Below are positions 1-64,000 of a stretch of DNA of 64,000 nucleotides, piece by piece. Within the stretch, counting starts at the first letter, position 1; each line of letters starts with the position of its first letter. The position numbers and the translations under genes were made by a program. Location: NCBI RefSeq assembly GCF_004297125.1, contig NZ_SCVD01000001.1:124001-188000 (forward strand), written 5' to 3'. Source of the DNA: Phenylobacterium sp. (GTDB taxonomy: Bacteria > Pseudomonadota > Alphaproteobacteria > Caulobacterales > Caulobacteraceae). The notes beneath the pieces are model-generated. The model was not told the DNA's origin. It did no database searches and was given only the letters and a program-made list of their open reading frames with translations.

Positions 1-153
1 GACGAACAGCCCTCAACCCTCGAGCGCGGATGTCGCCGCCGCGTGGACTGCCAAGCCAGTTAAATCGCGGTAAGGCCGGCCGCCGTCGGACGCGTTTGAT
101 GCGCTCATTGCCTAGGAGGCGCGAGGGGGCGCGGGCGGATGCGGAGCGGCCGA
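1..153. other. Left-edge intergenic stretch
   Basis: The stretch lies between the window edge and the stop of the leftward LysR gene. No reading frame with a convincing start and family signature was seen, and no terminator with a T-run is evident. It is probably the downstream region of the LysR gene. Confidence 0.4.
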
Positions 154-1068
154 TTAAACCTTCGTAATCCGGGGCTCGGCCGGCGGACTGCGCATCCAGT
201 CGATGAAGGCCCGGAGCGCCGGCGAGACCTGGCGGCGGCTGGGGTAGTAGATGCTGTAGCCGGGAAAGGGCGGGCACCAGTCCTCCAGGAACGAGACCAG
301 GGCGCCCGACGCCAGTTCCTCGCGCACGGAGGGCTCGGCCACGAAAGCGATGCCGGCGCCGTCGACCGCCGCATCCTTCAGGAGCTGGGCGTCGTCGACG
401 ATCAGCGGGCCATCGACCGCCAGACGCCGCACGTCGTCCCCCTTCTCCAGCTCCCAGTCGTAGAAGGCGCCGGAGGGCCAGCGCAGCCGGAAGCAGGCGT
501 GCCCGGCCAGGTCTTCCGGTGTCATGGGCGTGCCGCGCTCGGCGAGGTATTCGGGCGAAGCCACGGCGGCCATCCGCAAGGGCTTGCCGATCCGGACCGC
601 GACCATTTCCGCCGGCAGGTTCTCGTCGAAGCGGACACCGGCGTCGAAGCCGCCCGCCACGATGTCGATCAGGGCGTTGTCGCTCACCACTTCGACGCGG
701 ATGTCGGGATAGGCCTTGAGGAACCCGCCCAGCCTGGGAGCGATGGCCAGCCGGGCCGCCGAGCGCGGCACGCTGAGCCGCAGCCGCCCCGCCGGCCGCT
801 CGCGGAACGCCGCCACCTCCATCAGCCCGGCCTCGATGTCGGCCAGCGCCGGCGACAGGCGCGCCAGCAGGCGCTCGCCGGCCTCGGTCGGCGCCACAGC
901 GCGGGTTGAGCGGTTCAGCAGGCGCACGCCCAGCGCCGTCTCCATCCGCCGCAGCCGATGGCTCAGCGCCGAGGCCGAGACGCCCAGCACCTCGCCGGCC
1001 CGGCGGAAGCTGCGCAGCTCGGCCAGCAGGGCGAAGGCGGCTAGGTCTGGGATCGAGCGGCGGTCCAT
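154..1068 (-). CDS. LysR-family transcriptional regulator
   Basis: This 304-residue protein has the LysR plan: an N-terminal winged helix-turn-helix (about residues 1-65, with the LRSFRRAGEVLGVSASALSH recognition region and the RLLNRSTRAVAPTEAG wing) and a periplasmic-binding-protein-like effector domain. The ATG at 1068 is chosen because the HTH begins directly after it; upstream in-frame ATGs add residues with no family similarity. It is divergent from an aldo/keto reductase starting at 1168, so it probably regulates that gene and itself from the 99-bp gap. The effector is unknown. A similar LysR/reductase pair occurs at 37-39 kb. Confidence 0.9.
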   Translation of the reverse strand: MDRRSIPDLAAFALLAELRSFRRAGEVLGVSASALSHRLRRMETALGVRLLNRSTRAVAPTEAGERLLARLSPALADIEAGLMEVAAFRERPAGRLRLSVPRSAARLAIAPRLGGFLKAYPDIRVEVVSDNALIDIVAGGFDAGVRFDENLPAEMVAVRIGKPLRMAAVASPEYLAERGTPMTPEDLAGHACFRLRWPSGAFYDWELEKGDDVRRLAVDGPLIVDDAQLLKDAAVDGAGIAFVAEPSVREELASGALVSFLEDWCPPFPGYSIYYPSRRQVSPALRAFIDWMRSPPAEPRITKV

Positions 1069-2160
<1,092 letters not shown>

Positions 2161-2259
2161 GCCGCAAGGGTGCAGGCGCCACGCCGCGCTTGCGCCCGGC
2201 GCGCTTTCGGCGTGGATTGACCGGCTAGGCCGCTGAATCGGCGGCGCATCGGGGGATGC

Positions 2260-3540
2260 ATGTTCGGTCCGGAAAACGCCCAGAGCCTCGTCGGCGTGGC
2301 GGTCATCCTGTTGGTCTGCTGGGCGGTGTCAGAGAACCGCGGCAAGTTCCCCTGGAAGCTGGCCATCGGGGCCATCACGGTCCAGGGGCTCCTGGTCCTG
2401 GCCCTGTTCGGCCTGCCGGCCTTGCGCTCGGGCCTGCAGGGCGTGAGCGTGGTGGTGGACGGCCTGGGATCCTCGACCCAGGCGGGCGTGGCCTTCGTGT
2501 TCGGCTTCCTGGCCGGCACGCCCAACCAGCCCTACACCCTCACCGACCCCGGCTCGCTGTTCGTCTTCGCCTTCCGGGTGCTGCCGGTGATCCTGGTGGT
2601 CTGCGCCCTCGCCGCGCTGCTCTGGCACTGGAAGATCCTGGTCTGGATCACCCAGGCGTTCGGCGTCGTCTTCGAGAAGACCATGGGCCTGCGCGGCCCG
2701 CCGGCTCTGGCCACCGCCGCCACCGTCTTCATGGGCCAGGTCGAGGGCCCGATCTTCATCCGCAGCTACCTGCCCAGCCTGTCGCGGTCCGAGCTTTTCA
2801 TGCTGATCGCCGTCGGCATGGCCTGCGTCTCGGGCTCCACCATGGTGGCCTATGCGACCATCCTGGCGGGCGTGCTGCCGGGGGCGGCCGCCCACGTGCT
2901 GACGGCTTCGATCGTCTCGGCGCCCGCCGGTGTGCTGCTGGCCAGGATCATCGTGCCGCGCGACGCCGCGGTGGAGCAGGCCCAGACCTACGACCCCCTG
3001 GCCGCCAAGCGCTACGACAGCTCCATCGACGCCCTGATCAAGGGCACGACCGACGGCCTGCAGATCATGCTCAACGTCGGCGCGACGCTGATCGTGTTCG
3101 TGGCCCTGACGGCGATGGTCAACAAGATCCTGGGCGCCGTCGGCGACCAGGTGGGCTATGTGCTCTCGGTCGAGGCCGGCCTGGGTATCCTGTTCTCGCC
3201 CCTGGCCTGGGCCATCGGGGTGCCGTGGCATGACGCCGCCGCCGCCGGCTCCCTGCTGGGCGTGAAGCTGGTGCTCACCGAGTTCACCGCCTTCATCCGG
3301 ATGGGTGCGATCCCGGTCGATGCGATGGACCCGCGCACGCGCGTCCTCATGACCTATGCGCTCTGCGGCTTCGCCAACATCGCCTCGGTGGGTATCAACC
3401 TGGCCGGCTTCTCGGTCCTGGTGCCCGAACGCCGCAACGAGATCGTCGGCATGGTCTGGAAGGCGATGATGGCGGGCTTCCTCGCCACCTGCCTGACCGC
3501 GTCGATCGTGGGGCTGCTGCCGGCGAACCTGTTCGGCTAA
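2260..3540 (+). CDS. CNT-family nucleoside transporter (NupC-like)
   Basis: A 426-residue polytopic inner-membrane protein with the order of the concentrative nucleoside transporter family: hydrophobic N-terminal helices, a gate domain around residues 85-190 (GQVEGPIFIRSYLPSLSRSE, and SGSTMVAYA), and a C-terminal core with GVPWHDAAAAGSLLGVKLVLTEF followed by FANIASVGI. The family imports nucleosides with H+ or Na+. Length is normal for the family. The ATG at 2260 follows a GGGGGA Shine-Dalgarno. It overlaps the convergent methyltransferase gene by 3-4 bp. Ion coupling and substrate preference are not determinable here. Confidence 0.92.
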   Translation: MFGPENAQSLVGVAVILLVCWAVSENRGKFPWKLAIGAITVQGLLVLALFGLPALRSGLQGVSVVVDGLGSSTQAGVAFVFGFLAGTPNQPYTLTDPGSLFVFAFRVLPVILVVCALAALLWHWKILVWITQAFGVVFEKTMGLRGPPALATAATVFMGQVEGPIFIRSYLPSLSRSELFMLIAVGMACVSGSTMVAYATILAGVLPGAAAHVLTASIVSAPAGVLLARIIVPRDAAVEQAQTYDPLAAKRYDSSIDALIKGTTDGLQIMLNVGATLIVFVALTAMVNKILGAVGDQVGYVLSVEAGLGILFSPLAWAIGVPWHDAAAAGSLLGVKLVLTEFTAFIRMGAIPVDAMDPRTRVLMTYALCGFANIASVGINLAGFSVLVPERRNEIVGMVWKAMMAGFLATCLTASIVGLLPANLFG

Positions 3541-4301
3541 AGCGGCTTCCGCAGCACGCAGGTGGACTGGCCGAGGCTGCCCTCGGCCACGATGGTGTCG
3601 GCGCCGTCGCGGATCTCCACGACCTCCATGCCCAGCGCTCCGGCCCAGTGGCCGATGGTCTCACGGTCGATGCAGGTGTTCATCGGCATGGCGACCTTGC
3701 GCTTCATCGCGGCCACGGTGTCGAGGAAGATCTTCAGGTGGACCGGCTCGCGCAATTCGAGGAACGAGAACACGATCCGGCCGCCCGGCTTCAGCACGCG
3801 CCGCGCTTCCTCCAGGTACCAGTAGCTCTGCTCGTGGGTCAGGTGCGTGAGGACCGAGAAGAAGCAGACCATGTCGGCCTGGTCGTCCCGCTCGGGGATG
3901 CCGATGTGCTGGATCACCTCGAAGCGCCAGTCCGGGCGCGCCGCGATCTTGCGGGCGTGGGCCACTAGCGCCGGCACCAGGTCTATCCCCAGGTAGCGGC
4001 CCCTCAGCCAGGCCGACAGCGGCTTGGCCAGCCGGCCCGATCCGCAGCCCACGTCCACCAGGTAGCCGTCTTCCGGCAGGCCGTAGTGGCGCAGCAGGGC
4101 CACTTCGATCGGCCCGATCAGTTCGAAGCCGCCGCCGATGGCCAGCTCCATCGCCTTGTCATGAGGCATCTGGCCCTTGAGGGCGTCCACGAAGCGGATG
4201 TTGGTCGCCTTGAGGTCGGTCTGGTTGACCGGCAGCAACCGGTTGCGCACACGGTCCAGGAATCGGCGGCTCCTGCGAACCGCGCCCGCCAAACTCGCCA
4301 T
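3537..4301 (-). CDS. Class I SAM-dependent methyltransferase
   Basis: A 254-residue Rossmann-fold methyltransferase. Motif I reads VDVGCGSGRLAKPL (about residues 80-95) and later strands read DMVCFFSVLTHL and RVLKPGGRIVFSFLEL, typical of Methyltransf_11/25 domains. I chose the ATG at 4301, preceded by AAGGGG eight bases upstream, over an ATG 51 bp further out. The short basic N-terminus (RRSRRFLDRVRNRLLPV) is shared by methyltransferases linked to polysaccharide or lipid modification, but the acceptor is unknown. It converges on the nucleoside transporter. Confidence 0.85.
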   Translation of the reverse strand: MASLAGAVRRSRRFLDRVRNRLLPVNQTDLKATNIRFVDALKGQMPHDKAMELAIGGGFELIGPIEVALLRHYGLPEDGYLVDVGCGSGRLAKPLSAWLRGRYLGIDLVPALVAHARKIAARPDWRFEVIQHIGIPERDDQADMVCFFSVLTHLTHEQSYWYLEEARRVLKPGGRIVFSFLELREPVHLKIFLDTVAAMKRKVAMPMNTCIDRETIGHWAGALGMEVVEIRDGADTIVAEGSLGQSTCVLRKPL

Positions 4302-4429
4302 TGCAGTGCGCCCCTTCGTCAGCCTCAACCGGTGGTTAAGCGGAGCCGCCACGGCCTGTCCAGCCTCCGTACTTGCCTCACGGCAGGGGAACGGCGCTAG
4401 GCTTGGCCGGAAGTCAGGAGGGCCACGCC

Positions 4430-5065
4430 ATGAAAGTCTACGATACCCCGCTCGCGCCCAATCCGCGCCGGGTGCGCTGGTTCATGGCCGAGAAGGAGAT
4501 CACCGACGTCGAGGTGATCACGCTCAACCTGATGGAGGGCCAGCACAAGACCCCGGACTATCTCGCCAAGGCGGGACTCGCCAATGTGCCCATGCTGGAG
4601 ATGGACGACGGGACGTGCATCACCGAGAGCGTCGCCATCTGCCGCTATCTCGAGAGCCGCTATCCCGAGCCCAACCTGTTCGGCCGGACGCCGGAGGAGG
4701 TGGCGGTCATCGAGATGTGGATGCGCCGGGCCGAGATGATGGTCGCCACGCCGGTGATGGTCGGCGTCCGCCACACCCACCCTGCCATGGCCGCGCTGGA
4801 GCAGCAGGCGCCAGCCGTCGGCGAACACAACATCCAGGGCGCGACGCGTGCGCTGAAGGTGCTGGACCGGCGGCTGGCCGACCAGGAATGGCTGGCCGCC
4901 GACCGCCTGACCATCGCCGACATCGTGGCCTTCGTGGGTGTCGATTTCGGCCGCATGATCAAGTTCCGCCCGCCCGAGGAGCTGGTCCATGTCGGCCGCT
5001 GGGCCGAGGCCATGCGCGCCCGTCCCGCCGCCAAGGCCGGCATGCCCCAGAAGTCGCCGACGTGA
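4430..5065 (+). CDS. Glutathione S-transferase family protein
   Basis: A 211-residue cytosolic GST. The N-terminal thioredoxin-like domain contains the conserved NVPMLEMDDGTCITESVAI segment (cis-Pro and the glutathione gamma-glutamyl contact E-S), followed by an all-alpha C-terminal domain ending around LTIADIVAFVGVDFG, the usual GST hydrophobic-core D-box. The ATG at 4430 is preceded by CAGGAGGG. Family members conjugate glutathione to electrophiles or act as reductases; substrate unknown. It stands alone between two leftward genes. Confidence 0.9.
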   Translation: MKVYDTPLAPNPRRVRWFMAEKEITDVEVITLNLMEGQHKTPDYLAKAGLANVPMLEMDDGTCITESVAICRYLESRYPEPNLFGRTPEEVAVIEMWMRRAEMMVATPVMVGVRHTHPAMAALEQQAPAVGEHNIQGATRALKVLDRRLADQEWLAADRLTIADIVAFVGVDFGRMIKFRPPEELVHVGRWAEAMRARPAAKAGMPQKSPT

Positions 5066-5108
5066 CCGATCGGCAGGGGTGACATGGCGGCCGCCCCCGG
5101 GCGGCCGA

Positions 5109-5564
5109 CTATCTGCGGCGATCGCGCATCTCGGCCCACCGCGCCCGCGGGATGCGCAGGAAGTAATGGACCTCGTCCTCGTCGTATTGCGCGAAGCCCT
5201 CGCGTTCGTAGACGTGCCTGGCCCGCGCATTGTCCACGTGGACGTCCAGTTTCAGGGCCTCGGCCGCCGTGGTCTCGAAGGTCCACTCCATGACGCCGCG
5301 CACCAGCCGCGTGCCGACACCGCGCTCGGGCTCGCCCACAGCGATCCGGCGCAGCAGCACCGTGGGCGCGCGGATCTCCTGCATGATCACGAACCCGGCC
5401 AGGCGGTCGCCGTCGCGGAGGCCGAAGTAGCAGGCGTCGGGCGAGGCGAACTGTTCCAGGTGTTCCTCGGCCGTGAAGCGGCCGACCACCGCGTCGTAGC
5501 CCGGCATGCGTTCGATCCGCATCACCTCGGGGATGTCGGCGGGGGTGAGGGCTGCGAGATCCAT
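5109..5564 (-). CDS. GNAT-family N-acetyltransferase
   Basis: A 151-residue GNAT enzyme that should transfer an acetyl group from acetyl-CoA to an amine. Motif A appears as LLRRIAVGEPERGVGTRLVR (acetyl-CoA pyrophosphate loop, about residues 70-90). Motif B is seen as NARARHVYEREGFAQYDEDE. The protein is a single domain of normal length. Substrate is not predictable; neighbours (GST and a DUF2147 protein) do not form an obvious pathway. Confidence 0.87.
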   Translation of the reverse strand: MDLAALTPADIPEVMRIERMPGYDAVVGRFTAEEHLEQFASPDACYFGLRDGDRLAGFVIMQEIRAPTVLLRRIAVGEPERGVGTRLVRGVMEWTFETTAAEALKLDVHVDNARARHVYEREGFAQYDEDEVHYFLRIPRARWAEMRDRRR

Positions 5565-5613
5565 CGACCGATCACTTCGTATCCTCGCGCCCGCAAGGCA
5601 AGAGCCGGCGCGA

Positions 5614-6042
5614 TCAGTCGGCCGCGCCGGGGATCCTGCGCCAGGTCTGGGCCTTGCAGAACACGCCTGCGACCAGACAGCCGCGCGCCTTCAGGGTATT
5701 GGCGTCGATCAGCTCGGCCCGGCCGGCGAACGTCGCCCGCAGGTCCGGTACGAACACCTTGCCCTTCCACACACCCGGCTTCTCCGGCCCGAAGTCGCGG
5801 AGCAGCTGCAGGCCCACCAGGTTGTCGGTGCCCCCCCTGCGCGCGTCCTCCTGGGCGTCGGCGCTGGCCCAGATCACGAAGCCGCACAGCTTCTGGCCGC
5901 AGGGCTTGATATTCACGTGGACCGAATTCTTGGGATTGCGCCAGACGCCTTCGACGCCCGACGCGGGTTGCGCGTAGGCGTTCGGGGCTAGGGCCAGGCC
6001 GGCGGCGATCGCCAGACCGGCGAGGGCGGAGAGCTTCGTCAT
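5614..6042 (-). CDS. DUF2147 secreted protein
   Basis: A 142-residue exported protein. Residues 1-24 form a Sec signal peptide ending in NAYA-QP. The mature part has the DUF2147 pattern: GVEGVWRNPKNSVHVNIKPC, then LCGFVIWASADAQ, and a C-terminal CLVAGVFCKAQTWRRIP strand. The family is a periplasmic beta-rich fold of unknown function. The ATG at 6042 has AAGGA eight bases upstream. Four Cys residues in the mature protein could form two disulfides. Confidence 0.85.
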   Translation of the reverse strand: MTKLSALAGLAIAAGLALAPNAYAQPASGVEGVWRNPKNSVHVNIKPCGQKLCGFVIWASADAQEDARRGGTDNLVGLQLLRDFGPEKPGVWKGKVFVPDLRATFAGRAELIDANTLKARGCLVAGVFCKAQTWRRIPGAAD

Positions 6043-6365
6043 GCGTATCCTTGGGAGTGTCCCTTGGTCCGTCCGTCTACACGGAATGTGCGGCGAAGCT
6101 AGGGCGGGCGGGGGTTCAGCGGCGGCGAGCGGCAGGGCTTGTCGCGTCACAATCCCCGGCAGGGGAAATATGCGCCGCATACTGTCGCCAAGGTTGCTTG
6201 ACTCGCCCGAGCCGCGACAAGCACTAATGGTTAACGCCAAGTTGTCGTCGGGTGGAACACGGGCCACCTGAGGAATTCCGACGGTCGTGTGAATGTATTT
6301 CGGCGTCGGGAAGTCGACTCTGAGGCGTTGGTTCTGCGTAAAACAATTCATCGGGGGAATTCATC
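6043..6365. promoter_or_regulatory. Divergent intergenic region before the first PEPxxWA-CTERM gene
   Basis: This 323-bp gap separates the divergent DUF2147 and PEPxxWA-CTERM genes. It carries GGTTAACGCC near 6227-6236 (a CtrA-like half-site), a small GGTGG/CCACC inverted repeat near 6250-6268 and a GGGGGAA Shine-Dalgarno before the GTG start of the rightward gene. No additional gene was recognised. Confidence 0.35.
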
Positions 6366-7130
6366 GTGAAGATCACAAGAACGATTGCGCTTGCCGCGGC
6401 GGTGGCGAGCTTCTCGGCTGCTGCGCCGGCATTCGCCACGACCATCAGTTTCGATGGACCAGTCGCCACTGCGGCGACTCAGACGGCCGGAGCCTGGTAC
6501 GTCGACCGCGCGGCGCCCGATAGTTTCACGGGCGGCGTCAACTACGGCGGCCGCACGGGCGTGCTCGAGGTCGGCATCGACGGCGACGACTTCCAGGGCG
6601 CGGGCAGCTTCTACAATACGCAAGGTCGCAAGTACGACCTCGAGGCCGGCGTGACCTCGATGACCATCGACCTCTTCATCGACCAGGCCTTCACGACCGG
6701 CGACGACCGTCGCATCGCGGGCTTCTGGGGCACCACGTTCGGTGGTCCGGACGCGCCGGCCTATCCGATCATCGAACTGGATCGGGTGGGCGGCGACCTC
6801 GTCTTCCGCGGCTGGGACAACAACGGGGTGTTCTTCGACCTCGCGACCCTCACGGCGGGCGATGTCGGCACCTGGCAGACGATGAAGATCGAGCTCAGCG
6901 GCGCGAACTTCAAATATACGGCCGGCGGCGCCAGCGCCACGACCAGCGCCTTCGGCACCTCGTCGATCGGCAACGTGATCCTGCAGGCGCACAACACCGG
7001 CTCGGACTTCACGGTGCATTGGGACGCCTTCGGCACGGCGGTTCCCGAGCCGCAGACCTGGGGTCTGATGATCCTGGGCTTCGGCGCCGCGGGCTCGCTC
7101 CTGCGTCGCCGCCGGGCGGTCGCAGCCTAG
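6366..7130 (+). CDS. PEPxxWA-CTERM sorting domain protein (first of three)
   Basis: A 254-residue exported protein starting with GTG behind a GGGGGAA ribosome binding site. Residues 1-24 are a signal peptide (…AAPAFA). The body is Gly/Thr/Asp-rich and probably beta-sandwich. The C-terminus has the tripartite sorting tag: VPEPQTW motif, hydrophobic segment GLMILGFGAAGSLL and an RRRR cluster. This tag is recognised by exosortase-type systems that process proteins for surface attachment or release. No exosortase gene is in the window. Two other proteins here (45167 and 61612) share only the tag. Specific role unknown. Confidence 0.88.
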   Translation: MKITRTIALAAAVASFSAAAPAFATTISFDGPVATAATQTAGAWYVDRAAPDSFTGGVNYGGRTGVLEVGIDGDDFQGAGSFYNTQGRKYDLEAGVTSMTIDLFIDQAFTTGDDRRIAGFWGTTFGGPDAPAYPIIELDRVGGDLVFRGWDNNGVFFDLATLTAGDVGTWQTMKIELSGANFKYTAGGASATTSAFGTSSIGNVILQAHNTGSDFTVHWDAFGTAVPEPQTWGLMILGFGAAGSLLRRRRAVAA

Positions 7131-7175
7131 ACGACGGCTTTCGGGGCGTCCGGAGATTCCGGGCGCCCTGCAGGC

Positions 7176-7640
7176 CTAGGTGCGCCGCTGCCCGCGCTTC
7201 TTCAGCGTGGACGAGAAACTCATGACCGTCTCGCCGTCGACCTTCATCAGACCGCGGACGAAGACCATGCTGCGGGCGTTCTTGACCACGTCGCCACGGC
7301 ACTCGATGAGCTGGCCCTCGTAGGCCGCGCCCACCAGCTCGCAGTTGAAGGTGGCGGTCACTGCATGCTGCTCGGTCAGCGCGTCGCGGGCGATCACGAA
7401 CAGGCTGAAGTCGGCGAAGGTCATGAAGCAGCCTCCATGCAGGAATGCCCCGCCGTTCAGGTGCTTCTTCTCCACCCGGAAGGCGCAGACCGGCCCGGTG
7501 TCGTCGACGCGGAAGTAGAACGGCCCCGCGAGATCCTCGAAGGGATCGCCGCCCGGGTAGTAGGACCAACCGGCCCATTCACCCTCGGTGACCCTGGTCA
7601 GTTTCGAGGTATAGCCCTCCTCGCTGTCGCCGCCGTCCAT
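7176..7640 (-). CDS. PaaI-type hotdog-fold thioesterase
   Basis: A 154-residue single-domain hotdog protein. The conserved helix-loop reads HLNGGAFLHGGCFMTFADFSLFVIA (about residues 60-84), equivalent to the catalytic/substrate region of PaaI-like acyl-CoA thioesterases, with Asp in FADFS. It is expected to hydrolyse acyl-CoA in the cytoplasm. The ATG at 7640 gives an acidic lead (MDGGDSEEG) of about 20 residues before the domain. It stands near a rightward acyl-CoA dehydrogenase, which fits acyl-CoA metabolism but is not an operon. Confidence 0.85.
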   Translation of the reverse strand: MDGGDSEEGYTSKLTRVTEGEWAGWSYYPGGDPFEDLAGPFYFRVDDTGPVCAFRVEKKHLNGGAFLHGGCFMTFADFSLFVIARDALTEQHAVTATFNCELVGAAYEGQLIECRGDVVKNARSMVFVRGLMKVDGETVMSFSSTLKKRGQRRT

Positions 7641-7791
7641 GCGTTGAAGCCCTCGCCAAGCCTGGCGGGCGTCTAAGCACGCGCTCGCAGAATGGGGAAG
7701 GGCGCCCCGACGGCAGGGCGGCTAAGGGTTTGCCGACCGCTCGCTCAAACCCTAGTTTGCCGGCCCGCTTCTGACGGAGGCCTACGTCCCC

Positions 7792-8430
7792 ATGATCGCA
7801 TCCCTTCTGGTCCTTGTCGCGCTCGCCGGTCAGCCGGCGACGTCCGACGACGGTCCGGTGGAGACGGCGCCCAAGGAACGAACCGTCGATCAGGACGCGC
7901 TGCCCGGCCTGGACGAGAAGACGGTCGAGATCCCGCCCGCCGCCAAGCCGACGGACGAGAAGAAGACCGCGCCCGCCGCCGCCGCCGCCAGGTCGCTGAC
8001 CGTCGAGCAGAAGACCATCGTCCAGGGCGAGACCCTGCAGGTGGTGCTGGGCCAGCGCGCCCTGTTCCACCTCGACGCCAAGGGCCGGCCGGTGCTGGAC
8101 AAGGTGGAGGAGGGCCAGCTCGCCGCCGCCCATCCCCCCGGCGTCGTCACCGAGACGTTCGAGCCGCCGCCGGCGGGCCAGATCGCGGCCGCCCTGGACG
8201 GCTCGGCGGAGGCCCGCGCCACGATCCTGAAGGTCTGGAACGAGACGGAACAGGCCCTGGACTACGGCGCCATCGCCCTGATCATGCGGCGCGGCAAGGT
8301 GACGCCGGAGCCGGCGCCCATCTGCGCCGTGGCCCCGAAATCCGTGCGGACGGAAACCTGGCCGCGGCCCGTCGTGGCGGTGGGCCTGTTGCGCTTCAAG
8401 TCATCCGCGACGACCAAAGCCTGCAAATAG
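7792..8430 (+). CDS. Hypothetical exported protein
   Basis: A 212-residue protein I do not recognise. It begins with a short hydrophobic stretch (MIASLLVLVALAGQPA, probable signal peptide) and a low-complexity Pro/Lys/Asp/Ala linker to about residue 65. A folded part follows (SLTVEQKTIVQGETLQVVLG onward to KVWNETEQALDYGAIALIMR). Two Cys residues near the C-terminus may pair. A GGAGG precedes the start. The acyl-CoA dehydrogenase follows after 13 bp, so the two may be co-transcribed. Confidence 0.7.
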   Translation: MIASLLVLVALAGQPATSDDGPVETAPKERTVDQDALPGLDEKTVEIPPAAKPTDEKKTAPAAAAARSLTVEQKTIVQGETLQVVLGQRALFHLDAKGRPVLDKVEEGQLAAAHPPGVVTETFEPPPAGQIAAALDGSAEARATILKVWNETEQALDYGAIALIMRRGKVTPEPAPICAVAPKSVRTETWPRPVVAVGLLRFKSSATTKACK

Positions 8431-8443
8431 AGGAAACTGCCAC

Positions 8444-9592
8444 ATGGCGCTCGACGCCGAGACCCGCGACCAGCTCATCGACACCGTCCGCCGCTTCGTC
8501 ACCGAACGCCTGCGCCCGCTGGAGGCCCAGGTGGCCGAGGACGACGCGATGCCCGAGGATGTGGTCGAGGAGATGAAGGGGCTGGGCCTGTTCGGCCTCT
8601 CGATCCCGGAGGCCTATGGCGGCCTGGAACTGACCATGGAGGAGGAGTGCCTGGTGGTGATCGAGCTGGGCCGCACCAGCCCGGCGTTCCGCTCCACCTT
8701 CGGCACCAATGTCGGCATCGGCAGCCAGGCGCTGGTGATGTTCGGGACCGAGGCCCAGAAGCGGAAGTACCTGCCCGGCATCGCGTCGGGCGAGATCATC
8801 ACCTCGTTCGCGCTCACCGAGCCTGAGGCGGGCTCCGACAGCGCCGCGGTGCAGACCCGCGCGATCCGCGACGGCGACCACTATGTGCTGAACGGCGCGA
8901 AGCGCTACATCACCAACGCCAACAAGGCCGACCTCTTCACGGTCATGGCCCGCAGCGACCCGTCGAAGCCCGGCGCGGGCGGCGTCTCGGCCTTCCTGGT
9001 TCCGCGCGACCTGCCGGGTCTCAGCGTCGGCAAGCCCGAGAAGAAGATGGGCCAGCAGGGAGCCCACGTCTGCGACGTGATCTTCGACAACGTCCGCGTG
9101 CCGGCCGAGAACCGGATCGGCCAGGAGGGCGAAGGCTTCAAGGTGGCCATGCAAGTGCTCGACAAGGGCCGCCTGCACATCTCGGCCCTGTGCGTCGGGG
9201 TGGCCGAACGCCTGATCGCCGACAGCGTGGCCTATGCCGCCGAGCGCAGGCAGTTCGGCCAGCCGCTGAGCGGCTTCCAGCTGGTCCAGGGCATGATCGC
9301 CGACTGCAAGACGGAGGCGCTGGCCGCGCGGGCGTTGACCATGGAGACGGCCCGCAAGCGCGACCTGGGCCAGAACGTCACCATGGAGGGCGCGGCGGCC
9401 AAGTACTTCGCCTCCGAGATGGTGGGCCGGGTGGCCGACAAGGCGGTGCAGATATTCGGCGGCGCCGGCTACATCGCCGAATACGGCATCGAGCGCTTCT
9501 ACCGCGACGTCCGCATCTTCCGGATCTACGAGGGCACCAGCCAGATCCAGCAGGTGATCATCGCCCGCGAAACGATGAAGCGGGGGGGCTAG
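8444..9592 (+). CDS. Acyl-CoA dehydrogenase
   Basis: A 382-residue FAD-dependent acyl-CoA dehydrogenase, catalysing alpha,beta-dehydrogenation of acyl-CoA thioesters with transfer of electrons to ETF. It shows the three ACAD blocks: N-terminal helices; the beta domain with SFALTEPEAGSDSAAV and RYITNAN; and the C-terminal helical domain with AERRQFGQPLSGFQLVQGMI. The family signature QIFGGAGYIAEYGIERFYRD is followed by RIYEGTSQIQ, where Glu is the likely catalytic base. AGAGGAAA precedes the ATG. Chain-length preference is not assignable. Confidence 0.95.
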   Translation: MALDAETRDQLIDTVRRFVTERLRPLEAQVAEDDAMPEDVVEEMKGLGLFGLSIPEAYGGLELTMEEECLVVIELGRTSPAFRSTFGTNVGIGSQALVMFGTEAQKRKYLPGIASGEIITSFALTEPEAGSDSAAVQTRAIRDGDHYVLNGAKRYITNANKADLFTVMARSDPSKPGAGGVSAFLVPRDLPGLSVGKPEKKMGQQGAHVCDVIFDNVRVPAENRIGQEGEGFKVAMQVLDKGRLHISALCVGVAERLIADSVAYAAERRQFGQPLSGFQLVQGMIADCKTEALAARALTMETARKRDLGQNVTMEGAAAKYFASEMVGRVADKAVQIFGGAGYIAEYGIERFYRDVRIFRIYEGTSQIQQVIIARETMKRGG

Positions 9593-9596
9593 GGCG

Positions 9597-9854
9597 ATGT
9601 CCGATCCCGTCGAAACCGCCATCCTCGACCTCCTGGCCAAGGTCCCGCCCGGCAAGTCCGTCTCGCCGGAGGACGTGGCGCGCTCGATCGACCCGGAGAG
9701 CTGGCGCCGTACCCTCGGTCACGTCCGCGCGGTCGCCCGCGGCCTGGCGCGCCAGGGCAGGTTGGTGATTCTTCGCCACAACAAGCCGGCCGATCCGGAC
9801 GACTTCAAGGGCGTCTACCGGCTGCGGCTGCCCGTCGCAGAGGACGCGGGCTAG
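9597..9854 (+). CDS. DUF3253 family small protein
   Basis: An 85-residue protein beginning 4 bp after the acyl-CoA dehydrogenase stop, so probably translated from the same mRNA. It matches the DUF3253 winged-helix pattern: AILDLLAKVPPGKSVSPEDVARSI, a W-R segment, AVARGLARQGRLVILRHNKPADP and a final GVYRLRLP strand. The fold suggests nucleic-acid binding, but the family has no established function. Confidence 0.82.
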   Translation: MSDPVETAILDLLAKVPPGKSVSPEDVARSIDPESWRRTLGHVRAVARGLARQGRLVILRHNKPADPDDFKGVYRLRLPVAEDAG

Positions 9855-9910
9855 TCACGTGACCGCCTTTTCCCAGGGTTAACGACGAGGCCTTATAGTC
9901 TGCCCTCGAC

Positions 9911-10942
9911 ATGAAGCGCCTCGCCCTCGCCTTCCTGCTGTTCGCCCTCTCGGCCTGCACGCCGCTGATGATCCAGCAGGCGGGAACGCCGCCGGCCGGC
10001 TTCCAGGGCGCCCACTTCGAGACCGATGCGGTGGTCAGTTTCGACGGGGCGCGGCTGGGGCTTACCACCTGGGAAGCCAAGACCGCCCAGCCCTGGGCCG
10101 TGGTCGTGGCGGCGCACGGCATGAACGACTACGCCAACGCCTTCCACTTCGCCGCCGAGGCCTGGGCCGAGCAGGGCGTCACCACCTACGCCTACGACCA
10201 GCGCGGATTTGGCCGGTCGCCGGGGCGCGGCATCTGGGCCGGCGACGAGCTGCTGATCGAGGACCTGCGCACGGTCACGGCGCTGGCGCGGGCCCGATAT
10301 CCCGGCGCCATCGTCACCGTGGTGGGCGAGAGCATGGGCGGTTCGGTGGCCGCCGCGGCCTTCGCCGGCGACCGCCCGCCCGCAGCGGACCGGCTGGTCC
10401 TGCTGTCGCCGGGCGTCTGGGGCTTCAAGGCCCAGCCCCTGCCCAACAAGACCCTGCTGTGGCTGGCCGCCAACTTCACCGCGGCCAAGGTCTATACGCC
10501 ACCCCGGTGGGTCACCGACCGCATCTATCCGACCGACAACCGCGACGAACTGATGGCCATGGGGCGCGACCGGCTGATGATCTGGGGGGCGCGCTCCGAC
10601 ACCCTCTACGGCCTGGTCCGCCTGATGGACCGCGCCGCCAAGGACGTGGGTGAGGACCGCCTGCCGACGTTCTACCTCTACGGCGCGAACGACCAGATCA
10701 TCCCCAAGAACGCGGCCTTCAAGGCCGTGAAGCGGCTGCGCCCCACCGATCGTTCGGCCTACTACGCCGCGGGCCACCACCTGCTGACCCGCGACAAGCA
10801 GCGGGCGGCGGTGATCGCCGACGTGCTGGCCTTCATCCGCGATCCGGACGCGCCGCTGCCGTCAGGCGCGCCGCCGATCCCGGGAGCAGGCGCCAAGCAC
10901 GCAGGCGCCGCCGACCCATCTCGTCGCGCCGCGGGGTTGTGA
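9911..10942 (+). CDS. Alpha/beta-hydrolase lipoprotein (monoacylglycerol lipase-like)
   Basis: A 343-residue predicted lipoprotein: residues 1-16 form a lipoprotein signal with lipobox LSAC (Cys16). The hydrolase domain has an oxyanion/lid motif AAHGMNDYA, the nucleophile elbow GESMGGS and probable Asp (YLYGANDQIIP) and His (AAGHHLLTRD) to complete the triad. This resembles Hydrolase_4/monoglyceride lipases. It should act on lipid esters at the membrane. The C-terminal 30 residues are Pro/Gly-rich and look unstructured. It stands alone. Confidence 0.85.
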   Translation: MKRLALAFLLFALSACTPLMIQQAGTPPAGFQGAHFETDAVVSFDGARLGLTTWEAKTAQPWAVVVAAHGMNDYANAFHFAAEAWAEQGVTTYAYDQRGFGRSPGRGIWAGDELLIEDLRTVTALARARYPGAIVTVVGESMGGSVAAAAFAGDRPPAADRLVLLSPGVWGFKAQPLPNKTLLWLAANFTAAKVYTPPRWVTDRIYPTDNRDELMAMGRDRLMIWGARSDTLYGLVRLMDRAAKDVGEDRLPTFYLYGANDQIIPKNAAFKAVKRLRPTDRSAYYAAGHHLLTRDKQRAAVIADVLAFIRDPDAPLPSGAPPIPGAGAKHAGAADPSRRAAGL

Positions 10943-11002
10943 TATGCCCCGCACACGCGTATCTCCCGCCAAATTCTTCCCTCATGACGCAGAGTTCACG
11001 GC

Positions 11003-12079
11003 ATGACCTTGTTCGATTCTCCGGCCTTCGAGGGTCATGAAGGTGTGCATGCCTTCTCGGACGAGAAGTCCGGCCTGAAGGCGATCATCGCCGTACATTC
11101 CACCGCCCGCGGGCCGGCCGCCGGCGGCTGCCGCATGTGGCCCTACGCCAGCGCGGAGGACGCGCTCACCGACGCCCTGAAGCTCTCGCGGGCCATGTCC
11201 TACAAGAATGCCATGGCCGACCTGGAGCTGGGCGGGGGCAAGTCGGTGATCATCGGCGACGCCCGCACCCAGAAGACGCCGGCCTTGTTCGAGGCGTTCG
11301 GCCGCGCGGTCGAGGGCCTGGGCGGCAAGTACTGGACCGCCGAGGACGTCGGCGTGTCGGTGGCGGACCTCACCTACGCCCGCAGGAACACGCGATACGT
11401 CGCCGGCCTCGAAGGCCACGCCGCAGCCTCCGGCGACCCCAGCCCGGTGACCGCCGAGGGCGTGTTCCGCGGCGTGCGCCTCTGCGTCCGGCGCGGTCTG
11501 AAGCGCGACCTGGACGGGGTGCGGGTAGCGATCCAGGGCATCGGCAACGTCGGCGGCCATCTGGCGCAGAAGCTCCACGCCGCCGGCGCCAAGCTGGTGC
11601 TGACCGACGTCAACGTCGAGGCCCTGCGCCGCGTCGCCGCCGCCACCGACGCGGAGATCGTGGCCCCCAGCGCCATCTTCGACGCCGACGTGGACGTCTT
11701 CGCGCCTTGCGCCCTGGGGGGCGCGGTCAGTCTCGACACCCTGCCGCGCATCCGCGCCAGGATCATCGCCGGCGGCGCCAACAACCAGCTGGCCGACGCC
11801 GAGACGGGCCGCGAGCTGTTCAACCGCGGCATCCTCTATGCCCCGGACTACGTCATCAACGGCGGCGGCATCATCAACGTGGCCGGTGAGATCCGGGCCC
11901 TGGAGCTTGGCGAGGCCTTCGATCCTGCCTGGGTCGACGCCAAGCTGGACCGCCTGGCCCTGACCCTCGAGGAAGTGCTGGAACAGGCCCTGGTCGAACG
12001 CCGCCCGACCCACGAGGTCGCCAACGAGATCGCCCGCTCCCGCATCGTCGGCGCCGCGGAGAAGCGCGCGGCGGCTTAA
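11003..12079 (+). CDS. Leucine/phenylalanine-type amino acid dehydrogenase
   Basis: A 358-residue Glu/Leu/Phe/Val dehydrogenase that should oxidatively deaminate a hydrophobic amino acid with NAD+. The N-terminal domain carries GPAAGGCRMWPY and KNAMADLELGGGKSVIIGD with the catalytic and substrate Lys residues. The Rossmann domain begins at VAIQGIGNVGGHLAQKL. Length and motifs fit the leucine dehydrogenase branch rather than the larger glutamate dehydrogenases. It overlaps the convergent exporter gene by 4 bp. No regulator is adjacent. Confidence 0.9.
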   Translation: MTLFDSPAFEGHEGVHAFSDEKSGLKAIIAVHSTARGPAAGGCRMWPYASAEDALTDALKLSRAMSYKNAMADLELGGGKSVIIGDARTQKTPALFEAFGRAVEGLGGKYWTAEDVGVSVADLTYARRNTRYVAGLEGHAAASGDPSPVTAEGVFRGVRLCVRRGLKRDLDGVRVAIQGIGNVGGHLAQKLHAAGAKLVLTDVNVEALRRVAAATDAEIVAPSAIFDADVDVFAPCALGGAVSLDTLPRIRARIIAGGANNQLADAETGRELFNRGILYAPDYVINGGGIINVAGEIRALELGEAFDPAWVDAKLDRLALTLEEVLEQALVERRPTHEVANEIARSRIVGAAEKRAAA

Positions 12080-13569
12080 GCCGCCGATCGCCGCCGGTCG
12101 CTGAGCAGCACCAGGGCGGCCGCGCCGCCGGCCGCCGAGATCGCCGCGGAGAGACCGGCGACGATCTGCAGGGCCTGCACGAAGGCGCTTCGGCTCTCGG
12201 ACAACAGGGCCGCGCCAGCCGCGCCGCCGATCCGCTCGGCTTCCGCCACGGCCAACCCCAGCGAGGCGTGGTCCGTGTTTGGGGCCAACGCCTGGTAGAT
12301 GGCGACGCCCAGGCTGCCCAGCAGGGCGATGCCCATGACGCCGCCGAACTCCGAGCCGGTCTCGGAGATCGCGCCCGCGCCGCCGGCCCGCTCGGGCGGG
12401 GCGGCGTTGAGGATCAGGTCCGACGTGAGCACGAAGGTCGGTCCGAGCCCCAGCGACATCACCACGCACGCCGTGACCAGAAGCGGCAGCCCGCCCCAGG
12501 AAACCTGGGTCAGCATCGCCAGGCCCAGCGCCAGCAGGCCCATGCCGCCGGCCACCACCCGCGAGGGACGCCCATGCTGCACGAACCACGGCGAGAGCAT
12601 CGAGCCCGCCGTGGTCGCGGCGGCCGACGGGAGCTGCCAGAGGCCCGCCTCCAGCGGGGACAGGCCCAGCACCAGCTGCAGGTACTGGGCGATGAACAGG
12701 AACGTCCCGAAGATCACCAGGCAGCCCAGCAGATTGATGGAGAGCGCCGTGGAGAAGGTCTTCGAACCGAACAGCGACAGGTCGATCAGCGGATCGGTCA
12801 ACCGCCTCTGTCGCTCGACGAACGCCCAGGCCAGCAGCAGGCCCACGACGACCGAGGCGCCGGCCAGGACCGAGGGCCCGGCCTCGGCGGTCCGCTTCAG
12901 TCCGTAGACGACCGCCAGGACGGCGCTCAGCGAGAGGCCGGCGCTGACGACATCGGACTTGCCGGCGTTGGGATCCTTGTATTCCGGCAGCAGCAGCGGG
13001 GCGGCGATCAGCACCAGCGCCATCACCGGCAGCGCCAGCAGGAAGACCGAGCCCCACGAGAACCACTGCAGCATCACGCCGCCCAGGACCGGCCCGATGA
13101 GGCCGCCGGCCGCATAGCCCGTGCCCCACGCCCCGATGGCGAAGGTGCGCTGGCCCTCGTCCTGGAACATGTGGCGGATCAGCGAGAGGGTGGACGGCGC
13201 GATGGTGGCCCCCGCCACGCCCAGCAGGGCCCGCGCGGCGATCAGGGCCTCGGCCGTAGGAGCGAAGGCCGCGAGGAGGGACGCCAGGCCGAAGGCCGCG
13301 GCTCCGAACATCAGCAGGCGCCGCCGGCCGATCCGGTCGCCCAGCGTGCCCATGGTGATCAGCCAGCCGGCGACCATGAAGCCATAGATGTCGACGATCC
13401 ACAGGAGCTGGACGGCGCTGGGCTCCAGGTCGGCGGAAAGCGAGGGAACGGCCAGGTTCAGGACCGTAAGGTCCATCGAATAGAGCAGGCACGGCAGCAC
13501 CACGAGGCCGAGCCCGATCCATTCGCGGCGCGTGGCTCGGGCGGGCGGGGTGGCGGCTATGGCCGTCAT
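12076..13569 (-). CDS. MFS transporter, DHA2 (EmrB/QacA-type) 14-helix exporter
   Basis: A 497-residue major facilitator with about 14 predicted membrane helices. Motif A reads GTLGDRIGRRRLLMFG after helix 2, and motif C-like glycine-rich segments (GGLIGPVLGGVML) mark a drug/H+ antiporter. Similar to SmvA/QacA-type multidrug exporters. It starts 56 bp after the stop of a small membrane protein gene on the same strand, so it might be the distal member of the Lgt-like/radical SAM run, but its function would be independent. Substrate unknown. Confidence 0.88.
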   Translation of the reverse strand: MTAIAATPPARATRREWIGLGLVVLPCLLYSMDLTVLNLAVPSLSADLEPSAVQLLWIVDIYGFMVAGWLITMGTLGDRIGRRRLLMFGAAAFGLASLLAAFAPTAEALIAARALLGVAGATIAPSTLSLIRHMFQDEGQRTFAIGAWGTGYAAGGLIGPVLGGVMLQWFSWGSVFLLALPVMALVLIAAPLLLPEYKDPNAGKSDVVSAGLSLSAVLAVVYGLKRTAEAGPSVLAGASVVVGLLLAWAFVERQRRLTDPLIDLSLFGSKTFSTALSINLLGCLVIFGTFLFIAQYLQLVLGLSPLEAGLWQLPSAAATTAGSMLSPWFVQHGRPSRVVAGGMGLLALGLAMLTQVSWGGLPLLVTACVVMSLGLGPTFVLTSDLILNAAPPERAGGAGAISETGSEFGGVMGIALLGSLGVAIYQALAPNTDHASLGLAVAEAERIGGAAGAALLSESRSAFVQALQIVAGLSAAISAAGGAAALVLLSDRRRSAA

Positions 13570-13625
13570 GGCTTACTCCTCGTCCTCATGGTCAAGGACG
13601 AGCGGCCGTCCAGCGATCCGACATA

Positions 13626-13883
13626 TCACGGCGACGGCGGGCGGTTCGCCTTCCAGCTCCGCAAGCCGTTCACCAGCAGCAGCAAGCCCGCGCCGGTCGG
13701 CAAGCCGCCGACGATCAGCGCGGTCCCGAGGATGAAGCCGCTGAGGCCGGCGTCCTCGCCGCGCAGGAGGCCGATCAGCCCGCCGCCACCGAAGATGAGG
13801 GTGCATGATCCGCACAGCAGGACCATGAGCCCACCCACCGCAACGAGGCCTCCGGCCACGAAACGGGTGGTCCTGTCGCTCAC
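13626..13883 (-). CDS. Small two-helix membrane protein B (paralogue of upstream protein)
   Basis: An 85-residue protein starting with GTG (VSDRTTRF) in a GTGA overlap with the upstream gene. Two membrane helices are visible (VAGGLVAVGGLMVLLCG… and GFILGTALIVGGLPTGAGLLLLV). It is clearly related to the preceding 97-residue protein: both have a G-L-M/I-x-LLCG-x-C segment in helix 1 and a VLGGLP/IVGGLP motif in helix 2. This suggests local duplication. It is the fourth cistron after the Lgt-like and radical SAM genes. Family not recognised. Confidence 0.75.
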   Translation of the reverse strand: MSDRTTRFVAGGLVAVGGLMVLLCGSCTLIFGGGGLIGLLRGEDAGLSGFILGTALIVGGLPTGAGLLLLVNGLRSWKANRPPSP

Positions 13884-14173
13884 GGGGCGTCTCCGCCGGC
13901 GCGCTCGATCCCGGCGGCAGGCGCCCGGCGCAGCGCTCGGCCCCAGACGAACAGTCCGAAGCCGACTGCCGCCGGCAGACCGCCCAACACCAGGGGCATC
14001 AGCAGCATGCCCGCGTCGTTCGGGTGGGCGAAGGTATCGACGAGGAAGGCCACGAAGAACAGGGCGCCGCAGCCGCCGCACAACAGCATGATCAGCGCGC
14101 CGACTGCGATCAGCGCCGCGCCGAAGAAGGCGCGGACGGGGCTCTGTGCTCCGGGAGATCGCGTTTCGCTCAT
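13880..14173 (-). CDS. Small two-helix membrane protein A
   Basis: A 97-residue membrane protein whose ATG overlaps the radical SAM stop (ATGA). Helix 1 is AALIAVGALIMLLCGGCGALFF and helix 2 is LLMPLVLGGLPAAVGFGLFVWG, with a short acidic loop (FAHPNDAG) between them and an Arg-rich cytoplasmic tail. The paired Cys residues in helix 1 (CGGC) are notable. It is paralogous to the next gene. The tight translational coupling argues that both work with the radical SAM/Lgt-like enzymes, perhaps as membrane partners; this is inference. Confidence 0.78.
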   Translation of the reverse strand: MSETRSPGAQSPVRAFFGAALIAVGALIMLLCGGCGALFFVAFLVDTFAHPNDAGMLLMPLVLGGLPAAVGFGLFVWGRALRRAPAAGIERAGGDAP

Positions 14174-15606
14174 CGCACCTGCCCCCGCTTCAAGGCGTCC
14201 GCTCCCGCCGCGCCCGGCCGATAGAAGGTGTTGAAGGTGTCGAAGGGGATGATCGTCCCGTCCGGCTGCACGAAGTGGACGCAGGAACGCTTTACCGTGC
14301 CCAGATCGAAGTTGAAGCGGTCCAGGAACTGGCTGACCACGACGCGGAAGGTGTTCTCATAGGCCACCTCCTGCGGCACGGCCGCCTCGGGCAGGCAGCA
14401 CAGCAGACTGGCCAGCTTCTCCGACGTATTGCCCTGGGCCGTGGACAGCGACAGCAGCTCGAACACCTGCTTGCGGAGTTCCGGATAGCTCTCGAAGGTC
14501 ACGGTGTTGGGCGCGGCGGCCACGAACAGCTCGCGCGGCAGCATGGCGGTGACCGGCTGCACCTGGCGACCGTTGCGCAGGCCGTATCCGATGCAGATCT
14601 GATCCGGATTGCAGGGCAGGGGGATCAGGTCTTCCAGCGCGAAGACTCCGGCCTCGGCGATGCGGCGGCGCACCTCGGTCAGGACCATGCGGTGGCGCTT
14701 GGCGTCGAAGCCGTCGTTGCGGCCGGCGTCCTGGATCGGCTGGAAGGTCACCCCGCGGACGCAGCGCCAGTCCAGGGCGAAGCGGACGATGTCGGCGATC
14801 TCGTCGTCGTTGACGCCCTTCTTCAGGGTGACCACCAGGGTGGTGGAGATGTCGTTGCGCTCCAGGGCCTCCAGCGCCTCGATCCGCACGCGGGTCAGGT
14901 CGGCGCCGCGCAGGTTCATCAGCGCCTCTCGCTTCAGGCTGTCGAACTGCAGATAGACTTCGAAGCCCGGCATATAACCCGCCAGCCGCTCGGCGAAGCC
15001 GGCCTCGCGGGCGATCCTGAGGCCATTGGTGTTGATCATCAGGTGGCGGATCGGCCGGCCCTTGGCCGCGTCCAGGATCTCCCAGAACTGCGGATGGAGT
15101 GTGGGCTCGCCCCCCGAGAGCTGCACCAGGTCGGGCTCGCCCTCGGCCGCGACGATCACGTCCAGCATGGCCTCGACCTCGGCCAGCGGCCGGTGCGCCT
15201 CGCGCTTCACCGAACTGTCGGCGAAACAGACCGGGCACGAGAGGTTGCAGGCCTCGTTGATCTCGAGGATCGCCAGGCACGAGTGCTGCTCGTGGTCCGG
15301 GCAGAGGCCGCAGTCGTAGGGGCAGCCGTGGTCGGTGCGGGTAGCCACCGACAGCGGCCGGTCGCCGGGCTTCAGCCAGTCGCGCTGGGATTTCCAATAG
15401 GCGATATCGTCGGCGATCAGCGTCTTCTGCACCCCGTGCTCGCGGCAGCGCTTGAGGTAATAGACCGCGTCGTCCTCGCCGATCACCTTGGCCGGGACCA
15501 GCTCCAGGCAGGTCTCACACAGGCTCGTGGTCTGGCCCAGGAACAGGTAGGGCGCGGCCTTCCGCACGGTCGCGGCGGAGGCTTCCGCGATAGTAGACCC
15601 ATCCAT
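14170..15606 (-). CDS. Radical SAM protein of the Tes/MJ0619 (tetraether lipid synthase-like) family
   Basis: About 478 residues from the ATG at 15606 (six residues more from 15624; a GTG at 15567 is also possible). Numbering from 15624, the cysteine pattern is C36-x2-C39, C60 in KRCREHG, C101/C105/C108 in CPYDCGLC-x2-H, and the canonical radical SAM CNLSCPVC (126-133), then GGEPT at 171. This multi-cluster layout matches the MJ0619/Tes family, whose archaeal members join lipid tails by C-C bond formation; related bacterial enzymes are largely uncharacterised. It overlaps the upstream Lgt-like gene by about 90 bp and the downstream small membrane gene by ATGA. A lipid substrate is inferred, not shown. 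Confidence 0.8.
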   Translation of the reverse strand: MDGSTIAEASAATVRKAAPYLFLGQTTSLCETCLELVPAKVIGEDDAVYYLKRCREHGVQKTLIADDIAYWKSQRDWLKPGDRPLSVATRTDHGCPYDCGLCPDHEQHSCLAILEINEACNLSCPVCFADSSVKREAHRPLAEVEAMLDVIVAAEGEPDLVQLSGGEPTLHPQFWEILDAAKGRPIRHLMINTNGLRIAREAGFAERLAGYMPGFEVYLQFDSLKREALMNLRGADLTRVRIEALEALERNDISTTLVVTLKKGVNDDEIADIVRFALDWRCVRGVTFQPIQDAGRNDGFDAKRHRMVLTEVRRRIAEAGVFALEDLIPLPCNPDQICIGYGLRNGRQVQPVTAMLPRELFVAAAPNTVTFESYPELRKQVFELLSLSTAQGNTSEKLASLLCCLPEAAVPQEVAYENTFRVVVSQFLDRFNFDLGTVKRSCVHFVQPDGTIIPFDTFNTFYRPGAAGADALKRGQVR

Positions 15607-16282
15607 AGGCGACCAGCCCCCCACACAGCAGATGGAACAGGTTAAGCGGCCCGATCAAAGGGGGATAGGGCTTCAGGAACTCCCAACCGAAGCGGGTGAG
15701 CCCGTACCATAAGCACAGGGCGTAGAAGCCGCGCCGCATCGCCCACGGCCTGCGCCGGGCCAGGCCTTCCAGATAGACGGCCAGGAACGCCGCCATCGCC
15801 AGGCTCTCGTAGGCCTGCACGGGGTGACGGCCGATCCCGTCGCCCAGCTCCACGGCCCAGGGCAGGGTCGTCGGCGCACCGTAGGTGCCGTCCGGCAGGC
15901 CGGCGAACAGGCAACCCCAGCGGCCGATCACCACGCCCAGGGCGAACGGCCCCACGAACACCCCGCCCGTCGAGCCACGCACCCCGCGCAACGCCTTGTA
16001 GATCTCCACGCCGACGATCGCGCCGACCAGGGCGCCGACCACGCTGTGCGACAGGGCCGGGTCGGCGTTCCGCAGGCTGTTCAGCGATCCCGCCAGCCAG
16101 GCGCCGGGGATCGCCCCAGCCACCAGGGCCGCGAAGTAGCCGCCGCCGACCTTACCGGCGACCTGCTCGGTCAGTCCTTTCAGCCGCCAGCGGTAGAGCG
16201 CGACGCTCAGGCCGATCCCCGCGGCCCACGCCGCGAGGTCGAAGGCGGCGTGCGCCCAGGTCGCGGTGGGGATCTGGATCAT
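15515..16282 (-). CDS. Prolipoprotein diacylglyceryl transferase (Lgt)-like membrane protein
   Basis: A 255-residue polytopic membrane protein of the LGT family (PF01790), shorter than canonical Lgt. It keeps the family's key segments: GRWGCLFAGLPDGTYG (about 120-135, containing the Arg of the GR-x-G motif) and RHPVQAYES (152-160, equivalent to HPxQLYE). The usual NFIN of housekeeping Lgt is replaced by GCLFAG, as in the accessory LGT-like branch. The strong overlap with the Tes-like radical SAM gene suggests coordinated synthesis. It may transfer or recognise a phospholipid diacylglyceryl group; it is unlikely to be the housekeeping enzyme. Confidence 0.82.
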   Translation of the reverse strand: MIQIPTATWAHAAFDLAAWAAGIGLSVALYRWRLKGLTEQVAGKVGGGYFAALVAGAIPGAWLAGSLNSLRNADPALSHSVVGALVGAIVGVEIYKALRGVRGSTGGVFVGPFALGVVIGRWGCLFAGLPDGTYGAPTTLPWAVELGDGIGRHPVQAYESLAMAAFLAVYLEGLARRRPWAMRRGFYALCLWYGLTRFGWEFLKPYPPLIGPLNLFHLLCGGLVAYGWVYYRGSLRRDRAEGRALPVPGPDHEPV

Positions 16283-16316
16283 GCGGCGCCGATCAAGCGC
16301 GCGGATTCGGCGCCGC

Positions 16317-16883
16317 TCAACCCTGCCGCGCCCGCCATGCGTCGCGATCCAGCCGCCAGACCTGCCCCTCGGCCGGGCCGCCGACGTAGTCGCGCGCCTC
16401 GATGGCGACCAGTTCGGCGCCCTGCTTCTCCTTCACCCGGCCGGAGGCCCGGTTGGCGACGGCATTGGTCAGGTAGAGGAAGGGCCAGCCCAGCACCTCG
16501 AAGGCGTAGGCGGTGACCGCTTCGGCCGCCTCCGTCATCAGGCCCCGGCCGTGCAACGCCGGGTCCAGCCAGAAGCCGCGCATGTCGCGCTTTTCGCCAT
16601 CGAATGGCCAGAGGTCGATGCGGCCCGCCAGCGTGTCGTCGCCGCCCTTCAGGGTGAGCGCCCAGAACGCCCTTTCGCCCTTGGCCCGCTGCTCCAGGCA
16701 CTGGGTCATGTTCGTCGCCGCCCCGTCGTCGGGGTAAGGCCACGGGACGCCGGCGTGCAGCCAGCGCACGACCTCCCACTGCGGGAAGATCCGCTGGACG
16801 GCGGGTATGTCGCGCGCTTCGATCGGACGCAGGATCAGTCGCGCCGTCTCCAGCACTGGGGTTGGGGGCAAGGGATCAGTCAT
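16317..16883 (-). CDS. GNAT acetyltransferase (RimJ/RimL-like)
   Basis: A 188-residue GNAT enzyme of the RimJ/RimL type (Acetyltransf_3). The N-terminus has ETARLILRPIEARDIPAVQ. The acetyl-CoA loop region is RGFWLDPALHGRGLMTEAAEA and the C-terminal part is LTNAVANRASGRVKEKQGAE. The stop lies 34 bp upstream of the Lgt-like start on the same strand, so it may head that operon. N-terminal or small-molecule amine acetylation is likely; acceptor unknown. Confidence 0.87.
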   Translation of the reverse strand: MTDPLPPTPVLETARLILRPIEARDIPAVQRIFPQWEVVRWLHAGVPWPYPDDGAATNMTQCLEQRAKGERAFWALTLKGGDDTLAGRIDLWPFDGEKRDMRGFWLDPALHGRGLMTEAAEAVTAYAFEVLGWPFLYLTNAVANRASGRVKEKQGAELVAIEARDYVGGPAEGQVWRLDRDAWRARQG

Positions 16884-17105
16884 CTCCGGTCTCTCTTGGA
16901 CTTGCCGGAGGCCGGGGCGCGCCTTCCTTCAGATATCGTGAGCCTCGGCCGGTCCGGCGGGGCTCGTCTGGGAAGGCTAGGCCGCTTTGGCGCGCGCAAG
17001 ACCGTCCCGACGCCCCGCGAGGGCGGCGCCGTTGCAACCCGACGGGTTGGCGGACTTGCGAACCATGGCGGCCTCATAGCACGGCCTGGCCGGACGCCCC
17101 AACGC

Positions 17106-18272
17106 TCAGGTCGGCGGCGCGGCCTCGCGCATCGGTTCCTCGGACGCCGCGGCCGCTGGCCGCGAGCGTTTCGGCTCCACCGCGGACGGCCTGTCGTCCT
17201 CGGAGTCCAGCCGGGCGCGGATGGTGCAGACCACGCCGTCGATGGGATAGGCGATCCGCACTTCGCCGTTGAGGTCCGCCGCCAGGCCGCGCTCGATCAG
17301 CCGGGTGCCGAACCCGGCGCGCGTGGGCGGGTTCACCCGCGGCCCGTCGACCTCGCGCCAGGTCGCCGTCAGCTCGCGGGGGCCGCCGCCTCGGGACAGG
17401 TTCCACGTGAAATCGATCCAGCCCTCGGAGGTCGACAGCGCACCGTACTTCACCGCGTTGGTGGCCAGTTCGTGCAGGGCCAACGCGATGGCGATGGCGG
17501 TCTTCGGCTCCAGGCGAACCTTGGGCCCCTTCGTCCGAATCCGGGCTTCGCCCAGGCCCAGGCGAAACGGCTGCAGCGCCTGGCCGACGATCTCGTCCAG
17601 ATCGGCGCCGGACCACTGCTCGTTGGTCAGCACGTCGTGCGCCTTGCTCAGCGCCACGATCCGCGCGGTCAGGGTGTCGCGCGTTCCAAGCGGCGCGCCG
17701 GCGGCGCGCAGGGTCTGTGCGACAATCGACTGCACGGTGGCCAGGGTGTTCTTCACCCGGTGGTTCAACTCGTTGATCAGCAGCCGCAGGTGCGACTGGT
17801 CCTGTTGCTGGCGGGTGATCGCCGCGCGCAGGTTTTCCAGGCGCTCGCGCGCTTCGTACTGCCGCCGACGCCCCCGCAGCGCCGTCTGTACGTGGCTGAC
17901 CAGCGTGGTTGGGTGGAAGGGACGCTCCAGGAAGCTGATGTTGCCCAGGGCGCGGCTGTAGCGCCCGGCCGCCGGGTTGCGCTCCAGTCCGCCGCCGCGC
18001 TGAGCCAGCACGATGATCGGGAAGTCGGACCACGATGGCTGGGCGTCGACCCAGCGCGCCAGCCCGCTGTAGTCGTCTTCCTGCAGGATCTCCTCGACGA
18101 TGAGCGCGACGCCTGCGCCACGCTCGCACTCGCGCTGCACCGACGCCAGGTCGGGGCAGATCTCGGCCATGAGCCCGGCCTCCCGCAACACGGCGGCCGC
18201 GACCGCGGCGTCCCGGCCGAACGGCGCGAGGATGAGCGCCCGTTCCGACGCCGAGTGCTGGCCGGCGATCAT
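17106..18272 (-). CDS. HWE-family histidine kinase with degenerate receiver domain
   Basis: A 388-residue soluble protein. Residues 10-132 have receiver-domain spacing, but the phospho-acceptor strand reads ALIVEEIL (Glu60/Glu61 instead of Asp) and the conserved Lys is Arg117 (FLERPF), so this is a pseudo-receiver. The kinase part has His171 in LINELNHRVKNTLATVQSI, the N-box HELATNAVKYGALS and the W-x-E (TATWREVDG) typical of HWE kinases. The C-terminus is a charged Ala/Glu/Pro tail. It overlaps the upstream KaiC-like gene (ATGA), so the two are translationally coupled and probably share a pathway. Confidence 0.9.
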   Translation of the reverse strand: MIAGQHSASERALILAPFGRDAAVAAAVLREAGLMAEICPDLASVQRECERGAGVALIVEEILQEDDYSGLARWVDAQPSWSDFPIIVLAQRGGGLERNPAAGRYSRALGNISFLERPFHPTTLVSHVQTALRGRRRQYEARERLENLRAAITRQQQDQSHLRLLINELNHRVKNTLATVQSIVAQTLRAAGAPLGTRDTLTARIVALSKAHDVLTNEQWSGADLDEIVGQALQPFRLGLGEARIRTKGPKVRLEPKTAIAIALALHELATNAVKYGALSTSEGWIDFTWNLSRGGGPRELTATWREVDGPRVNPPTRAGFGTRLIERGLAADLNGEVRIAYPIDGVVCTIRARLDSEDDRPSAVEPKRSRPAAAASEEPMREAAPPT

Positions 18273-19771
18273 TCGACTTTCGGCCCCAGCAGGCCGGACA
18301 CCTGGCCGACGAAATCCGGCACGCCGCGCAGCACGCCCTGGAACTGGGTCAGGGGCTCGCCGAGGCTGACGCCGCTCTGGTCGATGGCGTATTCACGGAT
18401 GGTGCGTTCGTGATGGCCCGCACGCTTCTTCACTACGGAGATCGCCCGGCGGACTTGGCCCATGGCCTCGAAATATCGAAGCAAAAGGACGGTGTCTGCC
18501 AAGTAGGTGACATCCACGGGCGACCTCATCTCGCCGACGAGCCCATGCTGTGCAACGGTCAGGTAGGTCGTGGCGCCCTGGCGGTTCAGGTACTGGAGCA
18601 GTTCGTGCATGTGCAGGAGCAGGTAGTGCTCCTCCGGCATGGAGGCCTGGTAGCCGTTCAGGCTGTCCATGATCACCGTGCTCACGTTGACGGTTGAGAC
18701 GCATTCGCGAACTCGCGCCGCGAATTCTCCCGGCGACAGTTCGGCCGCATCGACCTGTTCGATGATCATGTCGCCGCGCGCGCGCAGGCCCTCCAGGTCA
18801 AGGCCGAACGCCTTGGTGCGCTGGAACAGAAGGCCGAGCTCCTCGTCGAACACGAACAGCGCCACACGTTCTCCGCGTTCGATCGCGGCGATCGCGAACA
18901 GCAGGGTCAGCAGGGACTTGCCGGTCCCGGCCGGTCCCAGGATCAGGCAGCTCGAGCCGCGTTCGATCCCGCCGCCCAGCAGGTCGTCGAGCCCTGGGAT
19001 GTTGCAGGGTTGGGGGCTGCGGTCGAAGCTGGTCCGGTGCTCGGCCGAGACCAGCCGTGGAAAAACCTCGAGCCCACCTGTCCGGATGGCGAAGTCATGA
19101 TGGCCGCCGCGGAACCGACGGCCCCGGTACTTCGTCACCCGCACCCGGCGTCGCTCTGCGCCGTACTCCGGCGCCAGTTCTTCGAGCCGGATCACGCCGT
19201 GGGCCACGCTGTGCACCGTCTTGTCCGACGCCTCGGCGGTCAGGTCGTCCAGCAGGACGACGGTCGCCCCATGCCGCGAGAAGTAGTGCTTCAGCGCGAG
19301 GACTTGACGGCGATAGCGGAGCGAGCCCTGCGCCAGAAGGCGGATTTCCGACAGGCTGTCGATCACCACGCGGCTCGGCTTGGCGCGCTCGACGGCGTCG
19401 AGGATCAGGCGGGTCGTCTCGCCAAGTTCGAGGTCGGAGGAATAGAGCAGGCTCTGCTGCTGGTGCTCGTCCAGCAAATTCTCCGGGGGGACCAGCTCGA
19501 AGATATCGATGCCGTCCAATGTCCAGCCGTGCGACGCGGCGGTGTCGCGCAGCTCGGTTTCGGTCTCGGAGAGCGTGATGTAGAGGGTGGGTTCGCCAGC
19601 CTCGCGGCCGGCCATAAGAAAGCTCAGCGCCGCGGTGGTCTTGCCCGTGCCGGGGCTGCCCTCGAACAGGAACACGCGGCTTCGCTTGAGGCCGCCGGCC
19701 AGGATGTCGTCGAGCCCGGCGATGCCGGTGCGCGCGTCGTCGGCATGGACCGCCGCCGGGATATTCGTCAT
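18269..19771 (-). CDS. KaiC-like double-domain ATPase
   Basis: A 500-residue protein with two RecA/KaiC domains. Walker A motifs are GSPGTGKT (38-45) and GPAGTGKS (279-286). CII keeps the catalytic Glu pair (FDEEL, 310-311), whereas CI has SETETE. At the place of the KaiC autophosphorylation Ser431/Thr432 the sequence is VTYLADT, giving Thr422 and Tyr423. ATG 19771 follows GAGGGGAG. No kaiA or kaiB is nearby; the partner is the overlapping HWE kinase. KaiC homologues with kinases occur in non-cyanobacteria and are linked to light, stress or diurnal responses; exact role unknown. Confidence 0.9.
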   Translation of the reverse strand: MTNIPAAVHADDARTGIAGLDDILAGGLKRSRVFLFEGSPGTGKTTAALSFLMAGREAGEPTLYITLSETETELRDTAASHGWTLDGIDIFELVPPENLLDEHQQQSLLYSSDLELGETTRLILDAVERAKPSRVVIDSLSEIRLLAQGSLRYRRQVLALKHYFSRHGATVVLLDDLTAEASDKTVHSVAHGVIRLEELAPEYGAERRRVRVTKYRGRRFRGGHHDFAIRTGGLEVFPRLVSAEHRTSFDRSPQPCNIPGLDDLLGGGIERGSSCLILGPAGTGKSLLTLLFAIAAIERGERVALFVFDEELGLLFQRTKAFGLDLEGLRARGDMIIEQVDAAELSPGEFAARVRECVSTVNVSTVIMDSLNGYQASMPEEHYLLLHMHELLQYLNRQGATTYLTVAQHGLVGEMRSPVDVTYLADTVLLLRYFEAMGQVRRAISVVKKRAGHHERTIREYAIDQSGVSLGEPLTQFQGVLRGVPDFVGQVSGLLGPKVE

Positions 19772-19849
19772 CTCCCCTCGTTTGTGATCTTGCCGTGAAG
19801 CTGGCGCCTCCACCCCGAGCGAAAATGCGCGTCCGGGGCTGCGGTTCCG

Positions 19850-21169
19850 TCAGGCGCGCAAGCGGCGCCGTGGATCCTTCACCGCGAGCACCAGGATCAC
19901 GAAGGCGGCGGCCAGGAATCCCAGCGAAGCCAGGAACACCACGTCGTATCCGTAGATCTCGGCCACCACGCCGCCGATCAGCGGCCCGGCGGTGGCGGTG
20001 ATGCTCTCGGCCGTGGCCGAGATCGCGATGCGCATCGGCAGGTCGTCGCGGCTGCCGAACTCCAGGACCATGGTCTGGGAGGCCATCATATAGCCGCTGA
20101 GCGAAGCGCCCAGCAGGGCGAAGGCCCCGAAGATCGGGACCGCGGTATGCAGGTTCAAAAGCATGATCGTGGCGCCCACCCAGCCGACGATCGACACCAC
20201 CAGCACCGCGCGGAAGCCGGTCTTGTCGCCCATGTAGCCCCAGAGCAGGTTCGAGACCGTGTCGGCGCCCAGGAACGCGAACGACAGCAGGCCCAGGGTC
20301 GCGCCGTCCGCGCCCACCACCTTGCCCACATAGAGGATGTAGAACGGCGTCGCGATCCGCGCCGAGGTGGCCAGCATCTGCACCAGCAGGAAGAAGCCGT
20401 AGGCCCGGTCCTGGGCGATCAGCGCCGGGAACTCGCGCAGCCGGTCGCGGAATCGCGCCTGCGGCCGGGTCGTCGGTGGCTCGGGCTCCTTCAGGAGGAG
20501 CTGCAGCGCCCAGAGGCCGGCGCTGGTCAGCAGGAAGGCGAAGACGAAGGTGGTCGAATAGCCGTTCCCGAACAGGTTCTCGCCGATGAAGTACTTGCCC
20601 GCCACCCAGGCCAGGATGGCGGCGATCAGGCCGCCGGTGGCGTTGCGCCAGGCTTGCAGCCGTCCCCGCCGGCTGATCGGGATCACCTTGGACATCAAGA
20701 GGCTGAACACGACGCGCTGGGCGCCCATGAACACGCCGAACATCAGGATGAAGAACAGCAGCGCCCAGACCAGCGGCTGGCCCGACAGGAACCAGCCCGC
20801 CAGGGCCATGCCCAGGATCGCCAGCCGCCCCAGGCTGCCCATCCAGATGGCGGCCGGCATGACCTTGGTGCGGTGTTCGACTTTGGTGGCGCCGAAGATC
20901 GGGGAGATCACCCCGCCGAGCTGCTGCAGCGCCAGGCCCAAGCCGACGATGACGTTCGAGCCCGAGACCGACAGCAGGTAGGCCGGCAGGAAGGTGGGCG
21001 CGTTCACCAGCCGGAAGCCGGTCATCCCGAGCATGCCGTGAAGGTAGTTGCCGAGGTAGTTGCGTTTCAGGTTGTCCCAGACGAACTTCTCGTAGGCGGC
21101 CTCGCGCGCGGCCAGGTCGTCTGCCGCGACGAGCGCGCCGTCCTCGCTTTCGTCCAGCTTGGCGTCCAA
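19850..21169 (-). CDS. MFS transporter
   Basis: About 439 residues from a TTG start at 21169 (behind a GGCTGGGG stretch), chosen because no ATG or GTG lies before the conserved N-terminal segment AAYEKFVWDNLKRNYLGNYLHGMLGMTGFR. Twelve membrane helices are expected. Motif A-like text is LWGYMGDKTGFRAVL between helices 8 and 9. The N-terminal cytosolic Glu/Asp/Ala-rich stretch is unusual for MFS. Substrate unknown. The start is the least certain part; the frame stays open for hundreds of bases upstream. Confidence 0.78.
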   Translation of the reverse strand: MDAKLDESEDGALVAADDLAAREAAYEKFVWDNLKRNYLGNYLHGMLGMTGFRLVNAPTFLPAYLLSVSGSNVIVGLGLALQQLGGVISPIFGATKVEHRTKVMPAAIWMGSLGRLAILGMALAGWFLSGQPLVWALLFFILMFGVFMGAQRVVFSLLMSKVIPISRRGRLQAWRNATGGLIAAILAWVAGKYFIGENLFGNGYSTTFVFAFLLTSAGLWALQLLLKEPEPPTTRPQARFRDRLREFPALIAQDRAYGFFLLVQMLATSARIATPFYILYVGKVVGADGATLGLLSFAFLGADTVSNLLWGYMGDKTGFRAVLVVSIVGWVGATIMLLNLHTAVPIFGAFALLGASLSGYMMASQTMVLEFGSRDDLPMRIAISATAESITATAGPLIGGVVAEIYGYDVVFLASLGFLAAAFVILVLAVKDPRRRLRA

Positions 21170-21424
21170 ACCCCAGCCCGCGTCGGAACGGGGCTTCGCG
21201 CCCCGTCTCCCACGGCTCCCTCGCCCAATGAATTTTCGAAGGTCCGGTCCGAATTCGGGCCGTCCTGGCCCAATGCTAGGGGGATTTGCGGGGGGCGCAA
21301 CGGCTAACCCTGGCGGCAGGGTGCGCGGGCTTGGCGCTGGCCGGCCCTCGCCTGAGGGGCGCGTCAACTTGACGGCAAGCCCGACGTATCCCCACCGTCG
21401 CCGCGGTTGAGATCGGAGGGGCGG
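21170..21424. promoter_or_regulatory. Divergent intergenic region with a 7-bp hairpin
   Basis: This 255-bp region separates the leftward MFS gene from the rightward secreted-protein gene. A perfect hairpin (ACGGGGC 21188-21194, GCCCCGT 21200-21206, 5-nt loop) lies 19 bp upstream of the likely TTG start of the MFS gene and would fall in its 5' untranslated leader. GGAGGGG precedes the rightward ATG. No operator was identified with confidence. Confidence 0.35.
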
Positions 21425-21883
21425 ATGCGCAGGGTTCTGTTGGGGCTGTTGCTGGCGGCGGGGCTGGCCGGCGTCGCCCAGGCCGGCGACTTCGTCGTCG
21501 TCTCGTCCACGGATCCGGCGATCGTCCGCGGTTCCGAATACGCCAGCGGCCAGGCGTTGCAGATCGCGCCCGGCAAGTCGGTGGTGCTGGTCGATCCCGC
21601 GGGGAATGTGAAGCGATTGGCGGGCGGCGCGGCCGCCCAGGCCCTGCCGCGGCGACAGATCGCCAGCGTCGACGAGCAGCGCATGGCGGTGGTGAAGCTG
21701 CTGGTCGCCCCACCCCGCGTGCGCCGCGCCGCGCCCAACTTCGACAAGGTCTGCCCCGAGGCCGACCTCAAGACCTTCGACGGCATCCTCACGGTCGCCC
21801 CGGTGGACGGCTGCCTCAGCCGCGCCCGCGACGCCTTCGAAGCCTATGTCGAGCGCGCCGCCGGCCCGGAACCGGCCGCGTAG
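21425..21883 (+). CDS. Hypothetical exported protein
   Basis: A 152-residue protein with a clear signal peptide ([20 protein letters not shown], about 20 residues). The mature region starts GDFVVVSSTDPAIVRGSEY and continues with a beta-rich segment PGKSVVLVDPAGNVKRL, resembling small periplasmic proteins with SH3-like folds. Two Cys residues (VCPEAD and GCLSRA) may pair. ATG 21425 follows GGAGGGG. Its 3' end overlaps the convergent MFS gene by 40 bp. Function unknown. Confidence 0.75.
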   Translation: MRRVLLGLLLAAGLAGVAQAGDFVVVSSTDPAIVRGSEYASGQALQIAPGKSVVLVDPAGNVKRLAGGAAAQALPRRQIASVDEQRMAVVKLLVAPPRVRRAAPNFDKVCPEADLKTFDGILTVAPVDGCLSRARDAFEAYVERAAGPEPAA

Positions 21884-23004
21884 TTCCGCCAGAGCAGGCC
21901 GAACGCCAGGACCGCGCCGACCAGGCCGACCAGGATCGGCGCGGCGAAGGAGTGGCCTGCCGCGACGATCGCAGCGCCAACGAGGCACGATCCGGCGCAG
22001 CCTAGGTCCCAGCCGGCCTCCGTCGCCACGCTGAATCGAACCGGGCAGGGCGAAGCCTTGGCCAGGTTGTAGATGGGGGTCATCAGCGCCGGGATCCACA
22101 AGGCCTCAACCAGCGCGCCCAGGGCATTGGCCGTGACCGCCAGCCAAGGCGACCCCACGCTGATCGCGCGCAGCGTCAGGACCGCCACCATGACGGCGAA
22201 GGCCACCACGGCGGCGGTTCGACCGCCACCCGCGTCGATATGCCGGCCGATCGCCAGGCTGAACACCGCGCCGACCAGGGCGGCCAGCGCCATCGCCCCG
22301 CCATAGGCGGTGAAGCTCTCGCCCAGCGAGACGAAGAGCGCGATCTGCCAGATGTAGTAGTAACCGCCGGCGAAGATGCCGTCGCAGGCCATCAGGCCGA
22401 CGCCCATCCACGCGCCGCGCAGCCCGCCCGATCCCTCGGGCGCCACCGCCACCTGCGGCGCGCCGATCAGAGGGCCTGCGGCCAGGACCTGGACCACCGC
22501 CACCCCGAGGAAGGCGGACCACGGGCCGCCTGCGGCCAGCGCCCAGGCGCCGAGCAGTGGCGCGGCGATCCCGACGACCGCGGTCAGGGCTTCGCGGGCG
22601 CCGACCTGGCCTCCACGGTGCTCGTCGTCGCCGATGCTGGCGAAATAGGCGTGGTACGAGGTCCAGTAGAGGACGCTGCCGACCGGCCCCACGAGCACGA
22701 CCGCGGCGAAGGCCAGGTCCACGCCATGCACCAGCGGCAGGATCGGGAAGGTCGTCGCCTCCAGCACCGTGCCCAGGATCAGGGTCGCGCGCAGGCCGAA
22801 GCGGCGGGCGAACCGCAGGACGAGCGGCCGCAAAACGAACCGGCCGGCGTTCATCGCCGCCATGGCGCAAAGCACCAACGGCGCGGACACGCCGGCCCGC
22901 AGCAGGAACACCAGCACGAAGACGCCGCCCGCGCCCTGGGCCAGCGCCTGGACGCCGGAATGCAGATTGACGCGGTTGACCGCGTCGTTGCCGAAGAAGC
23001 TCAT
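21844..23004 (-). CDS. MFS transporter
   Basis: A 386-residue protein with about 12 hydrophobic helices and short loops. It begins MSFFGNDAVNRVNLHSGVQALAQGAGGVF, a pattern typical of MFS proteins of the YajR/DUF-type clade, and has FARRFGLRATLILG after helix 2 (weak motif A). The internal loop between helices 6 and 7 is short. Substrate unknown. It overlaps the convergent small secreted-protein gene by 40 bp at the 3' ends, an unusually long tail-to-tail overlap. Confidence 0.82.
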   Translation of the reverse strand: MSFFGNDAVNRVNLHSGVQALAQGAGGVFVLVFLLRAGVSAPLVLCAMAAMNAGRFVLRPLVLRFARRFGLRATLILGTVLEATTFPILPLVHGVDLAFAAVVLVGPVGSVLYWTSYHAYFASIGDDEHRGGQVGAREALTAVVGIAAPLLGAWALAAGGPWSAFLGVAVVQVLAAGPLIGAPQVAVAPEGSGGLRGAWMGVGLMACDGIFAGGYYYIWQIALFVSLGESFTAYGGAMALAALVGAVFSLAIGRHIDAGGGRTAAVVAFAVMVAVLTLRAISVGSPWLAVTANALGALVEALWIPALMTPIYNLAKASPCPVRFSVATEAGWDLGCAGSCLVGAAIVAAGHSFAAPILVGLVGAVLAFGLLWRNYAAGSGPAARST

Positions 23005-23153
23005 CGAGGAAGACGCCTGGGTGACGGGTGCGCAGGAGGGTTCGGCCGCACACGGCGGCGAAGCCCGGCTCGGCGGACTTAAGTCAGACGCGAAGGCGCT
23101 CCGTACACATGGCGGGAGTTACGCACGCCCTCCGTCGGTGCGCAACGGCGGAG

Positions 23154-23756
23154 CTAGACCCGCCGATATTCCATCTTCGAGCCATCCTCCAGCTTGCCCT
23201 GGAGCGCCAGCCAGTTCCCCGAAGCATCGTAGAAGTCGTCGATCTCGGCCTCGCCGCGCACCTGCCAGTGACCGGATTTCACCTTGGCGCAGGTGACCTT
23301 CAGCATCTTGGCTTCCTGCTGGTTGAACAGCGGCTTGCCGAAGCTGGCCTGGTTCCAGTGGCTGAGCGGCACGGCGTCGGCCGGCCCGCGCACCGCACCC
23401 TTGGGGCCAGTGATCTGCACATAGCCCGGCATGGCGCGCGCGCTGGTCTTCTGGATCTTGCCGTTGCCATTGGTGGTGGCGTCGATGCTGACCCATTTGC
23501 CGCCGGCCCAGCGCTCGATGGCGTCGTGCTTGTACTTGTAGACCGGGACCGGCCCGATCTTGACCACCATGTCGACGTTGGTGGTGACCGTGCGGTTGTC
23601 CTCGTCGCCAGCGAAGCTCATCTGGTGCTCGCCCACCCTGGTCCCGTTGCGGAAGACCTGGAACGCGAGACGGGCCGGCGCGGCGAAGGCGGTCCCCGGG
23701 ACCAGCAGTCCAATACCGGCGGCCATCAACTCCCGCCGCCCAATCACAAGGCTCAT
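23154..23756 (-). CDS. DUF6134 family exported protein
   Basis: A 200-residue protein with a GRRELMAAGIGLLVPGTAFA signal (twin Arg, so Tat export is possible but Sec cannot be excluded). The mature part is the DUF6134 beta-barrel-like pattern: FQVFRNGTRVGEHQMSF, VDMVVKIGPVPVYKYKHDAIERW and a final ASGNWLALQGKLEDGSKMEY strand. Family members are periplasmic and uncharacterised; the YKYKHDAIE region resembles lipid-binding or DUF3108-like folds. A single-gene unit next to a 48-residue ORF. Confidence 0.82.
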   Translation of the reverse strand: MSLVIGRRELMAAGIGLLVPGTAFAAPARLAFQVFRNGTRVGEHQMSFAGDEDNRTVTTNVDMVVKIGPVPVYKYKHDAIERWAGGKWVSIDATTNGNGKIQKTSARAMPGYVQITGPKGAVRGPADAVPLSHWNQASFGKPLFNQQEAKMLKVTCAKVKSGHWQVRGEAEIDDFYDASGNWLALQGKLEDGSKMEYRRV

Positions 23757-23814
23757 ATTGGATTTCCCTGGCGCCCCACCGATGGCGCCAAACTAGCGAC
23801 CTGCACGGTCCACG

Positions 23815-23961
23815 CTAGTGCGCCGGCCGCGGCTTATAGCTGCGGGGCTCGCGGACGGGCAGGGGCTTCTCGGGCGGCTTCTGGCCGTGCTGCGGCGTCG
23901 CGCAGGACTTCATGAAAGGGTAGCCCAGGGCCTGGCCCTGCTGCTGGAGGCCGTGCGTCAT
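23815..23961 (-). CDS. Small basic protein (48 residues)
   Basis: A short gene not tied to a known family. It begins ATG at 23961, with AAGGAG nine bases upstream, and ends with TAG at 23815. The product is Pro/Lys/Gln-rich (MTHGLQQQGQALGYPF… ending YKPRPAH) with one Cys and no membrane segment. It lies between a DUF6134 gene and a transglutaminase gene on the same strand, 32 bp after the latter. The good ribosome binding site is the main support. Confidence 0.5.
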   Translation of the reverse strand: MTHGLQQQGQALGYPFMKSCATPQHGQKPPEKPLPVREPRSYKPRPAH

Positions 23962-23993
23962 CGGACGTTTCTCCTTACGCTGCGAGTCATGAC

Positions 23994-24872
23994 TTACGCG
24001 GCCGCCTGTAGCGAATCGGCCGGGCGCACATCCACGTGAACGCTCAGGTTCGTGGCCCCGGGGTCGCCATAGATCGAGCCGGATATCGGCGTCGCCTCCT
24101 GCGGCGTGCGGGCCACCGCCACCGGGATCAGGTCGCCGCTCTCCGCCAGGGCGTTGGTGGGGTCGAACTCGGTCCAGCCCAGGTCGGGCAGGAACACCTC
24201 GCACCAGGCATGGGTCGCACCCGCGCCGCGGATCTCGCCGTGCGCGGGGGAGTAGAGGTAGCCCGTGACGAACCGCGCCGCGTAGCCCAGCCGCCGCAGG
24301 GCCTCCACCATCAGCCAGGCGAAGTCGCGGCAGGTGCCGGCCCCCAGCTTCACCGTGTGCGACGGCTCCTGCGCCGCGCCCAGGTCCCGGCCCTGGTATT
24401 CGAAGGTGTCGTGGATGGTCTGGTTGAGCCGCAGCAGGAACTCCAGCGCCGGTTCGTGCGCGCCGCCCATGTGCTCGCGGAGCCACCTCAGCAGGTCGCC
24501 GTCGGCATCCTCGGTCGCGGGCTCCAGGAACGGCGCCAGCACCGCCCGGTCCGCCGGCGCGTAGACGATGGGCGTCGCGGTCTGCGGGTCCTCGACCTGC
24601 AGGTCCGCCAGGTCGGCCGGATAGCGCTCGATCACCAGTTCGCTGGTGATGGACAGCCCCGTGGACTCCCCCTGCGGCGTGAAGCAGCACACCGAATTGC
24701 CCAGGGCGTCGTAGATCCAGCGGGTCTCCCCGGGCGGCGACACCGTGAGCACGGCGTCCATCACCCGGATCGCATGGCTGTCGCGCGGCCGCAGGAGCAG
24801 CCGATGCGTGGCGAAGGTGACCGGCCGCTCGTAGCTGTAGAAGGTCTCGTGTCGGATGCGCAGGCGGGCCAT
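23994..24872 (-). CDS. Transglutaminase-like protease domain protein
   Basis: A 292-residue protein with an N-terminal bacterial transglutaminase-like beta domain (RIRHETFYSYERPVTFATHRLLLRPRD) and a core with the Cys-His-Asp triad: GAGTCRDFAWLMVEAL, then GATHAWCEVFLPDLGW, then EFDPTNA. Family members cleave or cross-link peptides, often near circularly permuted ATP-grasp and alpha-E genes, which are absent here. ATG 24872 starts immediately before the domain. It is divergent from an oxidoreductase at 24932. Confidence 0.9.
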   Translation of the reverse strand: MARLRIRHETFYSYERPVTFATHRLLLRPRDSHAIRVMDAVLTVSPPGETRWIYDALGNSVCCFTPQGESTGLSITSELVIERYPADLADLQVEDPQTATPIVYAPADRAVLAPFLEPATEDADGDLLRWLREHMGGAHEPALEFLLRLNQTIHDTFEYQGRDLGAAQEPSHTVKLGAGTCRDFAWLMVEALRRLGYAARFVTGYLYSPAHGEIRGAGATHAWCEVFLPDLGWTEFDPTNALAESGDLIPVAVARTPQEATPISGSIYGDPGATNLSVHVDVRPADSLQAAA

Positions 24873-24931
24873 GCGGGCGGAACAACCTGGAGCGGTTGCG
24901 GTTCCGCCCCTCCGCATGCCACTGCAAGGGC

Positions 24932-26527
24932 ATGCATAGGGATGTGATCATCGTCGGCGGCGGGCACAACGGCCTGACCTGCGCCGCCTACCTGGCCGCC
25001 ACGGGTCTGAAGGTGACCGTGCTGGAGCGCCGCGGCGTCGTCGGCGGGGCCGCGTTGACCGAGGAGTTCCACCCCGGCTTCCGCAACTCCGTGGCCAGCT
25101 ACACGGTCTCGCTGTTGAACCCGAAGGTGGTCGCCGACCTCGAACTCGCCCGCCACGGCCTGAAGGTGGTCGAGCGGAAGATGGCCAACTTCCTGCCCCT
25201 GGACGGCGACCACTTCTTCGTGGGCGAGGGCCGCACCAAGTCCGAGGTGGCCCGCTTCTCCGCCCGCGACGCCGAGCGGTTCGACGACTACGGAAACCGC
25301 CTGGACGCCATCGCCGATGTCTTGCGCGAGCTGGTCCTGCAGACCCCGCCCAACCTGGTGGAGGGCGGCCTCGGGGAAGCGATCCCCGAGCTGCTGAAGA
25401 GCGCCGTCCTCGGCCGCAAGCTCTCCCGTCTGAACCTGACGGCCAAGCGCGACCTGCTGGCGCTGTTCTCGCAATCGGCGGGCGATTGGCTGGATGGCTG
25501 GTTCGAGGGCGCGCCCATCAAGGCGGCCTATGGTTTCGACGGCGTGGTCGGCAACTACGCCAGCCCCTACACGCCGGGCTCGGCCTACGTCCTGCTGCAC
25601 CACGTGTTCGGCGAGGTGAACGGCAAGAAGGGCGCCTGGGGCCACGCCATCGGCGGCATGGGCGCGATCAGCCAGGCCATGGCCGCCTGCTGCCGCGAGC
25701 GCGGCGTCGAGATCCGCACCGGCGCCGCCGTGGCCGAGGTGCTGACCGAGAAGGGGCGCGCCACCGGCGTCGTCACCGCCTCCGGGGACGTGCTGAAGGC
25801 GCGCGCCGTGGTTTCCAACCTGCATCCCCAGCTCCTTTTCCAGACACTGGTCGATCCGGGCGTCCAGCCCGCCGATTTCGTGGAGCGGATCGCCCGCTAC
25901 CGCTCCGGCTCCGGCACGTTCCGCATGAACGTGGCCCTGTCCGAACTGCCGCGCTTCACCGTCGCCCCCGGGCCCGGCGACCACATGACCGGCGGGATCA
26001 TCATCGCCCCGAGCCTGGCCTATATGGAGCGCGCCTACGACGACGCCCGCGCGCATGGCTGGTCGAAGGAGCCGATCGTCGAGGTGCTGATCCCGTCCAC
26101 CCTGGACGACAGCCTGGCGCCCGCCGGCCAGCACGTGGCCAGCCTGTTCTGCCAGCACGTCGCCCCCGAACTCCCCGACGGCCGGTCCTGGGACGACCAT
26201 CGCGACGAGGTCGCCGACCTGATGATCGCCACGGTGGACAAACACGCGCCGGGCTTCGCCAAGTCCGTCCTTGGCCGCCAGGTGCTCAGCCCGCTGGACC
26301 TGGAGCGCACCTTCGGTCTCGTGAACGGCGACATCATGCACGGCCGCCTCAGCTTCGATCAGCTGTTCTCGGCCCGCCCGGTGCTGGGCGCGGGCGACTA
26401 CCGGACGCCGATCAAGGGCCTCTACCAATGCGGCGCGGGCACGCACCCGGGCGGCGGCGTCACCGGCGCGCCGGGCCACAACGCCGCCCGCGAGATCCTC
26501 AAGGACGTGAGGCGCCGGCGGGTGTGA
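24932..26527 (+). CDS. Phytoene-desaturase-like FAD oxidoreductase (PYROXD2-like)
   Basis: A 531-residue flavoprotein. It begins with the dinucleotide fold MHRDVIIVGGGHNGLTCAAYLA and the ERRGVVGGAALTEEFHPGF motif of carotenoid-desaturase/PYROXD2 enzymes. The C-terminus has LYQCGAGTHPGGGVTGAPGHNAAREIL, the second FAD-binding stretch. Carotenogenesis genes are not near, so it is likely the PYROXD2-type branch with unknown substrate rather than phytoene desaturase. The ATG 24932 is selected because the Rossmann motif starts within five residues. Confidence 0.9.
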   Translation: MHRDVIIVGGGHNGLTCAAYLAATGLKVTVLERRGVVGGAALTEEFHPGFRNSVASYTVSLLNPKVVADLELARHGLKVVERKMANFLPLDGDHFFVGEGRTKSEVARFSARDAERFDDYGNRLDAIADVLRELVLQTPPNLVEGGLGEAIPELLKSAVLGRKLSRLNLTAKRDLLALFSQSAGDWLDGWFEGAPIKAAYGFDGVVGNYASPYTPGSAYVLLHHVFGEVNGKKGAWGHAIGGMGAISQAMAACCRERGVEIRTGAAVAEVLTEKGRATGVVTASGDVLKARAVVSNLHPQLLFQTLVDPGVQPADFVERIARYRSGSGTFRMNVALSELPRFTVAPGPGDHMTGGIIIAPSLAYMERAYDDARAHGWSKEPIVEVLIPSTLDDSLAPAGQHVASLFCQHVAPELPDGRSWDDHRDEVADLMIATVDKHAPGFAKSVLGRQVLSPLDLERTFGLVNGDIMHGRLSFDQLFSARPVLGAGDYRTPIKGLYQCGAGTHPGGGVTGAPGHNAAREILKDVRRRRV

Positions 26528-26534
26528 GGAGCCC

Positions 26535-27656
26535 TTACCGCGCCCGCCAGTGGGCGGCCACGAACTCGCGCAGGTCGCGGTAGGCCACGGTCTCCATCTC
26601 GCGCAGAGCGGCCAGTTTCTCGGCCAGGTCCCCCCGGTCGAACCGGGTTCGCGCCTCCGAAACCGCCGCGAAGTACCCTGCATATCGGCCCGCGTCTCCG
26701 GCCAGCAGCCGGTCGTCGTTGACCACGCGCAGCGCCAGCGCCGCGACGACGGCCCCCACCGTCACCTCCAGGGCGAGCTTCACGTCGGTGTCCTCCGGGG
26801 TTTGGCCCGTGGCCAGCAGCACTCCCGCGACGACGCCCGTCATCACGGCCGCGGCGAGCAACAGCTTGCTCAAGCCCCGCACCACCGCCGCCCGTCGTCC
26901 CGGAGCCCCGAGGGAATCGCTCAGCTTGCGCTGCACATAATCGACCTGGGCGTCGAGCCGCTGGCCGCGCAGCAGGGATAGCAGCAGGTCCAGCTCCTGC
27001 GACGGTTCGGGCGGCTTCGGCGGCGTGGACCACTCGGGCAGGACCCAGGTCTCGCCGTCGTCGCGGACCGGCCGCGCCAGCAGCGGCGCCTGGCCCGGAA
27101 GCTCCTCGGGCTTGGGCAAGTAGGAGAGCATCCGGCCGCGCGCCACCTTCCACTCGCCCAGCGCCGCGTCGTTGGCCATGGCGCGCGCCACCAGATCCAG
27201 GTTGTTCACGACCGCCTGGAAGTACAGCGCCCGCACCCGCTCGGCGCCGAAGCGCTGGCCGAGCCATCGGGCCTTGGACGCCGCGCCGAGCTCGTGGAAC
27301 GCCATCAGTCCCAGCCCCGCGATGACGAGGGCGGCCGCAACCATCTCCACGTAGCGCTCCGCCCCGATGGCCAGCGGCGACAGCACCGCCAGGATCAGGC
27401 CCAGCGTGGCCAGCCCCACCGACAGCAGGCCGAAGCGCCGGTCGCGCCGGCCGTGGCGGGTGGCGGGCGGGTCGTACCTGGCGAACAGCGCCCGTAGCTC
27501 CGGCCAGTCCAGGACGCGCAGGCCCGTCGGATGCTTCGAACCCAGCGCCGCCCGCGCCTCCTTGGTCTGGAGCACGTCGTCGTTGGTCCAGTCGGCCAGC
27601 GCATCGTGGAAAAGCCCGTGGCGCTCGTCGGCCTCGGTCGGATCGGCTGGCGTCAT
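26535..27656 (-). CDS. Four-helix membrane protein, SLATT/DUF4231-like
   Basis: A 373-residue protein with two pairs of membrane helices, about residues 75-120 (LLSVGLATLGLILAVLSPLAI and MVAAALVIAGLGLMAFHEL) and about 268-315 (LLLAAAVMTGVVAGVLLA and VGAVVAALALRVV), each followed by a charged helical segment. The C-terminus AALREMETVAYRDLREFVAAHW resembles the end of SLATT/DUF4231 domains, membrane effectors often found with SMODS or SLOG proteins. No such partner is adjacent. The assignment is tentative; no catalytic motif was seen. Confidence 0.55.
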   Translation of the reverse strand: MTPADPTEADERHGLFHDALADWTNDDVLQTKEARAALGSKHPTGLRVLDWPELRALFARYDPPATRHGRRDRRFGLLSVGLATLGLILAVLSPLAIGAERYVEMVAAALVIAGLGLMAFHELGAASKARWLGQRFGAERVRALYFQAVVNNLDLVARAMANDAALGEWKVARGRMLSYLPKPEELPGQAPLLARPVRDDGETWVLPEWSTPPKPPEPSQELDLLLSLLRGQRLDAQVDYVQRKLSDSLGAPGRRAAVVRGLSKLLLAAAVMTGVVAGVLLATGQTPEDTDVKLALEVTVGAVVAALALRVVNDDRLLAGDAGRYAGYFAAVSEARTRFDRGDLAEKLAALREMETVAYRDLREFVAAHWRAR

Positions 27657-27720
27657 CAGGGCCTCACGGGTCGTCCACGACGGGAAGCTTGACCATAGCC
27701 GCTCTCGGCCGCGCCGTCCG

Positions 27721-29250
27721 CTACCAGCTCAGATCGGAGATCAGGCCGGCGTAAACCTCGATGCCGCCCCAAAGCGCCTGCAGGGTGATGTTCTCGTTCA
27801 CGGAATGCTGGTTGTTGTCGTAGTTGGCGATGCTGACCCCCACCATCGGGACCTCCAGCGCGTCCACGATCTTGGCCATGCCCGAGCTGGCGCCGACGAT
27901 CGGCAGCTTCAGGACCGGGTAGCCCACCGTGCGTCCGATCGAGGCTGCGACGGCCGCGGCCGCGGGACCGTCCATGGGAGTCTTGGTGGCGACGCTCTCG
28001 CCGTCGTCCCAGTTGATCCGCACCACCTTCGGGTTCTGCAGCCGGGTCGGCATGTCGGGGGTGTCGCGAACGATCTTCCAGCCCTGAGCGGCGAGGTAGG
28101 CCTCGGTCTTCTCGCGCGCCCGCTCCGGCGTCATGCCGGGCGCGAGCCGGATGTCGAATGAGGCCTCGGCCTCGGTGGCGATGGCGTTGGCCGCGTCGGG
28201 GCCGGTGTCGCCCGCGTGGATCGCGCGGACGTTGAAGGTCGGCGCCAGATAGCCGTCGGCCAGCCGGCCTTCCCCGATGTTGCGGCCCAGGCCGAGGGAG
28301 GTCTTCAGGTCGGTCTCCACATCCGGCAGGGCGGCCAGCGCAGCCTTGTCCGCGGCCGACACCGGCGTCACGTCGTCCGCGAAGCCCGGGATCGGGATGC
28401 GGCCATTGTCCTCGCGCAGGCTCATCACCAGGCTGGCGATCATCACCGTCGGGCTCGGCGCCCAGCTCCCGTAGTGGCCGTCGTGCAGCGGCCGCGTCGG
28501 GCCATAGACGGTGGCCTTGAAGCCCGCGATGCCGCGGTTGCCGAAGTTGATCTGCTGGCGGCCCGACTGGTGCATTGGCCCGTCGCCCATGATCAGCAGA
28601 TCGCCTTTCAGCAGCGCCTTGTGCTTCCGCACCAGGGCCTCGAAATGCGGCGAACCCTGCTCTTCTTCGCCCTCCCAAAGGACCTTGATGTTCACCGAAG
28701 GCTTGCGGCCCGTGGCCTTCAGCGCGTCGAGCGCGCTCAGCAGGCTCTGGATCGAGCCCTTATCGTCGCCCGTCGAGCGCGCATAGAGCCGCCACGCGGG
28801 GTCCAGCGGGCCGGCGGCGCCCTGCCAGTCCACCGGGGTCGCCTCCGGCAGCGCCGTGCGCATCGACGGCTGGAACGGCGGGGTCACCCATCCCTTCTGG
28901 CCGACCGGCTGGCCGTCGAAATGAGCGTAGAACACCACGGTCCGCCTGGCCCCGGGCGTCTTCAGCTCGCCGAAAACCGACGGCGGCGTGCCCGGCTCGG
29001 CCGTCAAGAGCTGGGTGGCGAAGCCGCGGCCCTTGAGAAGCTCCTGCAGGTAGGCGGCGTTCTTCTCGACGTCAGACACGTTGGTCGCGACATTGGGCAG
29101 CGACAGCAGCTTCACGAAATCGGCGACGATCGCCTTTTCGTTCGATTGCCGCCACGCCCGCACCTGCGGCGCCGGCGAAGCCGCCTCGGCAGCCCCCGCC
29201 GCCAGCGCCAGCGCCGCCGCCGCGCCGGCCAAGATCCTGCTGAACCCCAT
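27721..29250 (-). CDS. M20-family metallopeptidase (exported)
   Basis: A 509-residue peptidase. Residues 1-23 are a signal peptide (…AGAAEAAS). Metal ligands of the M20 family are visible: FYAHFDGQP (His, Asp), RSTGDDKGSIQ (bridging Asp), EGEEEQGSP (catalytic and ligand Glu) and a late His in NNQHSVNENI. The substrate is likely a dipeptide or small peptide hydrolysed in the periplasm. ATG 29250 follows AAGGGAG. A hairpin-rich 516-bp gap precedes it. Confidence 0.9.
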   Translation of the reverse strand: MGFSRILAGAAAALALAAGAAEAASPAPQVRAWRQSNEKAIVADFVKLLSLPNVATNVSDVEKNAAYLQELLKGRGFATQLLTAEPGTPPSVFGELKTPGARRTVVFYAHFDGQPVGQKGWVTPPFQPSMRTALPEATPVDWQGAAGPLDPAWRLYARSTGDDKGSIQSLLSALDALKATGRKPSVNIKVLWEGEEEQGSPHFEALVRKHKALLKGDLLIMGDGPMHQSGRQQINFGNRGIAGFKATVYGPTRPLHDGHYGSWAPSPTVMIASLVMSLREDNGRIPIPGFADDVTPVSAADKAALAALPDVETDLKTSLGLGRNIGEGRLADGYLAPTFNVRAIHAGDTGPDAANAIATEAEASFDIRLAPGMTPERAREKTEAYLAAQGWKIVRDTPDMPTRLQNPKVVRINWDDGESVATKTPMDGPAAAAVAASIGRTVGYPVLKLPIVGASSGMAKIVDALEVPMVGVSIANYDNNQHSVNENITLQALWGGIEVYAGLISDLSW

Positions 29251-29637
29251 CACGCCACTCCCTTGCTGGCGCGACCTTAGCGCCCCCGGCGTGCATTGCA
29301 CGGCCCGGGGCCAGCTTCGCCGGGATTCGCCGCAATCGCCCTTGCGCAATGCAGGCCTGACACGAACCCGCCCTACTGCGGCCAAGGGCGTGGGTGATGT
29401 TGTCCGGGCTTGAGGGACACCGGTTCATCCCTCCCCCAGAACCGGCAGTTCCGAAGCGCACCTGAACGCGGCTCCCCCGAAATGCCCCCATAAGGGGGAG
29501 CCGCAACTCCCCAGAGCACTGAGGCGGAAGGCCCAACGGGAGCCCCAGGTGTGGTGACGTTGTCCTGAGGCTCCCGGGCGAACCGGTCGGCGGGACGGGG
29601 ATGCCGGCGGTCCAACTTTTTGCAGGCCCTACGAGAA

Positions 29638-29670
29638 AGGCCCCTGCATCGAGGGACGGGGCAGGGGCCT
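29638..29670. terminator. Strong hairpin with 10-bp stem
   Basis: AGGCCCCTGC (29638-29647) pairs perfectly with GCAGGGGCCT (29661-29670) around a 13-nt loop. On the leftward strand it is followed by TTTC, so it could terminate the gene ending at 29767, but the T-run is short. An upstream TGCAGGCC segment (about 29621-29628) could pair with the left arm instead. Confidence 0.4.
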
Positions 29671-29746
29671 GCGGCCATCGTTCGCCACCGTTGGGGTGAC
29701 CAGCCGAAGCCGCAGCTCCACAATGCGATGGCGACAACGTAGTTCC

Positions 29747-29762
29747 ATATATCGAGATATAT
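29747..29762. promoter_or_regulatory. ATATATC-GA-GATATAT palindrome (operator-like)
   Basis: A perfect inverted repeat of two 7-bp arms with a 2-bp centre, strikingly AT-rich in a GC-rich region. It lies 4 bp from the stop of the upstream leftward gene and at the far end of the gap before the M20 peptidase. AT-rich dyads of this form are typical of PadR-type or similar dimeric repressor sites; the cognate regulator is not in the window. Confidence 0.45.
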
Positions 29763-29766
29763 TGAA

Positions 29767-30273
29767 TCAGCGCTTCGCTTCCATCTCCGCCCGCGTGATC
29801 CTGGCCGCCATCACGCAGCGCGCTTGGCCATCGGCCGTGAAGACGGTGGCCGGCTGGCCCGGCCCCGGCCGGAACGCCCAGTCGCCCTTACTCGTCCGCA
29901 CCAGCAGGCTCTCGGGATCGGTGAACTGGCACACCGCATGGAAGCGCGTGCTCCGGCCGCCGTCGGCGTAGATCGGCGCGCAGTCCACGTGGCCCTCACG
30001 GCGCAGGAAGGCGACCTCCTCGTAGTCGAACTTCCGGATCGGCTTGCGACTTCCCTCCAGGAACTCGGCCTCGGTGATCAGCGGACAGGCCGGCCCCGTG
30101 ATCGCCCAGGCCTTGGCGTCCGCGATCCGGGTCCGCTGGATCGCCAGGTAGCGGCCGGTCAGCCCCCAGGCCCCGAACCCCGCGGCGATGAGCACTGCGA
30201 CGATCCACACCCGCCGCGGCACGCCTTCGCGCGCCCGCCGCCGCCGACCGAACCTGCCTGACGCCGTATCCAT
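29767..30273 (-). CDS. Hypothetical single-pass membrane protein
   Basis: A 168-residue protein with a basic N-terminus (RRRRAREGVPRR), one membrane helix (about 21-40, VWIVAVLIAAGFGAWGLTG) and a periplasmic domain with four Cys residues (PACPLIT, HVDCAPI, HAVCQFT, ARCVMAA), likely two disulfides. The FRPGPGQPATV and LLVRTSKGDWAF segments suggest a beta fold. Family not recognised. It is divergent from the SOS-boxed operon that starts at 30387. Confidence 0.7.
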   Translation of the reverse strand: MDTASGRFGRRRRAREGVPRRVWIVAVLIAAGFGAWGLTGRYLAIQRTRIADAKAWAITGPACPLITEAEFLEGSRKPIRKFDYEEVAFLRREGHVDCAPIYADGGRSTRFHAVCQFTDPESLLVRTSKGDWAFRPGPGQPATVFTADGQARCVMAARITRAEMEAKR

Positions 30274-30357
30274 GCCGACTCCGATTTACATGTGTAGTTC
30301 GACGCGGAAGGAAGGGTGGTCGTCAAGGGGCGGCTTCCTCCAAGGCGCAGCTTGCAC

Positions 30358-30372
30358 GAACAAAAAGAGAAC
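30358..30372 (+). promoter_or_regulatory. LexA (SOS) box GAAC-N7-GAAC
   Basis: GAAC at 30358-30361 and GAAC at 30369-30372 are separated by seven bases (AAAAAGA). This is the reverse-complement form of the alphaproteobacterial SOS box GTTC-N7-GTTC. It sits 14 bp before the ATG of a radical SAM DNA-repair gene, a position suited to repression. It directly supports damage-inducible control of the operon. Confidence 0.85.
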
Positions 30373-30386
30373 AATACTCTTGGGCG

Positions 30387-31610
30387 ATGGCCATCCTCAC
30401 CCTCAAGCGCAAGCTCGCGATCCTGTCCGACGCCGCCAAGTACGATGCGTCCTGCGCCTCGTCGGGCAGCGTCAAGCGGGACTCGCTGGGCGGGAAGGGG
30501 ATGGGATCCACCGACGGCGGGATGGGCATCTGCCACGCCTACGCGCCGGACGGCCGCTGCATCAGCCTGCTGAAGATCCTGCTGACCAACTTCTGCGTCT
30601 ACGACTGCGCCTACTGCGTGAACCGCGTCTCGTCCAACGTGGCCCGGGCGAGGTTTTCCGTGGACGAGGTGGTCGACCTGACCCTGGGGTTCTACAGGCG
30701 GAACTATATCGAGGGCCTGTTCCTTTCGTCCGGCATCATCCGGTCGGCCGACTATACGATGGAGGCGATCGTCCGGGTGGCGCGGACCCTGCGCGAGGTC
30801 CACGACTTCCGCGGCTATATCCACCTGAAGGTGATCCCCGAGGCGGCGCCGGCGCTGGTCGAGCAGGCCGGGCTCTATGCCGATCGCGTCTCCATCAACA
30901 TCGAACTGCCGAAGGACGAGAGCCTGGCGGACCTGGCGCCGGAGAAGGACGCGGCCGGCATCAAGAAAGCCATGGGCGCGGTTCGTGTCTCCGAGGACGC
31001 CTCGAGGGAGAAGGGGCGCAAGGCCCGCCCACCCAGGTTCGCGCCCGCCGGCCAGTCGACCCAGATGATCGTCGGCGCCGACGACGCCACCGACGGAGCG
31101 ATCCTGAAGCGCAGCGAGAGCCTCTACGGGGCCTATCGGCTGCGGCGGGTGTACTACTCGGGTTTCTCGCCGATCCCGGACTCCACCGCCCGCCTGCCAC
31201 TCGCGCGTGCGCCCCTGGTGCGTGAGCACAGGCTCTACCAGGCCGACTGGCTGATGCGCTTCTATGGCTTCGCCCGCGCCGAGATCGTCGGCGAAGCCGA
31301 GGACCTGGACCTCGCGATCGACCCCAAGCTGGCCTGGGCGTTGAAGAACCGCGGCGACTTCCCGGTGGATGTGAATGTGGCCGATCGCGAGCGGCTGCTC
31401 CGCGTGCCCGGTCTGGGCGTCCGCACCGTCGAGCGCATCCTGGAGATCCGTCGTTTCAAGCAGCTGGAGCTGGCGGACGTGAAGCGTCTGAGCCGCGGGA
31501 TCGAGAAGCTGAAGCCGTTCTTGGTCTGCGCCGACTGGAGCCCCGGCGCCCTTATCGACCGCGCCGACCTGCGCCGGCGGATCGAGCCCCAGCAACTGGA
31601 CCTTTTCTGA
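30387..31610 (+). CDS. Putative DNA modification/repair radical SAM protein
   Basis: A 407-residue protein of the TIGR03916 type. The radical SAM cluster is C70-x3-C74-x2-C77 (CVYDCAYC) after LLKILLTNF. The C-terminal region has a helix-hairpin-helix-like RLLRVPGLGVRTVERILEIRR. The last residues are EPQQLDLF, where QLDLF matches the bacterial sliding-clamp-binding consensus. This family is almost always paired with the UdgX-type glycosylase gene, which starts here in an overlap (TGATG). An SOS box lies just upstream. It is thought to act on damaged DNA; the reaction is unknown. Confidence 0.92.
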   Translation: MAILTLKRKLAILSDAAKYDASCASSGSVKRDSLGGKGMGSTDGGMGICHAYAPDGRCISLLKILLTNFCVYDCAYCVNRVSSNVARARFSVDEVVDLTLGFYRRNYIEGLFLSSGIIRSADYTMEAIVRVARTLREVHDFRGYIHLKVIPEAAPALVEQAGLYADRVSINIELPKDESLADLAPEKDAAGIKKAMGAVRVSEDASREKGRKARPPRFAPAGQSTQMIVGADDATDGAILKRSESLYGAYRLRRVYYSGFSPIPDSTARLPLARAPLVREHRLYQADWLMRFYGFARAEIVGEAEDLDLAIDPKLAWALKNRGDFPVDVNVADRERLLRVPGLGVRTVERILEIRRFKQLELADVKRLSRGIEKLKPFLVCADWSPGALIDRADLRRRIEPQQLDLF

Positions 31611-33037
31611 TGGAGGTCGTCCGCCTCGCCCACGAGACCGACTTCGACGGCTGGCGCGAGGCCGCCCGAGCGCTGCGCGCGCGCGACGTCGCGCCGCACG
31701 ACGTGCTCTGGACCGTGGACGGCGACGGCTCGCTCTTTGCGCCTCGCCCGCCGGGGGCAGGCGGCGGCGAGCGGTTCACCGTCCCGCGCGAGTTCGTCGA
31801 CCTGTCGGCGAAGGTGATCCTGCACCGTTCCGACGAGCGGTTCGCGCTGCTCTACCGACTGCTGTGGCGCCTGCAGGACGAGCCCAGCCTGATGCACATC
31901 GCCTCTGACCCCGACGTGGCCCGCGCCCAGGGCTTCGGCCGCGAAGTCGGCCGCGCCGCCCACAAGATGAAGGCGTTCGTGCGCTTCCGCGAAACCTCCG
32001 ACGAGGACGGCGAGGCCTATGTGGCGTGGTTCGAGCCGGCCCATAGGGTGGCCGAGGCGACGGCGCCGTTCTTCGTGCGCCGGTTCGCCAACATGCGCTT
32101 CTCGATCCTGACCCCCGACGTCTGCGCGCACTGGGACAAGGCGCAGTTGACGCTCACTCCGGGCGCCGATCCTGCCGACGCGCCGGCCGCAGACGCGCTG
32201 GAGGACTATTGGCGGACCTACTACGCCTCGATCTTCAACCCCGCCCGGCTGAAGGTGGGGGCGATGCAAAAGGAGATGCCCAAACGCTACTGGCGGAACC
32301 TGCCGGAGGCGGCGCTCATTCCCGAGCTGATCGCCCAGGCCGAAGGCCGCACCAGCACCATGGTCCGCCAAGCTCCCACCGAACCCAGCCGCCGGGTGGT
32401 CAAGGCCGCCATCCGCAACAGCCGCGACGCGCCTTGGGACGGGCAGGCTCCGACCTCGCTCGACGAAGTAGCCACCGGTGTGGACCATTGCCGCCGCTGC
32501 GACCTCTGGCGCGACGCGACCCAGGGCGTCGCGGGCGAGGGGCCGGGCCGGGCGAAGCTGCTGTTCGTGGGCGAGCAACCTGGCGACCAGGAAGACCTGG
32601 CTGGCAAGCCGTTCGTGGGTCCCGCGGGTCAGGTCTTCGACAAGGCCCTGGCGGAGGCCGGCGTGCCCCGCACCGAGACCTACGTCACCAATGCGGTGAA
32701 GCACTTCAAGCACGAACTGCGGGGCAAGCGGCGGATCCACCAGACCCCGAACCCCGGCGAGGTCACCGCCTGCCGCTGGTGGCTGGACGCCGAGCGCCGG
32801 ATCATCCGCCCTCGCGTCATCGTCACTCTGGGCGCCACGGCGGGCCTCGCAGTGTTCGGCAAGCCCACGCCGATCGGCAAGTTCCGCGGCCGGCCGATCC
32901 AGCTATCCGACCAGGCCCAGGGGGTCGTCACATACCATCCCTCCTACCTGCTTCGCGTGCCCGACGAGGATGCGAAGGCCAAGGCCTATGCGATGTTCGT
33001 CGAGGACCTGAAGTTGGCGTGGAAGTTGGCTGCGTGA
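31610..33037 (+). CDS. DUF4130-UdgX fusion uracil-DNA glycosylase
   Basis: A 475-residue fusion. Residues 1-about 250 are the DUF4130 domain typical of TIGR03914 proteins. Residues from 290 form a family-4-like uracil-DNA glycosylase: CRRC (294-297), GEQPGDQEDLAGKPFVGPAG (321-340), and the UdgX R-loop KRRIH (373-377). His377 corresponds to the residue that in characterised UdgX forms a covalent bond to the abasic site after uracil removal. YHPSYLLR (442-449) is the usual motif 3. Start overlaps the preceding stop, so both are one SOS-controlled operon. Confidence 0.93.
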   Translation: MEVVRLAHETDFDGWREAARALRARDVAPHDVLWTVDGDGSLFAPRPPGAGGGERFTVPREFVDLSAKVILHRSDERFALLYRLLWRLQDEPSLMHIASDPDVARAQGFGREVGRAAHKMKAFVRFRETSDEDGEAYVAWFEPAHRVAEATAPFFVRRFANMRFSILTPDVCAHWDKAQLTLTPGADPADAPAADALEDYWRTYYASIFNPARLKVGAMQKEMPKRYWRNLPEAALIPELIAQAEGRTSTMVRQAPTEPSRRVVKAAIRNSRDAPWDGQAPTSLDEVATGVDHCRRCDLWRDATQGVAGEGPGRAKLLFVGEQPGDQEDLAGKPFVGPAGQVFDKALAEAGVPRTETYVTNAVKHFKHELRGKRRIHQTPNPGEVTACRWWLDAERRIIRPRVIVTLGATAGLAVFGKPTPIGKFRGRPIQLSDQAQGVVTYHPSYLLRVPDEDAKAKAYAMFVEDLKLAWKLAA

Positions 33038-33039
33038 CC

Positions 33040-34191
33040 TTAGCGCCGCCGCAGGCTGGCGGTCGCGTAGACCGCGCCCAGCAGGGTCAGTCCGGCGCCG
33101 TAGGTCAGGAACGACATGCGATAGGCCGACGCCTGGGCCACGAGGCCGAAGCCCAGGATGAGGACGCCGTTCGCGCACTGGGTGGTGAAGCCCTTCAACG
33201 AGGCGACGGTGGCGCGGGTCTCGCCGTGCAGGGCGTGGTGGAAGCGGGCGTCGGCGCTGACGTCCACCAGGCTGTAGAGGCCGACATAGACCAGAGGCAG
33301 CGCCACCGACCACGCCTGGAATGTCGCGGCGGCGGCCACGATGCTCAGGCCGCCCAGGCAGGTCAGGCCATACAGCCAGCGCGGGTCGAGATGGCGGATG
33401 CGATGCGACAGCACGCTGCCGACCGCCTCGGCCGTGGCCATGGCGGCGATGAACAGGGCGATGGCCGACTTCGGCAGGCCGACGTCGCGGCCGAACAGTT
33501 GCCAGTAGTCGGCAGTGGCGTAGGCGACGGCCTGGACGCCGGCGATGAAGGCGATCAGGGCCGGGATGCCCGGCAGGCTGATCGCCTCGCGCGCGCCGCG
33601 GGCCAGGTGGGAGAGATAGCTCCAGTCGGCGACGGCGACGGCGCGCGGGGCGGACGGCAGCAGCAGGGCGGCGCCGGCCGCGGCGACGCCGGAGAGAGCG
33701 CTGGCGACGATCAGCGGGCCGTAGCCGAGCGGCGCGGCGACCGCGGCGATCAGGGAGGCGGCGACCAGGCCCACGCCGCGCGCCGCCTTGGCCCGGCCGA
33801 ACACCTTGGCGTACTCGGCCTCGCGCCCCAGCGCCTTCAACTCGTCATAGACCACCGCCTCGAACGCCCCGTTCATGGTGGCGCTCTTCATGCCCCAGAG
33901 CGTCAGGCCGAGCAGGAAGCCCCAGAAGCCGGGGAAGGCCAGCCAGATCAGGAAGCCGCCCACGCGCAGCAGCTGCGAGATCGCCAGCAGCCAGCGCCGC
34001 GACATGCGGTCGGCCAGCACGCCGCAGGGGATCTCGAGGAGCAGGCCGGTCGCCGACCATGCGCCCAGGGCGAAGCCGATCTGGGCCGGCGACAGGCCCT
34101 TCTCGGCGAACATCACCGTGTAGAACGGGACGATGAGCAGGAAGGTGTCCAGGAACCTCAGCGCGCAGGCGCTGAGGACAAGTCTACGCAC
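33040..34191 (-). CDS. MFS transporter
   Basis: A 383-residue MFS protein with about 12 helices, starting at GTG 34191 that directly abuts the TetR stop codon. Motif A-like GVLADRMSRRWLLAIS follows helix 2. It is most similar to drug or metabolite exporters of the YajR/DHA1 kind. The adjacent upstream TetR gene is the probable regulator, the common arrangement for exporters. Substrate unknown. Its 3' end is separated from the UdgX gene by 2 bp (convergent). Confidence 0.85.
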   Translation of the reverse strand: MRRLVLSACALRFLDTFLLIVPFYTVMFAEKGLSPAQIGFALGAWSATGLLLEIPCGVLADRMSRRWLLAISQLLRVGGFLIWLAFPGFWGFLLGLTLWGMKSATMNGAFEAVVYDELKALGREAEYAKVFGRAKAARGVGLVAASLIAAVAAPLGYGPLIVASALSGVAAAGAALLLPSAPRAVAVADWSYLSHLARGAREAISLPGIPALIAFIAGVQAVAYATADYWQLFGRDVGLPKSAIALFIAAMATAEAVGSVLSHRIRHLDPRWLYGLTCLGGLSIVAAAATFQAWSVALPLVYVGLYSLVDVSADARFHHALHGETRATVASLKGFTTQCANGVLILGFGLVAQASAYRMSFLTYGAGLTLLGAVYATASLRRR

Positions 34192-34851
34192 CTAGGCTGA
34201 GAACCCGGCTTCGGCGAAGTCCAGCATCCGCTTCAGCAGCGCGTCCACGTCGGCCTCGCGGGTGAGGCCGCCGGACAGGTGGTGCAGCCGGTCGAACTCG
34301 GCGAAGCGGTTGTTGTGGACCATGCCCAGCACGAAGTGCAGGCGCCAGTAGATGTCTTCCTTCGGAAGGTCGGGGCGGGCCGCCGTCAGGGCGCCCGCGA
34401 ACCGCTCCAGGTGGCTGACGTCGTTGCGCAGCACCTCGCGCATCTCCGCCGTGCCCTCGGACCGGGCGCGGATGATGAACTGCACCGAGATGCGCCGGTC
34501 GTGGTCGGGCGAGCCCCAGCGCAGGGGCGGGGCGAAATAGGCTTCCAGTATGTCGCGCACCGGCGGCCTGCCGTTGTGGCGCGCGGTCGCCTCGTGCAGC
34601 ATCCGGGCCCGCTCGCGGTTCAGCTCCGACGTGCGACGCCGGAAGATCTCGAACAGCAGGGCGTCCTTGGAGCCGAAGTGATAGTTCACCGAGGCGAGGT
34701 TGACCCCGGCCTCTGCGGTGATGTCGCGCACCGAGACGTTCTGGAAGCCGTGAAGCGCGAACAGCCGTTCAGCCGCGTTGAAGACCGCCTGCTTGGTGGC
34801 GGCCTGGGCCTCTTCGGTCTCGGGCGGATCCTGGGTAAGGGGATCGGTCAT
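34192..34851 (-). CDS. TetR-family transcriptional regulator
   Basis: A 219-residue TetR regulator. The N-terminal HTH is QAVFNAAERLFALHGFQNVSVRDITAEAGVNLASVNYHFGSKDALLFEIF (about 20-68). The C-terminus resembles the TetR_C_CecR/UfaR-type ligand domain (HFVLGMVHNNRFAEF). It is abutted by an MFS gene, so it probably represses that exporter and itself. Start ATG 34851 comes from a short Pro/Glu-rich N-terminal tail. Confidence 0.9.
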   Translation of the reverse strand: MTDPLTQDPPETEEAQAATKQAVFNAAERLFALHGFQNVSVRDITAEAGVNLASVNYHFGSKDALLFEIFRRRTSELNRERARMLHEATARHNGRPPVRDILEAYFAPPLRWGSPDHDRRISVQFIIRARSEGTAEMREVLRNDVSHLERFAGALTAARPDLPKEDIYWRLHFVLGMVHNNRFAEFDRLHHLSGGLTREADVDALLKRMLDFAEAGFSA

Positions 34852-34931
34852 GCGAATCCCATAAGCGTTACTACAGCCTAGGCCTTTCGGGCGGTCAGCG
34901 CGACATTCATCGCGGCGACCAAGAAAAGTGA

Positions 34932-34977
34932 AGCGCACTCGGACGCAAAACCGGTCTCCACTTTCGCTGAGCGCGCT
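34932..34977. repeat. Imperfect palindromic intergenic element
   Basis: AGCGCACTC (34932-34940) and GAGCGCGCT (34969-34977) form an imperfect inverted repeat around a segment reading CGCAAAACCGGTCTCCACTTT. The central ACCGGTxxCCACTTT phrase resembles dispersed intergenic palindromes of alphaproteobacteria. It overlaps the stop of the VWA gene. Only a genome-wide count would show whether it is repeated. Confidence 0.4.
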
Positions 34978-36155
34978 TAGCGCGACAGCTCCTTCATCGC
35001 CTTTTCCAGCCCGTCGATGGTCAGCGGGTACATCCGGTCGCCCATCAGCTGCTTCATCACCCCGATCGAGGGCGTGTAGTCCCAATGGCGCTCGGCGGTC
35101 GGGTTCAGCCAGACCATGCGTTCGTAGATCTGCGAGACACGGTCCATCCAGATCGCGCCGGCTTCCTCGTTCCAGTGCTCCACCGAACCACCCGGATAGG
35201 TGATCTCGTAGGGGCTCATGGTGGCGTCGCCCACGAAGATGACTTTGTAGTCGTGGGGGAACTTGTGGAGGATGTCCCAGGTGTTCAGCTTCTCGGCGTG
35301 ACGGCGCCGATTGTCCTTCCACACGCTCTCATAGAGGCAGTTGTGGAAGTAGTAGAACTCCATGTTCTTGAACTCGGAACGCGCGGCCGAGAACAGCTCC
35401 TCGCAGACCTTGATGTGCCCGTCCATCGAGCCGCCGATGTCGAAGAAGATCAGCACGCTGATCTTGTTGCGGCGCTCGGGCCGCAGGTTGATGTCCAGAT
35501 AGCCCTTCTCGGCCGTGCCCTTGATGGTCGCGCCCATGTCGAGCTCTTCGGCCGACCCGTCGCGGACCCATTTGCGCAGGCGGCGCAGCGCCATCTTGAT
35601 GTTGCGGGTGCCCAACTCGACGCTGTCGTCGAGGTTCTTGTACTCGCGCTTGTCCCAGACCTTGATCGCCCGGCCGTGGCGGCCCTTGTCCTGGCCGATC
35701 CGGATGCCCTCGGGGTGATAGCCGTTGGCGCCGAAGGGCGAGGTGCCGCCGGTGCCGATGGCCTTGTTGCCGCCCTCGTGGCGTTCCTTCTGCTCGCGCA
35801 TGCGCTCGGCCAGCGCTTCCATCAGCTTGTCGAAGCCGCCCATGGCCTCGATCTGCGCCTTCTCTTCCTCGGTCAGGAACTTCTCGGAGATCTTCCGCAG
35901 CCATTCGGCCGGGATGTCGGCCGCCAGGTCCGGGCTGTCCATCTTCTCCAGGCCCTTGAAGACGTGGCTGAAGACCCGGTCGAACTTGTCGATGTTCTTC
36001 TCGTCCTTCACCAGGGCCGAGCGCGACAGGTAGTAGAAGTCGTCGACCGAGCGGTCGATGACCTGCTTGTCCATCGCCTCCATGAGGATGAGGTATTCCT
36101 TCAGCGTCACGGGCACCTTGGCCCCGCGAAGCTCGGTGAAGAAGCGCATGAACAT
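34977..36155 (-). CDS. VWA domain protein (CoxE-like)
   Basis: A 392-residue protein with an acidic/charged N-terminal region and a C-terminal von Willebrand A domain. The MIDAS motif reads FFDIGGSMDG (DxGGS), as in CoxE-type VWA proteins, rather than DxSGS. CoxE/MoxR partners act as AAA+ metallochaperones that mature metalloenzymes, but no MoxR gene lies in this window. Start options are ATG 36155 and ATG 36149. A GTTC-N7-GTTC box lies 145 bp upstream. Confidence 0.85.
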   Translation of the reverse strand: MFMRFFTELRGAKVPVTLKEYLILMEAMDKQVIDRSVDDFYYLSRSALVKDEKNIDKFDRVFSHVFKGLEKMDSPDLAADIPAEWLRKISEKFLTEEEKAQIEAMGGFDKLMEALAERMREQKERHEGGNKAIGTGGTSPFGANGYHPEGIRIGQDKGRHGRAIKVWDKREYKNLDDSVELGTRNIKMALRRLRKWVRDGSAEELDMGATIKGTAEKGYLDINLRPERRNKISVLIFFDIGGSMDGHIKVCEELFSAARSEFKNMEFYYFHNCLYESVWKDNRRRHAEKLNTWDILHKFPHDYKVIFVGDATMSPYEITYPGGSVEHWNEEAGAIWMDRVSQIYERMVWLNPTAERHWDYTPSIGVMKQLMGDRMYPLTIDGLEKAMKELSR

Positions 36156-36299
36156 GGGCGGCCCGCGTCGAACGTCTGTTTGAACGCTGAGGATGGGGCG
36201 GGGGGGATCGGATGTCCAGTGCGGTGGGGGCGGTGCGGCGTTCGGGCGGGCGTGGACGGCGAGTGGCGGTTGACCTGCGCCGCTGGCTGCTCGACATAT

Positions 36300-36314
36300 G
36301 TTCACATTTTGTTC
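36300..36314. promoter_or_regulatory. LexA (SOS) box GTTC-N7-GTTC
   Basis: GTTC (36300-36303) and GTTC (36311-36314) are separated by seven bases (ACATTTT), the exact alphaproteobacterial LexA consensus. It lies upstream of the VWA gene (leftward) and next to a structured tRNA-like segment (rightward). Which transcript it controls is unclear. Confidence 0.65.
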
Positions 36315-36324
36315 TTTACTTGCG

Positions 36325-36409
36325 GTCGTCTGGGGTATAGCGAAGTCCCGACGCGGAGCACGTCGGGACCACAACCCTGCGAGTTGGGTTCAAATTCCCG
36401 GGCGACGAC
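36325..36409 (+). other. tRNA-like structured segment
   Basis: An outer 6-bp stem (GTCGTC 36325-36330 with GACGAC 36404-36409) encloses a perfect 9-bp hairpin GTCCCGACG/CGTCGGGAC (36345-36353/36361-36369) and a T-arm-like GGGTTCAAATTCCC (36386-36399). It resembles a degraded tRNA, with GGGGTATAGCGAAG at the 5' side. The stem lengths and missing C61 mean it is not a functional canonical tRNA. The downstream HTH gene stop lies inside the T-arm-like part. Confidence 0.4.
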
Positions 36410-36641
36410 GTAGGCGCCGGCTCAGGTTTGATGGGTCGATCCCCAGCGCATGTGCCGCCATTCGCAGGCTGCCATGCTCTCGAATTGCTTCTCGATACCC
36501 CTTAATCACCGTGCCTTCGCGGGCCATGATTTCCTCCTCAGCCGCCTGCATCGCCCTAAGCCGATCGGAAATTCCCGGAGACTGGCGACGCGGGAATTGC
36601 ACCTTCCCGGTCTTCAGCTTGGCGACGGTCGATCTAGGCAA
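36390..36641 (-). CDS. Small HTH protein, possibly 5'-truncated
   Basis: An 83-residue frame from a TTG at 36641. Its C-terminal half, GSLRMAAHALGIDPSNLSRRLRRR, is a good Fis-like helix-turn-helix. The same frame stays open upstream to about 36766 and reads LAAASAKFGDAAVGRATGLPRSTVAKLKTGK, a second HTH, but no ATG or GTG start is present there. Either translation starts at an unusual codon or the N-terminus has been lost. The stop codon lies within a tRNA-like segment, which might mark an old insertion. Function unknown. Confidence 0.45.
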   Translation of the reverse strand: MPRSTVAKLKTGKVQFPRRQSPGISDRLRAMQAAEEEIMAREGTVIKGYREAIREHGSLRMAAHALGIDPSNLSRRLRRRPGI

Positions 36642-36765
36642 GCCGGTCGCTCGCCCAACCGCGGCGTCGCCAAACTTGGCCGAAGCCGCGGCAAGAGCCG
36701 CTTGCAGGCCTGCGGTCGGTGGCTGAGGGCGCCGACACCGGACGACGCGAGATGCGACCCCGCCG

Positions 36766-36936
36766 CTACCCCTTCGGCTTCAGGTCCGGCCTCGACGCCA
36801 GGAACGCCGCGCGTTCCGACGCCGTCAGCACCTTGGCCTTCTTCTGGCGGGAGACCTTGGGCGTGGGCGGGGCGTAGACGCCCGACTTCGGCGAGCCGCC
36901 CTTGAGGTCGGAGAGGCGCTTGATCGGGGGTTTCAT
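36766..36936 (-). CDS. Small basic protein (56 residues)
   Basis: A 56-residue ORF starting at ATG 36936 and ending TAG at 36766. The product is Lys/Pro/Ser-rich (MKPPIKRLSDLKGGSPKS… ending FLASRPDLKPKG) and likely disordered. A purine-rich GAGAGG run lies about 10 bases upstream. Its stop defines the upstream limit of the open HTH frame next to it. Not recognised as a known family. Confidence 0.5.
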   Translation of the reverse strand: MKPPIKRLSDLKGGSPKSGVYAPPTPKVSRQKKAKVLTASERAAFLASRPDLKPKG

Positions 36937-37009
36937 GGGAGGTCGCCTCTCGCGATGCGCCGGGCGGCCCGGATCGGCGACCTCCTTGGCATATTCCGAG
37001 CGCCGGCGC

Positions 37010-38002
37010 TCAGCCCTTCTCGCTGTCGAGGTGCGCCATCTGGGCCTCGGCGTAGCGCATGCCCGCGACGGCCTCCTGGGGGGCGGCGGCTTCCAGGGCG
37101 GCGAGGGTCTCCGAAGATAGGGGCCGGTCCAGGGCGCCCAGGGCCTCGGCCAGGCGGTCGCGCCGGCGCGCGCCGATGAGGGGGACGATGTCGTCGCCCT
37201 GGGCGGCGACCCAGGCGATGGCGGCCTGGGCGGGGGTGAGGCCGGCGGCTTCGGCGATGGGGCGAAGGGCGTCGGCGAGGGCCAGGTTCTTCTGGAGGTT
37301 CTCGCCCTGGAAGCGGGGGCTGTGGGCGCGGAAGTCGCCCTGGGCGCTGAAGTCGGTGGTGTTGCCGCCGATCAGGCCCCGGCTCAGCACGCCATAGGCG
37401 GTGACGCCGATGCCCAGCTCGCGGCAGGTATTGAGGACCCCGCCCTCGATGCCGCGGGACATCAGGCTGTATTCGATCTGGAGGTCGGCGATGGGATGGA
37501 CGGCGGCGGCGCGCCGGATCGTGTCCGAGCCCACTTCGGACAGGCCGATGTGGCGGACGTAGCCGGCCTGGACCATCTCGGCGATGGCGCCGACGGTGTC
37601 CTCGATCGGGGTGTTCGGGTCGAGGCGGGCCGGGCGGTAGATGTCGATGTGATCCACGCCCAGGCGCTGCAGGCTGTAGCAGAGCGCGGTCTTGAGCGCG
37701 TTGGGGCTGGCGTCGAAGCCGATCCAGGCTCCGGTGGGGGTGCGCTGGGCGCCGAACTTAACGCTGAGGACGACCTCGTCGCGGCGGTGGTCCTTCAGGG
37801 CCTCGCCGATCAGCATCTCGTTGTGGCCCATGCCGTAGAAGTCGCCGGTGTCGATCAGGGTGACGCCGGCCTCGATGGCCGCGTGGATCGTCGCCAGGCT
37901 CTCGGCGCGGTCGGAGGGGCCGTACATGCCCGACATCCCCATGGCGCCCAGGCCGATGGCGGATACTTCGGGGCCGGTGGTTCCAAGTCTGCGGGTCTGC
38001 AT
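37010..38002 (-). CDS. Aldo/keto reductase paralogue with altered tetrad
   Basis: A 330-residue reductase, same length as the copy at 1168 and divergent from a LysR gene in the same way. Tetrad residues Asp51, Tyr56 and Lys82 are present, but the His position is Ala in IDIYRPARLDPN (first copy: YQHRVDPN). This subgroup is widespread, so the enzyme may still reduce carbonyls by using Tyr alone, or may have different substrates. ATG 38002 gives MQTRRLGTTG. Confidence 0.9.
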   Translation of the reverse strand: MQTRRLGTTGPEVSAIGLGAMGMSGMYGPSDRAESLATIHAAIEAGVTLIDTGDFYGMGHNEMLIGEALKDHRRDEVVLSVKFGAQRTPTGAWIGFDASPNALKTALCYSLQRLGVDHIDIYRPARLDPNTPIEDTVGAIAEMVQAGYVRHIGLSEVGSDTIRRAAAVHPIADLQIEYSLMSRGIEGGVLNTCRELGIGVTAYGVLSRGLIGGNTTDFSAQGDFRAHSPRFQGENLQKNLALADALRPIAEAAGLTPAQAAIAWVAAQGDDIVPLIGARRRDRLAEALGALDRPLSSETLAALEAAAPQEAVAGMRYAEAQMAHLDSEKG

Positions 38003-38061
38003 GGGGTCGTCTCCTTCGTGGTGCGAGACATCTACGCCTGGGCATTCGTCGCGATAATCGG

Positions 38062-38099
38062 CATTGTTCCGCACGAACTGTACGGAAAATCGAACAATG
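38062..38099. promoter_or_regulatory. Divergent LysR operator candidate
   Basis: TTCCG (38067-38071) and CGGAA (38083-38087) are separated by 11 bases, matching the T-N11-A LysR box form. An outer inverted repeat CATTGTTC (38062-38069) / GAACAATG (38092-38099) surrounds it. The site lies between the divergent AKR and LysR starts and fits autoregulation. Confidence 0.55.
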
Positions 38100-38990
38100 G
38101 ACCGGCCCGACCTCTATGCGCTGGACGGCTTCGCGGCGGTGGCGCGCCACCGCAACTTCCGGCGGGCCGCCGTCGAGCGCGGGGTCTCGGCCTCGACGCT
38201 GAGCCAGACGGTGCGCGAGCTGGAGGCGCGGATGGGCGTGCGGCTGTTGAACCGCACCACCCGCAGCGTCGCCCTGACCGACGCCGGGGCGGCGCTGCTG
38301 GAGCGGCTGCAGCCGGCGCTGATGGAGATCGGGGAGGCGGTGGCCGAGGCGCGCTCGGCCCAGGCTCAGCCGCAGGGGGCCTTGCGGATCAACGCGCCGG
38401 AGCCGGCCATCGAGCACGTGCTGGCGCCGATGATGGGGGCGTTCCTGGCGGCCTATCCCCAGGTGCGGCTGGAGGTGACGGGCGAGACGGCGCTGGTGGA
38501 CATCGTGGCCGGCGGCTTCGACGCGGGCGTGCGCTGGGGCGAGAGCCTGGCGCAGGACATGGTGGCGGTGTCGCTGGGGCCGCCGCAGCGGTTCGTCCTG
38601 GCAGCCGCGCCGGCGCTGATCGCGCGGGTGGGGACGCCGCAGCATCCGCGCGATCTGCTGGAGCTGCCGTGCGTTCGGGTCCGTTTCCCGAGCGGCGCGG
38701 AGCCGGCGTGGGAGTTCGAGAAGGACGGCGAGGAGTTGCGAATTTCGCCGCCGGCGCGGATCGTCTCGACCAGCCCGGCGCTGCTGATGCAGGCGATGCT
38801 GGACGGGGCGGGGTTCGGGACGCCGTTCGAAGAGGCGGCGCGGCCGCACATTGCGGCGGGGCGGCTGGTGGAGGTGCTGGCCGACTGGTCCGAGGTGTTC
38901 CCCGGGCCGTTCCTCTACTACCCCAGCCGCCGGACCATGCCGTCGCCGCTGCGGGCGTTCGTGGATTTCGTGCAGGCGTGGCGGGGGTAG
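38097..38990 (+). CDS. LysR-family transcriptional regulator
   Basis: A 297-residue LysR protein with the HTH at residues 1-65 (GFAAVARHRNFRRAAVERGVSASTLSQTVRELEARMGVRLLNRTTRSVALTDAG) and a LysR substrate-binding domain. The ATG 38097 is preceded by GAACA and is part of an inverted repeat. It is divergent from the aldo/keto reductase at 37010-38002, so it probably controls that gene. It is a paralogue of the regulator at 154-1068. Confidence 0.92.
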   Translation: MDRPDLYALDGFAAVARHRNFRRAAVERGVSASTLSQTVRELEARMGVRLLNRTTRSVALTDAGAALLERLQPALMEIGEAVAEARSAQAQPQGALRINAPEPAIEHVLAPMMGAFLAAYPQVRLEVTGETALVDIVAGGFDAGVRWGESLAQDMVAVSLGPPQRFVLAAAPALIARVGTPQHPRDLLELPCVRVRFPSGAEPAWEFEKDGEELRISPPARIVSTSPALLMQAMLDGAGFGTPFEEAARPHIAAGRLVEVLADWSEVFPGPFLYYPSRRTMPSPLRAFVDFVQAWRG

Positions 38991-39013
38991 GGGCGCTGAA
39001 GGCGCCGTCTAGT

Positions 39014-39114
39014 TTGTCCACGAACCACACGAACCACACGAACCACACGAACAGGCCTCGCCTGGATCAAGCGCGGTGGCTTCCCGATCACTGTTCGTGT
39101 GGTTCGTGGACGAA
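39014..39114. repeat. Tandem 9-bp and inverted repeat between convergent genes
   Basis: The left arm (39016-39053) is a 9-bp unit CGAACCACA repeated three times plus CGAAC. The right arm (39091-39114) is the inverted counterpart: GTCCACGAACCACACGAAC pairs with GTTCGTGTGGTTCGTGGAC. Both arms can fold in more than one register. The element lies between the LysR stop (38990) and the recombinase stop (39146), where a bidirectional terminator would be expected. No T-tail is seen. Confidence 0.7.
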
Positions 39115-39145
39115 TCCCCTTGGCGCTGGCGCGCCGTGGCGGCCC

Positions 39146-39640
39146 TCAGGCCTCGGCCGCCTCCACCGCCTTCAGCTTGCGCCAGACGGTCATGCGGGAG
39201 ACGCCCAGGCGGCGGGCGATCTCCACCGGGCCGACGCCGGCGCGCTGGAGGGCGAAGATCTCGTGGGTCGCGGCGGCCTGGCGGCGCCGGCGGCCGGGGC
39301 CGGCGGGCTCCAGCTCGGCCACCGCCTCGACTACCGCGCGCAAGGCCTGGCCGCGGTCGCCCTGGCTGGTGAGCGCGGGTTCCAGCACCGACAGGCTGGC
39401 GCCGCGCGCCTCGAGCCGGTCCAGCGCATCCAGCAGGCCACGTCCGCTGAGCGCGAGCCGGTCCAGCCGCGTGACGACCAGCTGATCGCCGGCGCCGATG
39501 AAATCCAGGATCGAGCCGAGGGCATGGCCGCCGGCCCCGGGCTCCTCGGCCCGGACGACCTGGCAGCCCGCCGCCTTCAGGGCCGCGGTGTCGTCGTTCG
39601 CGGTCGCGTCGCGCAACCGAACGTAGCCGATCCTCAGCAT
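39146..39640 (-). CDS. Serine-recombinase-like protein lacking catalytic serine
   Basis: A 164-residue protein with a resolvase-like N-terminal domain and a C-terminal HTH (IFALQRAGVGPVEIARRLGVSRMTVWRKLK). The catalytic region reads IGYVRLRDATAND, where resolvases have YARVST with the catalytic Ser, and TRLDRLALSG keeps only one of the usual Arg residues; the AERxR end of the domain is replaced by AELEPAG. It is probably inactive as a recombinase and may be a domesticated DNA-binding protein. ATG 39640 preferred over an upstream TTG. Confidence 0.8.
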   Translation of the reverse strand: MLRIGYVRLRDATANDDTAALKAAGCQVVRAEEPGAGGHALGSILDFIGAGDQLVVTRLDRLALSGRGLLDALDRLEARGASLSVLEPALTSQGDRGQALRAVVEAVAELEPAGPGRRRRQAAATHEIFALQRAGVGPVEIARRLGVSRMTVWRKLKAVEAAEA

Positions 39641-39761
39641 CCCCACCCGCCGATATTTCAAGAGCTCAACCTTCGACGGCTAAGGTCCCAAATGGCGGCG
39701 CCCGCGCCAAGACGGCTTGAGGTTAAATCGAAGCAATGAAAGGCGGTCGAACGGGGTCAAC

Positions 39762-40334
39762 TTAGGCGAAATTGTGTCGATCTTCGGCCAGTTGCGACGC
39801 CTGCTTGGAAAAACTCTCCCCCGACCGGCGAAGGATGAATTCGCGGTCCACGGTCTCCCCGACCTGGAATCCGTACTCGCCGACCCTGGCGAAGCCGTGC
39901 CGCTCGTAGAAGCGCAGGGCGCCGTGGTTCTCGGACCAGACCCCGATCCAGACGTCGCGCGGCCCGGACGACTGGAGCCAGGCCATGACCTCGGCGAACA
40001 GCGCCTTGCCCAGGCCGCCGCCCTGGCGATCTTTGCGGAAGTAGATGCGCTTCAGTTCGCCGCACGCGGGCGTGACCGCCTGGTGGGGCAGGGCGCAGGG
40101 GCCCGCCAGCGCATAGCCGATGGCCTCGCCGTCGGCCTCCACCAGCCACGAGGCCTTCGCCGGGTCGGCCAGGTCGGCGCGGGTGCGGTCCAGCCCGTAG
40201 GCCTCAGCCAGGAACGCCTCCAGGTCCGCGGGGGCGTAGAGATGCTCGAAGGTCTCGCGGAAGGTGCGCTCGCCCAGGGCGGCCAGGGTCTCGGCGTCGG
40301 CGGGCCCCGCGCGGCGGATGACGGGTTCGCTCAT
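39762..40334 (-). CDS. GNAT-family N-acetyltransferase
   Basis: A 190-residue GNAT enzyme. Motif A is LKRIYFRKDRQGGGLGKALF, and motif B is WSENHGALRFYERHGFARVGEY. These are typical of small-molecule acetyltransferases with an EhfA/PhnO-like pattern. It ends just before a gap that contains no gene, and starts 33 bp from the divergent HDAC-like gene. Substrate unknown. Confidence 0.88.
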   Translation of the reverse strand: MSEPVIRRAGPADAETLAALGERTFRETFEHLYAPADLEAFLAEAYGLDRTRADLADPAKASWLVEADGEAIGYALAGPCALPHQAVTPACGELKRIYFRKDRQGGGLGKALFAEVMAWLQSSGPRDVWIGVWSENHGALRFYERHGFARVGEYGFQVGETVDREFILRRSGESFSKQASQLAEDRHNFA

Positions 40335-40367
40335 GGGCGTCGCGCGAAGTTGGGATAGGATCGGGGC

Positions 40368-41291
40368 ATGACGATCGCGCTTTACACCCATCAGGACATG
40401 TTCGACCACCGTCCGGGCGAGGGCCACCCGGAGCGGCCCGAGCGGCTGCGGGCCGTCCTTGACGCGCTCGACGATGCGACCCTGGACCTCGCGCCGCAGG
40501 ACGCCCCGGTCGTGGAGCCCGCGGACCTGCTGCTGGCCCACGACCCGTCCTATGTGGCGATGATCGAGCGGGTCGCGCCGATCAGCGGACGAAAGGTGCT
40601 GGACGCCGACACGTACATGTCGGCCGGCAGCCTGACCGCCGCCCGGCGCGCGGCCGGCGCGGTGGTCCAGGCCGCGCGCGACGTGGCCGCGGGTCGGACG
40701 CAGCGGGCCTTCTGCGCGGTGCGCCCGCCGGGGCACCACGCCGAACCGGGCCTGCCCATGGGCTTCTGCATCTTCTCGAACGTGGCGATCGCGGCGCTGG
40801 CGGCCCAGGCCGCCGGGCTGGCCCGGGTGGCGGTGGTGGACTTCGACGTCCACCACGGCAACGGCACCCAGGCCGCGCTCGCGGGGCGGCCGGGGACCTT
40901 CCTGGCCTCGATCCAGCAGTGGCCCATGTGGCCCGGCAGCGGCCACCCCGACGAACCGGTCCCGGCCAACATCGCCAACGCCGTCTCGCCGGAAGGCGCG
41001 CCGGTGGAAGTCTGGCGACGGGCCTTCGAGGGGCTGATGGACAAGGTGGACGCCTTCGCCCCCGACCTGATCCTGATCTCGGCCGGTTTCGACGCCCACC
41101 GGCGCGACCCCATCGGCGGCGCGGGCCAGAACCTGGAGGAGGCCGACTTCGCCTGGGCCACCCGCGCCATCGCCTCGGTCGCCAACCGGCGCGCCAAGGG
41201 TCGGGTTGTGTCGTCGCTTGAGGGCGGGTACGACCTCGAAGCTCTGGGCCGCTCGGCGCTCGCGCACGTGAGGGCCCTTGGCGAGGGGTAG
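40368..41291 (+). CDS. Histone-deacetylase-family hydrolase
   Basis: A 307-residue member of the arginase/deacetylase superfamily (HDAC/acetylpolyamine amidohydrolase). Active-site segments are [21 protein letters not shown] (His pair) and [13 protein letters not shown] (Zn ligands Asp and His), with a further Asp in [18 protein letters not shown]. In bacteria the enzyme deacetylates polyamines or small amides; the true substrate is unknown. It starts 33 bp from the divergent GNAT gene. Confidence 0.92.
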
Positions 41292-41308
41292 GGTGCGTCT
41301 CCGGGACC

Positions 41309-41917
41309 ATGGCTAGCGACGTGAGCGACCACTCCGCGCCCTTGCGCCATGGCGCGATCATCCTCGCGCGTCACGGCGAACCCGCGCTGTCGCGCAAGGT
41401 GCTGCTGTCGGCCGACGAGTACCGAGAGTTCTGGGGCGCCTACGAAATCGGCGGCATCCTACCCGGCCAGGCGCCGCCGGAGCGCTTGCGCAAGTTCGTG
41501 GCGGAATGCGGCGCCCTGGTCTCCTCGACCCGCCTGCGCGCCATCGAGAGCGCCCGCACCATGGTGGGCGAGCGGGTGTTCGAACATCACGACATGCTGA
41601 TCGAGGCGCCGCTGCCGCCGCCGAGGTTCCCGTCCTGGATCAGACTCTCGCCCAAGCTCTGGGGGTTCATCGCCCGGGTCTGGTGGTGGTACTTCAACCA
41701 TCACGAGGGGCAGGAGACCCGCGCGGAAGCCGAGGCCCGCGCCGACCGCGCCGCCGCCCTGCTGATCGGACTGGCCGCCGGCGGTGACAACGTCGTGGTC
41801 CTGGCCCACGGCTTCTTCAACCACCTGATCGGCCGCTCGCTGAAGAAGCTCGGCTGGAAGCTGGTCGAGAGCGAGGGCTACAAATACTGGTCCATGCGGC
41901 GGTTCGAGCGGGGGTGA
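41309..41917 (+). CDS. Histidine phosphatase (phosphoglycerate-mutase-like)
   Basis: A 202-residue protein with the RHG signature AIILARHGEPALSRK and a later His in VVVLAHGFFNHLIG. Between the two there is an insertion rich in Trp/Phe (GFIARVWWWYFNHHEG). The family hydrolyses phosphomonoesters; this one has no kinase partner nearby. It lies 17 bp after the HDAC-like gene and may be co-transcribed with it and the following xseB-ispA-dxs operon. Confidence 0.85.
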   Translation: MASDVSDHSAPLRHGAIILARHGEPALSRKVLLSADEYREFWGAYEIGGILPGQAPPERLRKFVAECGALVSSTRLRAIESARTMVGERVFEHHDMLIEAPLPPPRFPSWIRLSPKLWGFIARVWWWYFNHHEGQETRAEAEARADRAAALLIGLAAGGDNVVVLAHGFFNHLIGRSLKKLGWKLVESEGYKYWSMRRFERG

Positions 41918-41963
41918 GGGATGGGAGTGGACCCCGACTTTCCGCGCCACTAAACATCGAACC

Positions 41964-42206
41964 ATGTCCGAACCCGCCGACATCTCCGCCATGACCTTCG
42001 AGACCGCGCTGTCGGAGCTCGAACAGATCGTCGCGCGGCTGGAATCGGGGCAGGCGCCGCTCGAGGATTCCATCCGCATGTACGAGCGGGGCGCGGCGCT
42101 GAAGGCGCATTGCGAGACGCGGCTGGAAGCGGCCCGCCTCAGGGTCGAGAAGATCGTGATGGGCGCGGGCGGCGCGCCGGGCGTAGAACCGGCCGAGTTC
42201 AGCTGA
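41964..42206 (+). CDS. xseB: Exodeoxyribonuclease VII small subunit
   Basis: An 80-residue protein with the standard XseB pattern [36 protein letters not shown]. It associates with XseA to degrade single-stranded DNA. The xseB-ispA-dxs order is conserved in alphaproteobacteria. Its stop overlaps the ispA start (TGATG). The large subunit gene is not present in this window. Confidence 0.93.
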
Positions 42207-43084
42207 TGGAACTGGCCCAGCGTGTGGCCGAGGCCGCGGACCTCGTCACCGTGGCCCTGGACGAGCTGCTGCCCCGCGCCGACGGCCCGGAGAGCCGGCT
42301 GACCGAGGCGATGCGCTATGCGGCGCTGGGTCCGGGCAAGCGGCTGCGCACCTTCTTTGCGCTGGAAACCGGCCGGATGTTCGACCTGGACGAGACCTAC
42401 GTCCTCCGGGCCGCCTGCGCGCTGGAATGCATCCACGCCTACAGCCTGGTCCACGACGACCTGCCGTGCATGGACGACGACAAGATGCGGCGGGGACAGC
42501 CCACCGTGCATGTGGCCTATGACGAGATGACCGCGGTGCTGGCGGGCGACGCGCTACAGGCCGCGGCGTTCGAGATCCTGGCCCACCCGGACACCCATCC
42601 CGACGGCAACGTCCGCGCCGAGCTGGTCGCCCGGCTGGCCCTGGCTGCCGGCGCGCGGGGCATGGTGGGCGGCCAGATGATCGACATGCTGGGCGTGCGC
42701 GAGGACCTGGGCGGGGTGGCCCGGATGCAGCGGCTGAAGACCGGCGCCCTCATCGCCTGCGCCTTCGAACTGCCGCTGGTGCTGGCGCGCGCGATGGACG
42801 CCGAGCGCTCGGCGCTGATGGCCTTCGCCCATGACCTGGGGCTGGCCTACCAGATCGTCGACGACCTGCTGGACGCCGAGGGCGACGCCGAAACCATGGG
42901 CAAGGCGGCGGGCAAGGATGCGTCCGCCGGCAAGACCACCTTCGTCACCTTGCTGGGCGTCGACGCCGCCCGCGAGCGCCTGGGTCTGCTCAAAACCCAG
43001 ACGAAATCCCACCTGGACCCGTTCGGCTCGCGGGCTGAATTGCTACGGTCCAGTGTCGATTTCGTGCTAGAGCGCCGCCAATAG
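42206..43084 (+). CDS. ispA: Farnesyl diphosphate synthase-type polyprenyl synthetase
   Basis: A 292-residue prenyltransferase. The first Asp-rich motif is [15 protein letters not shown] and the second is [14 protein letters not shown]; both bind Mg2+-diphosphates. It condenses DMAPP/GPP with IPP to farnesyl diphosphate. It is translationally coupled to xseB and followed by dxs, the first MEP-pathway gene, forming a small isoprenoid operon. Confidence 0.94.
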
Positions 43085-43099
43085 TTGAGGACTGCCGCG

Positions 43100-45019
43100 T
43101 TGCCCCCCGTCACACCCTTGCTCGACACGGTCTCCTCGCCAGCCGACACCCGCGACCTGACGATCCCGCAGCTTCGCCAGCTCGCCGACGAGCTGCGCGC
43201 CGAGACGATCGACGCGGTGTCCCAGACCGGCGGACACCTGGGCGCAGGCCTGGGCGTGGTCGAGCTGACCATCGCGCTGCACCACGTCTACGAGACGCCG
43301 AAGGACATTCTCATCTGGGATGTCGGCCACCAGGCCTATCCGCACAAGATCCTCACCGGCCGCCGCGACCGCATCCGCACCCTGCGCCAGGGCGGCGGCC
43401 TGTCGGGCTTCACCAAGCGCTCCGAGAGCGAATACGACCCCTTCGGCGCGGCCCACGCCGCCACCTCGATCAGCGCCGCCCTCGGCTTCGCCGCCGCCCG
43501 CGACGCCAAGGGGCAGGACAACAAGGTGGTGGCCGTCATCGGCGACGGGTCGATGAGCGCGGGCATGGCCTACGAGGCCATGAACAACGCCTGCGAGACG
43601 ACGAAGCAGCTCACCGTCATCCTCAACGACAACGACATGTCGATCGCGCCGCCGGTGGGCGGGATGAGCGCCTATTTCGCCCGGCTGGTCTCGGGCGGCG
43701 GCTACCAGTCGATCCGCAACCTGGGCAAGGCGGTCTCCAAGGCCTTCCCGAAGCCGCTGCAGGAAGCCGCGCGCAAGGCCGAGGAATACGCCCGCGGCAT
43801 GGTCACCGGCGGCACGCTGTTCGAGGAGCTGGGCTTCTACTACGTCGGCCCGATCGACGGTCACGACATGGACGCCCTGGTCCACGTCCTGCAGAACGCG
43901 CGCAAGATCGACGACAAGCCGGTCCTGGTCCACGTGGTGACCCAGAAGGGCAAGGGCTATGGCCCGGCCGAGAGCGCCGCCGACAAGTATCACGGGGTGG
44001 TCAAGTTCGACGTGGTCACCGGCCTCCAGGCAAAACCTGCCCAGGCCAGCGCGCCGCAGTACACCAAGGTCTACGCCCAGGAGCTGATCAAGCACGCCGA
44101 GGTCGATCCCAAGATCGTGGCCATCACCGCGGCCATGCCCTCCGGCACCGGGCTCGACATGTTCGGGGCGAAGTTCCCGGAGCGGACCTTCGACGTCGGC
44201 ATCGCCGAGCAGCACGCCGTGACCTTCGCCGCGGGCCTGGCCGCAGACGGGATGAAGCCCTTCTGCACGATCTATTCGACCTTCCTGCAGCGCGGCTACG
44301 ACCAAGTGGTCCACGACGTGGCGATTCAGGGCCTGCCGGTCCGGTTCGCCATCGATCGCGCGGGCCTGGTGGGCGCGGATGGCGCGACGCACGCGGGTTC
44401 TTTCGACGTCGGTTTCCTGGGCGCGCTGCCGGGCATGGTGGTCATGGGCCCGTCCGACGAGGCCGAGCTGGCCCAGGCCGTCGCTACCGCCGTCGCCATC
44501 GACGACCGCCCCTCGGCGTTCCGCTATCCGCGCGGGGAGGGCACGGGCGTGCAGATCCCGCTGCTGGCCGCGCCGTTCGAGATCGGCAAGGGCCGCATCG
44601 TCCGCGAGGGCTCCGCCGTCGCCATCCTGTCGTTCGGCACGCGCCTGGGCGAGGCGCTGAAGGCCGCCGACCAGCTCGCCGCCCGGGGCCTCTCGGCCAC
44701 TGTCGCCGACGCGCGCTTCGCCAAGCCGCTGGATATCGAGCTGCTGCTGCGGCTGGCCCGCGAGCACGAGGCCCTGATCACGGTGGAAGAGGGTTCGGTC
44801 GGCGGCTTCGGCGCCTTCGTCCTGCACGCCCTGGCCGGACACGGCGCCCTGGACCGCGGCCTCAAGGTCCGCACCCTGACCCTGCCGGATATCTTCCAGG
44901 ACCACGACAAGCCGGACGCCATGTACGCCCTGGCCGGCCTCGACGCCGACGGCATCGTGCGGACCGCGCTGTCGGCGCTGGGCGTCGACAACGCCTCGGC
45001 CAAGGGGCGGCGGGCCTAG
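43100..45019 (+). CDS. dxs: 1-deoxy-D-xylulose-5-phosphate synthase
   Basis: A 639-residue thiamine-diphosphate enzyme that makes DXP from pyruvate and glyceraldehyde-3-phosphate. Visible are [18 protein letters not shown], the ThDP motif [22 protein letters not shown] and the transketolase C-domain. Start chosen at TTG 43100 because GAGGACT lies before it and gives a length normal for the family; an earlier TTG at 43085 is also possible. The last gene of the xseB-ispA-dxs unit. Confidence 0.95.
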
Positions 45020-45166
45020 CCGGGGTCGCTGGAAAACGCAGCGCCACGGCCGCCGAGACCCCCAATCGGGGGAGGAGCACACCCAAGCTTATGGTCTAGC
45101 TCGCGAGGGCCGCCGCCGAGGCGGACCGGCGCGATGAGCTGCGCCGGAGTACCGGGGAGATCTAAA
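45020..45166. other. Intergenic region after dxs
   Basis: A 147-bp gap ending in the ribosome binding site GGGGAGAT of the second PEPxxWA-CTERM gene. It contains a CCCCC/GGGGG hairpin at 45059-45072 with a 4-nt loop, lacking a T-run. A promoter for the following gene should lie here, but no motif is convincing. Confidence 0.3.
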
Positions 45167-45871
45167 ATGAGGTTTCTTGCGTCCCTCCTGCTGGCGTTCG
45201 CTGCCGCGGGGTCGGCTTCGGCCGCGTCCCTCGTGAATGGCAGCTTCGAGCAGCCTGGAACGTCCAGTCTCGTCTACCTGACGGCGGGCAGCACGGCGCT
45301 GCCGGGCTGGACGGTGGTGGACTCCACGCCTGGCGGCGACAACGAGATCGCATACACCAACAGCGCCGCGTTCGGCGGGCTGGGCGTGGTCGCCTCGCAC
45401 GGCTCCCATTTCCTGGAGCTCACCGGCGTCACCGGCCGGGGCAAGGGCGTGAAGTCGGACGCGATCGACACCGTCGCAGGGACGACGTACCGCGTCGGGT
45501 TTGACGTCGGCGCCTTCTTCGTCGGGGGACAGGGCAGCTATGGCGACGTGACCCTGGACCTGCTGGTCGACGATGTCCTGGCCGGCAGCTTCACCAACGC
45601 GCTCGGCCTCAGCACGGCGGGCTCGGACTGGCAGCGGTTCAGCTACGACGTGGTGGCGAGCGGCCCGTCCATGCGGCTGACCTTCCTGGCCAGCACGGCG
45701 CTGACGTCGAGTTACCTGGGCGCCGGGCTGGACAATGTGACGTTCGACGCCCTGCCGGGCCAGCCGTCGGGCTCGCCGGGCAGCGTTCCCGAGCCCGGCG
45801 CCTGGGTGCTGATGATCCTGGGTTTCGGCCTGGCGGGGAGCAGCCTCCGCCGCCAGGTTCGTCTGGCCTGA
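45167..45871 (+). CDS. PEPxxWA-CTERM protein with DUF642-like domain (second of three)
   Basis: A 234-residue exported protein: signal peptide 1-20 (…GSASAAS), then LVNGSFEQPG-x-YLTAGSTALPGWTVV, the DUF642/galactose-binding-like start. Residues near the end carry the sorting tag VPEPGAWVLMILGFGLAGSSLRR. ATG 45167 is preceded by GGGGAGAT. It may be a surface carbohydrate-binding protein. It shares the tag with the genes at 6366 and 61612, not the main domain. Confidence 0.87.
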   Translation: MRFLASLLLAFAAAGSASAASLVNGSFEQPGTSSLVYLTAGSTALPGWTVVDSTPGGDNEIAYTNSAAFGGLGVVASHGSHFLELTGVTGRGKGVKSDAIDTVAGTTYRVGFDVGAFFVGGQGSYGDVTLDLLVDDVLAGSFTNALGLSTAGSDWQRFSYDVVASGPSMRLTFLASTALTSSYLGAGLDNVTFDALPGQPSGSPGSVPEPGAWVLMILGFGLAGSSLRRQVRLA

Positions 45872-45874
45872 CGA

Positions 45875-46603
45875 TCAGAACGGCGAGAAGCGTTCCACCA
45901 GGGACTGGCCGGCCGGGGTCTTCTGGACGCGGCTGATGTCGCCGCGGCCGCCGTAGCTGATGCGGGCTTCGGCGATCTGGGTGTGGCGGATGGTGTTGGC
46001 CGAGGAAATGTCTTCCGGCCGCACGATGCCGGCGACCGTCAGCTGGCGCACCTCGGCGTTGGTGCGGACCTCCTGGGTGCCCTGGATCACCATGTTGCCG
46101 TTCGGCAGGATCCCGGTGACGACCGCGGCGATGGTCAGGTTGATCTTCTCCTGGCGGTTCACCGAGCCGGCCCCGGCGTTGTTGTTCGCGGAGTTGGTCT
46201 CGATCATGCTCGCGGCGTCGAAGTTGCCCGGCATGATCTTACCAAGGCTGGTCTCGAGGCCGAAGAAGTGCGGGACGCCCATGGTCGTGCCCGCGGTGCG
46301 CGAGCTGGATGTCGCGTTGTTGGTCTTGGCGCTGTCGTCGATGTCGATCTGCACCGTCAGGATGTCGCCGACGCGGCCGGCGCGCTGGTCGTTGAAGAAG
46401 GCGCGCGCGCCCGTGCGCCAGAGCGAGTTGGCGCTGGCGGACTGCGGCGCGGGCTCACGGACCGAGACCATCGGCTGCGTGATCGGCGCGAGGGCGGCGG
46501 GATAGCCCACGGGGGCGAGTTCCGGACCCCTCACGGCCTCGGAGACCGTGGAGCAGGCGGCGAGGGGGCTAAGGGCGACGAGAGCCAGCAGGCGGAGACG
46601 CAT
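45875..46603 (-). CDS. flgH: Flagellar L-ring lipoprotein FlgH
   Basis: A 242-residue outer-membrane lipoprotein: signal with lipobox PLAACST (Cys17). The L-ring core is recognised from NSLWRTGARAFFNDQRAGRVGDILTVQIDIDDSAKTNN through the conserved EKINLTIAAVVTGILPNGNMVIQGTQEVRTNAEVR segment. Forms the L ring around the flagellar rod. Last gene of the flgF-G-A-H leftward operon. Confidence 0.95.
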   Translation of the reverse strand: MRLRLLALVALSPLAACSTVSEAVRGPELAPVGYPAALAPITQPMVSVREPAPQSASANSLWRTGARAFFNDQRAGRVGDILTVQIDIDDSAKTNNATSSSRTAGTTMGVPHFFGLETSLGKIMPGNFDAASMIETNSANNNAGAGSVNRQEKINLTIAAVVTGILPNGNMVIQGTQEVRTNAEVRQLTVAGIVRPEDISSANTIRHTQIAEARISYGGRGDISRVQKTPAGQSLVERFSPF

Positions 46604-46614
46604 CGGGGCTTCCT

Positions 46615-47352
46615 TCAACGGAGCGCGTAACGGGAAGAGCGGCCCAGCTTCAGCTGCTCCGCACCGGGGCCGACCGCCGCCTGGCCAGGTCCTGTGACCA
46701 CGGCCGCGACGGTCTTCTTCGACGTGACGTTCTGCACGTTGATGGTCTCGCCGACCGCGCCGCCGGAAAGGGCCTTGGCCTGGAGCGCGAGCGAGACGCC
46801 TTGGTTGTCGTAGGTGAGGGTTACGATCTCGTTGGCCTTGACGACCATCGGGGCGGAAACGTCGCGGGCGGCGACCGCGGCGCCTGCGCGCAGGGCCCGG
46901 CGGGCGGCCATGCCGACCACGGCGTCGGGGTCGTTGGGGGCGTCGGCCGGCGCCATCGCCGCCTTGCCCCAGACGAGATCCTGCGGCTGCACCATTTCGC
47001 CGGCGGCGATCGAGCGGGCCCAGGTCAGGACGTCCACGTTGCCGCGGGCGGCGACATTCGCCGGGTTCGCGATCGCGCCGCTGCGCACCACGATCTGGCG
47101 CAGGCCCTCGGCGTTGGCCCAATCGAGGCCGGCTCGCGCCGCCGCGCCGCGCACGGCCGCGGCGCTCAGCATGACGCTGTTCCCGGTCCGCGACGCCACC
47201 GGCGTGACGCCGGCGGGGCCGGCTCCGTCGAAGATGTCGCCCAGGGTGACCACGCCGTCGGCGTCGACCGCGTCGGCCTTCAGCGTCACGGGCGTCGCGG
47301 CCAGGGCCGGCGTCGCGACCGCCAGGGCCGCCAGGAACACGAGCGCCTTCAT
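46615..47352 (-). CDS. flgA: Flagellar P-ring assembly chaperone FlgA
   Basis: A 245-residue periplasmic protein with a signal peptide (…ATPALA). Its C-terminal SAF-like domain includes GEMVQPQDLVWGKAAM and VGMAARRALRAGAAVAARDV, then IVTLTYDNQGVSLALQAKALSGGAVGETINVQN. It chaperones FlgI for P-ring assembly. It starts 4 bp after flgG. Confidence 0.93.
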   Translation of the reverse strand: MKALVFLAALAVATPALAATPVTLKADAVDADGVVTLGDIFDGAGPAGVTPVASRTGNSVMLSAAAVRGAAARAGLDWANAEGLRQIVVRSGAIANPANVAARGNVDVLTWARSIAAGEMVQPQDLVWGKAAMAPADAPNDPDAVVGMAARRALRAGAAVAARDVSAPMVVKANEIVTLTYDNQGVSLALQAKALSGGAVGETINVQNVTSKKTVAAVVTGPGQAAVGPGAEQLKLGRSSRYALR

Positions 47353-47356
47353 GAGC

Positions 47357-48145
47357 TTACGCCTTCACCTGGTTGGCCGTCGCCAGCATGTTGTCGGCCG
47401 TGGAGATGACCTTGGAGTTCATCTCGTAGGCTCGCTGGGCCACGATCAGGGCGGTGATCTCGGCCACGGCGTCGACGTTCGAGGCTTCGGTGTAGCCCTG
47501 CACCAGGGTGCCGATGCCGACCGAGCCCGGCGTGCCCGTGGTGGGCGCGCCCGAGGCGGCGGTTTCCTTCAGGAGGTTGTCGCCGATGGCTTCCAGGCCG
47601 CCGTCGTTCATGAAGGTGGCGAGCTCGAGGACGCCCACCACGCTGGGGTTGGTCTGGCCGGCCTGGATCACCTCGACCTGGCCCGTCTTGGAGATCGACA
47701 CCGAGACGGCGTCGGCCGGGACCGTGATCGCGGGCTGGATCTGGTAGCCGTCCTGGGTGACGAGCTGGCCCTGGTCGTTGACCGAGAGGTTGCCGGCGCG
47801 GGTGTAGGCATTGTCGCCGGAGGGGGTCAGCACCTGGAGGTAGCCGCGGCCGTTGATCGCGACGTCGTACTGGTTGTCGGTGCGGGTCAGCGAGCCCTGG
47901 GTGCCGATGCGGTAGACCGCGCTGGCCTTCACGCCGCCGCCGACCTGCACGCCCGTCGGCACGATGGTGCCCTGGTCGGAGGACTGGGTCCCGGCCGCCT
48001 GGAAGGTCTGGTAGAGCAGGTCCTGGAACTCGGCCCGCTGGCGCTTGAACGCCACGGTGTTCATGTTGGCGATGTTGTTCGAGATCACCTCGACGTTCAT
48101 CTGCTGGGCGGCCATGCCGGTCGCGGCGGTGCGAAGAGCTTGCAT
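47357..48145 (-). CDS. flgG: Flagellar distal rod protein FlgG
   Basis: A 262-residue rod protein. It begins MQALRTAATGMAAQQMNVEVISNNIANMNTVAFKRQ, the N-terminal flagellar rod signature, and ends with SNVDAVAEITALIVAQRAYEMNSKVISTADNMLATANQ, the C-terminal D0 helix. It polymerises above FlgF as the distal rod. Gap of 14 bp from flgF; one operon. Confidence 0.96.
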   Translation of the reverse strand: MQALRTAATGMAAQQMNVEVISNNIANMNTVAFKRQRAEFQDLLYQTFQAAGTQSSDQGTIVPTGVQVGGGVKASAVYRIGTQGSLTRTDNQYDVAINGRGYLQVLTPSGDNAYTRAGNLSVNDQGQLVTQDGYQIQPAITVPADAVSVSISKTGQVEVIQAGQTNPSVVGVLELATFMNDGGLEAIGDNLLKETAASGAPTTGTPGSVGIGTLVQGYTEASNVDAVAEITALIVAQRAYEMNSKVISTADNMLATANQVKA

Positions 48146-48159
48146 CGGTCGTTATCCTC

Positions 48160-48897
48160 TTACTGAACCCGGCCCAGGCGCTCGACGGAGCGGCGCGACA
48201 GGTCGGCTTCGGCGTCAATCATCTTGGCGGTGGATTCGTAGGCCCGGCTCACCTCGACCATGCGGGTGATCTCCAGGACCGGTTTGACGTTGGAGGTCTC
48301 CAGGTACCCCTGGCGCAGCTTGGCGGTCGTGGCCGCCTGGGGCTGAAGGTTGGAGCTGTTGCGGAAGGTGTTGTCGCCGGCCTTCTCGAGGGCGCTCTGG
48401 TTGGCGAAGGCGTACATGCCGATCTTGCCGACCCGCTCGTTCCCCTGGCTCATCGTGCCGTCGGCGCCGATCGAGACCTGGCCCTTCTCGGCGTCGATGA
48501 GGATCTCGCCGCCGCCGTCGTCCAGCACGGGCTGGCCGCTCTGGGTGACGACCCGGCCGGTCTGGTCGGTGGTGAAGCGCCCGTCGCGGGTGAAGCGGGG
48601 GCCGTTCGCAGTCTGGATCTGGAAGAAGCCCTCGCCCTCGATGGCCATGTCCAGCGGGGCGCCGGTCTTGTTCATCGCGCCCTGGCCGAAGTCGCGGGCC
48701 ACCATGTCGGCGGCGACGAACTTCACCGGGCGCGGACCGCCCAGGGTGACCGCCGGGGCGCCGGGGTCGGTCTTCTGCATCAACGACTCCACCTTGAAGC
48801 CGTTGGTGTCGAGGTTCGCGATGTTGTTGGCGATGATGTCCATCTCGCGACGGAGAACCATCTGGCGGGAGACCCCGACGTAGATTGCGTTGTCCAT
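48160..48897 (-). CDS. flgF: Flagellar proximal rod protein FlgF
   Basis: A 245-residue rod protein with the N-terminal motif MDIIANNIANLDTNGFKVESL and the C-terminal SNVKPVLEITRMVEVSRAYESTAKMID. It forms the proximal rod between FliE/FlgB/FlgC and FlgG. First gene of the leftward flgFGAH operon, preceded by a sigma-54 promoter at 48940-48955 in the opposite direction of fliL. Confidence 0.95.
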   Translation of the reverse strand: MDNAIYVGVSRQMVLRREMDIIANNIANLDTNGFKVESLMQKTDPGAPAVTLGGPRPVKFVAADMVARDFGQGAMNKTGAPLDMAIEGEGFFQIQTANGPRFTRDGRFTTDQTGRVVTQSGQPVLDDGGGEILIDAEKGQVSIGADGTMSQGNERVGKIGMYAFANQSALEKAGDNTFRNSSNLQPQAATTAKLRQGYLETSNVKPVLEITRMVEVSRAYESTAKMIDAEADLSRRSVERLGRVQ

Positions 48898-48939
48898 TAG
48901 CAGGCGACCTTGGAGTGCGACTTTATCGCCTCCCAGGTC

Positions 48940-48955
48940 TGCAAGCTTCGGGCCA
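48940..48955 (-). promoter_or_regulatory. Sigma-54 promoter of flgF operon
   Basis: On the leftward strand the sequence reads TGGCCCGAAGCTTGCA, matching the -24/-12 consensus TGGCAC-N5-TTGCW with one deviation. It ends 43 bp before the flgF ATG. In Caulobacter flagellar hierarchy, rod/hook genes use sigma-54, so this is expected. Confidence 0.75.
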
Positions 48956-48990
48956 GTTCAAAAGGCCAGCAAAATCAACAAATAAGAAAG

Positions 48991-49066
48991 TTAACGACGG
49001 CCGAGCGGCGGAAAATGCCGGGCAGGAATTGGGCCCGTTAATAAGCGTTAAAAACCGCTTCTTAAC
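48991..49066. promoter_or_regulatory. CtrA-like half-site cluster between flgF and fliL
   Basis: TTAA(C) tracts occur at 48991-48995, 49038-49041, 49048-49051 and 49062-49066. The pair at 49038/49048 has a 6-bp spacer (consensus 7). They lie upstream of the fliL GTG start and fit CtrA control of fliL, but the spacing is imperfect. Confidence 0.5.
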
Positions 49067-49129
49067 CAAAGACCGCCATTCCTCGTGACGCTGATATTCC
49101 AAGACCGTCTTCTCTGAGGAACCGGGCGC

Positions 49130-49750
49130 GTGGCGAAGAAGGAAAAAAAGCCGAAGGAAGCCAAGGAGGCCGAGGCCCCCGAAGGCGCCGAAGGCGTGGA
49201 GGGCGAAGCCCCCGCCAAGAAGAAGCTGCCGCTGAAGATGCTGATCATCGCCGGCGTCGGCGCCCTCGTGGTGCTGGGCGGCGGCGGCACGGCGGCCTTC
49301 ATCTTCCTCAAGCCCGCGCCGGACGCCGCCGCCGAGAAGGGCGGCGACCACGCCAAGGACAAGAAGAAAGACAAGAAGAAGGAAGAGAAGAAGGAAGGCA
49401 AGGAAGGCGAGAAGGGCGCGGCCGTGGTCCGCGAGGGGCCTGACGGCGTCGTCTTCTACACCCTGCCCGACGTGGTCGTGAACATGCAGACCGCCGACGG
49501 CCGCCCGACCTTCCTCAAGCTGAAGCTCACCCTGGAACTGCCGGACGAGACCATGGTCGAGGAACTCGACCCCAACATGCCCAGGCTCCAGGACATGTTC
49601 CAGACCTTCCTGCGCGAGCTGCGCCCCGAGGACCTGTCGGGCAGCCAGGGCTCGTACCAGCTGCGCATGGAGATCCTGCGCCGCGTGAACCTGGTGATCG
49701 CGCCGGGCAAGGCCAACGCCGTCCTGATCGAGGAGATGCTGATCAACTAG
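49130..49750 (+). CDS. fliL: Flagellar basal-body-associated protein FliL
   Basis: A 206-residue bitopic protein from a GTG start, preceded by TGAGGA. One membrane helix (MLIIAGVGALVVLGGGGTAAFIFL) separates a lysine-rich cytoplasmic N-terminus from the periplasmic domain. A striking Lys/Glu tract (KDKKKDKKKEEKKEGKEGEKG) links the helix to the FliL domain (VNMQTADGRPTFLKLKLTLEL). It helps stator function and torque. First gene of a fliL-fliM operon. Confidence 0.93.
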   Translation: MAKKEKKPKEAKEAEAPEGAEGVEGEAPAKKKLPLKMLIIAGVGALVVLGGGGTAAFIFLKPAPDAAAEKGGDHAKDKKKDKKKEEKKEGKEGEKGAAVVREGPDGVVFYTLPDVVVNMQTADGRPTFLKLKLTLELPDETMVEELDPNMPRLQDMFQTFLRELRPEDLSGSQGSYQLRMEILRRVNLVIAPGKANAVLIEEMLIN

Positions 49751-49776
49751 CGTTCGCGCAGTTGCATCCCAAAGCC

Positions 49777-50850
49777 ATGGCCGACGAAACCGAAAACACC
49801 TCCGAGACGGAAATGCCCACCGGCGAGACCGACTGGGCCGCCGCGGCCGCAGCCGAGGCGAACTCGGCCGAGCGGATCCTGAACCAGGACGAGATCGACA
49901 GCCTGCTGGGCTTCGACCTCTCCGACGACGAGATCTCCGAGCGCACGGGCATCCGGGCGATCATCAACTCGGCGCTGGTCTCGTACGAGCGCCTGCCGAT
50001 GCTGGAGATCGTCTTCGACCGCCTGGTGCGGTTGATGACCACCTCCTTGCGGAACTTCACGTCGGACAACGTCGAGGTCAGCCTCGACAACATCTCGTCG
50101 ATCCGCTTCGGCGACTACCTGAACTCGATCCCGCTGCCGGCCATCCTCTCGGTGTTCCGCGCCGAAGAATTGAACAACTACGGCCTGCTGACGGTCGACT
50201 CGAACCTGATCTATTCGATCGTGGACGTGCTGCTGGGCGGCCGCCGCGGCACCGCGGCCATGCGCATCGAGGGCCGGCCCTACACCACCATCGAGCGCGT
50301 GCTGGTGCAGCGGATGGTCGAGGTGGTCCTGGCCGACGCCCGGGAGGCGTTCGAGCCGCTGACGCCCGTCCACTTCACCCTCGACCGCCTGGAGACCAAT
50401 CCGCGCTTCGCCGCCATCGCCCGGCCGGCCAACGCCGCGATCCTGGTGAAGCTGCGCATCGACATGGAAGACCGCGGCGGCCGGATCGAACTGCTGCTGC
50501 CCTACGCCACGCTCGAGCCCATCCGGAAGATGCTGCTGCAGCAGTTCATGGGTGAGAAGTTCGGCCGCGACAACATCTGGGAAAGCCACCTGGCCACCGA
50601 GCTCTGGACCACCCAGATGGAGGTCCGCGCCGTCCTGGACGAACAGCAGATCAGCCTGAAGCGGGTGCTGGACCTCAAGGTCGGCGACACCATCATGCTG
50701 AACGCCGGCCCCGACAGCCTGATCGAGCTGCGCGCCGGCACGATCCCCCTCACGCGCGGCCGCATGGGCCGCCGCAACACCCACATCGCCGTGCGCGTGG
50801 AAGCCCCGCTTTCCCCCGCCGCCCGGCAAGCCGTGCAGAGGATATCATGA
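49777..50850 (+). CDS. fliM: Flagellar motor switch protein FliM
   Basis: A 357-residue switch component. After an Ala/Glu-rich leader comes ILNQDEIDSLLGFD, the CheY-P-binding peptide typical of FliM, then the core with VFDRLVRLMTTSLRNFTSDNVEVS. The C-terminal surface of antigens domain ends the protein. ATG 49777 preferred over a TTG at 49762. The next gene overlaps by ATGA. Confidence 0.95.
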   Translation: MADETENTSETEMPTGETDWAAAAAAEANSAERILNQDEIDSLLGFDLSDDEISERTGIRAIINSALVSYERLPMLEIVFDRLVRLMTTSLRNFTSDNVEVSLDNISSIRFGDYLNSIPLPAILSVFRAEELNNYGLLTVDSNLIYSIVDVLLGGRRGTAAMRIEGRPYTTIERVLVQRMVEVVLADAREAFEPLTPVHFTLDRLETNPRFAAIARPANAAILVKLRIDMEDRGGRIELLLPYATLEPIRKMLLQQFMGEKFGRDNIWESHLATELWTTQMEVRAVLDEQQISLKRVLDLKVGDTIMLNAGPDSLIELRAGTIPLTRGRMGRRNTHIAVRVEAPLSPAARQAVQRIS

Positions 50851-51431
50851 GCCTGATCGCCATCGGGATGAACCTGCTGCTGGCCGGCCTTCTGGTCGCC
50901 GCCATGGTCGTGGGCATCCGCCTGAACCGCCGCCTGAAGGCGCTCAAGGACAGCCACGCCGGCTTCGAGGTCGCGGTGCGCGACCTGAACCTGGCGGCGG
51001 TCCGCGCCGAACAGGGCCTGGCCGACCTGCGCGCCGCCACCGACGAAGCCACGGACATGCTGTCCGACCGGATCGAGAAGGGCCGCGCCCTGGCCGTCAA
51101 GCTGGAGAAGCTGGTCGGCGCCGCCCCGGAGCTGCCGCGCGGCATGGCCGCCGATCGCGCGCCGCGGCCGATGCCGTCCGTGGTCCCCGCCGCCCGGGAG
51201 ACGGCCACCGAAGACCGCCTGGGCAAGCTGCTGGCCATGGCCCGCTCGCGCCTGCAGGCCGAGGGCATGATCGCCGACGAGCAACCCGCGCCCGCCCCCG
51301 AGCCCCTGGTCGGCCGCGCCCCGCTGCCGGGCCGCCGCATCGTCTCGGCGCTGGATGAGGACCTGTTCGAGGACGCGCCCTCCGCGTTCGACCGCGGCGT
51401 TCAAGATCGCTTTGGGGGAGCCCGCCGTTGA
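50847..51431 (+). CDS. DUF6468 flagellar-operon protein (PflI-like)
   Basis: A 194-residue protein with one N-terminal membrane helix (LIAIGMNLLLAGLLVAAMVVG) and a cytoplasmic region with coiled coil, then Pro-rich low-complexity segments ending in a conserved Arg-rich tail. It matches DUF6468 and, by place directly after fliM, may correspond to PflI, which in Caulobacter helps place the flagellum at the pole. This identity is inferred from position. It overlaps fliM and the next gene. Confidence 0.75.
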   Translation: MSLIAIGMNLLLAGLLVAAMVVGIRLNRRLKALKDSHAGFEVAVRDLNLAAVRAEQGLADLRAATDEATDMLSDRIEKGRALAVKLEKLVGAAPELPRGMAADRAPRPMPSVVPAARETATEDRLGKLLAMARSRLQAEGMIADEQPAPAPEPLVGRAPLPGRRIVSALDEDLFEDAPSAFDRGVQDRFGGARR

Positions 51432-52369
51432 AATCCATGCCCCGCATCCTCCCGCTGGTCGGCGTCGCCATCGGCGGCGTCCTGGCGGTGAACGCGCTCT
51501 CCGGCGCGCGCGACCTGCCCAGCCTGCTGTCGGGCGCCCAGGCGTTCGCCGAGGAGACCACCAAGGGCGGCAAGGCTGAGAAGCCCGCCAAGGCCGACAA
51601 GTCGGAAGCCGGCAAGGACGCCCAGGCCGCCACCGGCGCCGCGGCCGACACCGCCGCCGCGCTGCCCGCGCCCACCATCGCGCCCAAGGCCGTCTGCGCG
51701 CCCACCGCCGCCGAGCTCGCCAAGCAGGCGGGCCTGTCGCCCGCCGAGCTGCAGGTGCTGCAGAGCCTGGGGGCCCGCCGCGGCCAGCTGGACGCGCGCG
51801 AAAACGACATGAACACCCAGCTCGCCCTGATGGCCGCGGCCGAGGCGAAGGTGGACGCCAAGATCAGGGCGCTGAACGGCCTCAAGGCCGAGGTCAACGG
51901 CCTGCTCAACCAGTCCAACGCCAAGGAAGCCGCCGAGATCGACCGCCTGGTGAAGGTGTTCGAAGGGATGAAGGCCAAGGACGCCGCGCCGCGCCTGGCC
52001 GCGCTGGACGACAACGTCCGCATCCCGATCGCCGCCAAGATGAAGGAGCGCTCGCTCTCGGCGATCATCGCCCAGATGTCGGCCGCCGACGCCAAGAAGC
52101 TGACCGAGTCCCTGGCCCGCCGTTACTCCGAGGCCAAGGACGCCGCGTCCAAGGCGAACACCGTGGCCGAGCAGACCTCCGCCGCGCCGACCCCGGACCC
52201 GACCGCGGCCGCGCCCAAGAAGCAGGCCGCCGCGCCCCGGAAAGCGCCGCCTCGCAAGAAGGCTCCCGCCGCCCAGACCGCCGCCGCCAAGCCCGCCGCC
52301 GCGCCACCGGCCGCCGTTCCCGCGGCCGCGCCGCCGCCCGCCGCCGCCACAGCGCCGCCCGCCGGATAG
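51428..52369 (+). CDS. MotE-like protein (MgtE N-domain)
   Basis: A 313-residue protein from TTG 51428 (ATG 51437 possible). It has an N-terminal membrane segment, a Lys/Ala/Asp linker and a coiled-coil region KVDAKIRALNGLKAEVNGLL followed by the MgtE_N-like part AKDAAPRLAALDDNVRIPIAAKMKERSLSAII. The tail is Pro/Ala low-complexity. MotE-type proteins act as periplasmic chaperones for motor proteins. GGGGGAG precedes the TTG. Coupled to DUF6468. Confidence 0.75.
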   Translation: MKSMPRILPLVGVAIGGVLAVNALSGARDLPSLLSGAQAFAEETTKGGKAEKPAKADKSEAGKDAQAATGAAADTAAALPAPTIAPKAVCAPTAAELAKQAGLSPAELQVLQSLGARRGQLDARENDMNTQLALMAAAEAKVDAKIRALNGLKAEVNGLLNQSNAKEAAEIDRLVKVFEGMKAKDAAPRLAALDDNVRIPIAAKMKERSLSAIIAQMSAADAKKLTESLARRYSEAKDAASKANTVAEQTSAAPTPDPTAAAPKKQAAAPRKAPPRKKAPAAQTAAAKPAAAPPAAVPAAAPPPAAATAPPAG

Positions 52370-52372
52370 CCG

Positions 52373-55282
52373 ATGGCGCTGAAGAGGGTCCTCCGCTCCG
52401 GGGTCGCCGCGGCCTGCATCGCCAGCGTCGCCGCCCCCGCGGGCATCGCCGCTCCCGCGGTCCAGGCCGTCGCCCAGCGCGGCGGCACGGACGTGCGCGT
52501 GGCGACCGCGGAGACCTTTTCCCGCATCGAAGTGGGCCGCGGCGGCGCGCTGCGTCGCGAGGGCCAGACGATCGTCCTGACCGTCGAGCGCGACGGCGAC
52601 GCCGATATCGGCCGCCTGCTCACCTCGCCGCCGAAGTGGGTGAAGAGCGCCGTCCGGCTGCCGGTCGCCGGCAAGCCGCAGATCGTCATTACCCTGGCCG
52701 AAAACGCCGACGCCATGATCGGCCAGGCCGATGGCGCCGTCTTCGCGAACTTCTTCGAGAAGCCCGCCCCGGTCGCCCAGCCCGCCGCCGAGGTGGCGGT
52801 GGCCGAGCCCGAGCCCCCCCGGCCCAATCCGCTGCCGGCCGGCGGCGTCGTGAAGATGGCGTCCAAGGTGGCGAACGGCCAGACGCAGCTGACCTTCGAC
52901 TGGGCCAATCCCGCCGGCGCCGCGGTCTTCCGCCGGGGCGACGCGGTCTGGCTGGTGTTCGACGCCCCGGCCACGCTCGACGTCTCCAGCGCGCCGAAGA
53001 ACGTGCGGCCGCTGCGCGGCATCCGGACGTTCAAGGGCGCCGACCACGCCGCCCTGCGCATCGACATCGATCCCGACGCCCCGGTCTTCGTGGCTTCGCA
53101 GGGCGCTTCGTGGACCATCTCGCTGGGTCCGGGCCCGCAATCTCAGCCGACCATCGTGCGCGTCGCCCGCGACGCCGGCGGCGGCCCGGCGGCGCTCAAG
53201 GCCCCGGTGGCCGGCGCCACCCGGGTCATCAACCTGCCCGACCCCGTGGTGGGCGACACCCTGACCGTCGTCACCGCCCTGGGCCCGCCCAAGGGCGTCC
53301 CCAGCCGCCGCGACTTCGTCGACGCCGTGCTGCTGCCCTCGATCCAGGGCCTGGCCGTGGAACGCCTGGCCGACAACGTCACCGTCGAGCGCGATGGCGA
53401 GCTCGTCCGCATCAGCCGCGCGGCGGGCCTGACCCTGTCGCCGGTCTGGGCCACCCGCGACCGCGAGGAAGCCCAGCTGGGCGCGCCGCAGCCGGCGATC
53501 ATGCCGGCCATCATCCCGACCGCGTGGGCCGAGGTGGGTTCGAGCGGCTTCCTGCGCCGCTACGAGACTCTGCTGGCGGCCGCCGCGAGCGAGGGCGGCA
53601 ACAAGGACCGCGAGGCGCCGGTCGCCGCGCGCATGGGCCTGGCCCGCTTCCTGGTGGGCTCCGAACTCAGCTTCGAGGCCATCGGCGTCCTCAACAGCCT
53701 GGCCCGCGAGCATCGGGAGATGCTCGACGATCCCGAGTTCCGCGCCCTGCGCGGCGTGGCCCGCACCCTGGCCCGCCGCTACGCCGAGGCCGACGCCGAC
53801 TTCTCGTCGCCGTCGCTGGCCGACGATCCCTCGACCGCCCTGTGGCGCGCCTACGTCAACACCCAGATCGCGCAGTATCCCGAGGCGCGGGCCCAGTTCG
53901 TGAAGGGCGCCGAGGCCTACGGGCTGATGTCGCCGCTGTGGAAGTCGCGCTTCGCGCGCGCCGACGCCCAGGCGGCCCTGGCCCAGGGCGACCTGGTCGG
54001 CGCCGAGGCCCGGGTCCGCATGGCGCTGGAGGAGAAGGTCTCGTCCGAGGAACAGCTCCGGACCCGCCTGGTCCAGGCGCGGATCGTCGAGCTGCAGGGC
54101 CTCCAGGACCGCGCGCTCAGGATCTACAAGGCCATCGCCACCGCGCCGATCGACTCCATCTCGGCGCCGGCCACCCTGCGCGCGACGCAGATCCGGCTGC
54201 AGCTCAACCAGATCACCCCCGTCCAGGCGGCCGGGGTCTTCGACGGGCTGCGCTACCGCTGGCGCGGCGACGCCACCGAGCTCGAGACCATCCGCGCGCT
54301 GGGCCAGCTCTACCTCGCCCAGGGCCGCTACCGCGAGGCGCTGGAGGCGCTGCGGTCGGCCGGCGTGCGCCTGCCGTCGCTGCCGGAAGCCCAGCAGCTC
54401 CAGGCGGACCTGAACGCCGCCTTCCGCGGGCTGTTCCTCGACGGCCTCGCCGACGGGCTGGAGCCGCTGCAGGCGCTGGCCCTGTTCTTCGACTTCAAGG
54501 AGCTGGCCCCGATCGGCGCCGACGGCGACCTGATGGTGCGCAAGATCGTGCGGCGCCTGGTCGACGTCGACCTGCTGCCGCAGGCCGCGGACCTGCTGAA
54601 GTACCAGGCCGAGAACCGCCTCGACGGCGTGCCGCGCGCCCAGGTGTCCACCGACCTGGCGGTCATCTATCTGATGGACCGCAAGCCCGAGCAGGCGCTG
54701 GAGGCGATCAACGGCTCGCGCACCACCGTGCTGCCCACCGCGCTCGCCGCCGAGCGCCGGCTGATCGAGGCCCGCGCCTGGACGGGCGTCGGCAAGTACG
54801 ACAGCGCCCTGGAGATTCTGGGGAACGACGCGTCCAGGGACGCCGGCGAGCTGCGCGGCGAGATCACCTGGAAGCAGAAGAACTGGGCGGCGGCCGGCCC
54901 GCTGTTCGAGAAGTCCCTCGGCGACCGCTGGAAGACCCCGACCCAGCTCTCCAGCGAAGAGGAAGGCCGCCTGCTGCGCGCCGGCGTCGCCTACAGCCTG
55001 GCGGGGGACGAGGGTTCGCTTGCTCGGCTGCAGCAGCGCTACCAGGGCTTCTACGAGAAGGCCAACAACCCCGACGCCCTGCGCATCGCGCTGTCCGGTG
55101 TGCCCACGGGCCGGCTCAGCGTCGCCGACTTCGGGCGTGTCTCCGCCGACAACGAGGCCTTCGCCGGCTGGGTCGACAAGATGAAGGGCCGCTTCAAGAC
55201 CCGTCCGCCGCCGGTGGGCAAGCCTGTCGCCCCGGCCAAGCAGGCGCAGGCGGGGCCGGCAACACCCGATGCCAAGGGCTGA
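52373..55282 (+). CDS. Large TPR-rich exported protein of the fliL operon
   Basis: A 969-residue protein. A signal peptide (…AAPAGIAAPAVQA) is followed by a beta-rich region (52-270) and a long array of TPR-like helices from about 400 (AREHREMLDDPEFRALRGVARTLARRYAEADADF and similar). The C-terminus is again helical. It starts 3 bp after the MotE-like stop. Caulobacter flagellar operons carry a comparable gene of unknown function. TPRs suggest a protein scaffold in the periplasm, perhaps at the flagellated pole; inferred. Confidence 0.7.
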   Translation: MALKRVLRSGVAAACIASVAAPAGIAAPAVQAVAQRGGTDVRVATAETFSRIEVGRGGALRREGQTIVLTVERDGDADIGRLLTSPPKWVKSAVRLPVAGKPQIVITLAENADAMIGQADGAVFANFFEKPAPVAQPAAEVAVAEPEPPRPNPLPAGGVVKMASKVANGQTQLTFDWANPAGAAVFRRGDAVWLVFDAPATLDVSSAPKNVRPLRGIRTFKGADHAALRIDIDPDAPVFVASQGASWTISLGPGPQSQPTIVRVARDAGGGPAALKAPVAGATRVINLPDPVVGDTLTVVTALGPPKGVPSRRDFVDAVLLPSIQGLAVERLADNVTVERDGELVRISRAAGLTLSPVWATRDREEAQLGAPQPAIMPAIIPTAWAEVGSSGFLRRYETLLAAAASEGGNKDREAPVAARMGLARFLVGSELSFEAIGVLNSLAREHREMLDDPEFRALRGVARTLARRYAEADADFSSPSLADDPSTALWRAYVNTQIAQYPEARAQFVKGAEAYGLMSPLWKSRFARADAQAALAQGDLVGAEARVRMALEEKVSSEEQLRTRLVQARIVELQGLQDRALRIYKAIATAPIDSISAPATLRATQIRLQLNQITPVQAAGVFDGLRYRWRGDATELETIRALGQLYLAQGRYREALEALRSAGVRLPSLPEAQQLQADLNAAFRGLFLDGLADGLEPLQALALFFDFKELAPIGADGDLMVRKIVRRLVDVDLLPQAADLLKYQAENRLDGVPRAQVSTDLAVIYLMDRKPEQALEAINGSRTTVLPTALAAERRLIEARAWTGVGKYDSALEILGNDASRDAGELRGEITWKQKNWAAAGPLFEKSLGDRWKTPTQLSSEEEGRLLRAGVAYSLAGDEGSLARLQQRYQGFYEKANNPDALRIALSGVPTGRLSVADFGRVSADNEAFAGWVDKMKGRFKTRPPPVGKPVAPAKQAQAGPATPDAKG

Positions 55283-55329
55283 CGCCTGCGCGGATTGCGC
55301 GGCCCGGCTTTCGCCGTACATCGTCTCGC

Positions 55330-56229
55330 ATGTCCCGACTCGCGATCCTCGTGGTGCTCGCCGCGCTCGCTTCCGCCCCCGCCCTGGCCGCCGGCAAGGG
55401 AGAGCCCGATATCCGCACGTCGGACGTCGACCTGTTCTATCGTGTCTACGAGGCGGCGGATCGCCGCCCCACCGCCGAGGTCTTGCAGCGGGACTATCTG
55501 GACGCCGGCTCGCCCGGCGTGCGCGAGTTCATTCCGGAGCGCATCCTTTCCGCGGAGCGGCTGGCCAAACGGATCGGTGAGAAGCCCGAGGTCTACGACC
55601 ACGCCCGCAGTTGCGCCACGGCCTTGCCGGAGGTGCGCCAACGCCTGAAGCCGGCGTTCCACAGGCTCGCGCAGCTATACCCGGAGGCAAAGTTCCCGCC
55701 GATCACCGTCCTGATCGGCCGCAACAGCTCGGGCGGCACCGCGGGCCCGAGCGGTGCGCTGATCGGGCTGGAAGTCATCTGCGCCACCATGCGTCCCGAT
55801 GAGACGGTCGCCGACCGCTTCGTCCATGTGATCGCCCACGAGTATGGCCATGTGCAGCAGCACGAGGAAAACTTCCCCAAGCCCACTGTTCTCGAGGCGT
55901 CGCTGATCGAGGGGACCGCGGAACTGGTGGCGCAGCTCAGTACGGGCCGGATCCTTAATCACCACCTCGTCGCCTGGACCAAGGGCCGCGAGAAGGCGCT
56001 GGGCGAGGCCTTCCTGCGCGACGCGGACAAGACCGACCTGTCGGCCTGGCTCTACAACGGGATCGGCACGGCCGAAGCGCCTGGCGACCTGGGCTACTGG
56101 CAGGGCTGGACGATCGCCCGGGCCTACTACGACCGGGCCAAGGACAAGAGGAAGGCCCTGGCCGAGCTGATCGCGCTGAAGGACCCGGCGGGGATTCTGG
56201 CCGCCAGCGGCTGGACGCCCGGCGGCTAG
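55330..56229 (+). CDS. Predicted zinc protease, DUF2268-like
   Basis: A 299-residue exported protein with a signal peptide (…APALAAG). The zinc-binding motif HVIAHEYGHVQQ contains HExxH, followed by LEASLIEGTAELVAQL, where the second Glu may be the third ligand. This is the gluzincin-type DUF2268 pattern. Length is typical. It lies 48 bp after the TPR gene, and its 3' end overlaps fliP by 4 bp in a convergent arrangement. Substrate unknown. Confidence 0.85.
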   Translation: MSRLAILVVLAALASAPALAAGKGEPDIRTSDVDLFYRVYEAADRRPTAEVLQRDYLDAGSPGVREFIPERILSAERLAKRIGEKPEVYDHARSCATALPEVRQRLKPAFHRLAQLYPEAKFPPITVLIGRNSSGGTAGPSGALIGLEVICATMRPDETVADRFVHVIAHEYGHVQQHEENFPKPTVLEASLIEGTAELVAQLSTGRILNHHLVAWTKGREKALGEAFLRDADKTDLSAWLYNGIGTAEAPGDLGYWQGWTIARAYYDRAKDKRKALAELIALKDPAGILAASGWTPGG

Positions 56230-57023
56230 CCCCCGCCCGCGCCCCGCTGGAAGCTCTCGACGAGGGAGCCGCAGACCAGCCGCCAACCGTCCACCAGGAC
56301 GAAGAAGATCAGCTTGAACGGCAGGCTGACGACCACGGGCGGCAGCATCATCATGCCCATGCTCATCAGCACGCTGGCCACCACCAGGTCGATGACCAGG
56401 AAGGGGATGAACAGCAGGAAGCCGATCTCGAACGCCCGCTTGAGCTCCGAGATCATGAAGGCCGGCGTCACCACCCGCAGGGGTGTCTCCTGGAGGTTCG
56501 TGGGCCGCGGGATCTTCGACAGCCGGATGAAGAGCGCCAGGTCCTCGCGGTCCACCTGGGTCAGCATGAACTGCTTCACCGGGGCGCCCGCGGCGTCGAA
56601 GGCCGCCGGCAGCTCCATCTGCTGTTCGAGCAGGGGCTTGACCCCTTCGTTGTAGGATCGCTCGAAGGTGGGGCCCATGATGATGGCGGTCAGGAACAGG
56701 GCCAGCGAGATGATCACCGGGTTGGGCGGCGCCTGCTGCAGGCCCAGCGCCGTGCGCAGCAGCGTCAGCACCACCACGATCCGGACGAAGGACGTGGTCA
56801 TGATCACGATTGACGGCGCCAGCGACAGCACCGTCAGCAGCCCAACGAGCTGGACCACCCGCTCGGTGAGCCCCGCGCCCGTCCCCAGGTTGACGTTCAG
56901 GGTCTGGGCGATGGCGGCGGCGGGGAACATCATCGCCACGACGGTGGTCATCGCCGCCAGGATCGCCGCGCGGCGCCAGTCCTCGGCGGGCAGGGTGCGC
57001 AGCGCCTTCCAGAGACCCAGCAT
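56226..57023 (-). CDS. fliP: Flagellar export gate protein FliP
   Basis: A 265-residue protein with a signal-like N-terminus and four membrane helices. The family signatures are LAPSIVIMTTSFVRIVVVLTLLRTALGLQQAPPN and VVTPAFMISELKRAFEIGFLLFIPFLVIDLVVASVLMSMGMMMLPPV. FliP forms the export gate pentamer with FliQ and FliR. Overlaps fliO by TGATG. Confidence 0.95.
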   Translation of the reverse strand: MLGLWKALRTLPAEDWRRAAILAAMTTVVAMMFPAAAIAQTLNVNLGTGAGLTERVVQLVGLLTVLSLAPSIVIMTTSFVRIVVVLTLLRTALGLQQAPPNPVIISLALFLTAIIMGPTFERSYNEGVKPLLEQQMELPAAFDAAGAPVKQFMLTQVDREDLALFIRLSKIPRPTNLQETPLRVVTPAFMISELKRAFEIGFLLFIPFLVIDLVVASVLMSMGMMMLPPVVVSLPFKLIFFVLVDGWRLVCGSLVESFQRGAGGG

Positions 57024-57295
57024 CACTTGGCCTCCCGGGGCGGCAGCTCGGCCAGGACCTGGCCTTCGCCCAGCAGGATGAGTTGCTCGCGGCCGTCGCA
57101 GTCCACGATCAGCAGGCGCCGCGCGGGGTCGAGCACCAGGCTCTCCACCACCCTCAGCCGGCGATCCTTCTTCTGCGCCGAGAGCCGCGCGATGTAGTCG
57201 GGCCCGTACTTGCGCAGGGCCACGGCGGCGAGACCGATCAGCCCCAGGGTCAGGGCGAGCGCGAAGACGGCTCTGAGGAATGAGGCGATGTCCAT
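57023..57295 (-). CDS. fliO: Flagellar biosynthesis protein FliO
   Basis: A 90-residue protein with one membrane helix (FALALTLGLIGLAAVALRKYG) and a cytoplasmic tail with RRLRVVESLVLDPARRLLIVDCDGREQLILLGEG. FliO assists FliP assembly. The small size is normal. Translationally coupled to fliP. Divergent from flgB across a CtrA box. Confidence 0.9.
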   Translation of the reverse strand: MDIASFLRAVFALALTLGLIGLAAVALRKYGPDYIARLSAQKKDRRLRVVESLVLDPARRLLIVDCDGREQLILLGEGQVLAELPPREAK

Positions 57296-57344
57296 CGGGG
57301 GCGCTTCTGCGGGCGGATACCGACGCCATTCGCCGCTGAGTCCC

Positions 57345-57360
57345 TTAAGCGCGAATTAAC
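57345..57360. promoter_or_regulatory. CtrA box TTAA-N7-TTAAC
   Basis: TTAA (57345-57348) and TTAAC (57356-57360) are separated by exactly seven bases, a perfect CtrA consensus. It lies between the divergent fliO and flgB genes, 25 bp before the flgB ATG, and probably controls both operons. Confidence 0.9.
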
Positions 57361-57384
57361 CGTGTTGATTAAGGATAGGCCTTC

Positions 57385-57816
57385 ATGGACCTGGCCCAGA
57401 TTCCGCTCTTCTCGATGCTCAAGGGTCGCTTGGGCTACCTCAGCGAACGCCAGAAGGTGATCGCCGAGAACGTGGCCAATGCCGACACCGCGAAGTTCGT
57501 GCCCAACGACCTGAAGCCCTTCAGCTTCGACGCCAAGGTGCAGGCCCAGAAGATGGCCCAGACGGGAGGCGCCTCGATGATGGCCGCGACCCAGGCCGGC
57601 CACATGGCGCCCAAGAACGAACGCCGGGGCCTAGGCTCCCAGTTCAAGACCCAGAAGTCCCCCGACTCCGAGATGACCCTCAACGGCAACGCCGTGGTCC
57701 TCGAGGACGAGATGATCAAGATGACCGAGGCGCGCATGAACTACGACGCCGCCATTAGCTTCTACCAGAAATCCATGGGCCTCCTGCGCATGGCCGCCCG
57801 CCGGCCCGGCGGCTAG
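57385..57816 (+). CDS. flgB: Flagellar proximal rod protein FlgB
   Basis: A 143-residue rod protein. N-terminal LSERQKVIAENVANADTAKFVPNDLKPF is the rod signature; the C-terminus ends MIKMTEARMNYDAAISFYQKSMGLLRMA. It forms the first rod ring above the MS ring. First gene of flgB-flgC-fliE, downstream of a CtrA box. Confidence 0.95.
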   Translation: MDLAQIPLFSMLKGRLGYLSERQKVIAENVANADTAKFVPNDLKPFSFDAKVQAQKMAQTGGASMMAATQAGHMAPKNERRGLGSQFKTQKSPDSEMTLNGNAVVLEDEMIKMTEARMNYDAAISFYQKSMGLLRMAARRPGG

Positions 57817-57826
57817 GACCAGCTAG

Positions 57827-58246
57827 ATGCCCGAGATCAAACCCGTTTCCGGAGTCGCCCAGGCCGTCGCGGCCTCGGCGCTACGCGCCCAGCAGGCGCG
57901 CATGAGGATCATCGCCGAGAACCTGGCGAACGCCGACTCCACGTCCAAGACTCCCGGCGGCGACCCCTACCGCCGCCAGGCGCCGGTGTTCGAGCCTACC
58001 AAGGTGGCCGGCGCCAAGGGGGTGCGGATGAGCAAGATCGAGCCCGACCAGACCGCCTTCCGCGAGGAATACGATCCGGGTCATCCGTCGGCCAACGCCA
58101 AGGGCTACGTGAAGCTGCCCAATGTGAACAGCCTCGTCGAGGCCATGGACATGCGCGAGGCCCAGCGCGCCTACGAAGCCAACCTCAACGTCATCGAGAC
58201 CGCGCGCAGCATGGAAATGCGCACGCTGGATCTCCTGAAGAGATAG
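57827..58246 (+). CDS. flgC: Flagellar proximal rod protein FlgC
   Basis: A 139-residue rod protein starting after ACCAGCTAG. It has the rod N-terminus QQARMRIIAENLANADSTSKTPGGDPYRRQ and the C-terminal VNSLVEAMDMREAQRAYEANLNVIETARSMEMRTLDLL. Normal length. Gap of 10 bp after flgB and 10 bp before fliE. Confidence 0.96.
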   Translation: MPEIKPVSGVAQAVAASALRAQQARMRIIAENLANADSTSKTPGGDPYRRQAPVFEPTKVAGAKGVRMSKIEPDQTAFREEYDPGHPSANAKGYVKLPNVNSLVEAMDMREAQRAYEANLNVIETARSMEMRTLDLLKR

Positions 58247-58256
58247 GGGCTGACCG

Positions 58257-58577
58257 ATGATGACTCCGCTCGCCGCCGCCAAGGCCTACGCCGCCACCCA
58301 GAAGGGGATGGGCGTCGGCGACGCCATGGGAACCTCGGGAACCCAGGGCGCCGCGCCGGGCGGGGGCTTCGCCGACATCCTGAAGTCGGCGATGTCCGAC
58401 GCGGTCCACGCCTCGAAGACCGCCGAGCACCAGATGGCCGCCCAGGTCGCGGGCAAGACCGAACTGGTCGACGTGGTCACCGCCATCTCGGCCGCCGAGG
58501 CCAGCCTGGAGACCGTGATGGCCGTCCGCGACCAGGTGATCTCGGCCTATCAGGAAATCATGCGGATGCCGATCTGA
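58257..58577 (+). CDS. fliE: Flagellar hook-basal body complex protein FliE
   Basis: A 106-residue protein linking the MS ring to the rod. The C-terminus [31 protein letters not shown] is the FliE signature. Start at ATG 58257 (a second ATG directly follows). Followed by a hairpin terminator. Confidence 0.93.
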
Positions 58578-58592
58578 GCGCTTACGCGCTCA
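58575..58592. terminator. Hairpin terminator between fliE and sodC
   Basis: TGAGCGC (58575-58581) pairs perfectly with GCGCTCA (58586-58592) around a 4-nt loop TTAC, and is followed by TTTG on the rightward strand. The position between convergent genes suggests bidirectional termination. Confidence 0.6.
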
Positions 58593-59093
58593 TTTGACTT
58601 CCGCGCACGCCACCCGAGCGCCCGCGCCGCCGATCGGCTGGGTCTGGTGGTCGTCGGCCCCGGCGTGGATCAGCACCGCCGAACCGTCCGCATCCTTCAG
58701 CGCCGCGAGCGTGGTGAGCGACGAGAACACCTCGGTCGCGCCCGTGCCGTCCGCCGCCACATAGAGGTTCGGCAGGTCGCCGGTCTCGTTGGCCTTGGGG
58801 TTCAGAAGGCCATGCACCCGGTCGCCGCCCCCATGGGTGTGGCCGCCCGCCGAGGTGAAGTCGGCCTTCGAGCAGTCGGCCTTCTCGTGGAAGTGCAGCC
58901 CGTGCCAGCCCGGCGCCAAGCCCTTGACCTCCACCTTCAGCAACACGCCCTTGGGCGCTTCGACCAGGGTCGCCTTGCCGATGACCTGGCCGGTCCCGTT
59001 CTTCAAATCCGCGGTGGTCTGGGGCGACTGGGCGGTCGCGGACGAGGCGCAGAGCGCGAGGGCGGCGGCGGTTGCGAGGAGGCGAGGGGGCAT
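58590..59093 (-). CDS. sodC: Periplasmic Cu/Zn superoxide dismutase
   Basis: A 167-residue exported enzyme (signal peptide …ASSATAQ). Cu/Zn SOD motifs are HGLHFHEKADCSKADFTSAGGHTHGGGD (Cu/Zn His ligands and the bridging His) and ALIHAGADDHQ-type C-terminal region with Cys in RVACAE forming the disulfide with the earlier Cys. It dismutates superoxide in the periplasm. It is convergent with fliE and divergent from the ABC operon. Confidence 0.92.
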   Translation of the reverse strand: MPPRLLATAAALALCASSATAQSPQTTADLKNGTGQVIGKATLVEAPKGVLLKVEVKGLAPGWHGLHFHEKADCSKADFTSAGGHTHGGGDRVHGLLNPKANETGDLPNLYVAADGTGATEVFSSLTTLAALKDADGSAVLIHAGADDHQTQPIGGAGARVACAEVK

Positions 59094-59179
59094 GGAGGAA
59101 CTCCGGTTCAGCTACGCCGGTAACGTCTAGCGCCGCCTGCCGGCTCCCCCAAGCCGGAACGAGATGCTACGCCTCGGCC

Positions 59180-59944
59180 ATGGCGGCCTTCATCGAATTG
59201 ACCGGAGTGTCGAAGCGCTACGGCGACCAGGCGGCCCTTGACGGCATCGGCCTCTCGGTGGGCGAGGGCCAGTTCGTGGCCCTGGTCGGCGGTTCCGGTT
59301 CGGGCAAGACGACCCTGCTCAAGACCATCAACCGGTTGATTCGGCCGGACGCGGGCGAAGTCGCGGTGGCGGGCGAGGATGTCTCAGCGTCCGCGCCCCA
59401 CCTGCTGCGCCGCCGCATCGGCTACGTCTTTCAGGAGGTGGGCCTCTTCCCCCACCTCACCGTGGCAGAGAACATCGGAGTGACGCCGCGCCTGCTCGGC
59501 TGGGACAAGCCCAGGATCGCCGCCCGCGTTTCCGACCTCCTGGAACTCGTGGCCCTGCCGCGCGAAGTGGGAGATCGCCCGCCCGCGGCGCTGTCGGGCG
59601 GGCAGCGCCAGCGGGTCGGCGTCGCCCGGGCGCTGGCGGCCGAGCCGCGGCTGATGCTGATGGACGAGCCGTTCGGCGCCCTGGACCCCGTGACCCGCGA
59701 CGCGCTGGGCGCCGACTACCGCGCCCTGCACGAGCGGCTGGGCCTGACCACGGTCATGGTCACCCATGACATGGCCGAGGCGGTGCTGCTGGCCGACCGG
59801 ATCGTGGTGCTGAAGGCCGGCCGCATCCTCGCCGACGGCGCGCCCGCCGACCTGCTGGCCCAGTCCCGGGACCCTGACGTCCGCGCGCTGCTGGAAGCCC
59901 CGAAGCGGCAGGCCGAGCGCCTGCGCCAGAGGCTGGGCGCATGA
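59180..59944 (+). CDS. ABC transporter ATP-binding protein (OpuC/EgtV-type)
   Basis: A 255-residue ATPase. Walker A GGSGSGKTT, Q-loop YVFQEVGLFPHLT, signature LSGGQRQRVGVARAL and Walker B LMLMDEPFGALD are complete. The helical part resembles quaternary-amine importers. It lacks the C-terminal CBS domains often present in OpuCA. ATG 59180 gives the standard start. It overlaps the permease/binding-protein gene by ATGA. Substrate is probably a quaternary amine or related thiol such as ergothioneine. Confidence 0.9.
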   Translation: MAAFIELTGVSKRYGDQAALDGIGLSVGEGQFVALVGGSGSGKTTLLKTINRLIRPDAGEVAVAGEDVSASAPHLLRRRIGYVFQEVGLFPHLTVAENIGVTPRLLGWDKPRIAARVSDLLELVALPREVGDRPPAALSGGQRQRVGVARALAAEPRLMLMDEPFGALDPVTRDALGADYRALHERLGLTTVMVTHDMAEAVLLADRIVVLKAGRILADGAPADLLAQSRDPDVRALLEAPKRQAERLRQRLGA

Positions 59945-61494
59945 ACCCGCGCCTGCACGCGGCCTTCGAGCTGCTTCCCGAATACCTGGGTTGGCACGTG
60001 CTACTCAGCCTCAGCGCCCTGGCGCTCGGCCTGACGATCAGCCTGCCGCTGGCGGTGGCCGCCTCGCGCAGCCCGCGCCTGCGCTGGCCGGTGCTGGCGC
60101 TGGCCAGCCTGATCCAGACCATCCCGAGCCTGGCGCTGCTGGCCCTGTTCTATCCGCTGCTCCTGGCCCTTTCGGCGCTGAGCGCCGCGATGACGGGAAG
60201 GGGCTTCTCGGCCCTGGGCTTCCTGCCCTCCCTGCTGGCGCTGACGCTGTACTCCATCCTGCCGATCCTGCGGAACGGCGTGGCCGGGATCACCGGCGTC
60301 GATCCGGCCATATCGGAGGCCGCCGACGGCGTCGGCATGACCTCGCGTCAGAAGCTGACCCAGGTCGAGCTGCCCCTGGCCGCCCCGGTGATCATGGCGG
60401 GCGTCCGCACTGCCGCCGTCTGGACCATCGGCGCGGCGACCCTGTCCACACCCGTCGGCCAGACCAGCCTGGGCAACTACATCTTCGCGGGCCTGCAGAC
60501 CGAGAACTGGGTGTTCGTGCTGTTCGGCTGCGCGGCCTCGGCCGTCCTGGCGCTCGCCGCCGACCAGCTGCTGGGCCTCGTGGAGACCGGCGCCCGCACG
60601 CGCCGGCGCGGCCTGGTGATCGCCGGCCTCGCGGGCATCGTCATCGGCGCAGGCGCGGCCCTCGCGCCCCTGGCGACGTTCGGACAGCACGCCGCCTACA
60701 CGGTGGGCGCCAAGAACTTCTCCGAGCAGTACATCCTGGCGGAACTCATGGCCTCGCGCCTGGAGCGGGCGGGCGCCAGGGTCTCCCGCAAGGAAGACCT
60801 GGGCTCGGCGGTCGCCTACCGCGCGCTGGCCGCCGGCGAGATCGACGTCTACGTGGACTATTCCGGCACGCTGTGGACCAACGTCCTGGGCCGCACCGAC
60901 AATCCCGGGCGCAAGGCGGTCCTGGACCAGCTCACCGCCGAGCTGAAGCGCCGCGACGGGGTGCTGGTGCTGGGTTCGCTGGGGTTCGAGAACGCCTACG
61001 CCTTCGTCATGCGGCCCGACCGCGCGGCCGCGCTGGGCGTCGCCAGCCTTGCCGACCTGGCGCGCGAGGCGCCGCGCCTCAAACTGGGCTCCGATCTCGA
61101 ATTCCTCTCGCGGCCGGAATGGGAGGCGGTCGACGCCGCCTATGGCCTCACCTTCCGGTCGGAACGCGCCTACCAGCCCACCTTCATGTACCGCGCGCTG
61201 GCCGCCGGCGACGCCGACGTCATCAGCGCCTTCTCCTCCGACGGGCGCATCGCCGCCGACAAGCTCGTGGTGCTCACCGACCCGAAAGGGGCGATCCCGC
61301 CCTACGACGCAGTGGTCCTGGTCTCGCCCAAGGCGGCCGCCGACCCCCGGCTGGTCGAGGCGCTGCGCCCGCTGGTGGGCGCGATCCCCGTCGAGGCCAT
61401 GCGCGCGGCCAACTACAGCGTCGATCGCGACGCCGGCAAGGCGACCCCAGGCGAGGCGGCCAGGGCGCTGGAGCGCGCCATCGCCGCGAATTGA
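59941..61494 (+). CDS. ABC transporter permease fused to substrate-binding protein (OpuC/EgtU-like)
   Basis: A 517-residue fusion. Residues 1-about 220 are a BPD_transp_1 permease, including the EAA-type EAADGVGMTSRQKLTQVELPLAAPVIMAGV loop. Residues 250-517 are an OpuAC/OpuBC-type binding domain beginning YTVGAKNFSEQYILAELMA. The ATPase plus fused permease/binding protein is the two-gene layout also used by EgtUV and some Yeh-type importers. Import substrate (glycine betaine, choline or ergothioneine) is undetermined. Confidence 0.88.
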   Translation: MNPRLHAAFELLPEYLGWHVLLSLSALALGLTISLPLAVAASRSPRLRWPVLALASLIQTIPSLALLALFYPLLLALSALSAAMTGRGFSALGFLPSLLALTLYSILPILRNGVAGITGVDPAISEAADGVGMTSRQKLTQVELPLAAPVIMAGVRTAAVWTIGAATLSTPVGQTSLGNYIFAGLQTENWVFVLFGCAASAVLALAADQLLGLVETGARTRRRGLVIAGLAGIVIGAGAALAPLATFGQHAAYTVGAKNFSEQYILAELMASRLERAGARVSRKEDLGSAVAYRALAAGEIDVYVDYSGTLWTNVLGRTDNPGRKAVLDQLTAELKRRDGVLVLGSLGFENAYAFVMRPDRAAALGVASLADLAREAPRLKLGSDLEFLSRPEWEAVDAAYGLTFRSERAYQPTFMYRALAAGDADVISAFSSDGRIAADKLVVLTDPKGAIPPYDAVVLVSPKAAADPRLVEALRPLVGAIPVEAMRAANYSVDRDAGKATPGEAARALERAIAAN

Positions 61495-61611
61495 GGCGCC
61501 GGCTGCGGCATACACGCCTGAGGGTTGAACCCTGTTGTCGAACGGTCACGACCCCGTTGTAGGGTAAAGAAAGTGTTTATGCGGGCCAGCGCCCGCCGTT
61601 GGGGGAATGTG

Positions 61612-62499
61612 ATGAAGTTCAAGAGTTTGGCGGCCGGCGCCGCGGCCGCGGTGCTGGCGTCGGTCGCCATGGGCGGCGCGGCGGGCGCCGTGGTGATCAC
61701 CAACGGCACGATCAGCGTGGGCGTCAACGAGTACGGCCAGCTGCTGTCGAACGACGTGAGCGGCGCCGAGGTCGGCCTGAAGCGTAACGGTGGGGCCGAG
61801 GTGCTCTACCAGAATGCGCCGCGAGATTCCTGGGGCGTGAACAGCGCCAATGGCCCGGACGCCGACGCCTATGCGGATGATGTCAGCGGATCCAGCTTCG
61901 GCGTAGCCGCCGTCCCCGGCGAGTCCAGCTCGACGGCCAACAGCGCCGTGACGACCGTGCTCACCGACAGCTTCAAGGTCGTCCAATCGTTCAGCTTCGT
62001 CGGCGACGATGTCCTGGCGATCAAGGTCGACCTGACGAACACGTCCGGCGACGCGATCGACGCCATCTTCCAGCGCCTCGCCGAGTTCCACATCGACGAG
62101 AACGTGGAGTATGCGACCAACCCGTTCAGCACCGGCATCCAGACCACGACGGTCGGCTTCGAGGAGCAGCGCGTGTCGCAGGATTGGTTCTTCCCCTGCT
62201 GCACCAGCGATCCCTTCAACTATGGCGCTGGGTTCCGGTTGAACCTCGGCACGATGGCCGCGGGCCAGACGCGTTCCTTCACCTACTACTACGGCCTGGG
62301 CGACGGCGGCATCGCCGACCAGTTGAAGGCCGCTGGCGCGAGCGACGTCGTGATGGTGGCGAACGAAGGCGCTTCCGCCGCCGCCGCCATGGGCGTGTCC
62401 GTGGTCGCCGTGCCGGAGCCGGCCACCTGGGCCATGATGATCCTGGGCTTCTTCGGCCTCGGCGCCACGCTCCGCCGCCGCCGGACCGCGCTGGCCTGA
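61612..62499 (+). CDS. PEPxxWA-CTERM sorting domain protein (third of three)
   Basis: A 295-residue exported protein. Signal peptide 1-24 (…GAAGAVV). The body has a beta-rich pattern (TISVGVNEYGQLLSNDVSG) and a conserved CC pair near DWFFPCCTSD. The C-terminus has VPEPATWAMMILGFFGLGATLRRRR, the sorting tag with its hydrophobic segment and Arg cluster. ATG 61612 is preceded by GGGGGAATG. Role unknown. Confidence 0.87.
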   Translation: MKFKSLAAGAAAAVLASVAMGGAAGAVVITNGTISVGVNEYGQLLSNDVSGAEVGLKRNGGAEVLYQNAPRDSWGVNSANGPDADAYADDVSGSSFGVAAVPGESSSTANSAVTTVLTDSFKVVQSFSFVGDDVLAIKVDLTNTSGDAIDAIFQRLAEFHIDENVEYATNPFSTGIQTTTVGFEEQRVSQDWFFPCCTSDPFNYGAGFRLNLGTMAAGQTRSFTYYYGLGDGGIADQLKAAGASDVVMVANEGASAAAAMGVSVVAVPEPATWAMMILGFFGLGATLRRRRTALA

Positions 62500-62527
62500 C
62501 CCCAAGCCTCAGGACCGCGACGACCCG

Positions 62528-62554
62528 AACCCCCGGCGGCCTGCGCCGGGGGTT
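62528..62554. terminator. Strong GC hairpin terminator
   Basis: AACCCCCGGCG (62528-62538) pairs with CGCCGGGGGTT (62544-62554), loop 5 nt, and is followed by CATTCGTT. It closes the third PEPxxWA-CTERM gene ahead of the fliQ promoter. Confidence 0.8.
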
Positions 62555-62560
62555 CATTCG

Positions 62561-62586
62561 TTAATGGCTCCTAGCCCTTTGTTAAC
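62561..62586 (+). promoter_or_regulatory. CtrA-like half-sites upstream of fliQ
   Basis: TTAA (62561-62564) and TTAAC (62582-62586) flank a 17-bp spacer ahead of fliQ. The spacing is not the canonical seven bases, so each is a half-site. GTTAACCATG resembles known Caulobacter fliQ promoter elements. Confidence 0.5.
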
Positions 62587-62652
62587 CATGCCGGGGCAGA
62601 TTGGGGCGTCGGTGGGAGGTTCCGCCGGACCAGCTTTTTCATGAGGTCTTCC

Positions 62653-62916
62653 ATGAGCGGCGCCGAGGTTCTGGACGTCGGGCGTGACGCCATCTGGCTC
62701 ACCATTCAGATCTGCGCCCCGGTCCTGCTCGTGGGCCTGGTGGTCGGCGTGAGCATCGGCCTGTTCCAGGCCCTGACCCAGATCCAGGAACAGACCCTGG
62801 TCTACGCGCCCAAGATCGTCGCCATCTTCATCTCGCTGCTCGTCTTCCTGCCGATGATGGGCGCGCTGATGAGCGAGTTCATGCGCAACATCGCGGCCCG
62901 CATCGCGGGCATGTAG
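62653..62916 (+). CDS. fliQ: Flagellar export gate protein FliQ
   Basis: An 87-residue, two-helix export gate component. The core is IWLTIQICAPVLLVGLVVGVSIGLFQALTQIQEQTLVYAPKIVAIF, the diagnostic FliQ segment. ATG 62653 gives the normal length and follows GAGGTC; an ATG at 62641 adds four residues. Followed by fliR after 13 bp. Confidence 0.95.
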   Translation: MSGAEVLDVGRDAIWLTIQICAPVLLVGLVVGVSIGLFQALTQIQEQTLVYAPKIVAIFISLLVFLPMMGALMSEFMRNIAARIAGM

Positions 62917-62929
62917 GAGCCCCGGCGCC

Positions 62930-63691
62930 GTGGAGTCCTACGCCACAGCCCAGCAGGTCTTCGCCGCCGGCCTCGTGTTCACACGGGTGGCCGCGATCGT
63001 CATGCTGCTGCCCGGCTTCGGGGAGACCTTCATCCCGCCACGCGTGCGCCTGTCCTTCGCGCTCGCCCTCTCGCTGATGCTGTTCCCGCTGTTCGAGGGC
63101 CGCGCGCCCGCGCTGCCCGGCACGGCGACCGGCCTGGCGGGCGAGATCATCCGCGAGCTGCTGATCGGCATGCTGGTCGGCGGCATCCTGCGCCTCTTCA
63201 TGTCCTCGCTGGCGGCGGCCGGAGAGATCGTCTCGATGGCGACGACACTGTCCTTCGCCCAGACCGCCAACCCCATGCAGGCGACGCCCTCGACGACGCT
63301 GGGTTCGCTCCTCGGGACGATGGGCCTAGTCCTGATCTTCGCCACCAACCTGCACCACCTGTTCCTGGGCGCGATCGTCAACTCCTTCGACCTCTTCCCC
63401 TTCACCCGCGACGTGCCGGTCGCCGACGCCGGCCAGCTCGCCGTGCAGACGGTGAGCCGCTCGTTCGCGCTCGGGCTTCAACTGGCGGCGCCGGTGGTGG
63501 TCTTCTCGCTCATCTTCAACGTCGCCACCGGCCTGGTCGGCCGGGTGATGCCGCAGTTCCAGGTGTTCTTCGTGGCCAGCCCGCTGGCGATCGTGCTGGG
63601 CCTGTCGATCTTCGCCCTCAGCCTTGGGACGATCGGCATCGTCTGGCTGGATCACTTCCGGGAGTTGCTCGGCAACTTCGTGCCGACATGA
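62930..63691 (+). CDS. fliR: Flagellar export gate protein FliR
   Basis: A 253-residue polytopic protein from a GTG start (VESYATAQQVFAAGLVFTRVAAIVMLLPGFGE). It contains the FliR family pattern, including the LPGFGETFIPPRVRLSFALALSLMLFP segment, and ends ELLGNFVPT. It forms the export gate with FliP and FliQ. The stop overlaps the flhB start (ATGA). Confidence 0.95.
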   Translation: MESYATAQQVFAAGLVFTRVAAIVMLLPGFGETFIPPRVRLSFALALSLMLFPLFEGRAPALPGTATGLAGEIIRELLIGMLVGGILRLFMSSLAAAGEIVSMATTLSFAQTANPMQATPSTTLGSLLGTMGLVLIFATNLHHLFLGAIVNSFDLFPFTRDVPVADAGQLAVQTVSRSFALGLQLAAPVVVFSLIFNVATGLVGRVMPQFQVFFVASPLAIVLGLSIFALSLGTIGIVWLDHFRELLGNFVPT

Positions 63692-64000
63692 GCGACGCGC
63701 CCGAACGCGAGTCAAAAACAGAAGAGGCGACACCCCAGAAGCTCGCGAAGGCGGCGGAGAAGGGCGATGTCGTCAAGACCATGGACCTGGGCCCGTTCGC
63801 GGTGCTGGCGGCGGTCTGCTCGGTGCTGATCATGCTGGGCGGATGGATGGCGCGCGACCTGGCCCACAAGCTGCTGCCCTTCTTCGCCCACCCCGACACC
63901 ATCTCGCTGGAGGGGCATGGCGGGATGACGGTCCTTCGCTACACCTTGATGGCCAGCGCGCCGGCGCTGCTGATCGTCATGCTGAGCGCCGCGTTCGCCG
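63688..64000 (+). CDS. flhB: Flagellar export protein FlhB, partial
   Basis: The first 104 residues of FlhB are inside the window and the rest runs off the right edge. The conserved N-terminus is SKTEEATPQKLAKAAEKGDV followed by the first membrane helices. FlhB sets substrate specificity of the flagellar export apparatus. Translationally coupled to fliR. Confidence 0.93.
   Translation, partial: MSDAPERESKTEEATPQKLAKAAEKGDVVKTMDLGPFAVLAAVCSVLIMLGGWMARDLAHKLLPFFAHPDTISLEGHGGMTVLRYTLMASAPALLIVMLSAAFA

Follow-up and report, generated by a model that had tools for sequence, protein, structure and literature searches.

Many bacteria carry a gene set that encodes an Lgt-like membrane protein and a radical SAM protein together with small membrane proteins that have a conserved cysteine; as far as we found, it has no earlier description, and it looks like a possible second route by which lipids are attached to proteins or altered on them. 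New here are the G-x-C cysteine of the small proteins and the tie of the Lgt type with cysteine at the N146 position to a radical SAM gene. Bacterial Tes homologues and N146C Lgts (without a partner in the accessible text of PMC13251419) are thereby joined in one conserved gene set, with the small cysteine membrane protein as candidate acceptor.

Operon layout and conservation

In the window (the whole 64,000-nucleotide stretch of Phenylobacterium sp. DNA analysed), the set forms a four-gene operon on the minus strand, with ORFs and coordinates as first described:

15515..16282, minus strand: Lgt-like membrane protein (255 aa; PF01790, 62 bits against a cut-off of 24.9)
14170..15606, minus strand: Tes/TrsS-superfamily radical SAM protein (478 aa from the ATG at 15606; PF04055 and PF23545)
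13880..14173, minus strand: S1, a two-helix small membrane protein (97 aa; G33-G34-C35; S-family profile)
13626..13883, minus strand: S2, an S1 paralogue of the same profile family (85 aa, GTG start; G25-S26-C27)

The Lgt-like and radical SAM genes overlap by 92 bp, counted from the radical SAM ATG at 15606; an alternative in-frame GTG start at 15624 is possible. An ATGA overlap joins the radical SAM gene to S1 and a GTGA overlap joins S1 to S2, so the ORFs uphold the layout given by the first-pass annotation, an Lgt-family gene overlapping a radical SAM gene and followed on the same strand by two small membrane proteins with these junctions. The mechanically listed 151-aa frame for S2 is an over-extension, and 85 aa from the GTG was used instead. 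The cysteine codons lie at 14071–14069 (S1 C35) and 13805–13803 (S2 C27).

We do not count the flanking MFS transporter (12076–13569) and GNAT acetyltransferase (16317–16883) genes as parts of the system, such genes recurring solely in 6 or 7 close-relative loci or not at all. The MFS gene that does recur among relatives' neighbours is a different one from that at 12076–13569, and the next commonest neighbour is an SDR oxidoreductase (9 loci, median 1.2 kb downstream). The neighbour listing shows no conserved gene for a protease, an exporter or any other maturation function.

Linkage of the Lgt-like and radical SAM genes is near-obligatory. The Lgt-like gene lies upstream on the same strand in 79 of 80 named loci, the 80th sequence starting inside the radical SAM gene, and is thus found in every one of the 79 named relatives whose upstream sequence is available. 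Because the loci were collected by homology and some genomes recur among them (for example, L004/L013, L005/L030 and L006/L084), the counts of loci and of ORFs do not represent independent observations. In a set of 398 genomes of the host phylum, the 12 with the Lgt-like gene are also the 12 with the radical SAM gene, and the source genome is one of them. This neighbourhood survey refutes the possibility, raised at the outset, that radical SAM homologues are never linked to lgt-like genes. Spread is patchy, with the system in 6 of 60 near genomes (own included); Bacteroidota and Actinomycetota plasmids (4 of 7 plasmid loci fetched) and presumed Planctomycetota also carry it. The 12 and 17 kb fetched around the radical SAM genes of L167/L193 and L192/L196 hold no Lgt-like gene; these two radical SAM proteins fall inside Lgt-linked groups, and to account for the linkage label the tree requires four or more changes.

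Residue signatures of the two enzymes

A Pfam scan finds Radical_SAM (PF04055) and the HMPTM zinc ribbon (PF23545) in the radical SAM protein, with no SPASM or peptide-recognition domain. The multi-cluster cysteine layout claimed for it earlier was located and aligned to Methanocaldococcus jannaschii MJ0619: C-x2-C-x20-C-x2-H, C-x3-C-x2-C plus a histidine, and C-x3-C-x2-C, in agreement with the motifs given in the accessible text of PMC9433317. Each position of the rubredoxin-type, N-terminal (with His) and radical SAM motifs is kept in 109–110 of 110 main-clade rows, the sole exception being an X. The AF2 model (mean pLDDT 77) retains the Tes fold on comparison with the archaeal enzyme (TM 0.78/0.77 to 7tom/7tol).

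Beyond the superfamily, the protein departs from Tes. It scores 261.8 bits against the NCBIfam Tes model NF045702 (equivalog cut-off 450) and falls outside the MJ0619 clade. The text available of PMC9433317 reports two residues of the C-terminal cluster domain, M439 and Y459, to be fully conserved among archaeal Tes proteins, and the window protein has S425 and F445 in their place; across the 110 main-clade rows, the former position is S in 32, L in 31, M in 22 and V in 19, with others, and the latter is F in 88, I in 21 and M in 1, never Y. The protein has its own C-terminal cysteines at C332, C403, C404 and C442. Score, clade and these cluster-domain residues rule out Tes proper. The best NCBIfam score is to TrsS (NF045646; 301.1 bits, below the cut-off of 490), and score and neighbours together rule out that assignment too: no methyltransferase gene adjoins the window radical SAM gene or stands among the recurrent neighbours listed, a criterion taken here from TrsS-like plasmid loci rather than from the family definition. 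Of the earlier Tes/MJ0619-type reading, the superfamily and its motifs therefore stand while Tes itself does not. The accompanying claim of an uncharacterised bacterial system holds in the coupling of Lgt-family, Tes-superfamily and small proteins, again without the radical SAM protein as Tes itself. The best relatives being Tes and TrsS, the protein does not cluster with unrelated methylases, the outcome named as counting against that annotation.

The Lgt-like protein is no duplicate of canonical Lgt, as judged from equivalog scores (14.3–19.8 bits against NCBIfam lgt cut-offs of 118.9–428), a second, canonical lgt elsewhere in the genome (8 of 8 genomes, chosen by hand) and its residue signature. 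Six residues are required in Escherichia coli Lgt according to the accessible part of PMC13251419: Y26, H103, R143, N146, G154 and R239. The window protein keeps R143, G154 and R239; it has histidine at the Y26 position, cysteine at N146 and no histidine at H103, and on mapping to E. coli Lgt the head domain is nearly absent. In the window protein's own numbering, R121, R197 and C124 stand at R143, R239 and N146. The same holds across 129 distinct Lgt-like proteins, with cysteine at N146 in all 129, histidine at H103 in none, R143 as R in 127 and K in 2, R239 as R in 128 (a gap in 1) and Y235 as Y in 128. Nearly all retain G142, R143, G154, H196, Y201, E202, Y235 and R239. A putative Cys-His-Asp triad was considered on the basis of the alignment. 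Foldseek with the AF2 model (mean pLDDT 93) gave no match to E. coli Lgt or any other structure at E ≤ 0.001.

In the text available of PMC13251419, R143 and R239 are assigned to placing the phosphatidylglycerol (PG) phosphate, and H103 and the head domain are suggested to help position the protein substrate; with the arginines kept and the latter two lost, the lipid half would be retained and the acceptor half altered. An older proposal recounted there makes H103 the catalytic base. The same source describes functional Lgts whose head domain is small and others with Y, W or F at H103, which makes these losses ambiguous as evidence for a new acceptor.

Small membrane proteins with a G-x-C cysteine

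A profile search of the sequence from the radical SAM stop codon onward, run with control regions, finds the S family in 84 of the 104 loci long enough to hold it and at least two members in 28 of the 104. Among 111 distinct rows, the glycine of G-x-C is present in 111 and the cysteine in 110. Counts of K+R/D+E (337/156 ahead of helix 1, 55/170 within the loop and 319/107 beyond helix 2) place the cysteine end outside, with G-x-C predicted at the outer end of the helix. This predicted membrane side is well supported, as are the three-part architecture, the linkage and the residue signatures. A weak, below-cut-off match of S1 and S2 to PF07332 raised a phage holin, which we reject given that the proteins' family is tied to the radical SAM gene.

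Small transmembrane (TM) ORFs with G-x-C number 95 of 122 adjacent to the radical SAM gene versus 3 of 128 distant controls, in a strict scan whose start-codon and overlap filters miss some profile-positive loci (for example, L063 and L068). In 15 of 17 distant Lgt-linked loci lacking an S-family match, another small TM protein carries G-x-C after a hydrophobic stretch, as in SGGLCTGLNP and SAGICTGINP from Actinomycetota; locus L007 has PAC, and locus L106 offers nothing but a larger lipobox-like protein. A looser TM-cysteine rule, which also admits 56 of 260 control ORFs, finds a TM-cysteine protein beside 18 of 20 Lgt-linked radical SAM clusters and beside 3 of 16 unlinked ones, the unlinked set including loci cut by contig ends. 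Many Planctomycetota-type small proteins have a terminal cysteine outside G-x-C, or several cysteines. The resemblance among the small proteins of separate lineages is one of G-x-C placement and may not reflect homology.

The conserved cysteine, missed by the first-pass annotation, shifts the likeliest role of the Lgt-like enzyme from merely holding acyl chains to possibly acting on this cysteine.

Possible functions and relation to known systems

The reading we favour, tentatively and short of an even chance, is a parallel lipid-anchor modification system beside the normal lipoprotein pathway, with S1 and S2 as substrates of the operon's Lgt-like and radical enzymes. The Lgt-like enzyme would bind PG, or a modified form, through its conserved arginines and move the diacylglyceryl part to the G-x-C cysteine at the periplasmic end of the helix. 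From the cytosolic face, the radical SAM enzyme would act on that lipid's acyl chains or on the lipid–cysteine product, possibly forming a C–C or C–S link at a chain end; the accessible text of PMC9433317 describes Tes as binding phospholipids and working on the ends of the chains. We infer the acceptor, the order of steps, the radical reaction and the chemistry generally, and found no reported chemistry for any member of the system in the literature. Against the proposal, G-x-C departs from the standard lipobox in having its small residue at −2 rather than −1, the S-family hydrophobic stretch continues past the cysteine, and, with Y26, H103 and N146 replaced, diacylglyceryl transfer may be lost. 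It is rather unlikely, though conceivable, that the set amounts to a second bacterial protein-lipidation pathway, in which the divergent Lgt would load diacylglyceryl onto the small-TM-protein cysteine instead of exported lipoproteins and the Tes-like enzyme would couple or alter protein-bound or donor chains, giving a radical-modified anchor.

The retained PG-binding arginines, Tes fold and cluster motifs also suit bulk lipid synthesis, in which the radical SAM protein would join or alter the chains of free phospholipids, yielding membrane-spanning or branched lipids as Tes and Mss do, while the Lgt-like protein presents or flips PG and the small proteins act as scaffolds; bacterial Tes homologues are proposed to make brGDGT-type lipids in the accessible parts of PMC8941075 and PMC11868695. 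We think this unlikely: it leaves the conserved small-protein cysteine unexplained, the clade is separate from MJ0619, and neither the residues at M439 and Y459 nor the patchy presence in near genomes and the phylum fits it. Small, fast-evolving and sometimes tandem proteins that carry that cysteine and are encoded beside a radical SAM gene suit peptide modification, with precursor-like paralogues modified by the radical SAM enzyme (for example, to a thioether from the G-x-C cysteine) and lipidated or anchored by the Lgt-like protein. The cysteine sits within a membrane helix or at its end, however, and the absence of a SPASM or peptide-recognition domain from the Pfam scan and of maturation genes from the conserved neighbours makes this distinctly doubtful. 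The Lgt-like protein might instead lack transferase activity, as its replaced H103, Y26 and N146 allow, and serve as a membrane anchor or electron-supply partner, with the near-universal cysteines of the N146 position and G-x-C forming a redox or metal site for the radical SAM enzyme. This is improbable, as a mere anchor would not need the nearly invariant R143, G154, Y235 and R239, and no other metal-ligand pattern is prominent in the S alignment.

Should the favoured lipid-anchor reading be true, some of the bacterial genes presumed to encode Tes would not belong among the lipid-biomarker genes, and protein lipidation would include a second branch aided by radical chemistry.

Among known systems, Tes (GDGT-MAS; MJ0619, PDB 7tol/7tom) shares with the window radical SAM protein its domain order, its overall fold (TM 0.78/0.77) and the equal spacing of the rubredoxin-type, N-terminal and radical SAM motifs. 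It differs in that window C332, C403 and C404 align to S, S and V of MJ0619, and that the MJ0619 C438 and C470 positions (numbered by counting from M439) are I/V and D/E here, about 36 residues being missing there in the MJ0619 copy used; the window system is moreover bacterial, with Lgt-like and usually small TM partners. TrsS gives the best NCBIfam score (301 of 490 bits), whereas TrsS-like plasmid genes (themselves below the cut-off, at 336 and 339 bits for two scanned) sit with methyltransferase and thiol-redox genes, and no Lgt-like gene or adjacent small TM ORF was found at those loci. Mss, compared by description only, is a proposed alkyl-chain-joining enzyme said to share the Tes catalytic architecture; its partner in the brGDGT work is Ger, and the accessible text of PMC13274423 gives no Lgt or small TM-cysteine partner. 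Lgt itself has PF01790 and the eight widely retained residues in common with the Lgt-like protein, which differs in its replaced Y26, H103 and N146, its nearly absent head domain and the canonical Lgt elsewhere in its genome. Divergent Lgt homologues with N146C/Y26H (for example, MSMEG_5408) carry the same substitutions; the part of PMC13251419 available names no radical SAM partner or special substrate for them, and the association of this Lgt type with a radical SAM gene and with TM-cysteine proteins was found in the present analysis.

The operon and the linkage of its genes

The operon lies on the minus strand in a 5.77-Mb genome. Among one-genome-per-species contigs, the closest named relatives were Phenylobacterium and further members of the Caulobacteraceae. 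Its genes are as follows.

Genes of the operon (window positions)
16282–15515, minus: Lgt-like gene, Pfam LGT (62 bits)
15606–14170, minus: radical SAM (rSAM) gene, Pfam Radical_SAM and HMPTM zinc ribbon
14173–13880, minus: S1, small protein, ATGA overlap with the rSAM gene
13883–13626, minus: S2, small protein, GTGA overlap with S1

The Lgt-like and rSAM genes overlap by 92 bp. NCBIfam places the rSAM protein closest to the TrsS family (301 bits, 490 needed), then to tetraether lipid synthase, Tes (262 bits, 450 needed), hence below both cut-offs. MJ0619 Tes is its sole strong PDB relative, and matches an AF2 model of the protein (mean pLDDT 77; residues 364–414 poor) with TM scores of 0.78/0.77. 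An MFS transporter (12076–13569, minus) starts 56 bp past S2 and a GNAT acetyltransferase (16317–16883, minus) ends 34 bp ahead of the Lgt-like start; neighbourhood comparison found no recurrence of either outside close relatives. Farther upstream, past the GNAT gene (17106–19813, minus), a two-domain KaiC-like ATPase (18269–19813) overlaps an HWE-family histidine kinase (17106–18272), a possible signalling pair.

Among the best 80 of 137 rSAM relatives from one-genome-per-species contigs, 79 have an Lgt-like gene upstream on the same strand; the exception (L076) begins within the rSAM gene. Distribution of this pair is patchy: with the host included, it occurs in 6/60 genomes of the genus and order, 6/385 of the class and 12/398 of the phylum, and a separate Lgt-like profile search of the phylum sample (E ≤ 1e-22) returned the identical 12/398. 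All 16 loci from the class and phylum scans, host included, have an Lgt-like gene nearby, downstream in two very divergent loci from small genomes. Some genomes enter the loci twice, once from each of two collections (L004/L013 is one case), which makes the locus counts non-independent. A plasmid tblastn matched 10 records, of which 7 were fetched: those of Persicobacter (Bacteroidota), Nonomuraea and two Mycobacterium carry the pair, and those of Mycolicibacterium and two haloarchaea have a methyltransferase and no Lgt. In these last (L108, L111, L113) the methyltransferase is paired with a TrsS-like rSAM gene, and thiol-redox genes lie alongside (CcdA plus disulfide oxidoreductase, or peroxiredoxin/redoxin).

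In presumed Planctomycetota (the phylum of a Planctomyces-titled MAG), 52/343 genomes hold an rSAM homologue; from the places listed we sampled 30 loci (L143–L172) and 20 further regions (L173–L192). Across L143–L178 the Lgt-like gene falls within the first flanks in 30/36, rising to 31/36 with one found 3.5 kb off on a widened flank (L172). Of the five lacking it, L157 and L165 start <260 bp and L166 <0.8 kb from the contig start, L158 stops ~100 bp beyond the gene, and L167 has none within 12 kb. It is present in all three of L188–L190, and was not found in the other 11 regions (L179–L187, L191, L192), five of which carry at least two rSAM genes. These genes (L179, L180, L181, L184, L185) belong to the Tes superfamily, lie close together and fall in a separate clade. 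Separately, MAGs titled Kuenenia and Planctomycetaceae/Planctomyces (L070, L071, L072) carry a system 66–67% identical to that of the window; L070, the only one of them in the tree, nests with Sphingomonas, and either recent transfer or misbinning would account for these loci.

When neighbouring ORFs were compared across 85 or so loci (L004–L089), the families found in the majority were those of the pair and of the small proteins, along with their shadow frames. Next came a histidine kinase (10 loci, chiefly Phenylobacterium types) and an SDR oxidoreductase (9 loci, lying a median of 1.2 kb downstream); MFS, acyl-CoA dehydrogenase and aldehyde dehydrogenase were among the families seen in 6–7 loci apiece. 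We regard the cassette as consisting of the pair and the small proteins, and these three parts almost certainly constitute one system. Among the papers listed by the literature searches, none was recognised as a description of the gene set; most subscription papers and preprints fell outside this coverage, so the absence is no proof that the set is unpublished.

The small proteins and their cysteine

A profile seeded with S1 and S2 was iterated over ORFs 3′ of the rSAM gene in the 104 loci that leave 400 bp or more of space, a set that includes three TrsS-like loci and a fragment (L009). This S family turned up in 84 of them, with at least two copies in 28, and in none of 772 control ORFs. The majority of S-family genes begin 4 bases ahead of the end of the rSAM stop codon. 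Across 111 distinct rows, a cysteine is present in 110 and a glycine two residues earlier in all 111; the only further fully fixed column is a glycine in the second helix. Charge distribution, with some over-long starts included in the N-terminal count, predicts that both termini are inside and the cysteine end outside. The 20 loci lacking a match comprise the three TrsS-like loci and 17 others, 15 of which encode a different small TM protein whose G-x-C motif follows a hydrophobic stretch (GTC, GGC, GVC, GSC, GGLC, GIC; in the Actinomycetota variant GxCTG[LI]NP, at the extreme C terminus). Of the remaining two, L007 has PAC, and L106 has a larger protein that begins in lipobox-like fashion.

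A strict G-x-C scan of small TM ORFs scored 95/122 adjacent versus 3/128 distant ORFs (77/101 by locus); a looser rule, a cysteine at a TM end, scored 122/158 ORFs versus 56/260 controls. With relatedness reduced by clustering 158 loci at 60% rSAM identity, a neighbouring small TM protein whose cysteine sits at a TM end occurs in 18/20 Lgt-linked clusters (the exceptions being L104 and L188) versus 3/16 unlinked clusters, some of the latter merely cut short by contig ends. Multiple helices are common among small proteins of the Planctomycetota type; some also bear a zinc ribbon, and in many a cysteine lies near the C terminus with no G-x-C. In L174–L178, the small proteins encoded upstream of the rSAM gene carry the zinc-ribbon motif CPECGA...CWIC at the N terminus and, at the C terminus, helices that end in cysteine.

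The Lgt-like protein and a possible route to a lipid anchor

We compared 129 distinct Lgt-like proteins adjoining rSAM genes, using E. coli Lgt numbering. Position N146 is cysteine in all 129, H103 is histidine in none, and Y26 gives way to H in 110 and is retained in 16, with 3 gaps; R143 is retained in 127 (K in 2), G154 in 125, and Y235 and R239 in 128 each. The head region is almost absent from the alignment. Distant Lgt proteins with N146C and E151C/D, and MSMEG_5408 with Y26H/N146C, are reported in PMC13251419. In each of eight chosen genomes PF01790 genes number exactly two: the Lgt-like one (55–83 bits) and, elsewhere, a canonical one (240–272 bits). Five more genomes, four of them MAGs, gave counts of 2, 1, 3, 2 and 2; in the single-count genome the Lgt-like gene is the sole match.

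It is established that Lgt normally binds phosphatidylglycerol (PG) through R143 and R239, and that its diacylglyceryl group is moved to the cysteine ending the signal helix (PMC13251419). In the Lgt-like protein the PG-binding residues are retained, the acceptor-linked residues and head are altered, and the gene adjoins those of small proteins with an outer-end cysteine. On the simplest reading, the Lgt-like protein attaches lipid to that cysteine. We infer a scheme in which the Lgt-like protein would transfer lipid to the small-protein cysteine at the outer end of its helix. The rSAM protein, a Tes relative with other C-terminal-domain cysteines, may couple or alter the chains either of donor PG or of the protein-bound lipid. 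Cysteine lipidation is a tentative proposal, at slightly under even chances, and any particular radical reaction is more doubtful still.

The rSAM protein compared with Tes

A quick maximum-likelihood tree of 63 rows contains a window-type clade (28 rows, 27 Lgt-linked, SH-aLRT 100), a second group (15 rows, 13 linked, or 14 after flank widening; support 87) and a third clade (14 rows, none linked, support 100) that contains the multi-rSAM loci. TrsS-like rows are placed elsewhere. Lgt linkage must change state four or more times on this tree, whose several long branches and quick type leave the deep branching order unsure. Archaeal Tes MJ0619 clusters with two Planctomycetota-type rows (L186, L191; support 99), away from the Lgt-linked groups and the unlinked clade; these two bacterial proteins make stronger candidates for a true bacterial Tes than the window protein does.

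According to PMC9433317, Tes works on the chain termini of membrane lipids held in hydrophobic pockets, with a lipid–sulfur intermediate proposed on its C-terminal cluster. The N-terminal and rSAM cluster residues are kept in 109–110 of 110 main-clade rows, and C332, C403, C404 and C442 in 110/110. Tes positions C438 and C470 (numbering inferred from the reported M439) are instead I/V and D/E, respectively, Y459 is F/I/M, and M439 is retained in 22/110 rows, being otherwise S, L, V or others.
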